DNA of 64,000 bases. Source: Ahrensia sp. Lineage in GTDB: Bacteria > Pseudomonadota > Alphaproteobacteria > Rhizobiales > Rhizobiaceae. The notes beneath the pieces were generated by a model, which saw nothing but the letters and a program-made list of their open reading frames with translations, was not told the origin of the DNA and searched no databases. The stretch spans positions 105,125 through 169,124 of the forward strand of contig PAKZ01000003.1 of assembly GCA_002706335.1 (NCBI GenBank), written 5' to 3'. Positions within the stretch are counted from its first letter, which is position 1, and each line of letters begins with the position of its first letter. Shown piece by piece: positions 1 through 64,000 of this stretch. The position numbers and the translations under genes were made by a program.

Positions 1-5
1 CAAGG

Positions 6-2099
6 ATGACGCATAAGGCCACTTTCGGCAGGGCGGTCGCGAAAGACACCGGTGCCCGGCCGATCAGGTTGGGCGGCGGTGAAAGCGAAACGATCTCAAG
101 AGCCAGTGCGGAACCGTCCGACAGGCGGCTGCGCTCGAATCGTACCGCGTTTCTTCTCGCAGGCGATCTGATCGGTTTTTGCGGTCTTCTCGTCGTTTTC
201 GCGGCGACAGTTCTTTGGCCCGCTGATCCGGCGGCACTTTCCGCCCTGGGGTCCGAGATCAATATTCCACCGGTCCTAACGGACGTCGTGCAGCGTTTCA
301 CGGAGCTTTCGCGGCAGAATGTGAATGTCGCTGAAGTGCCGCTCGGGTGGTATTGCCTCGCATTTCTTGTGGTCGGCGTCATGGCCGCCCTGAACCGGCG
401 CTGGCTGCTGGTCGGCCTGACGACCGGTTTCATGTTTTTTCCATTTTCCGCGATAGGAATTATCGTCCCGGTCGTACCGCTGCTCGCCGCAGCTTTCGCC
501 GCCGCCACTGTGTTCGCGATCGCTGGCGGTCGGATCGCCAAGCTTGCGATGCTTCCCATTATTGGGGTGGTCTACGTCTTTTGCCTGTACATCGCCGTCA
601 ATCTGGTCCCGGACGGCAGCGCGCGCCTGAGCTACCGATCGATCCCGTTCGCCGAACTAATGACTGTCGACGGGCGGACGCTTGAAGGAAAGCTCGGTTT
701 CGGCGGCGGCGGTGAAGCGGAGGCGGCCCGTGCATTCGCCATGGCCCAGCAGCATGCGCTGCGTGGCGAACCGGATGCTGCCGCAAAAAGCATCGCCACG
801 GCAATGTCCGGCGGCTATCCCAACAATCTTTACGAAGCACGCATACTCGGATCCATCGAAGATTACATCACGATTTCCGGGGCGCGCGGCGACACTGCCA
901 GCGCGGCGCGGTGGGGACGCTATTGGACCGATACGGTTTTTGCCTGGCTGGCGCTCGTGCTCGGCTCGGTTCTGGCAATGGCCGCCCCTTTCAGTGAGAT
1001 AATCTCGACCGCGATGTCGGCGCGCCTCGAACGCATCTCCAGGTATCGGGCGGAGTTGACTGGCGGCCAGACGCCGCAGCCCGGGCATGATCTGGCGCCC
1101 GTGGCTTCACACCTGCATTCACTCGCTGTCGACGATGCGCGTCAAGCGATGGAGGCGATCACGCGAAGGCTCCATCGCTACCGGGTCGCACTCATCGCAT
1201 CTTTCTGGTTGTGTCTTTGTTGCGGTCTGCGCGCTTATGAGCTCCATCTCCCCGCCCCCGGCCAGAATACCGCGTTCGACACCATAGGGCTTGAAGGCCC
1301 GGTAGTTTATCTGGCGCAAGAGATGGGTCTGGCCGTGAAAGGCAGTCCGCATGGCGGCTCGCTTTTGGGCGCATTCTGGAGCCCCGCCAGCCTGCTGTTT
1401 ATCGCGCCCGCCGTCGGACTCCTCTTTCGCGCGTATCGAACCTTATCGTTCGTCGCACTGGTATCGATCGCGGCGATAGACCCTGGCCTGGGCGCCGTGT
1501 CGGGAAGCCCTGTCGCCAATACACTTCCGCTCGAGAGTGTGACGGATGAGTTCCGTCAATTCCTCGTGGAGGTGAATGCTGAAGGGAAGGATGTCGTACG
1601 AAAGGAGCTGGCCCACGACTCTTCTTCATCGGTTCAAAACCTCGGGCCATCCTTCCCGCCAATCGACCTTCCGGGGACGCCCAAAGCTGAAACATCGGCT
1701 CTGGCTCGTATGCCGGGTGGACAGGTACCAATCGAGGATGTGACCGCAGCGACCTTTGTTCTCGCGCAAATCGAGTATTTGAAGAACAGACCGGAGGAAA
1801 TGGTTCAATATCTCGAGGACGGGATCATACCGGGGCGCCTTGACGACAGGGCCGACCGGCAGCGATACGCTTTGATGCTGGATTGGGCGAAAGACCGCGG
1901 GGTAAACATCGGTTCCGATGTCCAGAAGATAGAACCTCTTTCCTTGCCATCCGTGACCCGCGTAAGAGGCCGGCTTCTCCTCGCGATTTCGATAACCGCC
2001 GGGATGGCCTCTGTCCTGTCACTGTTGTTCATGCTGATCGCGAGCAGGCGCGGAAAACGGATTGACGCGCTGGTGGCGCAGCGATCTTCGGCTGTATAG
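6..2099 (+). CDS. Uncharacterised multi-pass membrane protein
   Basis: 697-aa ORF with several hydrophobic segments in the N-terminal half, mid-protein and C-terminus; no family recognised. Confidence 0.6.
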   Translation: MTHKATFGRAVAKDTGARPIRLGGGESETISRASAEPSDRRLRSNRTAFLLAGDLIGFCGLLVVFAATVLWPADPAALSALGSEINIPPVLTDVVQRFTELSRQNVNVAEVPLGWYCLAFLVVGVMAALNRRWLLVGLTTGFMFFPFSAIGIIVPVVPLLAAAFAAATVFAIAGGRIAKLAMLPIIGVVYVFCLYIAVNLVPDGSARLSYRSIPFAELMTVDGRTLEGKLGFGGGGEAEAARAFAMAQQHALRGEPDAAAKSIATAMSGGYPNNLYEARILGSIEDYITISGARGDTASAARWGRYWTDTVFAWLALVLGSVLAMAAPFSEIISTAMSARLERISRYRAELTGGQTPQPGHDLAPVASHLHSLAVDDARQAMEAITRRLHRYRVALIASFWLCLCCGLRAYELHLPAPGQNTAFDTIGLEGPVVYLAQEMGLAVKGSPHGGSLLGAFWSPASLLFIAPAVGLLFRAYRTLSFVALVSIAAIDPGLGAVSGSPVANTLPLESVTDEFRQFLVEVNAEGKDVVRKELAHDSSSSVQNLGPSFPPIDLPGTPKAETSALARMPGGQVPIEDVTAATFVLAQIEYLKNRPEEMVQYLEDGIIPGRLDDRADRQRYALMLDWAKDRGVNIGSDVQKIEPLSLPSVTRVRGRLLLAISITAGMASVLSLLFMLIASRRGKRIDALVAQRSSAV

Positions 2100-2356
2100 A
2101 AATCTCAACCCTGACAGAGCATGATCTTCACATCGGGGAACATGTATTTGTGGAATAAGTGATCGCGGAAAGCACAAATCGTCAAAAAGCTTCCTTTACG
2201 GCAGGAAGATGATCGTCTGCTTTATGCGAGAATGCAAATAAACTGGCTCGCTGATATTCTTTGCTGAATTTGGCGCGCTTCGTGTTGCCTGTGAGCTGTA
2301 ATTCAGCCATATGCCCCTAATGAGAGCTAGACATACTTGATTGATTCCAACTATCG

Positions 2357-3358
2357 ATGACCATGCATCAAGCGACCGGTCTGGCAATTCTCGGCACGGG
2401 TAGAGCGTTGCCAAAACGCGAGGCATCTTCTGCAGAGCTCGACCGCACACACGGTTATGAACCAGGTTGGCTGGAGGCCAGGACCGGTGTTGCGACTCGC
2501 TATTTTTGCGATCACGAGAACCAGATCGATCTCGCCGCCGAAGCGGCACGCAAAGCGTTGGATGAGGCGGGGCTTCGCGCGCAGCACCTCGATGTGATCA
2601 TCTGTGCCGCGGCCGTGCCATATCAGCCCATCCCCGCCACCGCTCCCGCCGTTCAGCGCGCGCTGGGAATCGATGACGGCCAGTGTTTTGCGACAGATGT
2701 CAATTCAACATGCCTCGGCTTCCCGGTCGCCCTGCACCTGGCCGAAGGCTTGCTGGGCAACGCGCGGTATTCCAAAATTCTCGTCGTTTCCTCCGAGGTC
2801 GCGTCGCGCGGATTGCCATGGGAAGCGCAGCCCGGTGTCGCTGGATTGTTCGGCGATGGTGCGGGCGCCGCGGTCATTGGCGAAGGCGATCACTCGGGAA
2901 TTCTGGCAGCCCAGTTCGCGACATGGCCGTCGGGTTACGAGGCATGCACCATTGGCTCCGGTGGAACTCGGTTCGACTTCGAAAAAGAGGCCGAGCTTTT
3001 TGCCGCGAACAGCAAGTTTACGATGGATGGCAAGGAATTGTTTCGCCTCACGGCAAAACACTTCGGTTCTTTCGTGAGTGAACTTCTCGAACGCGCGAAC
3101 ACCAAGCGGGAGGATATTGTCCGGGTCATCGCGCACCAAGCCAGCCCCGGCGCTCTCGCACACATGGCCAAGATCTGCGATTTCCGCGAAGAGCAGGTCG
3201 TCAACATCGCCGCCCGGTTCGGCAACCAGATTTCCGCGTCGATCCCTTTCACCCTGGATTATGCACGGAAGACCGGCGCGGTCAGACGAGGTGACCGCAT
3301 CGTGATCCTGGGAACCTCGGCCGGAGTATCGTTTGGCGGCCTCGTCATGGATTTGTGA
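2357..3358 (+). CDS. 3-oxoacyl-ACP synthase III (KAS III/FabH-like) family protein
   Basis: KAS III fold; Cys-His-Asn triad visible in NSTCLGF, IAHQASP and FGNQISAS. Confidence 0.85.
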   Translation: MTMHQATGLAILGTGRALPKREASSAELDRTHGYEPGWLEARTGVATRYFCDHENQIDLAAEAARKALDEAGLRAQHLDVIICAAAVPYQPIPATAPAVQRALGIDDGQCFATDVNSTCLGFPVALHLAEGLLGNARYSKILVVSSEVASRGLPWEAQPGVAGLFGDGAGAAVIGEGDHSGILAAQFATWPSGYEACTIGSGGTRFDFEKEAELFAANSKFTMDGKELFRLTAKHFGSFVSELLERANTKREDIVRVIAHQASPGALAHMAKICDFREEQVVNIAARFGNQISASIPFTLDYARKTGAVRRGDRIVILGTSAGVSFGGLVMDL

Positions 3359-3361
3359 CGG

Positions 3362-4351
3362 ATGGTTCGCATTCTGGTCACCGGCGCGACTGGCTTTCTC
3401 GGCGGAGCGCTCGTGCGGAAATTGAGCCGTGACGGCGTTTGCGTGGTTGCGACAGGACGCAATCGCCAAAAGCTGGACGAGTTGCCATTGCCCGGCCGGC
3501 ACAGATTTGCGGCGGATCTGAACGCGCTCGATCCCGCAGATTTTCCTTCCCGGCTCGATGGTGTCACTACGATCATCCATTGTGCGGCCCTGTCGTCTCC
3601 GTGGGGCAGCTATGCCGATTTTCATGCCGCGAATATCACGGCGACGGAAAGGATGATCGCGCTCGCGAAGGGGCTGAAGGTCGAGCACTTCATCCATGTG
3701 TCCACGCCGGCGGTCTATTTCCGGTTCGAAGACCAACTGAATGTCATCGAGGACATGCCTCTGCCCGCGCCTGTGAACGCCTATGCGCACAGCAAGGGCA
3801 TCGCCGAAAACAAAGTCGCCGAAAGCGGGTTGCCCTACACGATCGTCCGCCCGCGGGGCATTTATGGGGCCGGCGACAATGCGCTCCTTCCACGCCTCTT
3901 GCGCGCCGCGCGTATCGGTCCGTTGCCGCGTTTTCGTCAGGGTCGCGCAGTCACGGACATTACCCATGTGGACGATGTGGTGGATGCTCTTTGTGCGATC
4001 GTGAAACGGCGAGACGAAGCGGCCGGTCGCGTATTCAACATATCCGGAGGAGAGGCGCTCTCTATCCGGACAATCGTTGAACGGGTCGGTGCTGCGAGTT
4101 CAACCGAAATCCGCTGGCGCGACCTGCCCATAATGCCCGTTCTTGCCGCTGTTCGGTTCAATGAATTTCTGGCCAGATTGCATCCGAGAAGACCAGAACC
4201 CCGGGTGACTGCGTATGGATTGGGGATTTTCGCGTTCTCGCAAACGCTTGACCTGTCGAATGCGCGTCGCCGGCTTGCTTGGCGTCCGAAAATCAACTTC
4301 GAGGAAGGGCTCGAGCGAACGTTCCGATCCGGATCGGTGCGGGCTTCATGA
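3362..4351 (+). CDS. NAD-dependent epimerase/dehydratase family protein
   Basis: N-terminal VTGATGFLGGAL Rossmann motif; YAHSKGIAE (YxxxK) catalytic motif; starts 3 nt after the KAS III stop. Confidence 0.85.
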   Translation: MVRILVTGATGFLGGALVRKLSRDGVCVVATGRNRQKLDELPLPGRHRFAADLNALDPADFPSRLDGVTTIIHCAALSSPWGSYADFHAANITATERMIALAKGLKVEHFIHVSTPAVYFRFEDQLNVIEDMPLPAPVNAYAHSKGIAENKVAESGLPYTIVRPRGIYGAGDNALLPRLLRAARIGPLPRFRQGRAVTDITHVDDVVDALCAIVKRRDEAAGRVFNISGGEALSIRTIVERVGAASSTEIRWRDLPIMPVLAAVRFNEFLARLHPRRPEPRVTAYGLGIFAFSQTLDLSNARRRLAWRPKINFEEGLERTFRSGSVRAS

Positions 4352-5187
4352 TCACGGCCGGCCCGCATTTCTTCACGACATCCATCCTCCCGGTCCGCGA
4401 AAGTCTGCTCCTGAAGGGTGGGACCCGTACCAGACTGCCGCTGCGCGTCCGGGTTGGTTATTTCCATCATCGGCGGCTGGGCCACACGCTGATCGATGCG
4501 GGTTACGGGGTGAGGGCTGCGCGGACGGATGGCAAGCCGGATCTTCTGCTTTCCGCATACCGGAAACTCATCAAGCCAAGCACGTTGAGCGATGACCCGC
4601 TCGGCGACGGATTGTTGCGGCTAGGTTTGCGAAAGAGCGATATCGAGACCGTGATCATCACGCATTTTCACGCCGACCACATCAGCGGACTTGCCGATCT
4701 TCCTGTCAGCCGAATCCTTTGCCCGAAGAGAGCGTGGGGTGCATTGAAAGCCAATAGTCGGCTAAGAAACGCGCTGGAGGGCGTTTTTGCGTCCCTGTTA
4801 CCCGAAGACTTCGAGGACCGGTTGGGCTTTCTTGAGGACGCGCAGGTTGTGCAAGCGCCGACCGAATTGGGTAACGGCCGTGACATTGCAGACGACGGCT
4901 CCGTCCTGGCCGTCGATCTGCCCGGCCATCTGGAAGGCCATACCGGCATCTGTTTTCCGAAGCTCGAAAAGCCGTTTCTCTACGCAACCGATGTACAGTG
5001 GCTTAAGCGAGCCGTCATGGAGGACCGGTGCCCCGGTTTTCCCGCCAGCATGATCTATCACCATCGCGGCGAGGCGATGCGCAGCGTTGAGAAAGTGCGC
5101 AGATTTGCGCGTGGCGGAGGAGATGTGGTCCTGTGCCACGACCCGGAACCGCATGCATTCGATCTGGACGCCGGGATCGAGCCATGA
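4348..5187 (+). CDS. MBL-fold metallo-hydrolase
   Basis: HFHADHISG metal-binding motif; ATGA overlap with the upstream stop, so a start at 4348 is preferred to the ORF-track start. Confidence 0.8.
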   Translation: MITAGPHFFTTSILPVRESLLLKGGTRTRLPLRVRVGYFHHRRLGHTLIDAGYGVRAARTDGKPDLLLSAYRKLIKPSTLSDDPLGDGLLRLGLRKSDIETVIITHFHADHISGLADLPVSRILCPKRAWGALKANSRLRNALEGVFASLLPEDFEDRLGFLEDAQVVQAPTELGNGRDIADDGSVLAVDLPGHLEGHTGICFPKLEKPFLYATDVQWLKRAVMEDRCPGFPASMIYHHRGEAMRSVEKVRRFARGGGDVVLCHDPEPHAFDLDAGIEP

Positions 5188-6455
5188 TCCCGCCCATCCT
5201 TTATGCATTGGCGTCTTATGCGCGAGTTCGCTCCTTTCCCCGCCGTATTCGTGACCGCCAGACGCTTCGAGCATGGCAGGCCAAACGGCTTAAGCAATGG
5301 CTGGCGCATGATGTGCCGAAAGTCAGCGCATTCCGGAAACTGGCGGGCTGTGGCTCCAAACTCGAGGATCTGCCGATCATGGAGAAATCCGACCTGATGG
5401 AGGATTTCTCGCGTTTCAACGTCCCGGATATAACGAACGCCCAGGGCTGGGAGGCGTTCAGCGGCTCAAGGCGTATCGGCGATTTCATCGTCGGGGCAAG
5501 CACAGGCACCTCAGGGAATCGCGGACTGTTCGTCATTTCGCATGGCGAACAGTTCTCGTGGCTCGGCGCGATCCTCGCAAAGGCGGTGCCCGATTTCTGG
5601 CGTCATCGCGACCGGATTGCCGTACTGCTGCCGCTCGATACGCCGCTCTATGACAGCGCGAATGCGACAGGAAGACTTGCACTGCGGTTCTTCGACATAA
5701 CTGACCCGCTCGGGAGTTACCTGACGACGTTGGTGGCTTTCGACCCGACTTTGCTGGTCGCTCCGCCGCGCATTCTGCGCCGTCTGGCCGAAGCGAATAC
5801 AACGTTGAGGCCGAGACGAATATTCTCCGCCGCAGAAAAGCTTGAGGATTTCGATCGCGCAATCATCGAGGGGGGCTTTGGTGTCGCTCTTGATGAAATC
5901 TACATGGCGACCGAAGGCCTGCTCGGTGTGACCTGCGCATATGGCCGTCTCCATTTGACGGAGGATTGCATGCATTTCGAGTTCGAGCCGGCGGGCGAAG
6001 ATCTCGTGGCGCCGATAATTTCCGACTTCAGCCGCAAGACGCAGATCATGGCGCGCTACCGGATGAATGACCTGTTGCGCCTCGACAGGGAGACATGCCC
6101 CTGCGGTTCTCCCCTCATGGTCGTACGGGAAGTGGTCGGTCGACAGGATGACGTGTTTTGCATGCCCGCTGTCGACGGGAAGCCGGTCGAATTGACGCCC
6201 GATATCCTGCGCAATGCGATTGTCGATACAGATCGCTGTATTGACGATTTTCTGCTCGTGCAGACAGGAGAACGGGCGTTGGAATTGCATTTGTCCGAAA
6301 AACTCTCGCTGCCAGTCAGGCAGGCCGTCCGGGCTAATCTCCTGGCGCTTCTCGATCGTCATGGTGCATCGCCGGACTGCCGCATCGAGATCCTGGCCCT
6401 CGAGCCGCATTCGAGGGGCAAACTCCGCCGCATCAGAAGGGAGTGGGCGGCATGA
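5184..6455 (+). CDS. Coenzyme F390 synthetase-related adenylate-forming enzyme
   Basis: VGASTGTSGNRG adenylation P-loop-like motif and PaaK/F390 synthetase-like layout; ATGA overlap with the MBL gene. Confidence 0.7.
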   Translation: MIPPILYALASYARVRSFPRRIRDRQTLRAWQAKRLKQWLAHDVPKVSAFRKLAGCGSKLEDLPIMEKSDLMEDFSRFNVPDITNAQGWEAFSGSRRIGDFIVGASTGTSGNRGLFVISHGEQFSWLGAILAKAVPDFWRHRDRIAVLLPLDTPLYDSANATGRLALRFFDITDPLGSYLTTLVAFDPTLLVAPPRILRRLAEANTTLRPRRIFSAAEKLEDFDRAIIEGGFGVALDEIYMATEGLLGVTCAYGRLHLTEDCMHFEFEPAGEDLVAPIISDFSRKTQIMARYRMNDLLRLDRETCPCGSPLMVVREVVGRQDDVFCMPAVDGKPVELTPDILRNAIVDTDRCIDDFLLVQTGERALELHLSEKLSLPVRQAVRANLLALLDRHGASPDCRIEILALEPHSRGKLRRIRREWAA

Positions 6456-6544
6456 CCGCTTCACCGTTCCGCAGGGCCGGGTTCCATGGGCGTTCGTATT
6501 CGAGCCGTGTCCCACGCGGCGAAATTTATTCTCAAACCCTGTGA
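6452..6544 (+). CDS. Putative 30-aa micro-ORF (MTASPFRRAGFHGRSYSSRVPRGEIYSQTL)
   Basis: ATGA overlap with the upstream gene; SD-like AAGGGAG 8 nt upstream; its TGA overlaps the GTG candidate start of the next gene (GTGA). Confidence 0.4.
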   Translation: MTASPFRRAGFHGRSYSSRVPRGEIYSQTL

Positions 6545-7617
6545 AGGGGGCTCCTTTGGATTTCTTTCAGAACCTGAACTTTTCGTCGTCAAATGAGGAC
6601 GGTGAACCCGAACTCGCGGCGCTCGAAGGCGCAAGCCGCATCATATGCCTGACGGGCTCAGGCACGCGGCCGCTGGACATGCTCCTCTCCGATGCCGAGG
6701 AGGTCATTGCTCTCGATATGAACCCGGCGCAAAACGCACTGCTGGCATTGAAGATGGCCGCCATCGAAAGCCTCGACTACGCCGAGTTCCTCGAATTTAT
6801 CGGCATTGCGGACAGCCGGTCCAGAGGGGGCTTCTATGACAGCATACGGGAACGCCTGTCGCCGGAAGTACGCGCGCATTGGGATGCCAACCGCTGTCTC
6901 CTGGAAGCAGGAGTGTGGAATGCGGGAAAGTGGGAGAAACTGCTTCGCTGGAACGCGCGGTTCCTGTCCTTCTTTCGCGGCAGGGCTGTCGACGAGCTGA
7001 TGGCGGCGCCGACGATCGAGGATCAGGCGCGCATCTGGCGACTGCGGTTCAGCGACAGCCGGCTTAGGCGGGCGATCGAAATGATTGGGCGCGACTGGAT
7101 ATGGCGATGGGTCATGCGGGAGCCGGCCGGAGAGTTTCTTCCGCCCCCGCGCGAGGTCGGCGAGCGTCTTGCAGCCGATTTCGAGAGGGCCGCGGGTTCG
7201 CATCTGTTCCGGGAAAGCGATTTCGCCACTCTCATTTTCCGCGGCGCGCTGAAGCCCGGTGGCGCCATGCCAATTCACCTGAGACCGGAATATTACCCGC
7301 AAATTAGGGATGGCTTGCCACGGTTGCGGATTGTCGAAGGAGGTCTTGCCGACCTTGCAAGCCTGGACATCGGCAAGGCCGACGGTTTTTCACTGTCCGA
7401 TTTCGGATCCTATTGCGGTTCGGATATCTACGCAGCCTGCTGGCAAGGCGTCCTCGCGGCCGCGGAGCCGGGCGCGCGGTACTGCGAGCGCATCTTCATG
7501 AACGACATGGAGGTTCCATTTGCCTCGATCAAGGTGGATCACGCGCTGTCGGACAACTTGTCGAAATCGGACAAGGCGATCATCTATCGTGTCCGCGCCG
7601 GCACGATCGAACGGTAG
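6541..7617 (+). CDS. DUF3419/BtaA-like S-adenosylmethionine 3-amino-3-carboxypropyl transferase family protein
   Basis: FFQNLNFSSSNEDG and ICLTGSGTRPLDMLL...ALDMNPAQNALLALKMAAI resemble BtaA-type SAM-binding regions; start could be GTG 6541 or TTG 6556 (preceded by AAGGGGG). Confidence 0.65.
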   Translation: MKGAPLDFFQNLNFSSSNEDGEPELAALEGASRIICLTGSGTRPLDMLLSDAEEVIALDMNPAQNALLALKMAAIESLDYAEFLEFIGIADSRSRGGFYDSIRERLSPEVRAHWDANRCLLEAGVWNAGKWEKLLRWNARFLSFFRGRAVDELMAAPTIEDQARIWRLRFSDSRLRRAIEMIGRDWIWRWVMREPAGEFLPPPREVGERLAADFERAAGSHLFRESDFATLIFRGALKPGGAMPIHLRPEYYPQIRDGLPRLRIVEGGLADLASLDIGKADGFSLSDFGSYCGSDIYAACWQGVLAAAEPGARYCERIFMNDMEVPFASIKVDHALSDNLSKSDKAIIYRVRAGTIER

Positions 7618-7625
7618 TCCAGGCT

Positions 7626-8720
7626 TTGGCGGAAGATCGCAACCGGATTGCCGGGGACTATGTCTCCGCCTTCATAAGGGATGGGCCGCAGGCATATATC
7701 GCGAACCTTGAGACGTCGGTCGATTTGTATCGATGGGGCGGGCACGTCCTGCCAATGACGATCAATGACGGCGGGCACGTTGGCACCTTCGTTTGCTCTC
7801 CGCGCATCGGCCTGATCGATTATACAAGAGAGGAGCTGGCGCGATTTCCAAACAGGGCCATTGTCCCCCTTCTTCGCACCATAGTCGACAGCGCCGGCGC
7901 CGTTCTTTCGCTGGCCAACATGAACAGGGTCGTTCACGTCAACAACTGGATGATGTCGACGAACCTTCCGGTCGATATCGATCCCGGCCTGGCTGGGTCG
8001 CAGACCGACAGTCTCGTTGCCCGTTTCCCCGACCATCTGCTGGCCATCCGGTCGCTGACCACACGGCACAGCGCGGAACTTATTGACGCGCTAAAGTCGG
8101 CTGGCTGGATGTTGCTGCCGAGCAGGCAGATATACCTCGTGGACGATGTCGAATCGCAACTCATGAAGCGCCGCGACGCGAGGCGCGACGAAAGGATCTG
8201 GCAAGACGGATCCTATGTTTATGAGGAACTGGAGGGTGTGAGCGAAGCCGACGCCGAGCGAATCGCGGAACTCTACCGCCTGCTCTATCTGGAGAAATAC
8301 TCATACCTCAATCCGGTCTATACCGCCCGGTTCGTGTCGATGACGCAGGAGATCGGACTGATCCGGTATCTGGTTCTGCGGGACGGCGAGGGTACAATCC
8401 AGGGGTTTGGCGGGATGCACCGGTTCGGCCGTCATGCGACGATGCCGCTGATCGGATACAACACCGCCGTAGCGCAAGAACACGGCTTGTATCGGTTGAC
8501 GTTCCATGCGGGCAGTCGATACGCGGCTCGCAATAGCCTCGCATTCAACATGTCTTCGGGAGCGGCTGCTTTCAAACTCAATCGCGGTGGGACGCCTGAA
8601 ATGGAGTTCACGGCATACTATTTCCGTCATCTGCCCCTGCAGCGCCGGATGCCTTTCGGTTTTCTTCGAATGATCGCCGACAAAGTGGGCGTTCCGATCC
8701 TGAGGCGATATCAACTCTGA
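7626..8720 (+). CDS. GNAT/FemAB-like acyltransferase family protein, last gene of the operon
   Basis: C-terminal half GNAT-like (YLVLRDGEGTIQGFGGM...); the true start is unclear and TTG 7626 is the nearest in-frame candidate after the upstream stop. Confidence 0.5.
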   Translation: MAEDRNRIAGDYVSAFIRDGPQAYIANLETSVDLYRWGGHVLPMTINDGGHVGTFVCSPRIGLIDYTREELARFPNRAIVPLLRTIVDSAGAVLSLANMNRVVHVNNWMMSTNLPVDIDPGLAGSQTDSLVARFPDHLLAIRSLTTRHSAELIDALKSAGWMLLPSRQIYLVDDVESQLMKRRDARRDERIWQDGSYVYEELEGVSEADAERIAELYRLLYLEKYSYLNPVYTARFVSMTQEIGLIRYLVLRDGEGTIQGFGGMHRFGRHATMPLIGYNTAVAQEHGLYRLTFHAGSRYAARNSLAFNMSSGAAAFKLNRGGTPEMEFTAYYFRHLPLQRRMPFGFLRMIADKVGVPILRRYQL

Positions 8721-8978
8721 TCGCCGCGCCGCCGAAATGCGAGCGTGAACCTTCCCAAAGAAATGGGTCCGCCGTCATGTTTAGGATGGGGCAAGTTCGG
8801 AAGGCACCCAATCCAATTGCTATCAGGCGGTCCGCCAATTCGTGCGGATGTCTGCGACGATTAGGCCGGGCACTCAACCGGCTGAGCACTGCCTATCGGG
8901 TGCTCTCGGCTTTCCAAGGTGCGCCGGACGACACGGCGCGATGAGTCCGGTTAGGGCACCGAGAAAACATTGAATGCG

Positions 8979-9725
8979 TCAGCGAATACCGAGGGCCTCG
9001 TTCACGTCGCGGATCGAGTCGTCGAGAAGTGTTTCCATGCGCTTACGCGCCAGGTCCGGCTCTCGCTGCCGGATCGCCTCCAGGACCTCGCCATGCTGCT
9101 TGAGCCGGTCTTCTTTGATCACAGCGGCCTCTGCGCCGCGCCAGCTCAGCCGGAAGGTGCTGATCATTGCGGCGTGGATCAACGCGCTGAACGCGCCGAT
9201 GAAATGGTTGTGGGTGGCGAACAGGATTTCCAGGTGAAAGCGCAGATCGGCCTCGACCAATTCGGCTTCGTTGTTCGCCTTGATCGCCATAGCCTCGTAG
9301 GCTTTCTCGATCTTGCGCAGTTCCTCCTCATCGCGAATCCCGGCGGCAAGCGCCGCCGCCGCCGGTTCGACCATGCGCCGCAAGGCATAAAGATCTCGGG
9401 CGATTTCCTCCGGCGGCTTGGTCTGCAGATGCCAACCGAGCACTTCGGCGTCGAGCATGTTCCAGAAGGCGGGCGGGCGCACGCTGGTACCAACCTTCGG
9501 CCGGGCGACGATCATGCCCTTGGCCGCGAGCTTGCTGTAGGCTTCGCGCAGCGCCGTTCTCGACACCGAATAACGTTTCAGCATGGACGCTTCGTCGGGC
9601 AGGCGCGTATCGGGCGGGAAAGTTCCATCGACGATCTCGCGCCCCAACCTGTTGAGCACGCCAACTCCGGCGCCTCCGCTCGGGTCGGCGAGGATGTAGG
9701 CGCGGTCGGAGATGGCTGTATCCAC
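8979..9725 (-). CDS. FadR-subfamily GntR transcriptional regulator
   Basis: N-terminal wHTH (LPDEASMLKRYSVSRTALREAYSKLAAKGMIVARPKVGTSV) plus an all-alpha FCD-type C-terminal domain. Confidence 0.85.
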   Translation of the reverse strand: MDTAISDRAYILADPSGGAGVGVLNRLGREIVDGTFPPDTRLPDEASMLKRYSVSRTALREAYSKLAAKGMIVARPKVGTSVRPPAFWNMLDAEVLGWHLQTKPPEEIARDLYALRRMVEPAAAALAAGIRDEEELRKIEKAYEAMAIKANNEAELVEADLRFHLEILFATHNHFIGAFSALIHAAMISTFRLSWRGAEAAVIKEDRLKQHGEVLEAIRQREPDLARKRMETLLDDSIRDVNEALGIR

Positions 9726-9795
9726 GTTCTTTTACCGGTTCAGTGGAGGGATAATTTCATGCCACGAGGCGACTGCCAATGCGTCTGACGAGTTT

Positions 9796-10758
9796 TCATG
9801 AGGTTCCCCGCAAATCAAACGAGCTCACGAGGAAACGGTGAAGCACGATAAAGGCGAACAGCAGGACACCGCTCGAGATCATGATCCAGGCACTGTTCAG
9901 CGAACCGTGGAAGATGATCAGCGTGGATATCAGGCCAAGTATCATGCCGCCGAAGAGCGTGCCCGCGACCATCCCGACGCCACCGGTGAGCAGGGTACCG
10001 CCGAGGACCACGGCCGCGATGGCGGAGAGTTCCAGGGTACTGCCCGCCAGCGGATAGCCCGACGAGGTGTAGAGCGCATAGACGACGCCGGCGAGCGCCG
10101 AATAGAAGCCGCCGATGGCATAGATGCCGATGGTGGTGCGGCGGACATTGACGCCCATCAGGCGCGCCGATTCCTTGTCGCCGCCAATCGCATAGACATT
10201 GTTTCCGAAGCGGGTGAAATGGGCGATGAAGATCGCCAGCGCCAGAGCCGCCAGCATGACGATTGCCGAACTTCGCAAGACCCCGCGGCCGGGAAGCGGA
10301 ATTTTCGCCGAGGCGTAGAGATCAACGAAATCATGGCGGATCGGCACCGAATCGAGCGTCACCATGAAGCACAGGCCGCGCAACAGGAACAGACCGGCCA
10401 GCGTGACGATGAAGGGCTGGATATCGCAATAATCGATGATGAAGCCCTGCAGCGCGCCGTAGAGGATGCCGAAGCAGATCATCACGGCGGCAGTTGCCAG
10501 TGGGTGCCAACCCATGCGATCGAGCACCGCCATGCAGACCCCGACGAAGCCGATCATCGAGCCGATGGAAAGGTCAATGCCGCCCGACAGGATAACGAAG
10601 GTCGCACCGATCGCAGCGATGATGATGAAGGCGTTGTCGGCGAGGATGTTGCCGAGCACCAGTGTCGACAGGAAGTTCCTGTACATCGAGCCACCGACCA
10701 GGAAGAGCGCCAAAAAGACCGCGATAGTCGCGACGAGAGGCAGGTATTTCTTACTCAT
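9796..10758 (-). CDS. Sugar ABC transporter permease (YjfF-like)
   Basis: GGIDLSIGSMIG motif of ribose/galactofuranose-type permeases. Confidence 0.85.
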   Translation of the reverse strand: MSKKYLPLVATIAVFLALFLVGGSMYRNFLSTLVLGNILADNAFIIIAAIGATFVILSGGIDLSIGSMIGFVGVCMAVLDRMGWHPLATAAVMICFGILYGALQGFIIDYCDIQPFIVTLAGLFLLRGLCFMVTLDSVPIRHDFVDLYASAKIPLPGRGVLRSSAIVMLAALALAIFIAHFTRFGNNVYAIGGDKESARLMGVNVRRTTIGIYAIGGFYSALAGVVYALYTSSGYPLAGSTLELSAIAAVVLGGTLLTGGVGMVAGTLFGGMILGLISTLIIFHGSLNSAWIMISSGVLLFAFIVLHRFLVSSFDLRGTS

Positions 10759-11804
10759 GACGCTCTCCTCGAAACGAGGCTTCCAATAGCCTTGCGGGCA
10801 TTGGCCGATTGCAGGAACAGGACGCTCAACACGACAAGCGCCTTGATGATCAGGTTGTATTCCGGTGGCAGTCCCGAGATCAGCGTCGCGGTTGTCAGCG
10901 CCTGGATTACCAGAGCCCCGATGACCGTCATACCGAGATAGATTCGTCCGCCGGCAAGCGAGCCACCGCCGATCACGACAGCGAGGATAGCGTCGAGTTC
11001 AATATAGAGAGCGACCGAAACCGGGTCCGATGTATGCGTGTCAGCCGTCATGATTACGCCGGCCCACGCTGACAACAGCCCCGACAGTACATAGGCGACG
11101 AAGATAATCAGCCCGGCCTTGACGCCCGCGAGGTTCGATGCCGCAGCATTTCCGCCGACGGACTCGATGAAAAGGCCGAGTGCGGTGCGCCTGATCAGCA
11201 GCCACAAGGCCAGAAAAATTCCGGCCGCCAGAATCAGCCGAGTCGGTATCAGCCAGATGCTGCCTGTCGACATCCATTGCAGCAGAGCGCTTTCGAAACT
11301 CGGATCGGTGCCGCCGTAGAGCTGGTTGATCAGCATCCCGATACCGCGTCCGGCGACCATCAGGATCAGCGTCGCGATGATCGGCTGAATACGCAAGGCC
11401 GAAACGAGGAAGCCGTTCCACATGCCGCACAGAATGCCGGCGGCCAATGCGGAAAACAGGATGGTAATATGCGGATCGCCCATCTTGATGCGCCAGACAA
11501 TCACCGCGCCGACAATGGCGATGATCGAGCCGACTGACAGGTCGATGCCGCGCGTGCCAATGACGACCGCCATGCCGAGAGCGACGAGGGCAGTCGGCAC
11601 GGCCCGATAAAGGATGTCGATCAGATTACCGAAAAGCCGCCCCTCGACGATGCGAATCTCAAAGAAATTCGGCGAGACGGATCCGGCGACGATCAGGATC
11701 AGGACGAGCGCCAGAACCGGCCAGACGGCGCGACTTTGCACTATCGCCTTCAGCCATACCGGCACCGGCCGATCCGTTCTGCTGTCAGTGCTGGCCACTG
11801 TCAT
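10755..11804 (-). CDS. Sugar ABC transporter permease (YtfT-like)
   Basis: RGIDLSVGSIIAIVG motif; overlaps the next permease by 4 nt. Confidence 0.85.
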   Translation of the reverse strand: MTVASTDSRTDRPVPVWLKAIVQSRAVWPVLALVLILIVAGSVSPNFFEIRIVEGRLFGNLIDILYRAVPTALVALGMAVVIGTRGIDLSVGSIIAIVGAVIVWRIKMGDPHITILFSALAAGILCGMWNGFLVSALRIQPIIATLILMVAGRGIGMLINQLYGGTDPSFESALLQWMSTGSIWLIPTRLILAAGIFLALWLLIRRTALGLFIESVGGNAAASNLAGVKAGLIIFVAYVLSGLLSAWAGVIMTADTHTSDPVSVALYIELDAILAVVIGGGSLAGGRIYLGMTVIGALVIQALTTATLISGLPPEYNLIIKALVVLSVLFLQSANARKAIGSLVSRRAS

Positions 11805-13311
11805 CCCCCGCGATCATCCGGATAATGTTGTCCCTGTTGATGTCTGCGCCGTCGATCTCGCCGACCTTCTCGCGGTCGCGGAGGACAGCCACACGATCCG
11901 ACGCAGCGACGATCTCGTCGAGTTCGGAAGAGGCGACAAGCAGCGCCATGCCCTCGTTGCAGAGCTTGCGGATCAGCGTGATGATTTCCGCATGCGCGCC
12001 GACATCGATGCCGCGCGTCGGTTCGTCCAGCAGCAGGATGCCGGGATTTGACGCAAGTGCCCGCGCCAGCACGACTTTCTGCTGATTACCACCCGATAGC
12101 TGGCGGACAGGCTTTTCCGCATCGGGCGTGGCGATGCCGAGCGCCCGGATCATCTCGCCGGCAATTTTTTCCTGTTCGCGCCGCGGCAATTGCCGGAGCC
12201 ATCCCCGCTTGGCCTGCATCGACAGCATGATGTTCTCACGGATGCTGAGATCACCGACGAGTCCCTCAGCTTTCCGATCTTCCGGACAAAACGCTATGCC
12301 CGAAGCGAGGGATCGGCGAGGCGTGGCGCCGGACATGTCCTGGCCGTCGACGTGGAGTTCGCCGCTGTCGGAGCGGATCGCGCCGAAGACGAGCTTGGTC
12401 ATCTCGGTGCGGCCGGACCCGAGAAGGCCTGCGAGGCCGACGACTTCGCCAGCGTGTAAAGTAAGATCGAAGGGTTTCAGCGTGCGCTTGCGGCCGAGAT
12501 CTCTGGCGACAAGCTTCTGTTTGCCCGGGCCGCTTTCGGCCTTGTGCGCGAGCGTCGCCTCGACCTCGCCGAGTTCGCGCCCGATCATCTCCGAGATAAG
12601 ATCCTGACGCGAGATCTCCGAAGCCATGTGGGTCCCGACGAGATTGCCGTTGCGCAGCACGGAAATCCGGTCGGATATCTCGTAGACCTGATCGAGGAAG
12701 TGCGTGATGAAGACGATCGCCATGCCGCGCGCCTTCAGGTCGCGGATGATAGCGAAGAGCGTCGCGGTCTCCTGTGCGTCCAGGCTCGCCGTCGGTTCAT
12801 CCAGGACCAAGACGCTGGTGTCGTCGTCCAGCGCATGCGCGATGGCGACGAGTTGCTGCACGGCGACCGAAAAAGAGCCGACCGGCTGTTCGGTATCGAT
12901 GTTCAGTTTCAGGCGGCTCAGCTTCTCACGCGCCCGCTTTCGCGCCTTGCCCCAAGAGATGACGCCAAGAGCGTCCCGGGAGGGCCCGAGGGTGAGGTTC
13001 TTGGTCACCGACATCGCCGGGATCAGGTTGACCTCCTGATAGACAGTCGAAATGCCATGCGCTTGCGCTTCGCCCGTGGAATTGAAATTGACGGCCTTGC
13101 CGTCGAGACGGATTTCCCCCGCGTCGCGATTGAGTGCGCCCGTCAGGATTTTGATAAGTGTGGATTTGCCCGCGCCGTTTTCGCCGAGAAGCGCGTGAAC
13201 CTCGCCGGGATACAGGGTGAAATCGACATTCGAAAGCGCGCGTACGCCGGGAAAGGATTTCCCGATAGACCGCATTTCGACGCGCGGCTTGTCAATTGCA
13301 GTTGCGTTCAT
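11785..13311 (-). CDS. Sugar ABC transporter ATP-binding protein, two ABC domains (YtfR-like)
   Basis: Walker A GENGAGKST, LSGGNQQKVVLARAL, LLLDEPTRGIDVGAH. Confidence 0.9.
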   Translation of the reverse strand: MNATAIDKPRVEMRSIGKSFPGVRALSNVDFTLYPGEVHALLGENGAGKSTLIKILTGALNRDAGEIRLDGKAVNFNSTGEAQAHGISTVYQEVNLIPAMSVTKNLTLGPSRDALGVISWGKARKRAREKLSRLKLNIDTEQPVGSFSVAVQQLVAIAHALDDDTSVLVLDEPTASLDAQETATLFAIIRDLKARGMAIVFITHFLDQVYEISDRISVLRNGNLVGTHMASEISRQDLISEMIGRELGEVEATLAHKAESGPGKQKLVARDLGRKRTLKPFDLTLHAGEVVGLAGLLGSGRTEMTKLVFGAIRSDSGELHVDGQDMSGATPRRSLASGIAFCPEDRKAEGLVGDLSIRENIMLSMQAKRGWLRQLPRREQEKIAGEMIRALGIATPDAEKPVRQLSGGNQQKVVLARALASNPGILLLDEPTRGIDVGAHAEIITLIRKLCNEGMALLVASSELDEIVAASDRVAVLRDREKVGEIDGADINRDNIIRMIAGDDSGQH

Positions 13312-13362
13312 GGGTTCGACCGTGTCGATAAGGGATCATCAATACACCCGCGTGGCGCGCAG

Positions 13363-13395
13363 CGCACGGCGCCCCGAATTCCGGAGCGCCGTGCG
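13363..13395 (-). other. Perfect 10-bp stem-loop between substrate-binding-protein and ATPase genes
   Basis: CGCACGGCGC ... GCGCCGTGCG inverted repeat, no T-run downstream on the minus strand. Confidence 0.7.
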
Positions 13396-13422
13396 GGCGT
13401 CAGCATGGTACGGTGCCGGCCG

Positions 13423-14337
13423 TCAGTTTGCGGTGTGCAGATCCGACGGGATCACGATCCACTTGTCGAGTTCAGTCGGGTTCTTGATGTAGTCGAGAAC
13501 CACCGGATAGATAAATTTTCCGACAGCGGAGCGAAGCTCGACCGATGCGTTGGCTTCGCCGGCGGCCAGCGCGTCCTTGATCGCCGGTACGTAGTCGACA
13601 GACACCATCAGAACGTCCTCGCCAGGCTTCAGGCCGGCCTCCTTCATCGCCTGGATTGCGCCGAGCTGCATGTTGTCGTTATGCGCGAAGGATGCGCAGA
13701 TGCCTTCGAGATTGTTGGTCGACTTGATGAAGGCTTCCATTACCTTCTTGCCGCCCTCCGTCGTGAAGTCGCCGGACTGGGTCTGGACGATTTCCATGGC
13801 CGGGAACTGGTCGATGACCGCCTCGAAGCCCTTCTTGCGCTCGATCGCCGGAGCGGAGCCGGTCGTGCCCTGCAATTCGACGACCTTGCACGTGCCCTTG
13901 CTCGCAGCCGCCAACCAAGCGCCGGCCAGCTTGCCCTCGAGATTGAAGTCGGCGGAAATGCGGGTCACATAGAGCGACTTGTCCTCGACGTCCACGTCGC
14001 GGTCGACGAGGAAGACAGGGATTTCGGCGTCCTTGGCCTCGCGAAGAACCTGATCCCAACCGGTGACGACGACCGGCGCGATAATGATTGCGTCGACGCC
14101 CTGGGCGATGAAGGCGCGAACGGCGCGAAGCTGCTCCTCCTGCTTGCCCTGTGCATTGGCGAATTTCAGGTCGATACCGTATTCTTTCGCGCTTTCCTGC
14201 ATGTTCGCAGAGAAGGCAGGGCGCCAGTCACCCTCCGATCCGACCTGCGAGAAGCCGATGGTTTCGGCCCAGGCCGCGGTCGTCATGAGTGCGGACGCAG
14301 CAAGAGCTGCACCGGCAAGTGCATATTTCGCTTTCAT
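13423..14337 (-). CDS. Sugar ABC transporter substrate-binding protein (YtfQ-like)
   Basis: Signal peptide plus ETIGFSQVGSEGDWR typical of galactofuranose-type binding proteins. Confidence 0.85.
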   Translation of the reverse strand: MKAKYALAGAALAASALMTTAAWAETIGFSQVGSEGDWRPAFSANMQESAKEYGIDLKFANAQGKQEEQLRAVRAFIAQGVDAIIIAPVVVTGWDQVLREAKDAEIPVFLVDRDVDVEDKSLYVTRISADFNLEGKLAGAWLAAASKGTCKVVELQGTTGSAPAIERKKGFEAVIDQFPAMEIVQTQSGDFTTEGGKKVMEAFIKSTNNLEGICASFAHNDNMQLGAIQAMKEAGLKPGEDVLMVSVDYVPAIKDALAAGEANASVELRSAVGKFIYPVVLDYIKNPTELDKWIVIPSDLHTAN

Positions 14338-14602
14338 AGATATTCCTCCCACAGAATGTGCCGACGGCCCTCCTCAGGTGCGCCGGCGATACATAAAAAT
14401 CCTATAGTAATATTATTTATTCGCCAAGCGTTTTTTGCCGGCTCCGTGCAAATATTTTTCCAAATTATACAATAATATCAATTATTTATTGCAATCAAAA
14501 CGCGCGACAAAAGCAACTGGCCGCACGGGAAATTTCCCGCACGGCGTATCGCCAAATCATCGTTCAGGCGCCCTCAAACGGCGCCCGTTTTTCTTCGCCC
14601 GG

Positions 14603-16108
14603 CTATCTCAGATCTTCGGGCAGCAAGTACTGCGGCATGTTCTGGTAACAGACGGGTCTGAGGAAACGGCGGATGGAGAGAGTACCGACCGAGGTGGCTC
14701 CGAAATTCGTCGAGGCAGGATAGGGGCCGCCATGCACCATCGCGTCGCAACCCTCGACGCCGGTCGGAAAGCCGTTCGCGAGCAGCCGGCCCGCCTTGCG
14801 CTCGAGGACCGGCATCAGCGCCTTTCCTTCCTCTGTGTCCGCCGCATCCATGTGGATCGTGCAGGTAAGTTGGCCTTGCAGCGAACGGGCGATCGCCAGC
14901 ATCTCGTCGAAATCGGCGACGGTTACAATCAGGCCGAGCGGGCCGAAGACCTCCTCGCCAAGCGCGTGGTTGGTCAGCCAGTCCTTGCCGGAAACCCGGT
15001 ACAGATATGGCGTCGCATTGCGCAGATCGCAGGTCGATGTCAGCAGTTCCTGCACGCCGGCGCTCGCGGCCACCCGGTCCCGACCAGAACGATATGCACC
15101 GGCGATGCCATCAGTCAGCATGGTCTGCGCGCCGACCGGTTCGAGCGCTTCGGTTGCCGCATTGGCGAAGGCATCGGCATCGGGTCCGTCGACGATGACG
15201 GCGATGCCGGGATTGGTGCAGAACTGTCCCGCCCCCATGGTCAACGATCCGGCCCAGCCTTTGGCGATCTCCGCGCCGCGGGCCTTTACGGCGTTCCCCA
15301 TCAGGAACATCGGATTGACCGAGCCCAGTTCGCCGAAGAAGGGGATCGGTTCGGCGCGCGCGACACAGAGGTCGAACAGCGCCCGCCCGCCGGCCAGCGA
15401 CCCTGTGAAGCCGACCGCCCGGATGAGTGGATGAGTTACCAGCGCCTGTCCGGTCTCGCGTGTGCCGCCCTGAACCAGCGAAAAGACGCCAGGATGCACG
15501 CCGCATGTCTTGATAGCAGCGCTGATCGCCTGTGCAACAATCTCGCCGGTTCCGGGATGCGCAGAATGGCCCTTCACGACCACGGGACAGCCGGCGGCGA
15601 GCGCGGCGGCGGTATCTCCCCCGGCAGTCGAGAAGGCGAGCGGGAAGTTGGATGCGCCGAACACGGCGACCGGCCCGACCGGGCGCTGGATCATGCGCAG
15701 ATCCGGGCGCGGCAGCGGCTGACGTTCGGGCAATGCCTTGTCATGGCGGCGGTCGAGATAATCGCCCTTGCGGATATGGCTGGCGAAGAGCCGAAGCTGG
15801 CCGGTAGTACGGCCGCGCTCACCTTCGAGCCGAGCTTCAGGGAGACCGGTCTCCGACGTGCCGATCGCTGTGATCTCTGCGCCGCGCGCCTCGATTTCGT
15901 CGGCAATGGCTTCGAGGAAGGCGGCGCGCTCCTCGCGGCTGGAGTAGCCATAGGTCCGGAACGCCTCCTCGGCCGCCGTCACGGCGGCGTCGACATGGGC
16001 GGGCGTGCCGACCGAGAAGTCATGCGCCTCCCCGTGCGCCGGCTCCGACGCGAATGTCGCCTCCCCCGCTACCCAGTCGCCTGCTATGAGATGGTTGCCT
16101 GAAAGCAT
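14603..16108 (-). CDS. Aldehyde dehydrogenase (alpha-ketoglutaric semialdehyde dehydrogenase-like)
   Basis: ALDH fold, MGAGQFCTNPG catalytic Cys region; start trimmed from the longer ORF to MLSGNHLIAGDW. Confidence 0.8.
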   Translation of the reverse strand: MLSGNHLIAGDWVAGEATFASEPAHGEAHDFSVGTPAHVDAAVTAAEEAFRTYGYSSREERAAFLEAIADEIEARGAEITAIGTSETGLPEARLEGERGRTTGQLRLFASHIRKGDYLDRRHDKALPERQPLPRPDLRMIQRPVGPVAVFGASNFPLAFSTAGGDTAAALAAGCPVVVKGHSAHPGTGEIVAQAISAAIKTCGVHPGVFSLVQGGTRETGQALVTHPLIRAVGFTGSLAGGRALFDLCVARAEPIPFFGELGSVNPMFLMGNAVKARGAEIAKGWAGSLTMGAGQFCTNPGIAVIVDGPDADAFANAATEALEPVGAQTMLTDGIAGAYRSGRDRVAASAGVQELLTSTCDLRNATPYLYRVSGKDWLTNHALGEEVFGPLGLIVTVADFDEMLAIARSLQGQLTCTIHMDAADTEEGKALMPVLERKAGRLLANGFPTGVEGCDAMVHGGPYPASTNFGATSVGTLSIRRFLRPVCYQNMPQYLLPEDLR

Positions 16109-16122
16109 GGTATGTCCTTCGG

Positions 16123-17022
16123 TCATTCGGTTTGGTTTCGTGGCGGCATCGTGAAAGGGGGGTCGGCCCGGCCGGCGAAGCCCCCATCGATGACGTAGGT
16201 AAAGCCGGCGCCCGGATCGGACGCGCGGGCTGCCCCGTCCAGACCTTGCCAGGCCGTGGCGACCAGGAGCCGGTCGAACCCTGCGCCGACAAAGGCCGGG
16301 CAACTCGTCTGCGCAGCCGGAACCTCGTAGGTACGCAGAATATGGCCGTCCGGCGAATAGCCTGTGACAGAGCCCGCGCCCCAGGCGGCGTTCCACAGAT
16401 TGCCCTCGGAATCCGTGACGGACCCGTCGAAATGGCCGCCGAGGGGTAAATCCTTTTCACCGAGAAATGGTTCCGGTTCAGCTGACGGCAGGCCGGTTTT
16501 CGCATCCAGTGCAACCCGCCAGATGGTATTGACGCTCGTGTCGGCGAAATACCCAGTGCGTCCGTCCGGCGAAAAACAGATGGAATTCGGAATGGTGACC
16601 TTTCGGAAGAGCGGTCGCAGCTCCGCGCCGTCGAACCAGTAGATCGTGCCGGCCTGCCATTCGGCTTTCCTGCCCATCGTGCCGATCCACAGATTGCCGG
16701 AGGGGTGCACACGTCCGTCATTGGAGCGCGTGACGGGATTATCCGCCTCCAACGGCGCCAGCCGCGACAATGCGCCATCGGATAATGTCCGCGCGTAGAT
16801 GCCATCTTCCATGGCGAGCAATTGCCGCTGGTCATCAATCCGGCAAACAACGGATGCCATGCGCGGAAGATCATGCGCTATCGTCCCGGCCGTCGCGAAG
16901 CGATGCTCGAAGAGCTTGCAGCCGACGATATCGAACCACCATGCGGTATCGCTTCCGGCATCGTAGGTTGGCCCTTCGCCGAGTTCGCACCGGTCGGCGG
17001 GAAGTTTTTGGGTTGTTGCCAT
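16123..17022 (-). CDS. SMP-30/gluconolactonase/regucalcin family sugar lactonase
   Basis: CELGEGPTYDAGSDTAWWFDI and RPDGRTGYFADT-type motifs; sits in the sugar oxidation cluster. Confidence 0.8.
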   Translation of the reverse strand: MATTQKLPADRCELGEGPTYDAGSDTAWWFDIVGCKLFEHRFATAGTIAHDLPRMASVVCRIDDQRQLLAMEDGIYARTLSDGALSRLAPLEADNPVTRSNDGRVHPSGNLWIGTMGRKAEWQAGTIYWFDGAELRPLFRKVTIPNSICFSPDGRTGYFADTSVNTIWRVALDAKTGLPSAEPEPFLGEKDLPLGGHFDGSVTDSEGNLWNAAWGAGSVTGYSPDGHILRTYEVPAAQTSCPAFVGAGFDRLLVATAWQGLDGAARASDPGAGFTYVIDGGFAGRADPPFTMPPRNQTE

Positions 17023-17050
17023 GGCAATGGTCACGACCGCGCTATCCTTC

Positions 17051-17968
17051 CTACTTGCCCCAGCTCAAGGCGAGCACATCGAGATCGCGCGCAAGCCCCA
17101 GCAGGCGGTCGCGCGTGCGTTGCGACATCGGCTTCAGAGGATGCCGGACGGCATCGCTTCCGATTACGCCGCCTTCCATGAAAATCGTCTTGGCGGCGCG
17201 GAGACCGCATTGGCGGTTTTCGTGATTGATCAGCGGCAGACAGAGCTTCCACTGGTCGAGCGCCACATCGAGATTGCCTGCCCTGTACTCGGTCACGATG
17301 GGCCGGATCTTTTCCGGGAACATCGCCGAGGTCATTGTGCCGGTCGCGCCAGCGTCAAGATCGGCGAGAAGCGTCACCGCTTCCTCGCCATCGAAGGGCC
17401 CTTCGATATGATCGCCGGCGGCCTCGATCAATGCCGCCAGCTTGTCGGCGGCGAAGGGACACTCGATCTTGAAATAGGAAACGTTCTCCAATTCGCGGGC
17501 CATATGGGCCAGCAGATCTACCGTCAGGTTCACACCGGAGAGCGGCGCATCCTGGACCATTATGGGTATCGAGATCGATTCATCGACCGCCCTGAAATGC
17601 TCGAGAATGCCCTGCGGCGCAGCCTGGAGGCCAGCGCCGTGATAAGGCGGCATCATCATGACCATCGCAGCGCCCATGGCCTCCGCCTCCATCGCGCGGC
17701 GCGCGACAAGGTCCGTCCAGAAATGGCTGATCGTGACGATGACCGGGACGCGGCCGGCGGTGTGTTCGAGACTGATGCGCATGAGAAGCGCGCGTTCGTC
17801 ATCCGTCAGCAGGAACTGTTCGGAATAGTTGGCGAGGATGCAGATCGCGTCGACGCCCTGATCGATCATGCAGTCGATGACGCGGCGCATGCCGTCTTCA
17901 TCGACGCTGCCGTCGGCGTGAAAGGGGGTCGGCGCCACCGGCAGGATTCCGGCGAGAGGCTGCTTCAT
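17051..17968 (-). CDS. DHDPS-family protein, probable L-2-keto-3-deoxyarabonate dehydratase or related lyase
   Basis: DapA-like TIM barrel sequence (GILPVAPTPFHADGSVDEDGMRRVIDCMIDQG...). Confidence 0.75.
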   Translation of the reverse strand: MKQPLAGILPVAPTPFHADGSVDEDGMRRVIDCMIDQGVDAICILANYSEQFLLTDDERALLMRISLEHTAGRVPVIVTISHFWTDLVARRAMEAEAMGAAMVMMMPPYHGAGLQAAPQGILEHFRAVDESISIPIMVQDAPLSGVNLTVDLLAHMARELENVSYFKIECPFAADKLAALIEAAGDHIEGPFDGEEAVTLLADLDAGATGTMTSAMFPEKIRPIVTEYRAGNLDVALDQWKLCLPLINHENRQCGLRAAKTIFMEGGVIGSDAVRHPLKPMSQRTRDRLLGLARDLDVLALSWGK

Positions 17969-17980
17969 CTTCAGTTCCTT

Positions 17981-18922
17981 CTACTCGTTGAACGACTCGA
18001 CCGCGACCCGCCGGCCGAGCAAAAACGCGTCGGCTACATGCGTCATCGGGGAGAGGTCCATGTCGATACCGCCTTCGCGCACCAGATCGGCCATCTTCGC
18101 GTACAAACGGGGATATTCGCCCTGCAACGGGTTGCCGTCCGCGTCGGTCTCGGTCCGGGCTTCGCCATTGATGGCGAGCTTCGCCCCGCCGTCGGTCAAT
18201 ACAAGCGTTCCGGCGTCCGTCACAGCTTCGATCGTCCAGATCTGGTCGCCGTCCTGACGCCAGTCGAATACGGCCGATATCCCGGCTCCGTGCGGATGCG
18301 CGAATGTCAGCGAGGCCGCGATCGGTGTTTCGCGGTTTTCCGGGAACTCCAGCGTGGCGGCCGTCAGGTGGATCGGATCAGGCAGGATTCTGGTGACGAT
18401 GGAGAGCGCGTTTATACCGGGATCGAACACGCCCAGCCCGCCGGCTTGCCAAATCCAATCCTGCCCCGGATGCCAGCGGCGGACATCCTCCTTCCAGTTG
18501 ACGGACAGGGCATGCAGGCGTTTGTCCTTCAGCCACGTCCTTGCCATGTCGACCTGCGCCGCCTCGCGAGAGTGCCAGGTCGCGAAGATCGAGACGCCCG
18601 CGTCGCGCGCCATGGCTTCGAGCGCATGGCATTCGGAAAGCGTCGCGCCGGGCGGTTTTTCGAGCATGACATGGCGACTGGCTTTGAGCGCAGCGGCAGC
18701 ATAGGCGTAACGCGGAACCGGCGGCAGGCAGAGCGAGACGACTTCGATATCCGGGCGCGTTTCGAGAAGCGCATCCAGATCCGCAAAGGCCTCGACGCCA
18801 TCTATACTACCGTGCCGCGACACGGTGGCGGCAAGTTCCCAATCAGGTGACGCCGCGATCGACGGCACATGCTGGTCACGCGCGATCTTGCCGATTCCGA
18901 CGAGGGCGACCTTCCTGCTCAT
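17981..18922 (-). CDS. Gfo/Idh/MocA family oxidoreductase, probable D-galactose/L-arabinose 1-dehydrogenase
   Basis: N-terminal VALVGIGKIA Rossmann motif, EKPPGATLSE motif, cluster context. Confidence 0.75.
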   Translation of the reverse strand: MSRKVALVGIGKIARDQHVPSIAASPDWELAATVSRHGSIDGVEAFADLDALLETRPDIEVVSLCLPPVPRYAYAAAALKASRHVMLEKPPGATLSECHALEAMARDAGVSIFATWHSREAAQVDMARTWLKDKRLHALSVNWKEDVRRWHPGQDWIWQAGGLGVFDPGINALSIVTRILPDPIHLTAATLEFPENRETPIAASLTFAHPHGAGISAVFDWRQDGDQIWTIEAVTDAGTLVLTDGGAKLAINGEARTETDADGNPLQGEYPRLYAKMADLVREGGIDMDLSPMTHVADAFLLGRRVAVESFNE

Positions 18923-20664
18923 CAGTGCGAATCCCTTCCGACCGGCGCGCCACGATTACCTCTCAGGAAATCGAGGTCGGCGCCGGTATCCGCGCCCTGA
19001 ACATGGGTCTGATGCAGCCACGCATAGCCGGAAGAGGGCGCGTCGACCGGCACTGTCCACTGCGCCAGACGGTCTGCCATTTCCTCGTCCGAAATGTCGA
19101 GATGAATTCGCCGGGCCGGCACATCGAGTTCGATCGTGTCGCCGCTGCGGACCGCCGCAAGCGGACCGCCGGTCGCCGCTTCGGGCGAGGTATGCAGTAT
19201 CACCGTGCCATATGCAGTGCCCGACATGCGCGCATCCGAAATCCGGATCATGTCGGTGATGCCTTTCTTCAGGATCTTCGGCGGCAGCCCCATGTTTCCG
19301 ACCTCTGCCATCCCGGGGTAGCCTTTCGGACCGCAATTCTTCAAAACGAGGATGCAGGTCTCGTCGACATCGAGCGAATCGTCGTTGATACGGGCCTTGT
19401 AGTCGTCGATATCCTCGAAGACGACGGCCCGGCCGCGGTGCTGCAGAAGATGCGGCGACGCTGCGGAGGGTTTGATGACGGCTCCGTTCGGCGCGAGATT
19501 GCCCTTGAGCACCGCGATACCGCCCTGCTGGGTCAGAGCCTTTTCGACGGGGAGGATGACGTCTTCATTGTGGTTCACAACGTCCTTGACCTGGTCCCAG
19601 ATCGTCTCACCTGAAACGGTCAGCGCGTCCCGGTGCAGAATGCCGGCCTGGCCGAGACGTTTGAGAACAACCGGCAGGCCGCCGGCATAGAAGAACTCCT
19701 CCATCAGATATTCCCCTGAGGGCATGAGATTGACGATGGTCGCCACGTCGCGGCCGCAGCGGGCCCAATCGTCGAGCGTCAGGTCGATGCCGACACGGCC
19801 TGCAATCGCGAGCAGATGGATGACAGCGTTGGTGGAGCCACCGATCGCACCGTTGGTGCGGATGGCGTTCTCGAAAGCCTGTTTCGTCATCACATCGGAC
19901 GGCTTCAGGTCGTCCTTGACCATCTGGACAATCCGGCGACCGGAAAGCTGCGCCATCATGCGACGTCGGCTGTCGACGGCGGGGATCGCTGCGTTGCCGG
20001 ACAGGGCCATGCCTAGCGCCTCGGCCATCGACGCCATGGAGGATGCGGTTCCCATCGTGTTGCAGGAACCAGGCGAGCGTGACATCGAAGCCTCCGCCTC
20101 GAGGAAGTCGTCCGCAGTCATCTCGCCGGCTTTCACGGCTTCCGAAAATTTCCACAGATGCGTTCCCGATCCGACGCGTTCGCCGCGGAAATAGCCGTTC
20201 AACATCGGCCCGCCGGTGACGACGATGGAGGGCAGATCGGTCGACGCCGCGCCCATCATCAGGCTCGGCGTGGTCTTGTCGCAGCCGACAAGCAGAACCG
20301 CGCCGTCCATCGGTTGTCCGCGCATCGCTTCCTCAACCGCCATAGCAGCGAGGTTGCGGAACATCATCGCCGTCGGGCGGAACGAGCTTTCAGCTGTCGA
20401 AAAGACCGGAACCTCTACCGGGAAACCACCGGCTTCATAGATCCCGTGTTTCACACGTTCGGCGAGGTCGCGCAGATGCGCGTTGCAAGGCGTCAGCTCG
20501 GACCATGTGTTGAGGATGCCGATGACGGGGCGTCCGTCGAACATGTCGTGCGGGAAGCCCTGGTTCTTCATCCAGCCGCGATGATAGATCTGGTCGCGGC
20601 CGGTGCCGCCGAACCATTCCTGCGAACGAAGCCTGCGGGGCCACTTGGCCGGCTTGAAACTCAT
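18922..20664 (-). CDS. IlvD/Edd family dehydratase, probable L-arabinonate dehydratase
   Basis: IlvD/Edd motifs (GCDKTTPSLMMGAAS, SRSPGSCNTMGTASSM); start at MSFKPAKWP. Confidence 0.85.
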   Translation of the reverse strand: MSFKPAKWPRRLRSQEWFGGTGRDQIYHRGWMKNQGFPHDMFDGRPVIGILNTWSELTPCNAHLRDLAERVKHGIYEAGGFPVEVPVFSTAESSFRPTAMMFRNLAAMAVEEAMRGQPMDGAVLLVGCDKTTPSLMMGAASTDLPSIVVTGGPMLNGYFRGERVGSGTHLWKFSEAVKAGEMTADDFLEAEASMSRSPGSCNTMGTASSMASMAEALGMALSGNAAIPAVDSRRRMMAQLSGRRIVQMVKDDLKPSDVMTKQAFENAIRTNGAIGGSTNAVIHLLAIAGRVGIDLTLDDWARCGRDVATIVNLMPSGEYLMEEFFYAGGLPVVLKRLGQAGILHRDALTVSGETIWDQVKDVVNHNEDVILPVEKALTQQGGIAVLKGNLAPNGAVIKPSAASPHLLQHRGRAVVFEDIDDYKARINDDSLDVDETCILVLKNCGPKGYPGMAEVGNMGLPPKILKKGITDMIRISDARMSGTAYGTVILHTSPEAATGGPLAAVRSGDTIELDVPARRIHLDISDEEMADRLAQWTVPVDAPSSGYAWLHQTHVQGADTGADLDFLRGNRGAPVGRDSH

Positions 20665-20671
20665 ATCCGTG

Positions 20672-21929
20672 TCAGCCTTGCTTCTGCTTGTTGTAGACAT
20701 CGAAGACGACCGCGGCGAGCAGCACGAGGCCCTTGATCATCTGCTGGTAGTCGATGCCGATGCCCATGATCGACATGCCGTTGTTGAGAACGCCCATCAG
20801 GAAAGCGCCGACCACCGCACCGACAATGGTGCCGACGCCGCCCGACATGGACGCGCCGCCGATGAAGACCGCCGCGATGACATCCAGTTCGAGTGCGAAA
20901 CCTGCTTTAGGGGTCGCGGTGTTCAGCCGCGCGGCGAAAACAAGCCCGGCGGCGGCCGCAAGAATGCCCATATTGACGAAGGCCAGGAAGGTCAGCCGTT
21001 CGGTCTTGATGCCCGAAAGCTTGGCCGCCTTGGCGTTGCCGCCGAGCGCATAGATCCTTCGCCCGATTACCGTGTTCTGCGTCAGGAAGGCGTAGATGAT
21101 CGTCAGCACGCCCATCGTCAGCAGGACATTGGGCAGGCCGCGGAAGGTAGACAGCTTGTAGGTGATGAAGATGATCGCGGCGGCGACGATGGCGTTGCGC
21201 GCGATGAAGAAGCTTCGCGGCTCGTCGACGATGCCGTAGGAGCGGTTGCGGGCGCGCTGGCGCAGGCCGATCCAGACCAGCGCGGCCGCCCCAACGATGC
21301 CGAAGCCGAGCGCCAGGACGTTCAGCCTGCGGACATCGAAGAGGGCGGCCAGCGCTGCACCCACCCCCGCGGGAAAAATGTCGGGAACGAAGCCGTTGGC
21401 AATGACCTGGAACTCGCTCGGAAACGGGCCGACCGACTGGCCTTCGAGGAGCCAGAGCGACAAGCCCCGGAAGACCAGCATGCCGGCCAGCGTGACAATG
21501 AAGGACGGTATTTTCCAATAGGCGATCCAGTAGCCCTGCGCCGCGCCGATGAGCGCTCCGGTGACGAGGCAGGCGACGACGGTGACAAAGACCGACTGAT
21601 CCCAATGGACGATCATCACGGCGGCGAGCGCGCCGATGAAACCCATCACCGAGCCCACCGAAAGGTCGATGTTGCCGGACACGATGACGACCAGCATGCC
21701 GAGCGCCATGATGACAATATAACTGTTTTGCAAGAGCAGGTTGGTGACATTGACCGCGCGCAGCAGGGTGCCGTCGGTGACGATCTGGAAGAACGCCATG
21801 ATGGCGATCAGGGCAAAGAGCAGCCCGTATTCGCGCAGGTGCGACGAGAGATAGTCGCCGATGCCCTTTGCCGGGCGATCGGCTTTTTCGGTGATGTCCC
21901 CGCCTTGAACCAAGGTCACGCCTTCCTCC

Positions 21930-21937
<8 letters not shown>
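20672..21937 (-). CDS. gguB: Monosaccharide ABC transporter permease (GguB-like)
   Basis: SGNIDLSVGSVMGFIGALAAVMI motif; gene order chvE-gguA-gguB. Confidence 0.8.
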
Positions 21938-23447
<1,510 letters not shown>

Positions 23448-23481
23448 GGCGCGCGTCTGCTCGATAGGTTCAGTGGGTTGC

Positions 23482-23514
23482 GCTCCTTCCCGCCTCGGCG
23501 TGGCGGGAAGGAGC
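23482..23514 (-). other. Perfect 13-bp stem-loop between chvE-like and gguA-like genes
   Basis: GCTCCTTCCCGCC-TCGGCGT-GGCGGGAAGGAGC; no T-run downstream on the minus strand. Confidence 0.75.
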
Positions 23515-23534
23515 ATGCTCGGTCGGGGAGAAAA

Positions 23535-24602
23535 CTACTTGATCTGATCCATCGTGTAGTAACCACTTCCCACCAGGACATCCTCCCAGTTGGACGCGTC
23601 GACCGAAACCGGCTCAAGCAGATAAGACGGCACAACCTTGACGCCGTTGTCATAAGTCTCGGTGTCGTTGATCTCCGGCTCGCCTCCCTGCAACAGGGAG
23701 TCGACCATCCCGACGGTTACGCGGGCGAGTTCACGTGTGTCCTTGAAAACGGTCGAGTACTGCTCGCCAGCAAGGATCGACTTCACCGACGGAACCTCGG
23801 CGTCCTGGCCGGTTACGATAGGCATCTCCTGGTCGCCGGAGCCGTAGCCGACGCCTTTCAGCGAGGACAGGATACCGATCGACAGGCCGTCATAAGGCGA
23901 CAGAACACCATGGAGTTGGGCGTCGGTGTAGTGCGCGGACAGCAGGTTATCCATGCGGGCCTGAGCGACCGCGCCGTCCCAGCGCAAGGTGCCGACCGTG
24001 TCCATGCCCATCTGGCCGGAGACGATGTTGATCTTGCCCTCGTCGATCAGCGGCTGAAGCACGCTCATCGCGCCGTTGTAGAAGAAGTAGGCGTTGTTGT
24101 CGTCCGGCGAGCCACCAAACAGTTCGACGTTCCAGGTCTCGACATCGGGGAACCGTTCCTTGAGACCGGCGACCAGCGAATTGGCCTGCTGAACGCCGAC
24201 CTTAAAATTGTCGAAAGTGGCGTAGTAGTCGACATCCGGGCTGTCGCGGATCAGCCGGTCATAGGCGATGACCGGAATGCCGAGCGCCGCGGCGTTGGCA
24301 AGCGCGTTCGATAGCGTCGTGCCGTCGATGGCGGCGATCACAAGCGCATCGACCTCCTTCGTGATCATGTTCTCGATCTGCGCAAGCTGGTTCGGAATAT
24401 CATCCTCGGCATATTGCAGATCTGCGCTGTAGCCGGCTTCCTCGAATTGCTTGACCATCGAATTGCCGTCCGAAATCCAGCGCGCGGACGATTTCGTCGG
24501 CATGGCGATGCCGATCGTGCCCTTGTCCTGTGCCAGCGCCGGAACGGCGAATGTAACCGCGCCAAAGGCAAGCGCGGTCAGCAGGGAAACCAGTTTCCTC
24601 AT
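23535..24602 (-). CDS. chvE: Multiple-monosaccharide ABC transporter substrate-binding protein (ChvE-like)
   Basis: Signal peptide then [23 protein letters not shown], characteristic of ChvE; adjacent gguAB. Confidence 0.85.
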
Positions 24603-24725
24603 GAATTCCTCCCAGAAAAGCGACGTCGCCGTCAGCAATTCCTCCTCGCTGACGATCCGGTGACAGGCGCCCGTTTAGACGCTGCCGGGACGGTAATCCG
24701 GCGCCTTGTTGCGCTTCAAATAATT

Positions 24726-24757
24726 AGATTGACAATCTGCATATCAAAATTGGTATG
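24726..24757. promoter_or_regulatory. Two adjacent dyads in the chvE/gbpR divergent intergenic region
   Basis: AGATTG-A-CAATCT (24726-24738) and CATATCAAAATTGGTATG (24740-24757; 14 of 18 positions symmetric). Confidence 0.5.
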
Positions 24758-24763
24758 TGCATC

Positions 24764-25693
24764 ATGCAGAATCTCGCAAACCGACTGCAGTTGCGTGACT
24801 TCCGGCTGGTGCAGGCCATCGCCGATACCGGGCAGTTGGCGCTCGCCGCCGAGCGGCTGGCGGTGACGCAGCCCGCCGCATCGCGACTGCTGGCCCGGTT
24901 GGAAAGCGTGATCGGTGCGCCGCTTTTCATCCGGCATCCCAAGGGGATGACGCCGACGCCCATCGGCGAAACGCTGGCGCGCAACGCGAACAGCCTGCTG
25001 CGCAGCCTCGACCAGACGCTGAACGAGACCGGCGCGGCGGTATCCGGCCGCGCCGGGACGGTCAGGGTAGGGTCGGTGACCGGCGGCGCGGTCGGTTTCG
25101 TGGTTCCAGCCGTCCAGAACCTGAAGAAGATCACGTCCGGCGCCGACATCCATGTCGACGTGGCGCCGAGCGACGTGCTGATCAACGGGTTGCTTCATGG
25201 CGAATACGACTTTGTCCTGTCGCGCATTCCGGCGGGAACCGACCCGCGCCAGTTCTCGGTGAAGCGGGGCCGAGTTGAGGTCATCCGCATCCTGGTCCGC
25301 CGGGACCACCCGCTGACCCGTTTCGGCCCGTTGAAGCCGAAGTATCTGGAAGGATGGGAGTGGGTCATCCAGGCGCCCCACACACCGATGCGCCAGGCGG
25401 TTGAAGAGGTTTTCTACTCGTCTGGAATTTCGCTGCCCTCGGAGATCGTCAACACCACATCCTTGCTGGTGATGATCGGATATCTCGCCTCCACCGACGC
25501 CATCGCGCCGATCACGCGAGAGGTGGCCGATCTCGTTGCCCCCGACGGGTCGGAAGGCCGATTCGTCGCCCTCGATCTCGAGGAGCCGATCATCATCAAC
25601 CCCTATCACCTGATCTCGCTAAAGACCCACACTCTGAGCCCGCTGGCAATCCGGCTGCGCGATCTCATATTCGAAGGGTTCTCGACCTCCTGA
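24764..25693 (+). CDS. gbpR: LysR-type regulator, GbpR-like, divergent from chvE
   Basis: LysR HTH (LVQAIADTGQLALAAERLAVTQPAASRLLARLE); divergent from the chvE-like gene. Confidence 0.8.
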   Translation: MQNLANRLQLRDFRLVQAIADTGQLALAAERLAVTQPAASRLLARLESVIGAPLFIRHPKGMTPTPIGETLARNANSLLRSLDQTLNETGAAVSGRAGTVRVGSVTGGAVGFVVPAVQNLKKITSGADIHVDVAPSDVLINGLLHGEYDFVLSRIPAGTDPRQFSVKRGRVEVIRILVRRDHPLTRFGPLKPKYLEGWEWVIQAPHTPMRQAVEEVFYSSGISLPSEIVNTTSLLVMIGYLASTDAIAPITREVADLVAPDGSEGRFVALDLEEPIIINPYHLISLKTHTLSPLAIRLRDLIFEGFSTS

Positions 25694-25763
25694 CAGGCGT
25701 GACGCGAGCCCAATCTCTCCATGACACGGTTTTGAGCATGTGACGCCCCGCACACGGTTATGG

Positions 25764-25778
25764 TTAATGAACGGCTAA
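25764..25778. promoter_or_regulatory. CtrA-like box TTAA-N7-CTAA upstream of micro-protein gene 1
   Basis: TTAATGAACGGCTAA, one mismatch to TTAA-N7-TTAA; 52 nt between box and ATG. Confidence 0.45.
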
Positions 25779-25830
25779 TCTGTGGACGTGTTCAAAACGG
25801 CCGATGCGGCCATGAACAAGGAGAGACACA

Positions 25831-25983
25831 ATGCAGGCCAAACCATTTTCCCGCCGTGTCATGGCATCGCTGTTCGTCTCGGTCGTCGGCCTCGGGTATT
25901 CCGTCATGGTTGCCGGAGCAGGCGTCGATCTCGTCGCAGAGAGCTTCGCCGGAATTATCGTCGACCTCCTGATCTCTGCATAA
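25831..25983 (+). CDS. 50-aa putative exported/membrane micro-protein, copy 1
   Basis: MQAKPFSRRVMASLFVSVVGLGYSVMVAGAGVDLVAESFAGIIVDLLISA; SD AAGGAGA; paralogous to 26225-26368. Confidence 0.7.
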   Translation: MQAKPFSRRVMASLFVSVVGLGYSVMVAGAGVDLVAESFAGIIVDLLISA

Positions 25984-26157
25984 TTCCGGCCCGACCGTAT
26001 CGCCGGTTCACATTAGTTTCCCGACGGGCTGTCGCCGAGATGGCGAGCAAAGAAAATTGCCCACGGTCTCCGGCGAGGCTTGCCGCTTTCGTTCGAGGGC
26101 GAAACGGCCCGATCCAAACAGTATTTTCGACGTGTGATGGACCGCACATCCTTATGG

Positions 26158-26172
26158 TTAACGGGGGGCTAA
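26158..26172. promoter_or_regulatory. CtrA-like box TTAA-N7-CTAA upstream of micro-protein gene 2
   Basis: TTAACGGGGGGCTAA; identical 52-nt distance to ATG as in copy 1. Confidence 0.45.
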
Positions 26173-26224
26173 TCTCCAAGCATGTTCACGAGGCGCCAAC
26201 GGCGCGGAACCGAGGAGAAAGAAA

Positions 26225-26368
26225 ATGGTCGTCAATCAACTCCCCCGTCTGATCCTGGCAGTCATGTTCCTCTCGCTCGCCGGCATCGGCTATTCCGCAA
26301 AGATGAGCCAGACCAACGTCACGTTCACCGCCGAAGCATTCTCCGGCACGACGTTCGATCTTTCGTAA
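26225..26368 (+). CDS. 47-aa putative exported/membrane micro-protein, copy 2
   Basis: MVVNQLPRLILAVMFLSLAGIGYSAKMSQTNVTFTAEAFSGTTFDLS; SD GAGGAGA; gapless alignment with copy 1 gives 16 identities over 47. Confidence 0.7.
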   Translation: MVVNQLPRLILAVMFLSLAGIGYSAKMSQTNVTFTAEAFSGTTFDLS

Positions 26369-26431
26369 GCCCAGGAGACCAGACACCGGCCGGCCGCGGC
26401 CTTTCTCCGAAGCGCGACCGCAAAGCCCGAA

Positions 26432-27097
26432 TCAAGACCTCTCCAGAAAGGGGCTGAAATGTTCGGGAAAAGCTCGAGCCAGAAAATTCCTGACAAGCCG
26501 TTTCGCGTCATCGCCTGAAAACATGTCCGGGTAAATAAGGATGTTGAGGAAGAATCCGTCATAGAGCGCTTCCAGATTGCGCATAACCGAGTCGGGATCG
26601 ACGGATTCGTATTTTCCCTGTTCGCGGATCGCGCGACACAAACCTACAGAAACCTCCCAGCGCTCGGCATCGATGTCCTTCACCAGTTCGCGATAGGTAT
26701 CGCGATGTGCCGGTTCTCCGAAGAAGCCAAACCATACGGCCAGTTTGCGCGGATTGCATATCTTCGCGTGGAAATGCGCATCTACGATTGCGAGCAGTTT
26801 CTCCGCCGATGACAGGGAGCTATCGGCGAGTTGCGCCTTCCACAAGTCGTGATGTTCCTCTGCAAGGAAGCGCAGCGTCTCGCAAAGCATGTTCTTCTTG
26901 CTCTGGAAATGGAAGTTGGCGATCCCCTGCGACAAGCCCGCGATCCGTGTGACGGTGGACATGGTCGTGCCCGACAGGCCGTATTGAGCTATGGAATCGA
27001 TGGTGGCGTCGATCAGTTGTGCGCGGCGCACTTCAGGCGGGGCGGTTCGTCCGGCGGTTGTCGCGCTGCCTCGCCGTTCGCGCGTTTTCTTGGCCAT
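26432..27097 (-). CDS. TetR family regulator (BetI-like)
   Basis: TetR HTH (LIDATIDSIAQYGLSGTTMSTVTRIAGLSQGIANFHFQSKKNML). Confidence 0.8.
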   Translation of the reverse strand: MAKKTRERRGSATTAGRTAPPEVRRAQLIDATIDSIAQYGLSGTTMSTVTRIAGLSQGIANFHFQSKKNMLCETLRFLAEEHHDLWKAQLADSSLSSAEKLLAIVDAHFHAKICNPRKLAVWFGFFGEPAHRDTYRELVKDIDAERWEVSVGLCRAIREQGKYESVDPDSVMRNLEALYDGFFLNILIYPDMFSGDDAKRLVRNFLARAFPEHFSPFLERS

Positions 27098-27170
27098 TTC
27101 CCACCCCTCAGGATTTCCGGACCATGCCAGAGTTCCTCAGGGCTGGATAGAGTACCGTAGCGTCATTGAC

Positions 27171-27184
27171 TGAATGATTATTCA
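27171..27184. promoter_or_regulatory. Inverted repeat TGAAT-GATT-ATTCA upstream of the TetR gene
   Basis: Perfect 5-bp arms between the divergent tetR and transglutaminase/DUF2126 genes. Confidence 0.35.
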
Positions 27185-27450
27185 ATGTTCTATACTCGCC
27201 TCTCGGGCAGCGGGCTCACGCGATTTGCGCTGGGGAATGTCATCGCAAACGCGGGTCGGTGTTATCCGAAATATATGGCGGCTGCGCATCCGAAGAAATG
27301 CGATGCCGCGATTTGGGCGGTCCAGATGTTCCATCACGCGAACCCTGGCCGCCGATTTTTTGTTTGCCCGGCCGCCGCCGGAAACAATTTGTGCGTCACA
27401 TCATTTTGTGGAACCTTCGGAACCTGAAATAACAGGGGAATTCCCGATCG

Positions 27451-30400
27451 ATGTCGATCAAGGCCGCCATCCACCATCTGACGCATTACCGCTACGACAG
27501 GCCCGTTTCGCTCGGTCCGCAGATTATCCGGTTGAGACCGGCGCCGCACAGCCGCACACGGGTCATCTCGCATTCGCTGAAGGTCACGCCATCCGAGCAT
27601 TTCGTGAACCACCAGCAGGATCCCTATGGCAACTGGTTGGCGCGTTTCGTTTTTCCGAAACCGGTGACGGAGCTGAAGATCGAGGTCGATCTCGTCGCCG
27701 ACATGACGGTCTACAATCCGTTCGATTTCTTCGTCGAGGAAAAGGCCGAGGAATATCCGTTCGAATATGACGAAGATCTGAAGCCGGACCTCGTCATCTA
27801 CCGGACGCCGGAGCCGGCAGGGCCGCTGCTGAACGACTTTCTCGCGACCATCGACCGGTCGAACCAGCGCACGGTCGACATGGTGGTCAATCTGAACACG
27901 CGGCTGTCGCAGCATGTCGATTACATCATCCGCATGGAACCGGGCGTCCAGACGCCGGAAGAGACGCTGCAGATCGGCAAGGGTTCCTGCCGCGACACGT
28001 CGTGGCTTCTGGGGCAGATCCTGCGTCATCTCGGGCTCGCCGCGCGCTTCGTTTCCGGCTACCTGATCCAGCTGAAGCCGGACATCGTCTCGCTAGACGG
28101 GCCGCCCGGCACCGATCACGATTTCACCGACCTGCATGCATGGGCGGAGGTTTATATTCCCGGCGCCGGCTGGATCGGGCTCGACCCGACGTCGGGGTTG
28201 CTGACAGGCGAAAGCCATATCCCGCTTGCCGCGACGCCGCATTACCGCAACGCCGCGCCGATTTCCGGCACGGCGACCTTCGCCAATGTCGATTTCGCCT
28301 TCGACATGAAGGTAACGCGAACAGCGGAACATCCGCGCATCACCAAGCCTTTTTCCGACGAAGCCTGGACGGCGCTCGATGAATTGGGACGCAAGGTGGA
28401 CGCCTCACTGGCGGCGGGCGACGTGCGACTGACAATGGGCGGCGAGCCGACCTTCGTTTCGATCGACGATTTCGAATCCGCCGAATGGAACACGGATGCC
28501 GTCGGCCCGCAAAAACGCGAACTCGCCGACAAGCTGATCCGGCGGCTGCGCGACCGGTTCGCGCCTGGCGGCTTCCTGCATTACGGACAGGGCAAATGGT
28601 ATCCGGGCGAGACGCTGCCGCGCTGGACTTTCTCGCTCTACTGGCGGCGCGCCGGCAAGCCGATCTGGCAGGACGCCTCGCTGATCGCCGAGGAAGGAAA
28701 GGATACTGGCGTCGACGCCGACAAGGCGAGCGCGTTGCTTGGCGCGATTGCGGAGGAACTGGGCGTCGAGCCGGACTATGTCGCGCCGGCCTATGAGGAT
28801 CCGGCGGAATGGATCATCAAGGAAGGCAATCTGCCGGACAATGTGACGCCGGAGAACTCGAAACTGAAGGATCCGGAGGAACGACACCGGCTTGCCAAGG
28901 TGTTCGCGCGCGGCTTGAACGAACCGTCGGGCTTCGTGCTGCCGATCCAGAGCTGGCAGTCGAAAGCATCCGGCACGCGGTGGCGGTCGGAACGCTGGAA
29001 AACGCGGCGGGGCAAGATCTTCCTCGTTCCCGGCGACAGCCCGGTCGGCTACCGTTTGCCGCTCGGCTCGCTTCCCTATGTGCCGCCATCCTCCTATCCC
29101 TATGTGAATATCGCCGATCCGACGGAACCGCGCGGTCCTCTGCCGGATTTTGCAGCGTCAGACGCCATCGCGGCCGAACAGGGCGGACATCAGCAGCCTG
29201 TCGCCTCGTTCACGCCGGGCGGCAGCGTGCAGAACGTCATTGAACAGGAACTCGGTGAACTGGGCGGCGCGGTCCGCACGGCGCTGTCCGTCGAGGCCCG
29301 GGACGGTCGGCTCTGCGTTTTCATGCCGCCGGTTGAACGTATCGAGGATTACCTGGAGCTGGTGCGTGCCGCGGAGAGTGCGGCGAAAAAGCTCGGCCTC
29401 ACCGTGCATATCGAAGGCTACTCGCCGCCGACCGATCCGCGGATGAACGTTATCCGCGTCGCGCCCGCCCCGGGTGTGATCGAGGTTAACATTCACCCTG
29501 CCGCGAGCTGGGAGGATTGCGTCGCGACGACAGAGATCATCTACGAAGAAGCGCGGCAGACACGCCTCGGCGCCGACAAATTCATGATCGACGGTCGTCA
29601 TACCGGCACCGGCGGCGGCAACCATGTGGTGGTTGGCGGGGCGACGACGATGGACAGCCCCTTCCTGCGAAGGCCGGACCTGCTGCGCAGCCTGATCCTG
29701 CACTGGCAACGCCATCCGAGCCTGTCCTATCTTTTTTCCGGCCTGTTCATCGGTCCGACCAGCCAGGCGCCACGCATCGACGAGGCGCGCCACGACAGCC
29801 TCTACGAACTGGAAGTCGCGCTTTCGCAGATCCCGCATCCGGGGCAGGGCCAAGCTCCGCTGCCCTGGCTTACCGACCGGTTGCTGCGCAACATGCTGAC
29901 GGACGTCACAGGCAACACGCATCGCGCCGAGATCTGCATCGACAAGCTCTATTCCCCCGACGGGCCGACCGGCCGGCTGGGGCTGGTCGAGTTTCGCGGC
30001 TTCGAGATGCCGCCCAATGCGCGCATGAGCCTGGCGCAGCAGGTGCTCATCCGCGCGATCATCGCGCGGCTGTGGCACAGCCCCGTCGGCGGCAATCTGA
30101 CCCGCTGGGGTACGGTTTTGCATGACCGTTTCATGCTGCCGCATTTCGTCTGGGAGGATTTTCTCGACGTGCTGCGCGACCTCGGCCAGCACGGTTTCGA
30201 CCTCCGGCCGGAGTGGTACGAGGCGCAGGCCGAGTTCCGCTTCCCCTTCTGCGGGGCCGTCGACTACGAGGGCGTGCATCTGGAAATCCGCCAGGCGCTC
30301 GAACCTTGGCACGTGCTTGGCGAGACCGGCGCGATCGGCGGCACAGTGCGCTACACAGACTCGTCGACGGAACGTCTGCAAGTGAAACTGGTGACCACCG

Positions 30401-30789
30401 ATCCGGACCGCTACATCGTCACCTGCAACAAACGCAGTGTGCCGCTGATCAAGACCGGCACGGGCGGAATGGCCGTGGGCGCGGTGCGCTACAAGGCTTG
30501 GCAGCCCGCAATGGCGCTGCATCCGGTGCTGCCGGTCGATGCGCCGCTGACCTTCGATATCTTCGACACGTGGACCGGACGGGCGCTCGGCGGTTGCGTC
30601 TACCACGTCGCGCATCCGGGCGGGCGCAATTACGAAACGTTCCCGGTCAATGGCTACGAGGCCGACGCGCGACGGCTTGCGCGTTTCGAGGCCAACGGCC
30701 ATAGTCCCGGCTCTTATGCGCCCCAGCCGGAAGCGCGCCATCCGGAGTTCCCGATGACGCTCGATTTGAGGCGCGCGCCGGGACTCTGA
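27451..30789 (+). CDS. Transglutaminase-like domain + DUF2126 (putative amidoligase) protein
   Basis: N-terminal transglutaminase core with GSCRDTSWL and [21 protein letters not shown]; 1112 aa with DUF2126-like C-terminal region. Confidence 0.85.
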
Positions 30790-30793
30790 CACG

Positions 30794-33196
30794 ATGAACA
30801 TGCAAGGCGAACCATTGCCGGACAGCCCGACAGGACGCCTGCTATCCGGCTACAGCCGCCTTGACGATGTACCCGACGAGCTGATCGGCGCCGACGGGCG
30901 AATCCGCCCGGTCTGGCACGATCTTATCCAGGCAATCGCCGCGATGTCGGAGGAAGAGCTTTCGGCGCGCATGGCGCGGGGCGACCAGTATCTGCGCGAT
31001 GCCGGCGTCTTTTACCGCCATTACGGACCGCAGGACACGACCGAGCGCGACTGGCCCCTGTCGCACATGCCGCTTTTGATTGACGAAACCGAGTGGAACG
31101 TCATCGCCGACGGCCTGGTGCAGCGCGCCGATTTGCTGGAACGCATCATCGCCGACCTTTACGGGCCGAACAGCCTCGTCGCCGACGGGCACCTACCGGC
31201 GCCGCTGATCGCCAACAACAGGGAATGGTTGCGGCCGCTGGTCGGCGTGACGCCGCGATCCGGCCATTTCCTGCATTTCCTCGCATTCGACCTCGGCCGC
31301 GGGCCGGACGGGAACTGGTGGGTTCTCGGCGACCGCACCCAGGCCCCTTCCGGCGCCGGCTTCGCTCTGGAAAACCGCATCGCCACCTCGCGCATTTTCT
31401 CCGACACATACGGCCGCTCCAACGTCGAGCGGCTGGCCGGGTTCTTCCGCGATTTCCGCGACAGGCTGCTGGCGCTTCGCGAGAATGAAGAAGGCCGCGT
31501 CGGAATCCTGACGCCGGGACCGCTCAACGACACCTATTTCGAGCATGCCTATATAGCCCGCTATCTGGGCTTCATGCTGCTCGAGGGAGAGGACCTGACG
31601 GTGCGAAACGGCCGGCTGATGGTGCGCACCATAGACGGTCTGTCACCGGTCAGCGTGTTGTGGCGACGGCTAGATTCCGCCTGGGCCGATCCGCTGGAGC
31701 TCAACGACAACTCTCGGCTCGGCACGCCGGGCATGGTCGGCGCGGTCCGAAACGGCTCGGTGACGATGATCAACGCGCTTGGCTCCGGCGTGCTGGAAAC
31801 GCGCGCCTTCCTCGCCTTCGTCCCGCGCATCTGCGAAGCGATGACCGGCGAGAGCCTGAAGATCCCGAATATCGCGACATGGTGGTGCGGACAGCCGCGC
31901 GAACGCGAACATGTGAAGGCCAACGCCCAGAAGATGACGATCGGCGACGCCTTCGCGACCCGCCTGCCTTTCGATCTCGACGACATCTCAGTCGTCGGCG
32001 GAACCGTGGGCGAGCATCGCAACGCGGTCGACAACTGGATCGACACAAGCGCGGCTCATCTCGTTGGTCAGGAAGTGGTTACGCTTTCGACCGCGCCAGC
32101 CTTTGTCGACGGTGCTCTGGCGCCGCGCCCGATGAGCCTGCGCGTCTTCCTCGCGCGGACAGCCGACGGCTGGCGGGTAATGCCGGGCGGTTTCGCGCGT
32201 ATCGGGCGATCCGGCGACACCCCTGAACTCGCCATGCAGCGTGGCGGCTCGGTCGCCGATGTCTGGGTCGTGCGCAAGTCCGCGGTCGATCGTGAAACGA
32301 CGCTTGCACCGTCCGCCGCGCCCTTCGTGCGAAACCAGCCGGGCGTATTGCCGAGCCGGGCCGCCGACAATCTCTACTGGCTCGGCCGTTACGTCGAACG
32401 GGCGGAGACCATGATCCGGCTCACGAGGGCCTATCATCTGCGTCTCGCGGAGACTGCCTGGCCCGACACGCCGCTGCTGAGCGATCTCGCCAACTATTTG
32501 AAGTTACTGGGCATCGAGCCCGAGGATGCGATACCGGAGGGCATTTCCGCGGCGATCGCCTCGGCATCGGCATCGGCCGGGCATGTTCGCGACCGGTTTT
32601 CGCTGGATGGCTGGCTGGCGCTTTCCGACATCGAGAAGACGATTCGCAACATGGCGCGAACGGCGACGCCCGGCGACGACATGGCGCGCGCCATGGGGGT
32701 TCTCCTGCGCAAGCTTTCGGGCTTTTCGGGCCTCGTTCACGAGAACATGTATCGTTTCAACGGCTGGCGCTTCCTGAGCATAGGCCGTTCGCTCGAACGG
32801 GCGATCGCGATCACTTATGTGCTGGCGCGCTTCGCCGATCCGGACGCTCCGGAGGGCGCGCTCGATCTCGCCGTCGAGGTTGGCGACAGCGCCATGTCCC
32901 ATCGCCGGCGCTATGCGGTCGCCACCAATCGCGAGACGGTGATAGACCTGCTGGCGCTCGACCCGCTCAATCCCCGTTCCGTCGTTCACCAGTTCGACAA
33001 GCTGCAGGAGCATTTCGGCTTTTTGCCGGGCGCGGAGCGCCACCGGCCGACAACGGAATTGCAGCGCGCCATGCTGAAGACGCATGCGGCGCTTTCGGTC
33101 CACACCGCCGGCAGCCTCGACACCGCCGCGCTTCTCAATCTGGGTGCGGAGATCGGTCAATTGTCCGAAGAAATCCGCAAGGCCTATTTCCGGTAA
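30794..33196 (+). CDS. Circularly permuted ATP-grasp type 2 fused to alpha-E domain (DUF404/DUF407-DUF403)
   Basis: ATP-grasp-like half (DQYLRDAGVFYRHYG ... RIATSRIFSDTYGR) followed by alpha-E (LPSRAADNLYWLGRYVERAETMIRLTRAY). Confidence 0.85.
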   Translation: MNMQGEPLPDSPTGRLLSGYSRLDDVPDELIGADGRIRPVWHDLIQAIAAMSEEELSARMARGDQYLRDAGVFYRHYGPQDTTERDWPLSHMPLLIDETEWNVIADGLVQRADLLERIIADLYGPNSLVADGHLPAPLIANNREWLRPLVGVTPRSGHFLHFLAFDLGRGPDGNWWVLGDRTQAPSGAGFALENRIATSRIFSDTYGRSNVERLAGFFRDFRDRLLALRENEEGRVGILTPGPLNDTYFEHAYIARYLGFMLLEGEDLTVRNGRLMVRTIDGLSPVSVLWRRLDSAWADPLELNDNSRLGTPGMVGAVRNGSVTMINALGSGVLETRAFLAFVPRICEAMTGESLKIPNIATWWCGQPREREHVKANAQKMTIGDAFATRLPFDLDDISVVGGTVGEHRNAVDNWIDTSAAHLVGQEVVTLSTAPAFVDGALAPRPMSLRVFLARTADGWRVMPGGFARIGRSGDTPELAMQRGGSVADVWVVRKSAVDRETTLAPSAAPFVRNQPGVLPSRAADNLYWLGRYVERAETMIRLTRAYHLRLAETAWPDTPLLSDLANYLKLLGIEPEDAIPEGISAAIASASASAGHVRDRFSLDGWLALSDIEKTIRNMARTATPGDDMARAMGVLLRKLSGFSGLVHENMYRFNGWRFLSIGRSLERAIAITYVLARFADPDAPEGALDLAVEVGDSAMSHRRRYAVATNRETVIDLLALDPLNPRSVVHQFDKLQEHFGFLPGAERHRPTTELQRAMLKTHAALSVHTAGSLDTAALLNLGAEIGQLSEEIRKAYFR

Positions 33197-33205
33197 ATCG
33201 GCGGC

Positions 33206-34084
33206 ATGCTCTACGACATCCTGTTGAAGATCGAGTACGACTATCCGGATACGGCCGAAGCCGGCCGCCATATGGTGCGGATCATGCCGGCGGATCTACC
33301 CGGCGAGCAACGCGCCATTGCCGCGACCATGACCGTAACGCCGAAGCCGCAGGAGTGGATCGACCGGGTCGACTTCTTCGGCAATCGTTTCTCCGAATTG
33401 CTGTTCGACCAGCCGCATGACGTGGTATCCTTCGAGGCGAAGGCGCGGGTCGAGAGGGTCGCGCCGGGCTCGCGCTTCGACATGTCGCCACCGCTTGCGG
33501 GTCTAGCGCAGGAAATCGAAGCCTATCGCGGAGTCGACGCCTGGTCCCCGCATCATTTCACGGGCGCCTCGACGCTTGTGCCGATCGACGGCGGGACGAC
33601 GGACTATGCCAGCGCCCATGTCCGGGACGGCGCCAGCACGATGGAGATCGTTTCGGCGATCAACCTCGCGATCAATCGCGACATGACATTCGATCCCGAA
33701 GCGACGACCGTGGATACGCCGATGCTGGAGGCCTTCCAGCGACGCCACGGGGTTTGCCAGGACTTCTCTCATATCATGATCGCCTGCCTTCGAGGCATCG
33801 GCATTCCGGCCGGCTATGTCAGTGGCTATCTGCGGACGATTCCGCCACCCGGCCGGCCGCGGCTCGAAGGCGCCGACGCGATGCATGCCTGGGTGAGGGC
33901 CTGGTGCGGCGGCGAAATGGGCTGGGTCGAATTCGACCCGACAAACGCAACCATGGCCGGGGAGGATCACGTGGTCATTGCGCGGGCCCGCGATTATTTT
34001 GATATAGCGCCGGTGAAAGGCGTGATGCGGTCCGCCGGTGCGCACACCAGCACCCAATCCGTAGATGTCGTGCCGGTCGGGTAA
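33206..34084 (+). CDS. Transglutaminase family protein with N-terminal beta-region
   Basis: RRHGVCQDFSHIMIACLRGIGIPAGYVSGYL, HAWVRAWCGGEMGWVEFDPTN. Confidence 0.9.
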   Translation: MLYDILLKIEYDYPDTAEAGRHMVRIMPADLPGEQRAIAATMTVTPKPQEWIDRVDFFGNRFSELLFDQPHDVVSFEAKARVERVAPGSRFDMSPPLAGLAQEIEAYRGVDAWSPHHFTGASTLVPIDGGTTDYASAHVRDGASTMEIVSAINLAINRDMTFDPEATTVDTPMLEAFQRRHGVCQDFSHIMIACLRGIGIPAGYVSGYLRTIPPPGRPRLEGADAMHAWVRAWCGGEMGWVEFDPTNATMAGEDHVVIARARDYFDIAPVKGVMRSAGAHTSTQSVDVVPVG

Positions 34085-34310
34085 CCCCTCTCCAGTCCCG
34101 TATGCCACCGGGGGTTGACCGTCGCTGGATGCGCCGCACCTGATCCGTAGCCACGGGCAAAGGCGGATATTTCTGTCCCGCAATCTCAGCTACGAGTAAA
34201 AACACCGCCATATTCCGGTTTGTAAACGCCTATCACATTTATAACGGCTCAAAATGGAATCTATCCCGCCATTAAGACTCTTTCCATGAATCCCTCATAT
34301 TATTTTTAGT

Positions 34311-34481
34311 ATGAAAATACTTGCTTTTGTTCCATTGCTGCTTGTCGGATGTGTCGCGATCGATGAAGTCGCGCTGAAAGGCCGATATTCTGAAGCGGTC
34401 ATGACGCAGTCCGACCACTGGGGCGGAGAGGTGAGCCGGGACATAAGGCACTGGATTTCGAGGAATCTGGGCGGGCGCTAA
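34311..34481 (+). CDS. 56-aa putative small lipoprotein
   Basis: MKILAFVPLLLVGC-VAIDEVALKGRYSEAVMTQSDHWGGEVSRDIRHWISRNLGGR; LVGC lipobox; no clear SD. Confidence 0.45.
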   Translation: MKILAFVPLLLVGCVAIDEVALKGRYSEAVMTQSDHWGGEVSRDIRHWISRNLGGR

Positions 34482-34604
34482 AATCATCGGTTGCATCAGG
34501 GCGGATTTTCGGTGTCCCGCCATTCGCGGGCGACTTATGGCCGCGTTCCGAGGTTATTAACCGAATTCAGCGATCCTTTACGCATCATCGGGGGACAATG
34601 GACG

Positions 34605-34691
34605 ATGGTCTGGCTTTTGGGATTTGCGGTATTTGCGTTCGTTTCAGGTTGTGGTGTTTCCCTGCTGCTTTTGCGCCGGGATCCCTACTGA
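34605..34691 (+). CDS. 28-aa putative single-pass membrane micro-protein
   Basis: MVWLLGFAVFAFVSGCGVSLLLLRRDPY; G-rich SD-like GGGGGA upstream. Confidence 0.35.
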   Translation: MVWLLGFAVFAFVSGCGVSLLLLRRDPY

Positions 34692-34790
34692 AATCCTTTT
34701 CGAACTCCGGCCGCCGAAAAGCGCGCTAACAGTGTTTTGATTGGGCGTTGTGCGCGGCCGCGTATAAAATCGCGGCAGGAGGACAAGCAC

Positions 34791-35369
34791 ATGCTCGATC
34801 GCAGGCAATTCACGCTTCTGCTGGCGGCATCTACGGCGAGCGCGACGGCTTTTTCGGCAATCGCCGCCGAGATCGGGGATGACGGGCTTCATGTGCAGCC
34901 CTGGTTCATGCAGACCTTCCTCGATCTCGCCGAGGACAAGGCCGAAGCCGAGGCCGCCGGCAAGCATTTCGCGATCGTGTTCGAGCAGCGCGGCTGTCCC
35001 TATTGCAAGGAAATGCACGAGGTCAACTTTGCGAGGCCGGAAATCGCCGATTACGTTTCGTCCAATTTCGGCATGCTGCAATTGAACTTGTGGGGGTCGC
35101 GCGCGGTCACCGATTTCGACGGCGAAGAACTTGAGGAGCGCGACCTGGCGCGTAAATGGAATGTCCATTTCACGCCGACCATCGTGTTCTTCGGTCCGGG
35201 CGGCGACGCCGAAGTGATCCGCATGCCAGGCTATTTCAAGCCGTTTCACTTCATCTCGATGTTCGAATATGTGGCCAGCGACCATTATGCAGGAGAAGGC
35301 TTCCAGCGGTTCCTGCAAGCCCGGTTCGACCGGCTTGAGGAGGAAGGCAGGAAGCCGGATCTCTGGTAG
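34791..35369 (+). CDS. SoxW-like thioredoxin-fold exported protein
   Basis: Signal-like N-terminus and CPYCKEMH redox motif. Confidence 0.8.
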   Translation: MLDRRQFTLLLAASTASATAFSAIAAEIGDDGLHVQPWFMQTFLDLAEDKAEAEAAGKHFAIVFEQRGCPYCKEMHEVNFARPEIADYVSSNFGMLQLNLWGSRAVTDFDGEELEERDLARKWNVHFTPTIVFFGPGGDAEVIRMPGYFKPFHFISMFEYVASDHYAGEGFQRFLQARFDRLEEEGRKPDLW

Positions 35370-35532
35370 CGGTCGAGCGGCATCAGGCTCTTGCGAAAGA
35401 GCAGCCCCTACCGATCAAGCCTGCCAAATCTTGTAGTGTATTCATACAGCGCCCAGGTGATGCCGTCGTCAATATAGAATAACCTTATATTAATTTGCGG
35501 CCACTTTTATTTTTAGTTTATCTTGGCTATCC

Positions 35533-35550
35533 ACTACACTAATCTGTAGT
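35533..35550. promoter_or_regulatory. lux-box-sized dyad ACTACA-N6-TGTAGT upstream of the autotransporter gene
   Basis: ACTACACTAATCTGTAGT, perfect 6-bp arms, about 55 nt upstream of the candidate start. Confidence 0.45.
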
Positions 35551-35605
35551 TGAAAAAGCGATAATTATATTTGTGCTTCCCTTTTGGCCTCTGCGTATAT
35601 TGGGA

Positions 35606-37186
35606 ATGCAACACATGTTCAGGAAGTTCGGGTTTATTGCTACCACGTCTTTGATCGCGATCGGCGCTTCGGCGCTGCCGGACGATGCCGAGGCACAATC
35701 GCTGGTCGATGTCTGTACCGGCCTGAGTGTCGACATACCGGTCCTGACGCCGGTCGCCGAATCGACTTCGGGCCTGCTATCCGGCTTTCTCGATCCGGTG
35801 CTCAACGCGATCGTGGGGGACGTCAATACCAATATCGTGGACATCCTCAGCGGCCAGAATATCGGCGTTACCGTGCAAGACGAGGACAACAACCAGGTCC
35901 TGAGCACGGATGACTGCAATCTTGTTGCTGACGACGTCGTCATCGAGGAGGAGGCCGGCATCGCGATCGGCGGCGGAACGATCAGCGCGCTGGGTGGGAT
36001 GTCCAATCCACTTGCCGCCGCGGGCGAGGTGAACTCGATCGCAATCGGCAACGATGCCTCGACCGATGCGGCGGCGACCAGCGCCATCGCGCTCGGTCTG
36101 CGCGGTTCGGTCGACGCGATCGACGGAGTCGCCATCGGGCGGGACACATCGGTTACTGCGGAAGGCGGCGTCGCCCTCGGGGCCGACTCGACCGCCAGCC
36201 GCACCGGCATGAATGGCGCGGCCGAAGACTTTAGCGGCACAGCGGTCACCTCGACCGCGGGGGCGGTTTCGGTCGGAACGGCGGGCGGGGAACGCCAGAT
36301 CACCAACCTGGCCGGCGGCACCCAGGACACGGACGCGATCAATCTGCGCCAGCTGCGCGCGGTCGCCGACAATCTCGCCACGTCGATCGGCGGCGGCACA
36401 ACATTCAATTCGACGACCGGGCTATTCACCGGACCGAATTTCACGATCCGAGGAACGATCTATACTGATGTCGGCAACGCGCTGGAGGCGCTCGATACGA
36501 CGCTCGGCGTCATTTCGGCGAACAATACGAGCGGGTTCGCGGATGCGACATCGACCGGCGAAGATGCGCTTGCCACGGGCTACGGGTCGAGCGCCTCAGG
36601 CGACCAGGCTGCAGCCTACGGCACGAATGCGTCAGCCGGCGGAACCAATTCGACCGCAGTCGGTTATGGCGCGTCGGCCAGCCAGGCCAATACGACGGCA
36701 ATCGGCTATGGCGCATCGACCAGCCGAGCCGGCCAGATGGCGTTCGGTACGGCGGCCAACAGCTATACGATGCCCGGTATCACCTCCCTGGCAAGCCGGG
36801 CGGCGCAATCCGGCCCGGTCGAGATCGTAACCTCCGATGCAAACGGCAATCTCGCCACGGTTTCCGCAGACGACCTCCTGGGCGACATCATCAATCTTTA
36901 CGAGGACGTCGATGTCACGGATCTGCGTCGGCTGATCAACGAGGTCCAGTCGGAGTCGCGCCAAGGGATCGCAGCGGCAATGGCAATGGCGCAGGCGCCG
37001 ATGCCCTCCGCGCCCGGCCGGACGACCTGGGCCGCCAATATGGCTATCTACAAGGGCGAGTGGGCATCGGGCTTCGCGATGGCGCACCGGCTTCCGACCA
37101 GCGTGCCGGTCAGCGTCCATGCCGCGCTCAGCCTGACTGCTTCCGGCGTACCGGGAGCGCGCGCAGGTTTCGCGGGCGAATTCTGA
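35606..37186 (+). CDS. YadA-like trimeric autotransporter adhesin
   Basis: Head repeats (SIAIGNDAS..., TAVGYGASASQANTTAIGYGAS), neck VSVGTAGGERQITNLAGGTQDTDAINLRQL, C-terminal anchor-like segment ending in F. Confidence 0.85.
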   Translation: MQHMFRKFGFIATTSLIAIGASALPDDAEAQSLVDVCTGLSVDIPVLTPVAESTSGLLSGFLDPVLNAIVGDVNTNIVDILSGQNIGVTVQDEDNNQVLSTDDCNLVADDVVIEEEAGIAIGGGTISALGGMSNPLAAAGEVNSIAIGNDASTDAAATSAIALGLRGSVDAIDGVAIGRDTSVTAEGGVALGADSTASRTGMNGAAEDFSGTAVTSTAGAVSVGTAGGERQITNLAGGTQDTDAINLRQLRAVADNLATSIGGGTTFNSTTGLFTGPNFTIRGTIYTDVGNALEALDTTLGVISANNTSGFADATSTGEDALATGYGSSASGDQAAAYGTNASAGGTNSTAVGYGASASQANTTAIGYGASTSRAGQMAFGTAANSYTMPGITSLASRAAQSGPVEIVTSDANGNLATVSADDLLGDIINLYEDVDVTDLRRLINEVQSESRQGIAAAMAMAQAPMPSAPGRTTWAANMAIYKGEWASGFAMAHRLPTSVPVSVHAALSLTASGVPGARAGFAGEF

Positions 37187-37214
37187 AGCAAGTCACGCAG
37201 GGCGGGATCCACGG

Positions 37215-37961
37215 TCAGAACGGGCCGAGCCAGCCCTGCTGGATTGCGTTGACGACAGCGTGAAGCTTGTTGCGCGCGCCCATCTTCCTTTGCGCATTGG
37301 AGAGATGATAATTGACGGTATGCGACGTGATGCCGATCTTTCGGCTGGTTTCCGATACATTCATCCCGCGGGCCGCCGCCTTCAAACATTCGACTTCGCG
37401 GTCGCTGAGCGGGTTTTCGCGCCTCTTCATGTCGTCGACGATGTGCATGAGCCGCTCGAAAGCGTGTTCGGCGACATAGTTGAGATGCATGACCTCGCTG
37501 TCTTCGACGATGTCACGCGGACCGCTGAAGGAAACGGCGCCGGTCTTGCCATTGCTACTTCGCGTCGGCAGATGAACGACGGCGTCATAGCCTCTGGCCA
37601 AGAGATACTCGGCCAGTTCCCGGTTATTCGTATCCTCGCCATTCGCGAGCGTGTCGCGCAGCGAAACGCTCTTGGGCAACACGGATGCACGCAGGTCCAT
37701 GACGAACGACCAATGATAGAAGTCGCTTTCCATCGCCCTCTGGATCAGTTCGCTATCCCAATTGGTGAGGACCACCCGGTCATCGAGATCCGTCAGGCCA
37801 TCAGCAGGGGCCACAAAAACCACAAACCGGTCCAGTCCGAAACTGGGCATGAAAAGCTTGAGCGCCTTGAAAATATCATATCCACTGAGAGATTCCCTGA
37901 TCTGCGCGACAGCCTGCATGGAATCAGCTGAGATCCTGCTCAGATCACTGTTATTATCCAC
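37215..37961 (-). CDS. Orphan LuxR-family regulator (autoinducer-binding-like N-terminus + LuxR HTH)
   Basis: HTH NPLSDREVECLKAAARGMNVSETSRKIGITSHTVNYHLSNAQRKMGARNKLHAV; GTG start at 37961 preferred, the ORF extends to 38066. Confidence 0.75.
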   Translation of the reverse strand: MDNNSDLSRISADSMQAVAQIRESLSGYDIFKALKLFMPSFGLDRFVVFVAPADGLTDLDDRVVLTNWDSELIQRAMESDFYHWSFVMDLRASVLPKSVSLRDTLANGEDTNNRELAEYLLARGYDAVVHLPTRSSNGKTGAVSFSGPRDIVEDSEVMHLNYVAEHAFERLMHIVDDMKRRENPLSDREVECLKAAARGMNVSETSRKIGITSHTVNYHLSNAQRKMGARNKLHAVVNAIQQGWLGPF

Positions 37962-37967
37962 TATGTT

Positions 37968-37977
37968 CCCCCCCCCC
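37968..37977. repeat. Homopolymer C10 (G10 on the luxR sense strand) just upstream of the luxR GTG
   Basis: Counted directly: ten consecutive C between gtt and ttgg. Confidence 0.8.
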
Positions 37978-38014
37978 TTGGCTTCGATAACGCAAATTGC
38001 GCCTCGTTGCCCCG

Positions 38015-38055
38015 GTCCGGAAACTTTAAAACATGTCCGGAACTTAATAATACAT
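38015..38055. repeat. Two adjacent imperfect direct repeats upstream of luxR
   Basis: GTCCGGAAACTTTAAAACAT / GTCCGGAACTTAATAATACAT. Confidence 0.6.
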
Positions 38056-38098
38056 TCAAGATACACATTTGAAAAAATAAAAATAAATGCAATTCATG

Positions 38099-38116
38099 AT
38101 AGCGATATATCGCTAT
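38099..38116. promoter_or_regulatory. Perfect 18-bp palindrome ATAGCGATATATCGCTAT
   Basis: Self-complementary; lies between the SLC13 gene and the luxR gene. Confidence 0.6.
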
Positions 38117-38151
38117 TGAAACTCTTAGGAACTGCAGTCCCGCAGCCACGA

Positions 38152-39930
38152 TCACAAGGGCCAGACGAGCGGGATCACCACCATAGCCGCCGCGAATGTC
38201 GTCAGATCCATGACGAATCCGAGCCGGAGGAAATCGACGAAGCGGTATCCGCCGGCGTTGTAGACCAGCGTGTTGGTCTGATAGCCGATAGGCGTCATGA
38301 AACTCGCCGAGGCAGCGATCATCACTGCAACGACGAAGGGGCGAGGATCCAGGCCCAGCGTCACGGCTAGGCCGGCGGCGACCGGCGTCACGATGACGGC
38401 CACTGCGTTGTTGGTGACGATCTCTGTCAGAACGGTCGCCAGCACATAGACCGCGGCGAGCGCGACAAGTGGCGAAAGCGCCGAAAGCCGGGGAGCAGCA
38501 GCATCGACGAGGATTGTCACCAGCCCCGTCTTGTCCATGGCGACCCCGATCGAAAGCATCGCGAAGATCAGTCCGAGGATGCGCCAGTCCACCGATTGCA
38601 CGGCTTCATCGACCTCGACGCAACGCAATGTCAGCACCAGCACCGCGCCGATCAGCGCCAGGGACGCGATGGGCATCAGGCCGAGCGCGGCGCCGACAAC
38701 GACCCCGCCGGTGATGGTGAGCGCGATCGGTGCCTTGTTGCGACGAAATCCGCGCGCACTCGGTTGGGCGACATTGACGAGGTTGTTGTCTTCGGCGAAG
38801 CGGGCCAAATCCTCGGGCGCTCCCTCGACCAGCAACGTGTCGCCGACCGTCAGCGGCGTGGTCTCGAAACTGTCGGCCATGTTCATGCCGCCGCGATGCA
38901 GGGCCATCGGGTAGACGCCATAGCGCCGCCACAGGCGCAAATGACGCAACGTCCGGCCGAGTACGCGGGCGCCCGGGCCGATCAGGATCTCGACCACTTC
39001 GGACGATCTGGCCGCGGTCTGGTGAATACGGTTCGCCGCGCCGAGGGTGACGCCGCCCTCCTCCTTCATCGACAGGATCTCGGCGACCGGAGTGCGCAAC
39101 ACGACGATGTCGCCAGGTTCAAGCATGGTCTCGTCGAGTTCTCGGCGGAGCGAGACATTGGCGCGGATAACATCGACCAGGCGGCGATCCGGCCGGTTGA
39201 AGGCGCTGATCGCTCGCACCAGCGTGCCGACATGAGGCGAATTCTCGTCGATCACGGCCTGAACGATGAATTTACGATCGGAGGACGCGGACGTGACGCT
39301 GGAGACAGTTTCACGGTCCGGCAGGAGCCGCCGTCCGAGCATGACCGTGCCGATGCCGAGCAATGTGATCACGATGCCGACCGGAGCGATTTCGAAAATA
39401 TGGAACGGCTCAAGACCGAGATCGCGGGCGACGCCGTCGACCAGAAGGTTGGTCGAGGTGCCGATCAGCGTACAGGTGCCGCCGAGGATCGCCGCGTAGG
39501 AGAGCGGTATCAGGATGCGGGACGGCGCTTCGCCCATTTCGCGCGCCATGGAGGTGGCGACAGGTATCATCAGCATGACGAGCGGCGTGTTGTTCATGAA
39601 GGCCGAAGCCACCGCCACGGCCACGAGGAACGATGCATAGGCGACGCCGGGCGAGGTCCGCGCCCGCGCCGTGACGATACCGGCGAAACGCTCGACCGCG
39701 CCGGTGCGGATCAGCGCCGCGGAGAGGACGAACATCGCGCCGATCGTCGCTGGCGCGCTGGACGACAACACGCCGAGCACGTCGGACATGTCGAGGATGC
39801 CGGTCACCAGCAGCGCCGAGACGGCCAACCCGGCAGTTATTTCCGGCGGCCGCCACTCGCTTACAAAGGCGATCAGCATCGCGACGATGACGAGCGCAAC
39901 AAATGCGGGCGCGAACGCCCCATAGTCCAT
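38152..39930 (-). CDS. SLC13 family permease with RCK_C (TrkA-C)-like domains
   Basis: Multi-pass ORF with internal soluble RCK_C-like segments (LDETMLEPGDIVVLRTP, VGDTLLVEGAPEDL). Confidence 0.8.
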   Translation of the reverse strand: MDYGAFAPAFVALVIVAMLIAFVSEWRPPEITAGLAVSALLVTGILDMSDVLGVLSSSAPATIGAMFVLSAALIRTGAVERFAGIVTARARTSPGVAYASFLVAVAVASAFMNNTPLVMLMIPVATSMAREMGEAPSRILIPLSYAAILGGTCTLIGTSTNLLVDGVARDLGLEPFHIFEIAPVGIVITLLGIGTVMLGRRLLPDRETVSSVTSASSDRKFIVQAVIDENSPHVGTLVRAISAFNRPDRRLVDVIRANVSLRRELDETMLEPGDIVVLRTPVAEILSMKEEGGVTLGAANRIHQTAARSSEVVEILIGPGARVLGRTLRHLRLWRRYGVYPMALHRGGMNMADSFETTPLTVGDTLLVEGAPEDLARFAEDNNLVNVAQPSARGFRRNKAPIALTITGGVVVGAALGLMPIASLALIGAVLVLTLRCVEVDEAVQSVDWRILGLIFAMLSIGVAMDKTGLVTILVDAAAPRLSALSPLVALAAVYVLATVLTEIVTNNAVAVIVTPVAAGLAVTLGLDPRPFVVAVMIAASASFMTPIGYQTNTLVYNAGGYRFVDFLRLGFVMDLTTFAAAMVVIPLVWPL

Positions 39931-39960
39931 CAGGTCAAGCAAGTTTTCAGGTGCCTCGGC

Positions 39961-40173
39961 TTACCAGTGCGGCGGCTTGGTTACGGGGATATCGGATTGT
40001 ACACGGTCCTCGATCGTCCTGAACCGCTCGACGAGTGCCTCGACCAGCCGCTCGAGACGGTCGATATCCTTGCTCTGGCGGATGATGGTTTCGTTCAAAT
40101 CCTCAATGACGCGCACCTGATGGGCGGCGAGGATTTCCAGTTCGTCCAGGCGGTCGGCGTCGCTCTTCGCCAT
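39961..40173 (-). CDS. slyX: SlyX family protein
   Basis: 70 aa, ELEILAAHQVRVIEDLNETIIRQSKDIDRLERLV...PPHW. Confidence 0.8.
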   Translation of the reverse strand: MAKSDADRLDELEILAAHQVRVIEDLNETIIRQSKDIDRLERLVEALVERFRTIEDRVQSDIPVTKPPHW

Positions 40174-40390
40174 GCGCGTCTCCCTGCGATCGCCGACCAT
40201 GTTATCGCTCAAGCCCGGTCTCGGGAAGATACAAGAATTCCATAATGGGCCGGATGCGAGAACGTGCCGCATTTCGCGGCTGGAATCGGCGCAAAGCCGT
40301 GCTAGGTTCGCCGCAACGCAAGAAAGCCGGATGCGGGCGGCCCGCATCAAGGCCGGCAGCGGCGGTCGGACAACGCCGGGACATGACGGG

Positions 40391-40789
40391 ATGACACTGG
40401 ACGAACTCTTTTCGGCCGCGCGCGAGGCCATGGCGAAATCGCATTCGCCCTATTCGAAATTTCCGGTCGGCGCGGCGATCCTTACCGAAGACGGACAGGT
40501 TTTCGCCGGCGCCAACATGGAAGTGGTCGCCTTTCCGGAAGGCTGGTGCGCCGAGACCAGCGCGCTTGCCCATTATGTCATGGGCGGCGGCGGCCAGATC
40601 ACCGATATCTGCGTTACTGCGGAGCGGCTGGACGAGTGTACCCCCTGCGGCGGCTGCCGCCAGAGATTGGCCGAGTTTGCGCCGGCCGATGCCCGCCTCC
40701 ATCTGACCGACCAGAAGGGTATTACCAAGACGATGACCATGGCGGAAATCCTGCCGCTCGGCTTCAAGACGGAGATTCTATCGAAATGA
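40391..40789 (+). CDS. cdd: Cytidine deaminase
   Basis: CAETSALAHY and PCGGCRQRLAEF zinc motifs. Confidence 0.9.
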   Translation: MTLDELFSAAREAMAKSHSPYSKFPVGAAILTEDGQVFAGANMEVVAFPEGWCAETSALAHYVMGGGGQITDICVTAERLDECTPCGGCRQRLAEFAPADARLHLTDQKGITKTMTMAEILPLGFKTEILSK

Positions 40790-41583
40790 AGACGGCGAGC
40801 GACATCATCATCGAGGCGCTGAACGGCCTCGCGCCACGGGTTGCGCTGGTGCTGGGTTCAGGCCTCGGCGGGCTGGTCGAGGCCGTCGAGAACGCCGTCC
40901 ATGTACCCTATTCAGAACTCGCCGGATTTCCGGAGAGCGGTGTCAGCGGCCATGCCGGCGAGGTGGTCGCCGGAACGCTTGGCGGCACGCCCGTGCTGCT
41001 GCTGTCGGGACGCGTGCATTATTACGAAAAGGGCGATGCCGCCGCGATGCGGCCGGTGCTCGAAGTGCTCAAAGGCCTTGGCATTGAAAAACTGATCCTG
41101 ACCAATGCGGCGGGTTCGCTGCGCGAGGAGTTGCCGCCGGGCTCTGTCATGCTGATCGAGGATCACATCAATTTCTCCGGCACCAACCCGCTGATCGGCG
41201 AGGAGACCGACGGGCGCTTCGTTGGCCTGACCAACGCCTATGACGCGGATCTGCGCGCCCGGATTGAAAAGGCGGCAAAGGACGAGAGCATCACGATCGG
41301 CCATGGCGTCTATATGTGGTTTTCCGGGCCATCCTTCGAAACACCGGCGGAAATCCGCATGGCGCGAACCATGGGCGCGGACGCTGTCGGCATGTCGACC
41401 GTGCCGGAAGTCATTCTCGGCCGGTTCCTCGGCCTGTCCTGCGCCGCGTGTTCGGTGATCACCAATTTCGCGGCCGGCATGACCGGCGGGGAACTGTCGC
41501 ACACCGAGACCAAGGACATGGCGCCGATCGGCGGCAAGAAGCTGCAGGCGATCCTGACGCGCGCCATCGGAGAGATGTCATGA
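40786..41583 (+). CDS. Purine-nucleoside phosphorylase
   Basis: VLGSGLGGLVEAVENAVHVPY, GRVHYYEKGD; ATGA overlap with cdd. Confidence 0.9.
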   Translation: MKTASDIIIEALNGLAPRVALVLGSGLGGLVEAVENAVHVPYSELAGFPESGVSGHAGEVVAGTLGGTPVLLLSGRVHYYEKGDAAAMRPVLEVLKGLGIEKLILTNAAGSLREELPPGSVMLIEDHINFSGTNPLIGEETDGRFVGLTNAYDADLRARIEKAAKDESITIGHGVYMWFSGPSFETPAEIRMARTMGADAVGMSTVPEVILGRFLGLSCAACSVITNFAAGMTGGELSHTETKDMAPIGGKKLQAILTRAIGEMS

Positions 41584-42605
41584 GCGGCAAGCAAGCGGCG
41601 GCCGAGACCGCGGCGAAGCCGGCAACGGGATCGCAATTGATCTCGCTTGCCGCCGCGCACAAGCGCAATTCGGGGACACCGTTCCGGCCAGAGCTATTCG
41701 AGGCCATGTCGGTCAATTTGTCGGCCACCGAAAGGCGGGTCTCGACGCTGACGACGCGGCGCACCGTCAAGAAGGAATGGCAGGCGGCCTGGTTGGTGCG
41801 CGCCATCGAATGCATCGACCTGACGACGCTTGCCGGCGACGACACACCCGGCCGCGTCGAACGGCTCTGCGCCAAGGCGCGGCATCCGTTGCGGGCCGAT
41901 CTCGTCAAGGCGCTGGGACTGGAAGGCCGCCGGCTGACCCCCGGAGCCGTCTGCGTCTATCCGGAAATGGTGGCGCCTGCGGTCAAGGCGTTGGAGGGAT
42001 CGGGGGTTCCTGTCGCGTCCGTGGCAACCGGTTTTCCGGCCGGACTGACGCCGATGCGCGACCGGCTCGCAGAAATCCGCTATGCGGTCGAGCAAGGGGC
42101 CGACGAGATCGACATCGTGATTTCGCGCCGGCATGTGCTGACCGGCAACTGGATGGCGCTCTACGACGAAATCCGCGAGATGCGCGAGGCCTGTGGCGAG
42201 GCTCATATGAAGGCGATCCTGGCGACCGGCGAGCTTAAGACGCTCTCCAATGTCTACAAGGCGTCGATGGTTTCGATGATGGCGGGCGCGGATTTCGTCA
42301 AGACATCGACCGGCATGGAAGGGGTCAATGCGACGCTGCCGGTCAGCCTCGTCATGGTGCGCTCGGTGCGCGATTTCCTGGAAGCGACCGGCAATGTCTG
42401 CGGCTTCAAGCCGGCCGGCGGCATCCGCACCGCCAAGGATGCAATCGCCTGGCTGATCCTGATGAAGGAGGAATTGGGCAATCCGTGGCTCAAGCCCGAC
42501 CTCTTCCGCTTCGGCGCAAGCTCTCTGCTCGGCGATATCGAGCGGCAGATCGAGCATCACGTCACCGGCCGCTACTCGTCGGCCGACCGGCACGGCATCG
42601 CCTGA
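41580..42605 (+). CDS. deoC: Deoxyribose-phosphate aldolase
   Basis: ADFVKTSTGM catalytic Lys motif; KPAGGIRTAKDA; ATGA overlap with the PNP gene. Confidence 0.9.
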   Translation: MSGKQAAAETAAKPATGSQLISLAAAHKRNSGTPFRPELFEAMSVNLSATERRVSTLTTRRTVKKEWQAAWLVRAIECIDLTTLAGDDTPGRVERLCAKARHPLRADLVKALGLEGRRLTPGAVCVYPEMVAPAVKALEGSGVPVASVATGFPAGLTPMRDRLAEIRYAVEQGADEIDIVISRRHVLTGNWMALYDEIREMREACGEAHMKAILATGELKTLSNVYKASMVSMMAGADFVKTSTGMEGVNATLPVSLVMVRSVRDFLEATGNVCGFKPAGGIRTAKDAIAWLILMKEELGNPWLKPDLFRFGASSLLGDIERQIEHHVTGRYSSADRHGIA

Positions 42606-42613
42606 GGAACGCA

Positions 42614-45010
42614 ATGAACGACATCAGCAACATTTTCGACACGATGGAATACGGGCCGGCGCCGGAGGATTCGAAGGATGTCCGCGCTTGGCTGAAGGCT
42701 CAGAAGAGCGGATTCGGCCACTTCATCGGCGGCGCGTTTACCAAGCCGGAAAAGGGCGCCACCTTCGCGGTCGCCACCCCCGCCGATGGTGAAAAGCTCG
42801 CCGATGTGGCGCTTGGTACGGCGAAGGACGTGGACGAGGCGGTGGCCGCCGCCGGCAAGGCGCTGAAGAAGTGGCAGGCGCTATCTTGCAACCAGCGCGC
42901 CCGACATCTTTATGCGCTGGCGCGCCATGTCCAGAAACATTCCCGCTTCCTAGCCGTGCTCGAGACGCTCGACAACGGCAAGACGATCCGCGAAACGCGC
43001 GACATCGACATCCCGCTGGTCGCCCGGCATTTCTACCACCATGCCGGCTGGGCTGAGCTGCGGGACCGGTCGTTTCCGGGATATGAGGCCGCCGGCGTTT
43101 GCGGGCAGATCATTCCGTGGAACTTCCCACTGCTGATGCTGTCCTGGAAGGTCGCGCCGGCGCTCGCCGCCGGCTGCACGGTGGTGCTGAAATCGGCGGA
43201 GCACACGCCGCTGACGGCGATTGCGTTTGCGGAGATCTGCGCCGAGGCGGGGCTTCCGGCCGGCGTTTTCAATCTCATCAATGGCGACGCGGAAGCGGGA
43301 TCGGCAATCGCCGGTCACCCCGACATCACCAAGCTGGCCTTTACCGGCTCGACCGAGGTGGGGCGCATCCTACGCCGTCAGACGGCCGGATCGGGCAAGA
43401 AGCTGTCGCTGGAACTGGGCGGAAAGTCGCCCTTCATCGTTTTCGAGAACGCAGATCTGGACGCGGCTGTCGAGGGCGTGGTCGACGCGATCTGGTTCAA
43501 CCAAGGCGAAGTCTGCTGCGCCGGCTCGCGGGCATTGGTGCAGGAGGGCATCGCCGACCGCTTCCACGAGAAGCTGAAGGCGCGCATGGAAAAGCTGCGC
43601 GTCGGCGATCCGCTCGACAAGTCGATGGACATGGGCGCGGTCGTCGCGCCGGTTCAGGTCGAACAGATTACGGCCAAGGTGCAGGCCGGCGTCGCCGAAG
43701 GCGCCGAGATGTGGCAGCCGAGCTGGGCCGGCAAGTTCGCAAGCGCCAATGAGGGCTGCTTCTATCCCCCGACTCTCTTCACCCATGTCTCCCCGGCTTC
43801 TTCGCTGGCGCAGGAGGAAGTGTTCGGGCCGGTGCTCGCTTCCATGACCTTCCGGACGCCGGGAGAAGCAGTGCAGCTTGCCAACAATTCCCGTTACGGG
43901 CTCGCGGCTTCGATCTGGTCGCAGAATCTCGACGAAGCTTTCGACACGGCGCGAAAGGTGAAATCCGGCGTGGTGTGGATCAACTCGACCAACCTGTTCG
44001 ACGCGGCGGCCGGTTTTGGCGGCTACAAGGAGAGCGGCTACGGGCGCGAAGGCGGCCGCGAAGGCATGATGGAATATCTGGTACCGGCCTGGCAGAAGAA
44101 GGCCAAGGCGCTGCCGGAGAGCGAAGCATTGCTAGCCCCGACGCCTGCTCCGGGCGGCGAAGGCGGAGGTCTCGACCGGACGGTGAAGCTCTATATCGGC
44201 GGCAAGCAGGCGCGGCCCGATTCCGGCTATTCCTACCCGGTCACGGGGAAAGGAGGGAAACATCTCGCGGAAGTCGGCCTCGGCAACCGCAAGGACATCC
44301 GTAACGCCGTCGAGGCCGCGCACAAGGCCTCCGGCTGGAGCGGGATGACAGGCCATGCACGGGCGCAGGTACTCTATTTCCTCGCCGAGAATCTGGAGCT
44401 TCGCGCAAGGGAATTCGCCGAGCGACTGGGCGAGGCCGGCGCTTCTTCCCATGCGGCGAAGCGCGAGGTCGAGGCCTCGGTTTCCCGGATCATGTTCTAC
44501 GCTGCTTGGGCGGACAAATATGACGGCGCGGTCCGCGCGCCCGCTTCGCGCATGCTGTCGCTGGCGCTCAACGAGCCGTGGGACGTGATGGGCATTTCCT
44601 GTCCGGACGAAGCGCCGCTGCTGGCCTTCATCTCGCTGGTCATGCCGGCGATCTCGATGGGTAATCGTGTCGTCGTCACGCCGTCACCGACACAGCCTTT
44701 GGCGGCCTGCGACCTCTACCAGGTTCTCGACACGTCCGACGTTCCTGGCGGCGTGATCAATATCGTCACCGGCGATCGCGATACGCTTGCCGACACAATG
44801 GCGAAACACGACGACATCGCGGCGCTCTGGTATTTCGGCGGCGCGAAGGGCACGGAAATGGCGGAGCGCGAATCGGCCGGCAATCTGAAGCCTGTCTGGG
44901 CGAATAACGGCAAAGCGCGCGACTGGCACGACACCGAGCAGGGCGAAGGCGAGGAGTTCCTCTTCCGGGCGACCCGTATCAAGACGATCTGGACGCCGTT
45001 CGGCGTTTGA
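42614..45010 (+). CDS. Two-domain aldehyde dehydrogenase (ALDH16-like)
   Basis: N-terminal ALDH domain with NQGEVCCAGSR; C-terminal second ALDH-like domain lacking an obvious catalytic Cys region. Confidence 0.8.
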   Translation: MNDISNIFDTMEYGPAPEDSKDVRAWLKAQKSGFGHFIGGAFTKPEKGATFAVATPADGEKLADVALGTAKDVDEAVAAAGKALKKWQALSCNQRARHLYALARHVQKHSRFLAVLETLDNGKTIRETRDIDIPLVARHFYHHAGWAELRDRSFPGYEAAGVCGQIIPWNFPLLMLSWKVAPALAAGCTVVLKSAEHTPLTAIAFAEICAEAGLPAGVFNLINGDAEAGSAIAGHPDITKLAFTGSTEVGRILRRQTAGSGKKLSLELGGKSPFIVFENADLDAAVEGVVDAIWFNQGEVCCAGSRALVQEGIADRFHEKLKARMEKLRVGDPLDKSMDMGAVVAPVQVEQITAKVQAGVAEGAEMWQPSWAGKFASANEGCFYPPTLFTHVSPASSLAQEEVFGPVLASMTFRTPGEAVQLANNSRYGLAASIWSQNLDEAFDTARKVKSGVVWINSTNLFDAAAGFGGYKESGYGREGGREGMMEYLVPAWQKKAKALPESEALLAPTPAPGGEGGGLDRTVKLYIGGKQARPDSGYSYPVTGKGGKHLAEVGLGNRKDIRNAVEAAHKASGWSGMTGHARAQVLYFLAENLELRAREFAERLGEAGASSHAAKREVEASVSRIMFYAAWADKYDGAVRAPASRMLSLALNEPWDVMGISCPDEAPLLAFISLVMPAISMGNRVVVTPSPTQPLAACDLYQVLDTSDVPGGVINIVTGDRDTLADTMAKHDDIAALWYFGGAKGTEMAERESAGNLKPVWANNGKARDWHDTEQGEGEEFLFRATRIKTIWTPFGV

Positions 45011-45027
45011 CCGCGAGAGGATCTTCC

Positions 45028-46341
45028 ATGCTGGCCCAAGAGTTCATTCGCGCCAAGCGCGACGGCGGCGACCTTTCGCCCGAGGCAATCGGCGAATTCG
45101 TCGCCGGCATCACCGATGGTTCGGTGACAGACGCGCAGATCTCCGCCTTCGCCATGGCCGTGTTCTTCAACGGGCTATCGGCAGACGAGACCGTTGCGCT
45201 GACGCTATCCATGCGCGATTCCGGCGATGTTCTCGACTGGTCCGGCATCGACAAACCGATCTGCGACAAGCATTCGACTGGCGGCGTCGGCGACAATGTA
45301 TCGCTGATGCTGGCACCCATCGCCGCGGCCTGCGGGCTGGCGGTTCCGATGATTTCCGGACGCGGTCTCGGCCATACCGGGGGCACGCTCGACAAGATGG
45401 ATTCCATTCCCGGCTACACGACGCAGCCGGACAATGCGCTGTTTCGAAAGACCGTCGAGGAGGCGGGTTGCGCGATCATCGGACAGACCGCCGATCTTGC
45501 GCCTGCCGACAAGCGTTTCTACGGCGTGCGCGACGTGACCGCGACCGTCGAGAGCATCCATCTCATCACCGCATCGATCCTGTCGAAGAAGCTCGCTGCC
45601 GGTTTGCAGTCGCTGGTGCTCGACGTAAAATTCGGCAATGGCGCCTTCATGGCCGACTATGACAAGGCGCGCACGCTGGCGACGACGCTGGTGAAGGTCG
45701 CAAACGGCGCGGGTACGCGCACGATGGCGCTGATGACCGACATGACCCAGCCGCTGGCTTCGGCCGCCGGCAATGCAGTGGAAGTGCGAAACGCCGTGGA
45801 GTTTCTGGCGGGAGCGCATCGCGATCCGCGCCTCGAATCGGTGACGCTGGCGCTTGCCGCCGAGATGCTGGTCGTCTCCGAATTGGACGATTCGCCGGCG
45901 ACCGCGCTTGGGCGCGCCCGTGAAGCGCTCGACAGCGGGCGCGCGGCGGAAGTCTTCGGCAGGATGGTGCAGGTATTGGGCGGGCCGACGGATTTCGTCG
46001 AGCGCCACGACGATTATCTGGAAAAGGCTCCGTTGAACGCGGTGGTCGAGGCTCCCAAAGGCGGCAATGTTCACGGCATCTCGACGCGCGATATCGGCAT
46101 CGCCGTGGTCGAGCTCGGCGGCGGGCGGCGGCGTCCGGAGGATGTGATCGACCACGCGGTCGGCGTTACCGGGCTGGTCGATATCGGCGTGAAGCTGGAA
46201 AAGGGCGACGCGATCGCGACGATCCATGCGCGGGACGACAGGGCGCTGGAGGCAGCGCGAAAACGAGTGCTGGCTGCTTACGAGATCGCGGAAAATGCGC
46301 CGGACGTGGCCGAACCCATCGCCGAACGCATTCTCGGCTGA
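45028..46341 (+). CDS. deoA: Thymidine phosphorylase
   Basis: KHSTGGVGDNVSLMLAPIAAACGL motif. Confidence 0.95.
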   Translation: MLAQEFIRAKRDGGDLSPEAIGEFVAGITDGSVTDAQISAFAMAVFFNGLSADETVALTLSMRDSGDVLDWSGIDKPICDKHSTGGVGDNVSLMLAPIAAACGLAVPMISGRGLGHTGGTLDKMDSIPGYTTQPDNALFRKTVEEAGCAIIGQTADLAPADKRFYGVRDVTATVESIHLITASILSKKLAAGLQSLVLDVKFGNGAFMADYDKARTLATTLVKVANGAGTRTMALMTDMTQPLASAAGNAVEVRNAVEFLAGAHRDPRLESVTLALAAEMLVVSELDDSPATALGRAREALDSGRAAEVFGRMVQVLGGPTDFVERHDDYLEKAPLNAVVEAPKGGNVHGISTRDIGIAVVELGGGRRRPEDVIDHAVGVTGLVDIGVKLEKGDAIATIHARDDRALEAARKRVLAAYEIAENAPDVAEPIAERILG

Positions 46342-46448
46342 TCGACAGGAGACGAGCCGCTCTCTCGTTGAAACGCGTCTTGCGCGGCTTTAAGCTGCCG
46401 TGCATCAGATGATGAAATGCCGGCAGGCGCTATTTCCAGGGGCGGAGC

Positions 46449-47543
46449 ATGCGCAAAACAGGTTCGATCTTGGCAGTGGGTTTTCTGCTGGCCGTCATGC
46501 CCTTTGCCGGCAAAGGAACAGCGGCCGCCCAGGACGATGCATTGCCACCGATCCTCGACGAGCAGGGCAATCCGGCGCCGGGCTCGGTCGTTGCGTTGCA
46601 GAAGATCAATCTCGGCGGCGTCGGCCAGTGGATCCTGATCCGCGGCCGCGACGAGACCAAGCCGGTGCTGCTCGTCCTGCACGGCGGGCCGGGCGAGACG
46701 ATGATGCCGTGGGTAGACCTGTTCCAACGCCGCGAACTCGAAGAGAATTTCGTCGTGGTCCACTGGGACCAGCGCAATGCCGGCAAGTCCTATTCCTCGG
46801 CCCTGTCGGGAGAGGATCTCGACGTCGAGGCCTATGTGGACGATACGCTGGAACTCGCGGATCTGCTGACGCGGCGGTTCCGCCAGGACAGGATTTTCCT
46901 CGCGGGCGTTTCCTGGGGCAGCGCGCTCGGATTTTTGACGCTGGAGCGCAATTCCAGCCTGTTCCGCGCCTTTATCGCGACAAGCGAGTATGTCGACTGG
47001 CAACGCAGCCAGACAGCGGGCTTCCAATGGGCCAAGGCGGAGGCCGAATCGCGCGACGACAGGGAGGCGCTGGAGGATATCGCTTCGATAGAGCCGTTCG
47101 ACCCGACGGATCTTGGCGATATCGCCGCGAAAAGCCGGTTGCTGAACCGTTATCGCGGCGGCGATTTCCATACCGACGGGCGTTGGCAAGGCTATCTCGA
47201 TTACGCGGCGAGCGGACAGAGCCCCTATTATTCCACGACCGAGGTAAAGAACTACGAGAACAGCATCGAGGCATCAAAGCGGGCCGTGCTACCACAGTTA
47301 GCCGGCTACAATCTGTTTGAGGATTACCCGGTCTCGGACATTCCGATCCACTTCGTATCAGGCGCGGAGGACCATGAGACGCCGGTGGAACTGGTGGAAG
47401 AATATGCCGCCGAATTGAAGGCGCCCGACAAGAGCCTGACGATCATCCAGAATACGGGGCACAACGTGCCGTTCGACGCGCCGAAGGCGTGGGCCGATAC
47501 GCTTATCCGGATTGGCAATGAGGTGATGGCCAGAGAGAATTAA
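46449..47543 (+). CDS. Exported alpha/beta hydrolase (proline iminopeptidase-like)
   Basis: Signal peptide; HGGPGETMMPW; GVSWGSALG nucleophile elbow; catalytic His near GHNVPFDAP. Confidence 0.85.
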   Translation: MRKTGSILAVGFLLAVMPFAGKGTAAAQDDALPPILDEQGNPAPGSVVALQKINLGGVGQWILIRGRDETKPVLLVLHGGPGETMMPWVDLFQRRELEENFVVVHWDQRNAGKSYSSALSGEDLDVEAYVDDTLELADLLTRRFRQDRIFLAGVSWGSALGFLTLERNSSLFRAFIATSEYVDWQRSQTAGFQWAKAEAESRDDREALEDIASIEPFDPTDLGDIAAKSRLLNRYRGGDFHTDGRWQGYLDYAASGQSPYYSTTEVKNYENSIEASKRAVLPQLAGYNLFEDYPVSDIPIHFVSGAEDHETPVELVEEYAAELKAPDKSLTIIQNTGHNVPFDAPKAWADTLIRIGNEVMAREN

Positions 47544-47552
47544 GAGCGGGCG

Positions 47553-48101
47553 TCAGAGTGTCAGGACGAGCGTTCCGTTTGAAAACTCGAAATTGCGCAG
47601 CCGGTTGAGGAAGGTCATGCCGATCAGCACGATGTTCAGAGCGTCATCCTTGAGGATCATCGCTTCGACGTCGCGGACGCGGATCGATCCGATCCTGACC
47701 TCGCGGACGATGGCGCGGGCGGCCTTGGTCGGGCCATTGGCCGTGTTGACCGTGTAGACGAATTCATGCGGTGCCGGATTGATGCCGAGGCGGCGCGCTT
47801 CGGACTGATTCAGCGCGATCATCGAGGCGCCGGTGTCGACAACGCCGGTGACGGGCCGCGAATTAAGCTGGAACTGCGAGACGAAATGACCGCCCTCATT
47901 GGCCTGCAGGCGGACCGTGCCGGACCATGACTGCTGTTTCTGCGCGGATTTCGACGCCGCGCTCCGGGCGGTCTGCGCTTCCAACTTGTCCTTGTAGACT
48001 GTCGCCGCGGTGTCGAGGACCTGAGGATTCTCATGCAGGAAGGAGACCGCGCCCAACGCGGAGATCGAGACGGACACAACGATAAAAAGATAGCGAAGCA
48101 T
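47553..48101 (-). CDS. Retropepsin-like clan AA aspartic protease (TIGR02281-like)
   Basis: VDTGASMIALNQSEARRLGI; N-terminal TM. Confidence 0.85.
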   Translation of the reverse strand: MLRYLFIVVSVSISALGAVSFLHENPQVLDTAATVYKDKLEAQTARSAASKSAQKQQSWSGTVRLQANEGGHFVSQFQLNSRPVTGVVDTGASMIALNQSEARRLGINPAPHEFVYTVNTANGPTKAARAIVREVRIGSIRVRDVEAMILKDDALNIVLIGMTFLNRLRNFEFSNGTLVLTL

Positions 48102-48264
48102 GGCGCCAAACTAGCGCCCGTCGACAAAGGACCGATTAAGAGCAAGCGGCAATTTCGCTTGCAGTTATCGAAGCCTTTGCCCGATTGCTAAAAGTTAAAC
48201 TGTCGCCCCTATTACACCATGACTCAACGGCGCGAAACACCTGGCCAAAGGTCCCGCAAATGCG

Positions 48265-48894
48265 CTATTTCGTGCCGTACATGCGGTCGCCGGCATCTCC
48301 GAGACCGGGAACGATGTAGCCCTTCTCATTGAGTTTCTTGTCGATCGCGGCGGTAACAACGGGCACGTCGGGATGGGCCCTGGTGAATTTCTCAACGCCT
48401 TCCGGCGCGGCGAGCAGGCAGACGAAGCGAATATCCTTCGCGCCGCGCTCCTTCAGTTTATGCACGGCGGCGATCGCCGAATTGGCAGTCGCCAGCATCG
48501 GGTCGACCACGATGGTCAGTCGATCCGATAGGTCTTCCGGCGCTTTGAAGTAATATTCGACCGGCTCGAGCGTCTCATGGTCGCGATAGAGGCCGATATG
48601 GGCGACGCGCGCCGAGGGCACGAGATCGAGCATGCCGTCGAGCAGGCCGTTACCGGCGCGCAGCACCGACGCGAAGACCAGCTTCTTGCCCTCAAGAACC
48701 GGCGACTGCATTTCGGCGAGCGGCGTCTCAATCGTCTCCATTGTCGTCGGCAGTTCGCGGGTGACCTCGTAGCAGAGCAGCAGCGAGATTTCGCGCAGGA
48801 GCCGCCGGAAACCGGCCGTGGAGGTCTCCTTCTTGCGCATGAAGGTAAGCTTGTGCTGCACGAGCGGGTGGTTGACGACGGTCACGCTGTCCAT
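48265..48894 (-). CDS. upp: Uracil phosphoribosyltransferase
   Basis: [38 protein letters not shown]. Confidence 0.95.
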
Positions 48895-48996
48895 GGGATG
48901 CCTCATTGAAGAATGTCGCCGGCACAGTAACCGTCCCGGCCGCGGGGGAAAAGCGGCAAGCGCAGCTATCCAAGGATCAGACGCCGGCGGAGACGA

Positions 48997-49959
48997 TCAG
49001 CCGAGCCGCGAGAGCAGCCGGGCCCGCGTTTGCGCATCGACGAAGGCGGCCTCGATCGAAGTGCGGGTGGTTTCCATGAGCGCCTCGTCGTCCATGCCAA
49101 ACCATGTCCGCGCGGTTTCGTATTCCTGCGCCAGAGAGGTGTGGAAGAAGGGCGGATCGTCGGAGGAGAGCGTCACCCTCACACCGGCATCACGCAACTT
49201 CGGGAAAGGATGCGCTGCATAGGACGGGAACACGCCGAGCGAGATATTGGAGCCGGGACAGACTTCCAGAACGACCCCATCGGAGGCCAGCCGTTCGACG
49301 AGGGCCGGATCCTCGATGGCACGAACGCCGTGGCCGATGCGGGCGGGCTTCAGGTGATCGAGCGCCCCACGCACGCTTTCCGCCCCCGACAATTCGCCGG
49401 CATGGACGGTGATGGCGAGCCCGGCATCGCGGGCGATTTCGAAGGCCTTCGCGAAATCGGCCGGCCGGTGCATGCGCTCGTCGCCCGCCATTCCGAATCC
49501 CGTGATCAGCGGGTGCGGATTGGCGGCGATGGAGCGCGCGGCGCGCTCGACGCCTTCCGGGCCCTCGTGGCGCAGGCCGGTAGCGATCATCCGCGACTCG
49601 ATGCCTGTCGCCTCGCGGGCGCGGCGCATGCCTTCGGCGAGGCCGGAAATATAGGCTTCCGGGGTCAGGCCCGCTGCGATGGCGTGGTCGGTCGAAATGA
49701 AGAATTCGGAATAGATAGCGTCCTGCGACGCCAGGTCCGCCAGGTAGGTCTCGGCGAGGAGCGCATAGTCGTCCTCGTCGCGGAACAGCCTCGAAGCGAG
49801 ATCATAGGCGTGCAGGAAGGAGGTAAAGTCCGACCAGACATAGGAATCGCCCTCTATGATGGCGGAAACGTCAGCACCGTATTTCTCAGCCTGCGCCTCT
49901 ACCAGCGCCGGGCTCGCGGCGCCCTCAATGTGACAGTGAAGTTCGGCTTTGACGACCAT
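48997..49959 (-). CDS. add: Adenosine deaminase
   Basis: [32 protein letters not shown]. Confidence 0.9.
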
Positions 49960-50077
49960 GGCTTGATCTCCGCTGCGAAGAGGCCATCTCCGTGACACGA
50001 TGGCACGGCTTGCGCAATGGCCCCGTTTGCCTGCATAGGCTACGCGTCAACACGCAAGGCATCACGGGACAGGACCC

Positions 50078-50854
50078 ATGTCGCAATCCAGAACCACCGC
50101 GGGCGGTGGAATGAAGACGTCCTTCGGCTACACGCAAGTCGGCGAGGGCGAGAAGCAGGAGCGCGTCAATGACGTGTTCCACCAGGTTGCCCAGCGCTAT
50201 GACGTGATGAACGACCTGATGTCAGGCGGCATGCACCGCATCTGGAAGGACGCGATGGTGACCGCGGTGAATCCACCAAAGGACCGGGCGTTCGCGTCTC
50301 TCGATGTTGCCGGCGGCACCGGCGACATCGCTTTCCGCATCCTCGACGCCTCGCGCGGCAATGCCCATGTAACGGCGCTCGACATCAACGGCTCTATGCT
50401 GCAAGTCGGCCGCGAGCGTGCCGAAAAACGCGGGCTTGCCAAAAACCTGACCTTCGTTGAAGCCAATGCCGAGGATCTTCCGTTCGAGGACAAAAGTTTC
50501 GACGCCTATACGGTCGCATTCGGTATCCGAAACGTTCCCGATATTCCAAAAGCGCTCGGCGAAGCTTATCGCGTGTTGAAGCGGGGCGGCCGGTTCCTGT
50601 GCCTGGAGTTTTCCGAGGTTGACGCGCCAGTGCTGGAGACCGTCTACGAGAAATGGTCGTTCAACGCGATCCCGCGCATCGGCCAGGCGGTGACCGGCGA
50701 CGGCGAACCCTATCGCTACCTGGTCGAATCGATCCGCAAGTTCCCCAATCAGGAGAACTTTGCCGCGATGATCCGCAAAGCGGGTTTTTCGCGCGTGAGC
50801 TACAAGAATTTCACCGGCGGGATCGCCGCGCTGCATTCTGGTTGGAAGCTCTGA
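50078..50854 (+). CDS. ubiE: Demethylmenaquinone/2-methoxy-6-polyprenylbenzoquinol methyltransferase
   Basis: [30 protein letters not shown]. Confidence 0.95.
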
Positions 50855-50858
50855 TTCC

Positions 50859-52436
50859 ATGAACAGGGTAATGGCGACATTGCGGCTGATGCGGGCCGGC
50901 TGGGTGCTCGCTCGCGAGGGCGTGATTGCCGGCCTGCCGGCGCAGGGCCTCGCCGGTCCGGCGGCGACCGCGCACGGGATCGCAAGCGCCCTGGCGCGCC
51001 GACGCAGCGAGAAGCTGGACAGCGCGGAGCGTATGTCGCGGGCGATTGCACGCCTCGGACCCTCCTATGCCAAACTCGGTCAGTTTCTCGCCACGCGGCC
51101 GGATGTGATCGGCCTCGACCTGGCGCTCGATCTCGCCCATCTGCAGGATCGGATGGACAGCTTTCCGATGGAGGAATCGATCCGGCGGATCGAGGACTCG
51201 CTCGGCAAGCCAGTCTCCAAACTTTTTGTTGAGTTGGGCAAGCCGGTGGCCGCCGCCTCGATCGCGCAGGTTCATCCTGCCAAAGTGCGCGACGATGACG
51301 GAACGATCCGCGATGTCGCGGTCAAGGTGATCAGGCCCGGCGTCCGGCAGCGCTTCGCGCGCGATCTCGACACGTTCTTCCTGTTCGCCGAGCTTCAGGA
51401 AAAGCATATGCCGGCATCGCGCCGGCTGCGCCCCGTCGCGATTGCCGAAACGCTAGCGCAATCGACCAAGATCGAGATGGATCTCCGTCTCGAGGCGGCG
51501 GCGCTTTCGGAGCTGCACGAGAATACTAAGGACGATCCTGGTTTCCGCGTGCCGAAAGTCGACTGGCAGCGCACCGGCCGCGACGTCTTGACGCTCGACT
51601 GGGTTGACGGCATCAAGATGTCGGATATCGACAAGCTGCGCGAGGCCGGCCACGATTTGAACCGGCTGGCCGACACGGTGGTGCAGAGCTTCCTGCGGCA
51701 CGCCATGCGCGACGGCTTCTTCCATGCCGACATGCATCCGGGCAATCTGTTCGTCGATCCGAAAGGCGATATCGTCGCGGTGGATCTCGGCATTGCCGGG
51801 CGGATCGGTCTCAAGGAGCGGCGCTTCCTCGCCGAAATCCTCTACGGGTTCATCAAGCGCGATTTCCGGCGCGTCGCGCATGTGCATTTCGAGGCGGGCT
51901 ATGTTCCGTCGCACCAGGATGTCGAAGCCTTCGCGCAGGCCATCCGGGCCATCGGCGAGCCGATCCACGGCCAGCCGGCCGAGACGATTTCCATGGCGAA
52001 TCTGCTGACGCTGTTGTTCGAGGTCACCGATATCTTCGAGATGCAGACGCGGCCGGAACTGCTACTGCTGCAAAAAACCATGGTGGTGGTCGAGGGAAAC
52101 GCACGTGCACTCAACCCGCATTTCAACATGTGGAAAGCGTCCGAGCCGGTGGTGGGCGACTGGATCACCCGCAATCTCGGGCCGGGCGCGATCCTGTCGG
52201 ACGCAAAGACCGGAATAGAATCACTCGGCCGCCTCGCCCGGTCACTGCCCGAGCTTGCCGACCGGACTGAGCGGCTGTCGCTGGAAGTCGAGGAAATGGC
52301 TACGTCCGGCATGAAGCTGGCGCCGACGACCGTCGAGGCGATCGGAAAGGCGGAAGCGCGCGAATCTCGCTCAGGCCGCGTCGCGCTCTGGATCATCGCG
52401 CTGGCGGCGCTCTGGATCGCCTGGCATGTAAGTTGA
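50859..52436 (+). CDS. ubiB: UbiB/ABC1-family atypical kinase for ubiquinone biosynthesis
   Basis: LGPSYAKLGQFLATRPD (KxGQ), AAASIAQVHPAKV, HADMHPGNLFVD. Confidence 0.95.
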   Translation: MNRVMATLRLMRAGWVLAREGVIAGLPAQGLAGPAATAHGIASALARRRSEKLDSAERMSRAIARLGPSYAKLGQFLATRPDVIGLDLALDLAHLQDRMDSFPMEESIRRIEDSLGKPVSKLFVELGKPVAAASIAQVHPAKVRDDDGTIRDVAVKVIRPGVRQRFARDLDTFFLFAELQEKHMPASRRLRPVAIAETLAQSTKIEMDLRLEAAALSELHENTKDDPGFRVPKVDWQRTGRDVLTLDWVDGIKMSDIDKLREAGHDLNRLADTVVQSFLRHAMRDGFFHADMHPGNLFVDPKGDIVAVDLGIAGRIGLKERRFLAEILYGFIKRDFRRVAHVHFEAGYVPSHQDVEAFAQAIRAIGEPIHGQPAETISMANLLTLLFEVTDIFEMQTRPELLLLQKTMVVVEGNARALNPHFNMWKASEPVVGDWITRNLGPGAILSDAKTGIESLGRLARSLPELADRTERLSLEVEEMATSGMKLAPTTVEAIGKAEARESRSGRVALWIIALAALWIAWHVS

Positions 52437-52464
52437 GGCTTTACCGAATTAGCGTCTTGTGATT

Positions 52465-52493
52465 GGATAATTCCAACTTTATCGGAATTATCC
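52465..52493. promoter_or_regulatory. Perfect 10-bp inverted repeat immediately 5' of the coaBC start
   Basis: GGATAATTCC-AACTTTATC-GGAATTATCC, one nt before ATG at 52495. Confidence 0.75.
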
Positions 52494-52494
52494 C

Positions 52495-53967
52495 ATGTCA
52501 GATATCGGTAAATTCGTAGAAGAACGGCTTTCGGCCCTGAAGAAGCGCCCAATTACCGCCGCCACGGAAGCCGGATTGGAGCGTTCCTATTTGCGAGACC
52601 TGATTGTCGGCAAGAAGCAGACCATCCGCGCCGACATGATCGAAAAGGTCGCCGAGGCTATCGGCGCGACGCCGCAGCAACTGATTGCACTGCAATCGGG
52701 CGAAGCTCCCGCCAGGTTTGCAGAGGCGGCGGTGGCCGGGCGGAGCCCCGTTGATGGCAAACGCGTCCTGCTGATTATCGGCGGCGGCATTGCCGCCTAC
52801 AAATGTCTCGACCTGATCCGCAGGTTGCGCGAACGCGGCGCGGCGGTGCGGCCGGTGATGACGCGGGCGGCGGCTGAATTCGTGACACCACTCTCGGTGG
52901 GCGCGCTCGCCGCGGACCGGGTCTTCAGCGAGCTGTTCGACCGCGAGGACGAACAGGATGTCGGCCATATCAGGCTGGCGCGGGAAACCGATCTGATCGT
53001 CGTCGCGCCGGCAACTGCGGATCTGATGGCCAAAATGGCGGCCGGGCTTGCCAACGATCTCGCCTCCGCCATCCTGCTGGCTGCCGGGGCGCCGGTGCTG
53101 ATCGCGCCGGCTATGAACCCGCATATGTGGACCCATCCTGCGACAAGAAGGAGCCGCGAGACTCTCAAAAGTGACGGTATTCATTTCATTGGGCCGAATG
53201 CGGGGGAAATGGCGGAATCCGGGGAGGCGGGGGTTGGACGAATGGCCGAACCGCTTGAAATTGTCGTCGCCGCGGAAACGCTGCTGGATACGACGCCGAG
53301 GCCGCTGACCGGGAAGCGGATTGTGGTGACCTCCGGGCCGACGCATGAGCCAATCGACCCCGTGCGCTACATCGCCAACCGCTCTTCCGGCAAGCAGGGC
53401 CATGCCATTGCGGCCGCCCTGGCGCGGCTCGGCGCAGATGTGCGCCTCGTTTCCGGGCCCGTGACCATCGCCGACCCGGCGGGCGTGACCGTGACGCATG
53501 TCGAGACTGCGCGGCAGATGAAAGACGCGGCCGAGGCCCTGCTTCCCGCCGATGCCGCGATCTTCGCGGCGGCTGTGGCCGACTGGCGCGCGGCGACGGA
53601 AGCCGACGAGAAGATGAAGAAGGAAGGCGGCAAAGGTCCCTCCTCGCTGCCGCTGACGGAAAATCCGGATATCCTTGCGGGTATCGGCAATCACCAGAAA
53701 CTCAGGCCGCGACTGGTTATCGGCTTTGCCGCAGAGACGGACAAGCTGATCGAGCACGGCACCGCCAAACTGAAGCGTAAGGGCGCCGACTATATCGTCG
53801 CCAACGACGTCTCGCCGGATAGCGGCATCGGCGGGTCCGGCGTCATGGGCGGCGACCGCAACCGTATCACCCTGCTGTCATCGGAAGGTGCTGAGGAATG
53901 GCCGGAAATGAGCAAGGACGAGGTCGCCGCGCGTCTTGCCGCACTGGTGGCGGAGCGTCTGGCCTGA
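52495..53967 (+). CDS. coaBC: CoaBC (phosphopantothenoylcysteine decarboxylase/ligase) with N-terminal HTH-like extension
   Basis: CoaBC core from GKRVLLIIGGGIAAYK; about 85 residues upstream in frame include ATEAGLERSYLRDLIVGKKQTIRADMIEKVAEAIGATPQQL. Confidence 0.85.
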   Translation: MSDIGKFVEERLSALKKRPITAATEAGLERSYLRDLIVGKKQTIRADMIEKVAEAIGATPQQLIALQSGEAPARFAEAAVAGRSPVDGKRVLLIIGGGIAAYKCLDLIRRLRERGAAVRPVMTRAAAEFVTPLSVGALAADRVFSELFDREDEQDVGHIRLARETDLIVVAPATADLMAKMAAGLANDLASAILLAAGAPVLIAPAMNPHMWTHPATRRSRETLKSDGIHFIGPNAGEMAESGEAGVGRMAEPLEIVVAAETLLDTTPRPLTGKRIVVTSGPTHEPIDPVRYIANRSSGKQGHAIAAALARLGADVRLVSGPVTIADPAGVTVTHVETARQMKDAAEALLPADAAIFAAAVADWRAATEADEKMKKEGGKGPSSLPLTENPDILAGIGNHQKLRPRLVIGFAAETDKLIEHGTAKLKRKGADYIVANDVSPDSGIGGSGVMGGDRNRITLLSSEGAEEWPEMSKDEVAARLAALVAERLA

Positions 53968-53976
53968 CGCGCCGCG

Positions 53977-54240
53977 TCAGGCGCTCGGCGTGCGGCCGAG
54001 CACTTCACCCGCGTCATCCTCCGCCTGTTCGCGCTTGACCTTGGTCACGGCGATGTTGATTTCGGCCATGCGCTCCTCGACCGCTTCAAGGTTCGCGGAA
54101 CCATCTTCCGCCTTGCGGCCGAGTTCGTGTTTCATGTCGCGCAAGCGCCTGATCTTTTCCTCGCGCGAGAAGATATCGTCGGCCACGATCGATTCCGGCG
54201 TCATATCGGTTTCGGTATACAGTTCGGGTCTATCGAACAT
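53977..54240 (-). CDS. Small conserved hypothetical protein, 87 aa
   Basis: MFDRPELYTETDMTPESIVADDIFSREEKIRRLRDMKHELGRKAEDG...; trimmed from the longer ORF. Confidence 0.6.
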   Translation of the reverse strand: MFDRPELYTETDMTPESIVADDIFSREEKIRRLRDMKHELGRKAEDGSANLEAVEERMAEINIAVTKVKREQAEDDAGEVLGRTPSA

Positions 54241-54402
54241 CGTTTTCTCCCTTGTTGGGTATCGAAACGAAACGGGTGGGACACAAGGCAGTTCCCCATC
54301 CTTGGGTCGTTTCATAAAGCTGAACAATCCGTAGACGATCAGAGAAACTGTGAACGGAGGCCTCGACGTACTATCTTCGGTCAAACGAAGGAGATCTTTC
54401 CC

Positions 54403-55320
54403 ATGTCCATTCGACCCGTAAAACACATTTCCGGAACGCAAAGCGCGCTGGAAGGCGCCGGCGTGAAGCTCGAGCGCGTCTTCGGTTTCGGCGACCCGTC
54501 CATGACCGATCCGTTCCTGATGATGGACGATTTTCGCAACGACCGTCCGCAGGACTACAAGGCCGGCTTTCCCTGGCATCCACATCGCGGCATCGAGACG
54601 ATTACCTATGTGCTCGAAGGCTCGGTCGACCATGCCGACAGCCTCGGCAATGCCGGCACGCTGGGCCCCGGCTCCGTCCAGTGGATGACGGCCGGTTCGG
54701 GCATCATGCACCAGGAAATGCCGAAGGGCGATTTCCGCGGCAGGATGCACGGCTTCCAGCTCTGGGCCAATTTGCCGTCGAGCCTCAAAATGACGACACC
54801 GCGCTACCAGGATATCGGCGCGACCGACATCCCGGAAATCATCGACGATGACGGTACCAAGGTGCGTGTGGTGGTCGGCTCGTTCTGGGGCAAGAAGGGC
54901 CCGGTCGACGGCATCGCCGCCGATCCGCAATATCTCGACATCTCGGTCCCGCCGAACACCCGGAAGGTGCTGCCGATCGACACCTACCGCTCCGCCTTCG
55001 CCTATATTTTCGCGGGCTCCGCGACTTTCCGCGACGCATCGAAACCGTTCGGCGTGCTAGTGGAAAAGGAAATCGGCGGCGAGGAGGTGCATATGCGCGA
55101 CATGTCGGGCAACCGCACGCTTGTCGTCTTCGGCACCGGCGACGAGATCGTCGTGCAGTCCGGCGACGAGGGCGTACGCTTCCTGCTCGTCTCCGGCGCA
55201 CCGATAAAGGAACCGGTCGCCTGGCACGGGCCGATCGTCATGAACACCCGCGAGGAACTGGAACAGGCGTTCCGCGATCTTCGCAGCGGCTCCTTCATCA
55301 GAGAATCCGCCACCGTCTAG
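54403..55320 (+). CDS. Pirin family protein
   Basis: FPWHPHRGIETITYVLEG, GSVQWMTAGSGIMHQEMP. Confidence 0.9.
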   Translation: MSIRPVKHISGTQSALEGAGVKLERVFGFGDPSMTDPFLMMDDFRNDRPQDYKAGFPWHPHRGIETITYVLEGSVDHADSLGNAGTLGPGSVQWMTAGSGIMHQEMPKGDFRGRMHGFQLWANLPSSLKMTTPRYQDIGATDIPEIIDDDGTKVRVVVGSFWGKKGPVDGIAADPQYLDISVPPNTRKVLPIDTYRSAFAYIFAGSATFRDASKPFGVLVEKEIGGEEVHMRDMSGNRTLVVFGTGDEIVVQSGDEGVRFLLVSGAPIKEPVAWHGPIVMNTREELEQAFRDLRSGSFIRESATV

Positions 55321-55338
55321 GTCCCGCCCCAGTTCTCT

Positions 55339-55362
55339 TGGCCGCCGGCACTCCGGCGGCCA
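55339..55362 (+). terminator. Rho-independent-like terminator after the pirin gene
   Basis: TGGCCGCCGG-CACT-CCGGCGGCCA followed by TTTCTTTC. Confidence 0.8.
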
Positions 55363-55429
55363 TTTCTTTCGGATCGACAATCCGTCTGCTGGTGCTATCG
55401 TCCGCCCATTGCCGAAATGAGGTGTGACG

Positions 55430-56026
55430 ATGGCTCGTTCCGTTCTGGAAGACCTGCAAGCGCGATTGAGCGCCACGCGGCAGGAGCTCGAATCCGAATT
55501 CGAAGCGGAGCTCGCGGAACAACGCGAGCGTTTTCGCTACACGTTGCATCGCGGCAAGGTGCGTTTCGAACACGATATCCGCGAATTGCAGCGGCGCTAT
55601 CGCGTGGGGTTGCTGAAATATATCGTCGGCGCGCCACTCGGCTTCGTCCTGTCAGCGCCGCTGATCTACGGGCTGATCGTCCCGCTCGTCTTTCTAGACG
55701 CGGCAGTGACGCTCTACCAGCATGTCTGTTTCCGGATTTACGGGATTCCGCTCGTGCGCCGGCGCGACCACATTATCGTCGACCGGCAACACCTCGCCTA
55801 TCTGAACGGGATCGAGAAGCTGAACTGCGTCTATTGCGGCTATGCCAACGGGATGATCGCCTATGTACGCGAGATCGCCGGGCGCACGGAACAATACTGG
55901 TGCCCGATCAAGCATGCCCGCCGCAGCGCCGATCCGCATGACCATTTCGAGGCGTTTATCGACTACGGGGACGCCGAGACCTATCGCGCGAACCTCAAGC
56001 AGATCAGAAGCGATCTGAACCGTTGA
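55430..56026 (+). CDS. Conserved hypothetical protein with a hydrophobic hairpin and CxxC
   Basis: N-terminal coiled region, two hydrophobic segments, NCVYCGY. Confidence 0.6.
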   Translation: MARSVLEDLQARLSATRQELESEFEAELAEQRERFRYTLHRGKVRFEHDIRELQRRYRVGLLKYIVGAPLGFVLSAPLIYGLIVPLVFLDAAVTLYQHVCFRIYGIPLVRRRDHIIVDRQHLAYLNGIEKLNCVYCGYANGMIAYVREIAGRTEQYWCPIKHARRSADPHDHFEAFIDYGDAETYRANLKQIRSDLNR

Positions 56027-56033
56027 CGGGTCG

Positions 56034-57218
56034 CTAGACGGCCTGTCCCGCCGCCCAGGCGGACGACCAGGCCCACTGGAAATTGTAGCCGCCGAGCCAG
56101 CCGGTGACATCCACGGCCTCGCCGATGAAATAGAGGCCGGGAACGCTTTTCGCGGCCATAGTCTTCTGGTCGAGGCCGGCAGTGTCGATACCACCCAGCG
56201 TAACCTCCGCCGTGCGATATCCTTCCGAGCCTGCCGGCTTGACTTTCCAGCGATGGACCCGGTCAGCCAGGCGGCGAAGGGCCTTGTCGTTCAGCTCCGC
56301 AAGAGGACCGGCGATCGCGCCTTCGCCGCACAGGAATTGCGCGAGAGCCTTTGGCAGCCGGCGCGAAAGGACGGTCTGCGCCTCCTGCTTTCCCGCGGTC
56401 TGACGCGTCTCGCGCAGTTCCGCAAAGACATCGCCACCCGGCGCGAGATCGATGCCAATCTCGTCGCCTTCTCGCCAGAAGCTCGAAATCTGCAGGATCG
56501 AGGGTCCGGACAGGCCGCGATGGGTGAAGAGCAACGCCTCATCGAAGGCGGTCTTGCCGTGACTGACGCGGGCCTGTGCGGCGACGCCGGCCAGAGGCCT
56601 AACCCGCTCCAGCAGGTTCGGCTCGAATGTCAGAGGCACGAGGCCCGGGCGGGTTTCCGTTACCGCCAGTCCGAACTGTCCGGCGACGCGATAGGCAAAG
56701 CCGCTGGCCCCCATTTTCGGGATCGACTTGCCACCTGTCGCGATCACCAGCGAAGCGCAGATAACTGGGCCGGATGAGAGGCGAATGTCATAACCCCCAG
56801 CGGTTTGGGATATTTCCTCGACTTCGGTCGACAATTCCAGCTTACCGCCCGCTTCGGCGAGATCGCCTGTCAGCATGTCGACAATCTGTTTCGCCGAACC
56901 GTCGCAAAAGAGTTGGCCCAGCGTCTTCTCGTGCCAGGCGATACCCTGCGCATCGACCCGCGCGATGAAGTCCGCCGCGGTGAACCGTTTCAGCGCCGAC
57001 ACGCAGAAATGCCGGTTGGCCGACAGGTAGTTTGCCGGCGAAGCGAAAGTATTGGTGAAATTGCAGCGGCCGCCGCCGGAGATGCGGATCTTTTCGCCGG
57101 GCGCGCTGGCGTGGTCGATGACCAGCACCGAACGGCCGCGCCGTCCCGCCTCGATCGCGCAGAACAGTCCGGCGGCGCCAGCTCCCAGGACGATGACATC
57201 GAAACTACGAGGTTTCAT
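56034..57218 (-). CDS. HI0933/YhiN-family FAD-dependent oxidoreductase
   Basis: VIVLGAGAAGLFCAIEAGRRGRSVLVID; ISGGGRCNFTNT; C-terminal GEAVDVTGWLGGYNFQWAWSSAWAAG. Confidence 0.9.
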   Translation of the reverse strand: MKPRSFDVIVLGAGAAGLFCAIEAGRRGRSVLVIDHASAPGEKIRISGGGRCNFTNTFASPANYLSANRHFCVSALKRFTAADFIARVDAQGIAWHEKTLGQLFCDGSAKQIVDMLTGDLAEAGGKLELSTEVEEISQTAGGYDIRLSSGPVICASLVIATGGKSIPKMGASGFAYRVAGQFGLAVTETRPGLVPLTFEPNLLERVRPLAGVAAQARVSHGKTAFDEALLFTHRGLSGPSILQISSFWREGDEIGIDLAPGGDVFAELRETRQTAGKQEAQTVLSRRLPKALAQFLCGEGAIAGPLAELNDKALRRLADRVHRWKVKPAGSEGYRTAEVTLGGIDTAGLDQKTMAAKSVPGLYFIGEAVDVTGWLGGYNFQWAWSSAWAAGQAV

Positions 57219-57264
57219 CCCGTCTCTTTACCCTGAAACGGGCAAACCGCCAGAGGCGCATGAA

Positions 57265-57292
57265 AAAACCGGCGACTCAAGCCGCCGGTTTT
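57265..57292 (-). terminator. Terminator-like stem-loop after the peroxiredoxin gene
   Basis: AAAACCGGCG ... CGCCGGTTTT perfect 10-bp arms including A/T tracts. Confidence 0.7.
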
Positions 57293-57314
57293 CGATTGGC
57301 AGAGATTGCGGCGA

Positions 57315-57968
57315 TCAGGCCGGCAGTTTCGCCTTGCGCAGATAGGGGAAGATGGTCTCGAACTCGCCATACTTCTCCTTTGCCGCCTCGTCGTTGACCG
57401 AAGTCGGGATGATGATCGGTTCGCCGACTTTCCAGTCCGCAGGGGTGGCGACAGTGTTCGCGGTAGACGTCTGCAGCGCGTCGAGCGCCCGCAGCACCTC
57501 GGCGAAGTTGCGGCCGACCGTCATCGGATAGGTCATCGAGAGCTTCAGCTTCTTGTCCGGACCGATGATGAAGACGGAACGCACGGTCTGGCTGTCGGCC
57601 GGTGTCGCATTGCCCGGCAGGTAGTATTCGGCGGGCAGCATGTCGAAGGCCTTGGACACCGCGAGATCGGTATCGGCAATGATCGGGAACTTGGCCGGAA
57701 GGCCGGCATAGGTCTCGATGTCGCTCTTCCACTTCTTGTGGTCCTCGACGCCATCGACCGAAATGCCGATCACCTTGGCGCCGCGCTTCGTCCACTCGTC
57801 GTCGAGACGCGCCACAGCGCCGAATTCAGTGGTACAGACCGGGGTGAAGTCCTTCGGATGGGAAAACAGGATGGCCCAGGAATCGCCGATCCACTCATGA
57901 AAATTGATGGTGCCCTCGGACGTCTCGGCAGTGAAATCCGGAACGACATCATTGATACGGAGGCTCAT
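57315..57968 (-). CDS. 1-Cys/Prx6-type peroxiredoxin
   Basis: HPKDFTPVCTTEFGAVARL. Confidence 0.9.
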   Translation of the reverse strand: MSLRINDVVPDFTAETSEGTINFHEWIGDSWAILFSHPKDFTPVCTTEFGAVARLDDEWTKRGAKVIGISVDGVEDHKKWKSDIETYAGLPAKFPIIADTDLAVSKAFDMLPAEYYLPGNATPADSQTVRSVFIIGPDKKLKLSMTYPMTVGRNFAEVLRALDALQTSTANTVATPADWKVGEPIIIPTSVNDEAAKEKYGEFETIFPYLRKAKLPA

Positions 57969-58138
57969 TTCATACTCCTGCTATTGGTCTTGAACACGTA
58001 ATAACGCGAATGGCGGATACAAGCGTCAGATAGTGTTCCATGCCCGCAGAAAAAACGGGAATATTTTTCTGCCCGCGCGGCAGATTGGCGCAGAGATCGC
58101 GGCAAAAGCTTCTCAGACCGATGCCGACGCGCGGAGCG

Positions 58139-59731
58139 TCACGCCGCCTTGGCGCGGACCTGATAGTCCTTGATTTCCTTAAAGACCATGCCGGGCGCAC
58201 GGTCAGCCTCGTAGTTCAGCGAGAAGGCGTTCTCGGCAAGAAAGACCGGATCGCCGTCGAGATCGCGGGCGATGGCGGAGCGTTGCTTGGTCATGAAGGC
58301 TTCGAGCTGCGCCCGGTCCGCATGCGAAATCCAGCGGCAGACATTGAAGCGGGCGGCTTCGAAATCCACCGGCAGGCCGTATTCCTGTTTCAGCCGTTCC
58401 TTCAGCACGTCGAGCTGCAGTGCGCCGACCACGCCGACAATCGCCGGCGAGCCGTCTTCCGGCACGAAGAGCTGGACGACACCCTCCTCGGCCATCTGCT
58501 GCAGGGCTTCCTTCAGCTTCTTGGCCTTCATCGCATCGCCAAGGCGGACGCGGCGCAGGATCTCGGGTGCGAAGTTCGGGACGCCGTGGAACACCAGCGG
58601 CTCGCCCTCGGTCAGCGTGTCGCCGATGCGCAGCGTGCCGTGGTTCGGAATGCCGACGACATCGCCGGCATAGGCCGTATCGGCGATCTGGCGCTGCGAG
58701 GCGAAGAAGAATTGCGGCGCGGTCAGGCCGAGCTGCTTGCCGGTGCGCGAGAGCCTCGCCTTCATGCCGCGCTCCAGCTTGCCGGAACAGATGCGGGCAA
58801 AAGCGATGCGGTCCCGGTGGTTGGGATCCATATTGGCCTGAATCTTGAAGACGAAGGCGGTCATCTTGTCTTCCCCGGCATGGACCGTGCGGGAATCCGC
58901 CTCCTGATCGCGCGGCGGCGGCGCGAAGGCGCCGAGCGCGTTGATCAGATCGCGTACGCCGAAATTGCGCAGCGCCGAGCCGAAGAAAACCGGCGTCATG
59001 TGACCTTCGAGGAAGGACTGCCTGTCGAAGGGCCGGCAGGCTTCACGAGCGAGCTCCAGCTCCTCGACGAAGGTTTCGCGCTCGTTTTCCGGCAGGCGGT
59101 CGGCGACGGCCTGCGGTCCGTTGACCGGCGTCGCCTCGACCTGCGAATCGCTGCCGCGAAAAGCGTTGGCGGCCAGATTATAGGCGCCGCAGAACGTCTT
59201 CGAGCGGCCGACCGGCCAGGTGATCGGTGCGGTATCGAGCGCCAGCTTCTCCTCGACCTCGTCGAGGATCTCGAAGGGGTCGCGGCTTTCACGGTCCATC
59301 TTGTTGATGAAAGTGATGATCGGGATATCGCGCATGCGGCACACTTCGAACAATTTCAGCGTGCGCGGCTCGATGCCCTTGGCGGCGTCGATGACCATGA
59401 CCGCGGCATCGACCGCCGTCAGCGTGCGGTAGGTATCGTCGGCGAAATCCTCGTGGCCCGGCGTATCGAGGATGTTGAAGACGTTGCCGTCATATTCAAA
59501 GGTCATCACCGAGGTGACCACGGAAATGCCGCGCTCGCGCTCGATCTTCATCCAGTCGGAGCGCGTCTGGATGCGGTCCTTCTTGGCCTTGACCTCGCCG
59601 GCGAGCTGGATCGCGCCGCCGAACAGCAGCAGCTTCTCGGTCAGCGTGGTCTTGCCCGCATCGGGGTGGGCGATGATCGCGAATGTGCGGCGGCGCGCGA
59701 CGGCGTCCTGAAGGGTTTCGGCCATTGTCAT
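58139..59731 (-). CDS. prfC: Peptide chain release factor 3
   Basis: AHPDAGKTTLTEKLLLFGGAIQLAGEVK; DTPGHEDFADDTYRTL; NKMDRE. Confidence 0.95.
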   Translation of the reverse strand: MTMAETLQDAVARRRTFAIIAHPDAGKTTLTEKLLLFGGAIQLAGEVKAKKDRIQTRSDWMKIERERGISVVTSVMTFEYDGNVFNILDTPGHEDFADDTYRTLTAVDAAVMVIDAAKGIEPRTLKLFEVCRMRDIPIITFINKMDRESRDPFEILDEVEEKLALDTAPITWPVGRSKTFCGAYNLAANAFRGSDSQVEATPVNGPQAVADRLPENERETFVEELELAREACRPFDRQSFLEGHMTPVFFGSALRNFGVRDLINALGAFAPPPRDQEADSRTVHAGEDKMTAFVFKIQANMDPNHRDRIAFARICSGKLERGMKARLSRTGKQLGLTAPQFFFASQRQIADTAYAGDVVGIPNHGTLRIGDTLTEGEPLVFHGVPNFAPEILRRVRLGDAMKAKKLKEALQQMAEEGVVQLFVPEDGSPAIVGVVGALQLDVLKERLKQEYGLPVDFEAARFNVCRWISHADRAQLEAFMTKQRSAIARDLDGDPVFLAENAFSLNYEADRAPGMVFKEIKDYQVRAKAA

Positions 59732-59894
59732 GTCCTGAAAATGTGGGGCGCTAATGGCAGGCGCAAGAGCGGCTGTCAAACGAATGACGCGTCCGCAAAG
59801 ATTTTACGTTGATATCAATCTATTTGCGCGCTACCCTGCCGCCATCGCATGGCGCGTCCCGCGCCGCCTTCCTCCGTTTTGAAAGGATCCGCCC

Positions 59895-60314
59895 GTGGAG
59901 CCGACCATCTATCTCTATTTCAACGGCACCTGCCTGGAAGCCATGACATTCTATGCCGAAACGCTGGGCGGGGAGATCACGGGCGTGTTCAAGAACAGCG
60001 ATGCGCCGGACCCGGCGAGCCGCATGCCCGGCGGCGACGATCTGGTGATGAATATGAACATGCGGCTCGGCTCTGCCAACATCATGGCCTCTGACGCGCC
60101 GGGCGAATGGTATACGAAGCCGCAGGGCTTCAACATCTCGTTGGCGGCAGGCTCGATCGAGGAGGCGGAGCGGATTTTCAATGCGCTTTCCAGGGACGGA
60201 GACGTGCGCATGCCTCTGGAGGAGACTTTTTGGGCTGAACGTTTTGCCATGTTCTCCGACCGGTTCGGCACGCCCTGGATGATCAATTTTACCGGCTCCA
60301 AGGCGATGAACTGA
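59895..60314 (+). CDS. VOC family protein (PhnB-like)
   Basis: YLYFNGTCLEAMTFYAETLGGEI; C-terminal DRFGTPWMINF. Confidence 0.85.
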   Translation: MEPTIYLYFNGTCLEAMTFYAETLGGEITGVFKNSDAPDPASRMPGGDDLVMNMNMRLGSANIMASDAPGEWYTKPQGFNISLAAGSIEEAERIFNALSRDGDVRMPLEETFWAERFAMFSDRFGTPWMINFTGSKAMN

Positions 60315-60336
60315 GAAAAGGGAGGCGGTAAACCCA

Positions 60337-60567
60337 ATGTCATTCCAGGCATATCTCGACAATATCCAGGCCAAGACAGGCAAATCGCCGGCGGATTTCA
60401 AGGCTATGGCCGCCGAAAAAGGCTTCGCTGACAGTTCGGGGCTCGCATCGGGCGTCAAGGCGACACAGATCACCGATTGGCTGAAGCAGGATTTCGGCCT
60501 CGGCCACGGCCACGCCATGGCAATCGTCGCGCTTCTCAAGGGCGCAAAGAAGGAAGTCAGCCGATAG
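60337..60567 (+). CDS. DUF4287-like small protein
   Basis: YLDNIQAKTGKSPADFKAMAAEKGF...LKQDFGLGHGHAMAI. Confidence 0.75.
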   Translation: MSFQAYLDNIQAKTGKSPADFKAMAAEKGFADSSGLASGVKATQITDWLKQDFGLGHGHAMAIVALLKGAKKEVSR

Positions 60568-60599
60568 CGTCGGCAGCCAAGCACTGAAGGACCAGTATC

Positions 60600-60953
60600 A
60601 TGAGCTATGTAGACGGAATGGTCGCCGCGGCGCCGGCGAATGGCAAAGATGCCTATCTCGAATATGCGCAGCGCGCCGCCGAGGTTTTCAAAAGCCTGGG
60701 TGCGACTTCCGTTGTCGATTGCTGGGGCGAGACAGTGCCGAATGGTGAAGTCACGTCGTTTCCGATGGCGGTGAAGAAAAAGGAAGACGAGGTCGTCGTC
60801 TTCTCCTGGGTCGAATGGCCCTCGAAGGAAGCGCGCGACGCGGGCTGGAAGAAATTCGAGGACGACCCCTCGATTTTCGAACGCCTCGGCGAAATGCCCT
60901 TCGACGGGAAGCGGATGATTTTCGGCGGCTTCGAGAAGATCGCCAGTTCCTGA
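60600..60953 (+). CDS. DUF1428-like protein
   Basis: MSYVDGMVAAAPANGKDAYLEYAQRAAEVFKSLGATSVVDCWGE...MPFDGKRMIFGGFE. Confidence 0.8.
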   Translation: MSYVDGMVAAAPANGKDAYLEYAQRAAEVFKSLGATSVVDCWGETVPNGEVTSFPMAVKKKEDEVVVFSWVEWPSKEARDAGWKKFEDDPSIFERLGEMPFDGKRMIFGGFEKIASS

Positions 60954-60965
60954 TCCGGGGAGAAT

Positions 60966-61439
60966 TTGACGGTGACACGCAAGGTCAAGACATGCCTGTG
61001 GTTCGATGACGGTGCGCTTCCCGCAGCGGAATTCTACTGCTCCCTGATACCGGGATCGCGCATCGACCATGTGGCCCGCCATATCGAGAACGCCACGCAT
61101 GGCGAGCCGGGCGCGGTGCTGGCTGTGGAATTTACCCTTGCCGGAACGCCCTATCAGGCGATCAATGGCGGGCCGCATTTCAAGCTGTCCGAAGCCGTGT
61201 CGATCTCGGTCAGCACCGAGGATCAGGCGGAAACCGACCGGCTGTGGGAGGCGCTTACCGCCGAAGGCGGCGCGGAAAGCCAGTGCGGATGGTGCAAGGA
61301 CCGGTTTGGATTGTCCTGGCAGATCGTGCCGAAACGCGCGGCCGAACTTTTCAGCGGCCCGCAGGCATCGAAGGTCTGGCCGGTGCTGATGACCATGCAG
61401 AAGATCGACATATCCGCGCTGGAAGCAGCGGCGGCGTGA
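60966..61439 (+). CDS. VOC family protein
   Basis: TCLWFDDGALPAAEFYCSLIPGSRI; GAESQCGWCKDRFGLSWQIVP; TTG or GTG start. Confidence 0.8.
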   Translation: MTVTRKVKTCLWFDDGALPAAEFYCSLIPGSRIDHVARHIENATHGEPGAVLAVEFTLAGTPYQAINGGPHFKLSEAVSISVSTEDQAETDRLWEALTAEGGAESQCGWCKDRFGLSWQIVPKRAAELFSGPQASKVWPVLMTMQKIDISALEAAAA

Positions 61440-61520
61440 GTCTCCCGATGTGAGACGTTGCGCACAGGATTGCTGCGTATTCTGCTTGCGGAAGACGGGC
61501 CGGCGCGGCAGATAGCCGCA

Positions 61521-61973
61521 ATGACGTCTCTGACCCTCATTCGCCTTCCCCATGGCGACGGGATCGCGCTGCCCGGCTACGAAACGGCCGGGGCCGCAGG
61601 CATGGATTTGCGCGCGGCGGTGGCGGAGGACGCGCCGCTGGTGCTCCAGCCCGGCGAGCGCGCTCTGGTGCCGACCGGCTTCATCTTCGAGATCCCGTCC
61701 GGCCATGAAGGACAGGTGCGGCCGCGTTCGGGCCTCGCCTTCAAACACGGCGTCACCTGCCTGAACACGCCCGGCACGATCGATGCCGATTATCGCGGCG
61801 AGGTGCAGGTACTCATGATCAATCACGGCTCCGAGCCCTTTGAAATCACGCGCGGCATGCGCATCGCGCAGATGGTCATCGCACCGGTGACGCAGATGAG
61901 CGTTTCGGAAGGCGACCTCGCCTCCGATACCGCGCGCGGCCGCGGCGGCTTCGGATCCACCGGAACCCACTGA
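61521..61973 (+). CDS. dut: dUTP diphosphatase
   Basis: [43 protein letters not shown]. Confidence 0.95.
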
Positions 61974-61986
61974 GGCCCTTTCAGAC

Positions 61987-62646
61987 ATGACACCTCCACA
62001 ACTCGTTATCTTCGACTGCGACGGCGTGCTCGTCGACACCGAGAATACCGCCAATCGCCGCCTGGTGGAGATTTTGGCCGAACACGGCCTCGAAACCACG
62101 CTGGCCGGTTGCCGCAAGCGCTTCATGGGTCGCACGATGAAAAGCGTGCGCGACATTTTGCTGGCCGAGGACGGGATCGATCTCGGCGCGGATTTCCCGG
62201 AGCGCTGGCTCGCAGAACTGCCGGCGATGTTCGCCGACGGCGTCGAGGCGATCCCCTATGTGCGCGACGCGATCCTCTATCTGCAGGCGATCGACACGCC
62301 CTTTTGCGTCGCCTCCTCGGCCAAGGTCGAGAAGATGCACCTGACGCTCGGCGCGTCGGGTCTGCTGCCGCTACTGGAGGATGTGCTGTTTTCGGCCTGG
62401 ATGGTCGACAAGGGCAAGCCGGCCCCGGACCTCTTCCTGCATGCCGCCGACACGATGGGCTTCGACCCGGAGCGCTGCGCGGTGATCGAGGACAGCGTCG
62501 CCGGCGTCGTGGCCGGAAAGTCGGCCGGCATGGCGGTGCTCGGCTATGCGGCCGATCCGCTCACCGACAGGCAAGGCCTTGCCGAAGCGGGCGCGGTGCT
62601 GTTCGATGACATGCGGGCGCTTCCCGCCCTTCTCGGATTGCAGTGA
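61987..62646 (+). CDS. HAD-family phosphatase
   Basis: VIFDCDGVLVDTE; CVIEDSVAGVVAGKSAGM-type motif. Confidence 0.9.
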   Translation: MTPPQLVIFDCDGVLVDTENTANRRLVEILAEHGLETTLAGCRKRFMGRTMKSVRDILLAEDGIDLGADFPERWLAELPAMFADGVEAIPYVRDAILYLQAIDTPFCVASSAKVEKMHLTLGASGLLPLLEDVLFSAWMVDKGKPAPDLFLHAADTMGFDPERCAVIEDSVAGVVAGKSAGMAVLGYAADPLTDRQGLAEAGAVLFDDMRALPALLGLQ

Positions 62647-62647
62647 C

Positions 62648-63265
62648 ATGACCCTTACAGGTTTCCTGACCTACACGCTGGCGCTCGGCATCGCGGCGGC
62701 GATTCCCGGCCCCGGCGTCATCGCGCTGGTGGCGCGCGCGCTCGGCTCCGGCTTCCGCTCGACCTTGCCGATGCTGTTCGGGCTTGCGCTCGGCGATGTG
62801 GTCTATCTGTCGGCCGCCGTGCTCGGCCTTGCCTATATCGCCTCGAGTTTCGGCACCGTCTTCATGGTGATCAAATATGCCGGCGTCGCCTATCTGCTCT
62901 GGATGGCGGTGTCGTTCTGGCGGCAGGGCGTGACCGCCGAGAAAGTGGCCGCGCAAACGGCGGGCGACGCGTTTTCGAGTTTCTTCGCCGGCTTCATGGT
63001 GACTCTCGGCAATCCGAAGGTGATCGTCTTCTACCTCGCGCTGCTGCCGACTTTCCTCGATCTTTCGACGGTCACGCCGGTCGATTTCGCCGTGCTGATC
63101 GTACTGACCTTCGCGATCCTCGTCGCTGTCCTGATCCCCTATATCGGCCTTGCGGGCCGGGCCCGGCACATGCTGCAGTCGCCGCGCGCGCTGAAAGTGA
63201 TGAACCGGATCGCGGCGAGTTTCCTCGCCGGAGCCGCAGCGGCGATCGCGGTTCGGGCGAATTGA
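62648..63265 (+). CDS. LysE family translocator
   Basis: IPGPGVIALVARALGSGFRSTLP; multi-TM. Confidence 0.85.
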   Translation: MTLTGFLTYTLALGIAAAIPGPGVIALVARALGSGFRSTLPMLFGLALGDVVYLSAAVLGLAYIASSFGTVFMVIKYAGVAYLLWMAVSFWRQGVTAEKVAAQTAGDAFSSFFAGFMVTLGNPKVIVFYLALLPTFLDLSTVTPVDFAVLIVLTFAILVAVLIPYIGLAGRARHMLQSPRALKVMNRIAASFLAGAAAAIAVRAN

Positions 63266-63318
63266 GGGCTGCAGCGGGCGCACAGCGACGAACATCCCGA
63301 CCCCCCTCGCAAAATCCG

Positions 63319-63519
63319 CGATCTTGATGGCTTCAAAGAATCCGGGTGTTGGCCCGTATTGCTTGATGGCCGACATCGCGCGCCCCCGCTCTTGCGATTT
63401 CTAACACTTAGCTGTCGCTAAGATGTTAAAATCGCTTTCTCCCCCACCAAGGGGGAGAGTGCGCGCGCTTGTCCGGCTTCGCGCCTTATCTCGATCTTCG
63501 TGGCTTCAAAGAACCCGGG
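63319..63519. repeat. Direct repeat pair (63319-63346 and 63492-63519)
   Basis: CGATCTTGATGGCTTCAAAGAATCCGGG vs CGATCTTCGTGGCTTCAAAGAACCCGGG, 25/28 identical. Confidence 0.6.
63438..63458. repeat. Perfect 8-bp palindromic hairpin TCTCCCCC-ACCAA-GGGGGAGA
   Basis: Direct reading; resembles short palindromic intergenic elements of Rhizobiales. Confidence 0.6.
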
Positions 63520-63703
63520 CGAAGCGAGTCATTTGTCCCGCCCGTAAGCTTCAGGCTCCGCCTTCGCTGACGGGCCCCTAAAGGCCGACCGGCCGTCCGA
63601 GCCACCTTGTCCGCGTAAGCGGCAAGCCGCTAACCGTGCGAGGCCCATGCGGAGGCGTTCACGCGCAGCGGGAACTGCCGTGAGCTCAAACAAACTGGAA
63701 GAC

Positions 63704-63757
63704 GGGCGGTCGAGGGATCGCTTTGTCTATTGTGTATATGCGGTCCTTCGACCGCCC
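63704..63757. repeat. 18-bp inverted repeat (16/18) with 18-nt loop
   Basis: GGGCGGTCGAGGGATCGC ... GCGGTCCTTCGACCGCCC. Confidence 0.65.
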
Positions 63758-64000
63758 CTCGGCTGCTTCCGGCGCCGGCCGCTCTACGCCCGGGACCCGC
63801 AAGGTCCCGACTGGCCACCTCATGGCCTTTGTCTCCCCCTTGCGGAGGGGCCGCTTGGCGGGGCGGTTTCCAAGGGAGTAAGCGGCAAGCCGCCGGATTC
63901 CCTTACGTCGCGTACCGTCTCCGGCCTGCCTTAAGGGCATACCCCATGCGGGAACCTCTTCCCGCACGACAGGCGCCGGCCCTTCCCCTGTTTGCCGGTG

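Follow-up and report, generated by a model that had tools for sequence, protein, structure and literature searches.

Genus-restricted microgenes of Oricola with a common dyad promoter and CtrA-like boxes

P1 and P2, two tandem micro-ORFs, are judged by sequence comparison to be real genes and members of a family, restricted to the genus Oricola, of micro-proteins that are 46-50 residues long and predicted to cross the membrane once (or to be exported). Within the window, i.e., the whole stretch of 64,000 nucleotides that was analysed, they are preceded by a gene for a LysR-type regulator (24755-25693) and followed by one for a TetR/BetI-type regulator (26432-27097, minus strand):

25831-25983, plus strand: microgene P1, 50 aa, MQAKPFSRRVMASLFVSVVGLGYSVMVAGAGVDLVAESFAGIIVDLLISA, paralog of P2 and P3
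26225-26368, plus strand: microgene P2, 47 aa, MVVNQLPRLILAVMFLSLAGIGYSAKMSQTNVTFTAEAFSGTTFDLS, 55% identical to P3 on another contig

On balance we consider it probable that these genus-restricted micro-proteins, membrane-inserted or exported, are switched on by an activator bound to a promoter dyad, timed by CtrA and directed to an envelope partner, and that their history included a relocation and the acquisition of a prophage copy. The family alone does not answer a general open question; it offers nonetheless a clean case of genus-restricted small proteins that are less well conserved than key elements of their promoters, with duplication, apparent relocation and a prophage copy all visible across three genomes, and thus a directly testable case of how orphan micro-proteins are retained and brought under regulatory control.

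Distribution, constraint and properties of the micro-proteins

Both ORFs were found where a sequence-only reading of the window had placed them, and their alignment without gaps gave the 16 identities over 47 positions that it had counted. Profile searches in six Oricola genomes returned exactly six copies (P1-P6): P1, P2 and P3 in the window genome, the latter on another contig (G000:C39:140516-140656; tblastn and profile searches), P4 in O. indica JL-62 (G005), and P5 and P6 in the MAG Oricola sp. HH_bin22 (G004), where P6 stood out only with the profile. P2 is about half identical to the copies in the two other species, while P1 is the chromosomal copy with the most divergence and is devoid of the GTTFD tail. 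The profile search found no copy in three of the six Oricola genomes, and the family is therefore dispensable. No other convincing member was encountered in family-wide (398), order-wide (398) and class-wide (385) genome samples, IMG/VR and collections of phages and plasmids yielded no relative, and the micro-proteins showed no relation to Pfam, NCBIfam, PHROG, PDB or Rfam entries. Candidate relatives outside Oricola (E 0.001-0.9) were discarded, most of them lying inside long frames of other proteins.

Frames that were not conserved or lacked protein-level constraint had been named in advance as the result that would count against the genes, and the comparison of the copies gave the opposite. 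In the gapless alignment of P1-P5 the BLOSUM62 sum was 1044 in frame 0, as compared to 636±98 after column shuffling (0/2000 shuffles); the two alternative frames scored 701 and 622. Constraint was also detected copy by copy (P1, p = 0.013; P2, p = 0.0003; P6, 0/3000 shuffles). A stricter pairwise test of mismatch placement gave p values of 0.005-0.009 for P4/P5 and a marginal 0.07 for P2/P3, and was not significant for the pairs involving P1 (p about 0.35). At the level of sequence, constraint on the protein is evident across the family and weak in P1. The proposal that a duplicated gene and its promoter have been maintained together is supported, and holds for a larger set of six copies from three species whose coding constraint is significant.

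Every one of the proteins contains a single hydrophobic segment (mean hydropathy 1.9-2.5 across 17 residues), flanked by a net positive N side and by a net acidic C-terminal part forming a short tail, and AlphaFold returned a single helix at residues 6-45 (pLDDT 77). A hydrophobic stretch of about 17 residues with a positive N flank is the mark of small single-pass membrane proteins, and insertion is predicted: the peptide would enter the membrane by its helix with the N terminus in and the C terminus out, and the conserved tail AE.F.GTTFD may act on a partner in the envelope. An assignment to the small CtrA-controlled pilins of the Flp/Fap type found no counterpart, as none of the six members carries a Pfam family. 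By description rather than by sequence, the family resembles the SEPs revealed by Ribo-seq in Sinorhizobium meliloti, likewise unannotated sORFs of Rhizobiales with one predicted transmembrane helix, some of which are narrowly distributed (PMC10117765). Unlike these SEPs, it is confined to one genus, multi-copy and provided with a common composite promoter.

The dyad promoter and the leader

The 5' regions of the two window genes contain the following elements:

25739-25753, plus strand: dyad TGTGACGCCCCGCAC (TGTG-N7-GCAC) before P1, putative activator site, half-sites invariant in six of six copies
25776-25781, plus strand: -10-like hexamer TAATCT, 22 nt after the P1 dyad, at fixed spacing; presumptive promoter element
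25800-25812, plus strand: GC inverted repeat GGCCGATGCGGCC in the P1 leader, directly before the Shine-Dalgarno; folding z = -0.9, not exceptional
25818-25823, plus strand: Shine-Dalgarno of P1, AAGGAG
26133-26147, plus strand: dyad TGTGATGGACCGCAC before P2, putative activator site, half-sites invariant in six of six copies
26170-26175, plus strand: -10-like hexamer TAATCT, 22 nt after the P2 dyad, at fixed spacing; presumptive promoter element
26193-26205, plus strand: GC inverted repeat GCGCCAACGGCGC in the P2 leader; folding z = 0.6, weak
26211-26216, plus strand: Shine-Dalgarno of P2, GAGGAG

From position -90 the two upstream regions agree at 38 of 54 positions, as had been reported; in 5000 shuffles, the highest match at any of 117 offsets was 30. 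The promoter claim needs to be shifted to another element, the invariant one being the TGTG-N7-GCAC dyad and not TTAA-N7-CTAA; only the letters CCGCACA of the former had been noticed in the sequence-only reading. In the six-copy alignment TGTG and GCAC stand out as two invariant blocks 7 nt apart, and in all six copies a gap of 22 nt separates the dyad from a hexamer (P1 to P6: TAATCT, TAATCT, TACTCT, TAATCT, TATTCT, CATCTT), with a leader whose length varies from 43 to 49 nt. The P6 hexamer is degenerate and was chosen by alignment, not by pattern match. Taking the hexamer as the -10, the dyad is centred at about -41.5, the classical position of class II activators at CRP/FNR and LuxR promoters. 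The microgene promoters resemble class II activator promoters (CRP/FNR, LuxR/TraR) in that the dyad, so centred, would replace the -35. An activator of CRP/FNR-like or LuxR-like geometry would bind there and recruit RNA polymerase to the TANTCT -10. Across the six Oricola genomes the composite pattern TGTG-N7-GCAC-N22..24-TANTCT matched at each of the five chromosomal microgenes and at a single additional site, with 0 matches in the genomes without microgenes and 0 for the reversed control. The extra match (G004:C18:122232-122274; L093 1501-1543), before a secreted-looking protein, could have arisen by chance and was left out of the regulon.

CRP sites read TGTGA-N6-TCACA and TraR boxes TGTGC-N6-GCACA, and the half-sites TGTG/GCAC of the microgenes are a mixed fit to the two. 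Because Oricola genomes hold one to four luxI genes, we considered whether the dyad is a quorum-sensing box of LuxR/TraR type and the micro-proteins are regulated by cell density. The geometry of the dyad does recall that of the TraR box, and luxI genes (over or near the cut-off) number 4, 3 and 3 in the microgene-bearing genomes vs. 2, 1 and 1 in the others, a comparison of six genomes only; nevertheless, a CRP-like reading fits equally well, and the search for a lux box common to microgenes and luxI genes gave no TGTG-N8-CACR dyad upstream of the luxI genes examined. We regard density regulation as improbable. The four AHL synthase (luxI, PF00765) genes of the window genome are located on contigs C14, C15, C35 and C43 (L137, L140, L139 and L138, respectively).

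Downstream of the promoter, the strong Shine-Dalgarno sequences described for P1 and P2 were recovered, and AGGAGA is kept at the same place in six of six copies. An inverted repeat occupies the corresponding place in the leader of most copies; as a structured RNA element the leader hairpin was rejected, its energies being like those of shuffles and Rfam giving no match. The conserved promoter and the GC inverted repeat could also be expected if the conserved entity were a small regulatory RNA and the ORF incidental, a reading that the strong frame-specific constraint, the Shine-Dalgarno at an unchanged place in all copies, the ordinary folding energies and the lack of an Rfam match render very improbable.

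CtrA-like boxes upstream of the chromosomal copies

Two further elements of the window overlap the presumptive -10 hexamers:

25764-25778, plus strand: CtrA-like box TTAATGAACGGCTAA, overlapping the P1 -10, 7/8 match
26158-26172, plus strand: CtrA-like box TTAACGGGGGGCTAA, overlapping the P2 -10, 7/8 match

TTAA-N7-CTAA ends at -53 in both P1 and P2, as previously stated, and a genome-wide search, which had been proposed as a check, found TTAA-N7-CTAATCT followed by ATG only at these two genes of the 5.1-Mb genome. The identical spacing is real, and the common ancestry of the tandem pair accounts for it. The suggestion of CtrA control fared unevenly: a rare TTAA-N7-YTAR box precedes all five chromosomal copies (in P3 TTAAGCCAATGTTAG, in P4 TTAAGCCAAAATTAG, in P5 TTAAGTGACCATTAA), matching TTAA-N7-TTAA at 7/8 positions in P1-P4 and 8/8 in P5, but the position claimed for it relative to the ATG (-67) is found only in P1 and P2, the boxes of P3-P5 lying at -126 to -139. 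With respect to the start, the box thus keeps no functional position common to the copies and was for that reason rejected as the invariant promoter element. It is absent in P6, which has only a half site (ATGGTTAA; ATGGTTAAC reads as the half motif TTAACCAT on the opposite strand), the half motif being described as a CtrA motif (PMC6180460).

Sites of the form TTAA-N7-YTAR number 47 in the window genome (distinct sites from 68 rows, palindromes being listed twice), and three of them lie no more than 140 nt ahead of the three microgenes, whereas 0.004 would be expected were the sites spread uniformly, or 0.03 were they all intergenic; with the tandem pair counted as one event (two loci), P is about 2e-4 or less. 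The stricter motif TTAAN7TTAAC was not enriched over its reversed control in the window genome (22 vs. 20), and was enriched in several of the other five Oricola genomes. Chemoreceptor-like, PAS-domain and RpoD-like genes of Oricola likewise have CtrA-type sites upstream, and genes of these types are reported as CtrA targets in S. meliloti (PMC3616915). An outer membrane beta-barrel protein gene is preceded by a TTAA-N7-TTAA site (G000:C17:53177; L122 1501-1516) that has close likes in G001, G004 and G005 and is possibly a conserved CtrA target.

The boxes may also be accidental, CTAA being just a part of the -10, the microgenes standing outside the CtrA regulon and the dyad activator acting as sole regulator. 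The CTAA half of the P1/P2 box is indeed part of the hexamer TAATCT, which is kept in copies without the TTAA half there; TTAA at the P1/P2 spacing is absent in P3, P4, P5 and P6, and the stricter motif is no more frequent than its control in the window genome. On the other side stand the presence of a box within 140 nt in five of five chromosomal copies, against a genome total of 47, and the perfect TTAA-N7-TTAA of P5 amid sequence otherwise diverged from P4. Accidental boxes are accordingly a serious possibility, if short of probable, and CtrA control of the microgenes is plausible but unproven on the motif counts.

If CtrA does bind, it would add cell-cycle timing through TTAA-N7-YTAR. In Caulobacter CtrA activates from full sites near -35 and represses from half sites over -10 (PMC4287350); following this position rule, the P1/P2 boxes, whose right half lies over the -10, would repress. 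In P3-P5 the box would begin about 80-90 nt upstream of the predicted start, and in P1/P2 it would cover the -10. Compared with CtrA regulon promoters (PMC4287350, PMC3616915), the microgenes share a TTAA-N7-TTAA-type box, in P1/P2 with its right half in the Caulobacter repressing position, and differ in the single mismatch of four of the five boxes, the varying position and the additional invariant dyad at -41.5.

Genomic sites and the prophage copy

P3, P4 and P5 all have a DUF2461-type and a TfoX_N-type gene as neighbours (domain scan at the P3 locus), and since this site is common to the three copies, it is most likely the ancestral chromosomal locus. The LysR site is free of microgenes in the relatives, where another gene directly follows LysR in O. 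indica and an unrelated gene does so in the MAG, with synteny too poor to define the exact junction. P1 and P2 share one promoter variant with each other. From the microgene-free site of the relatives and the common variant, the pair is therefore most simply read as a copy that would have moved from the DUF2461/TfoX_N locus to the side of the window LysR gene, and then been duplicated in tandem. Near P1/P2 (27451-30789) the window also encodes a 1112-aa product with transglutaminase-like and DUF2126 putative amidoligase domains, with no link shown to the microgenes.

P6 (G004:C21:29661-29798; L081 1501-1641) directly follows a major head protein gene and is followed by other phage genes. Its surroundings are a prophage, because genes for terminase, portal, tail sheath and tape measure proteins lie on the same contig; this further microgene copy thus rides in a prophage. 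P6 is divergent and carries the same TGTG-N7-GCAC dyad and Shine-Dalgarno. Standing alone among phage structural genes with its own predicted promoter, it is the only copy with the traits of a phage moron, P1-P5 not being within phage gene clusters in the stretches examined. An integrase gene lies near P3 (L022 12-1262), and together with an apparent tRNA 3' end (L022 about 1350-1410), where ARAGORN called no tRNA, it suggests an integrated element next to the ancestral locus.

These settings invite the view that the microgenes are selfish or moron-like, i.e., type I toxin-like or phage-borne small hydrophobic peptides spread by mobile elements: P6 sits between capsid and other phage genes, P3 adjoins the integrase gene, and the copies are dispersed as well as tandem, with small and hydrophobic products. 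They nonetheless match no Pfam, NCBIfam or PHROG family, have no relative in IMG/VR, phage or plasmid records, and possess a conserved polar tail unlike typical type I toxins. Neither a toxin family nor a known antisense RNA family (Rfam) was matched; an undescribed antisense RNA partner is possible. We hold the selfish reading to be rather unlikely. A bolder account, in which a cell-cycle-gated exported or membrane micro-protein family is passed between chromosome and prophage in Oricola while keeping its own activator-dyad promoter, the phage copy mimicking a host envelope regulator, appears decidedly unlikely.

CtrA-controlled genes are known in alphaproteobacterial phages in connection with lytic deferment (PMC9437464). 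P6 differs from these in having neither a CtrA site cluster nor a full box, and resembles them in being a prophage gene preceded by a ATGGTTAAC (TTAACCAT) half site.
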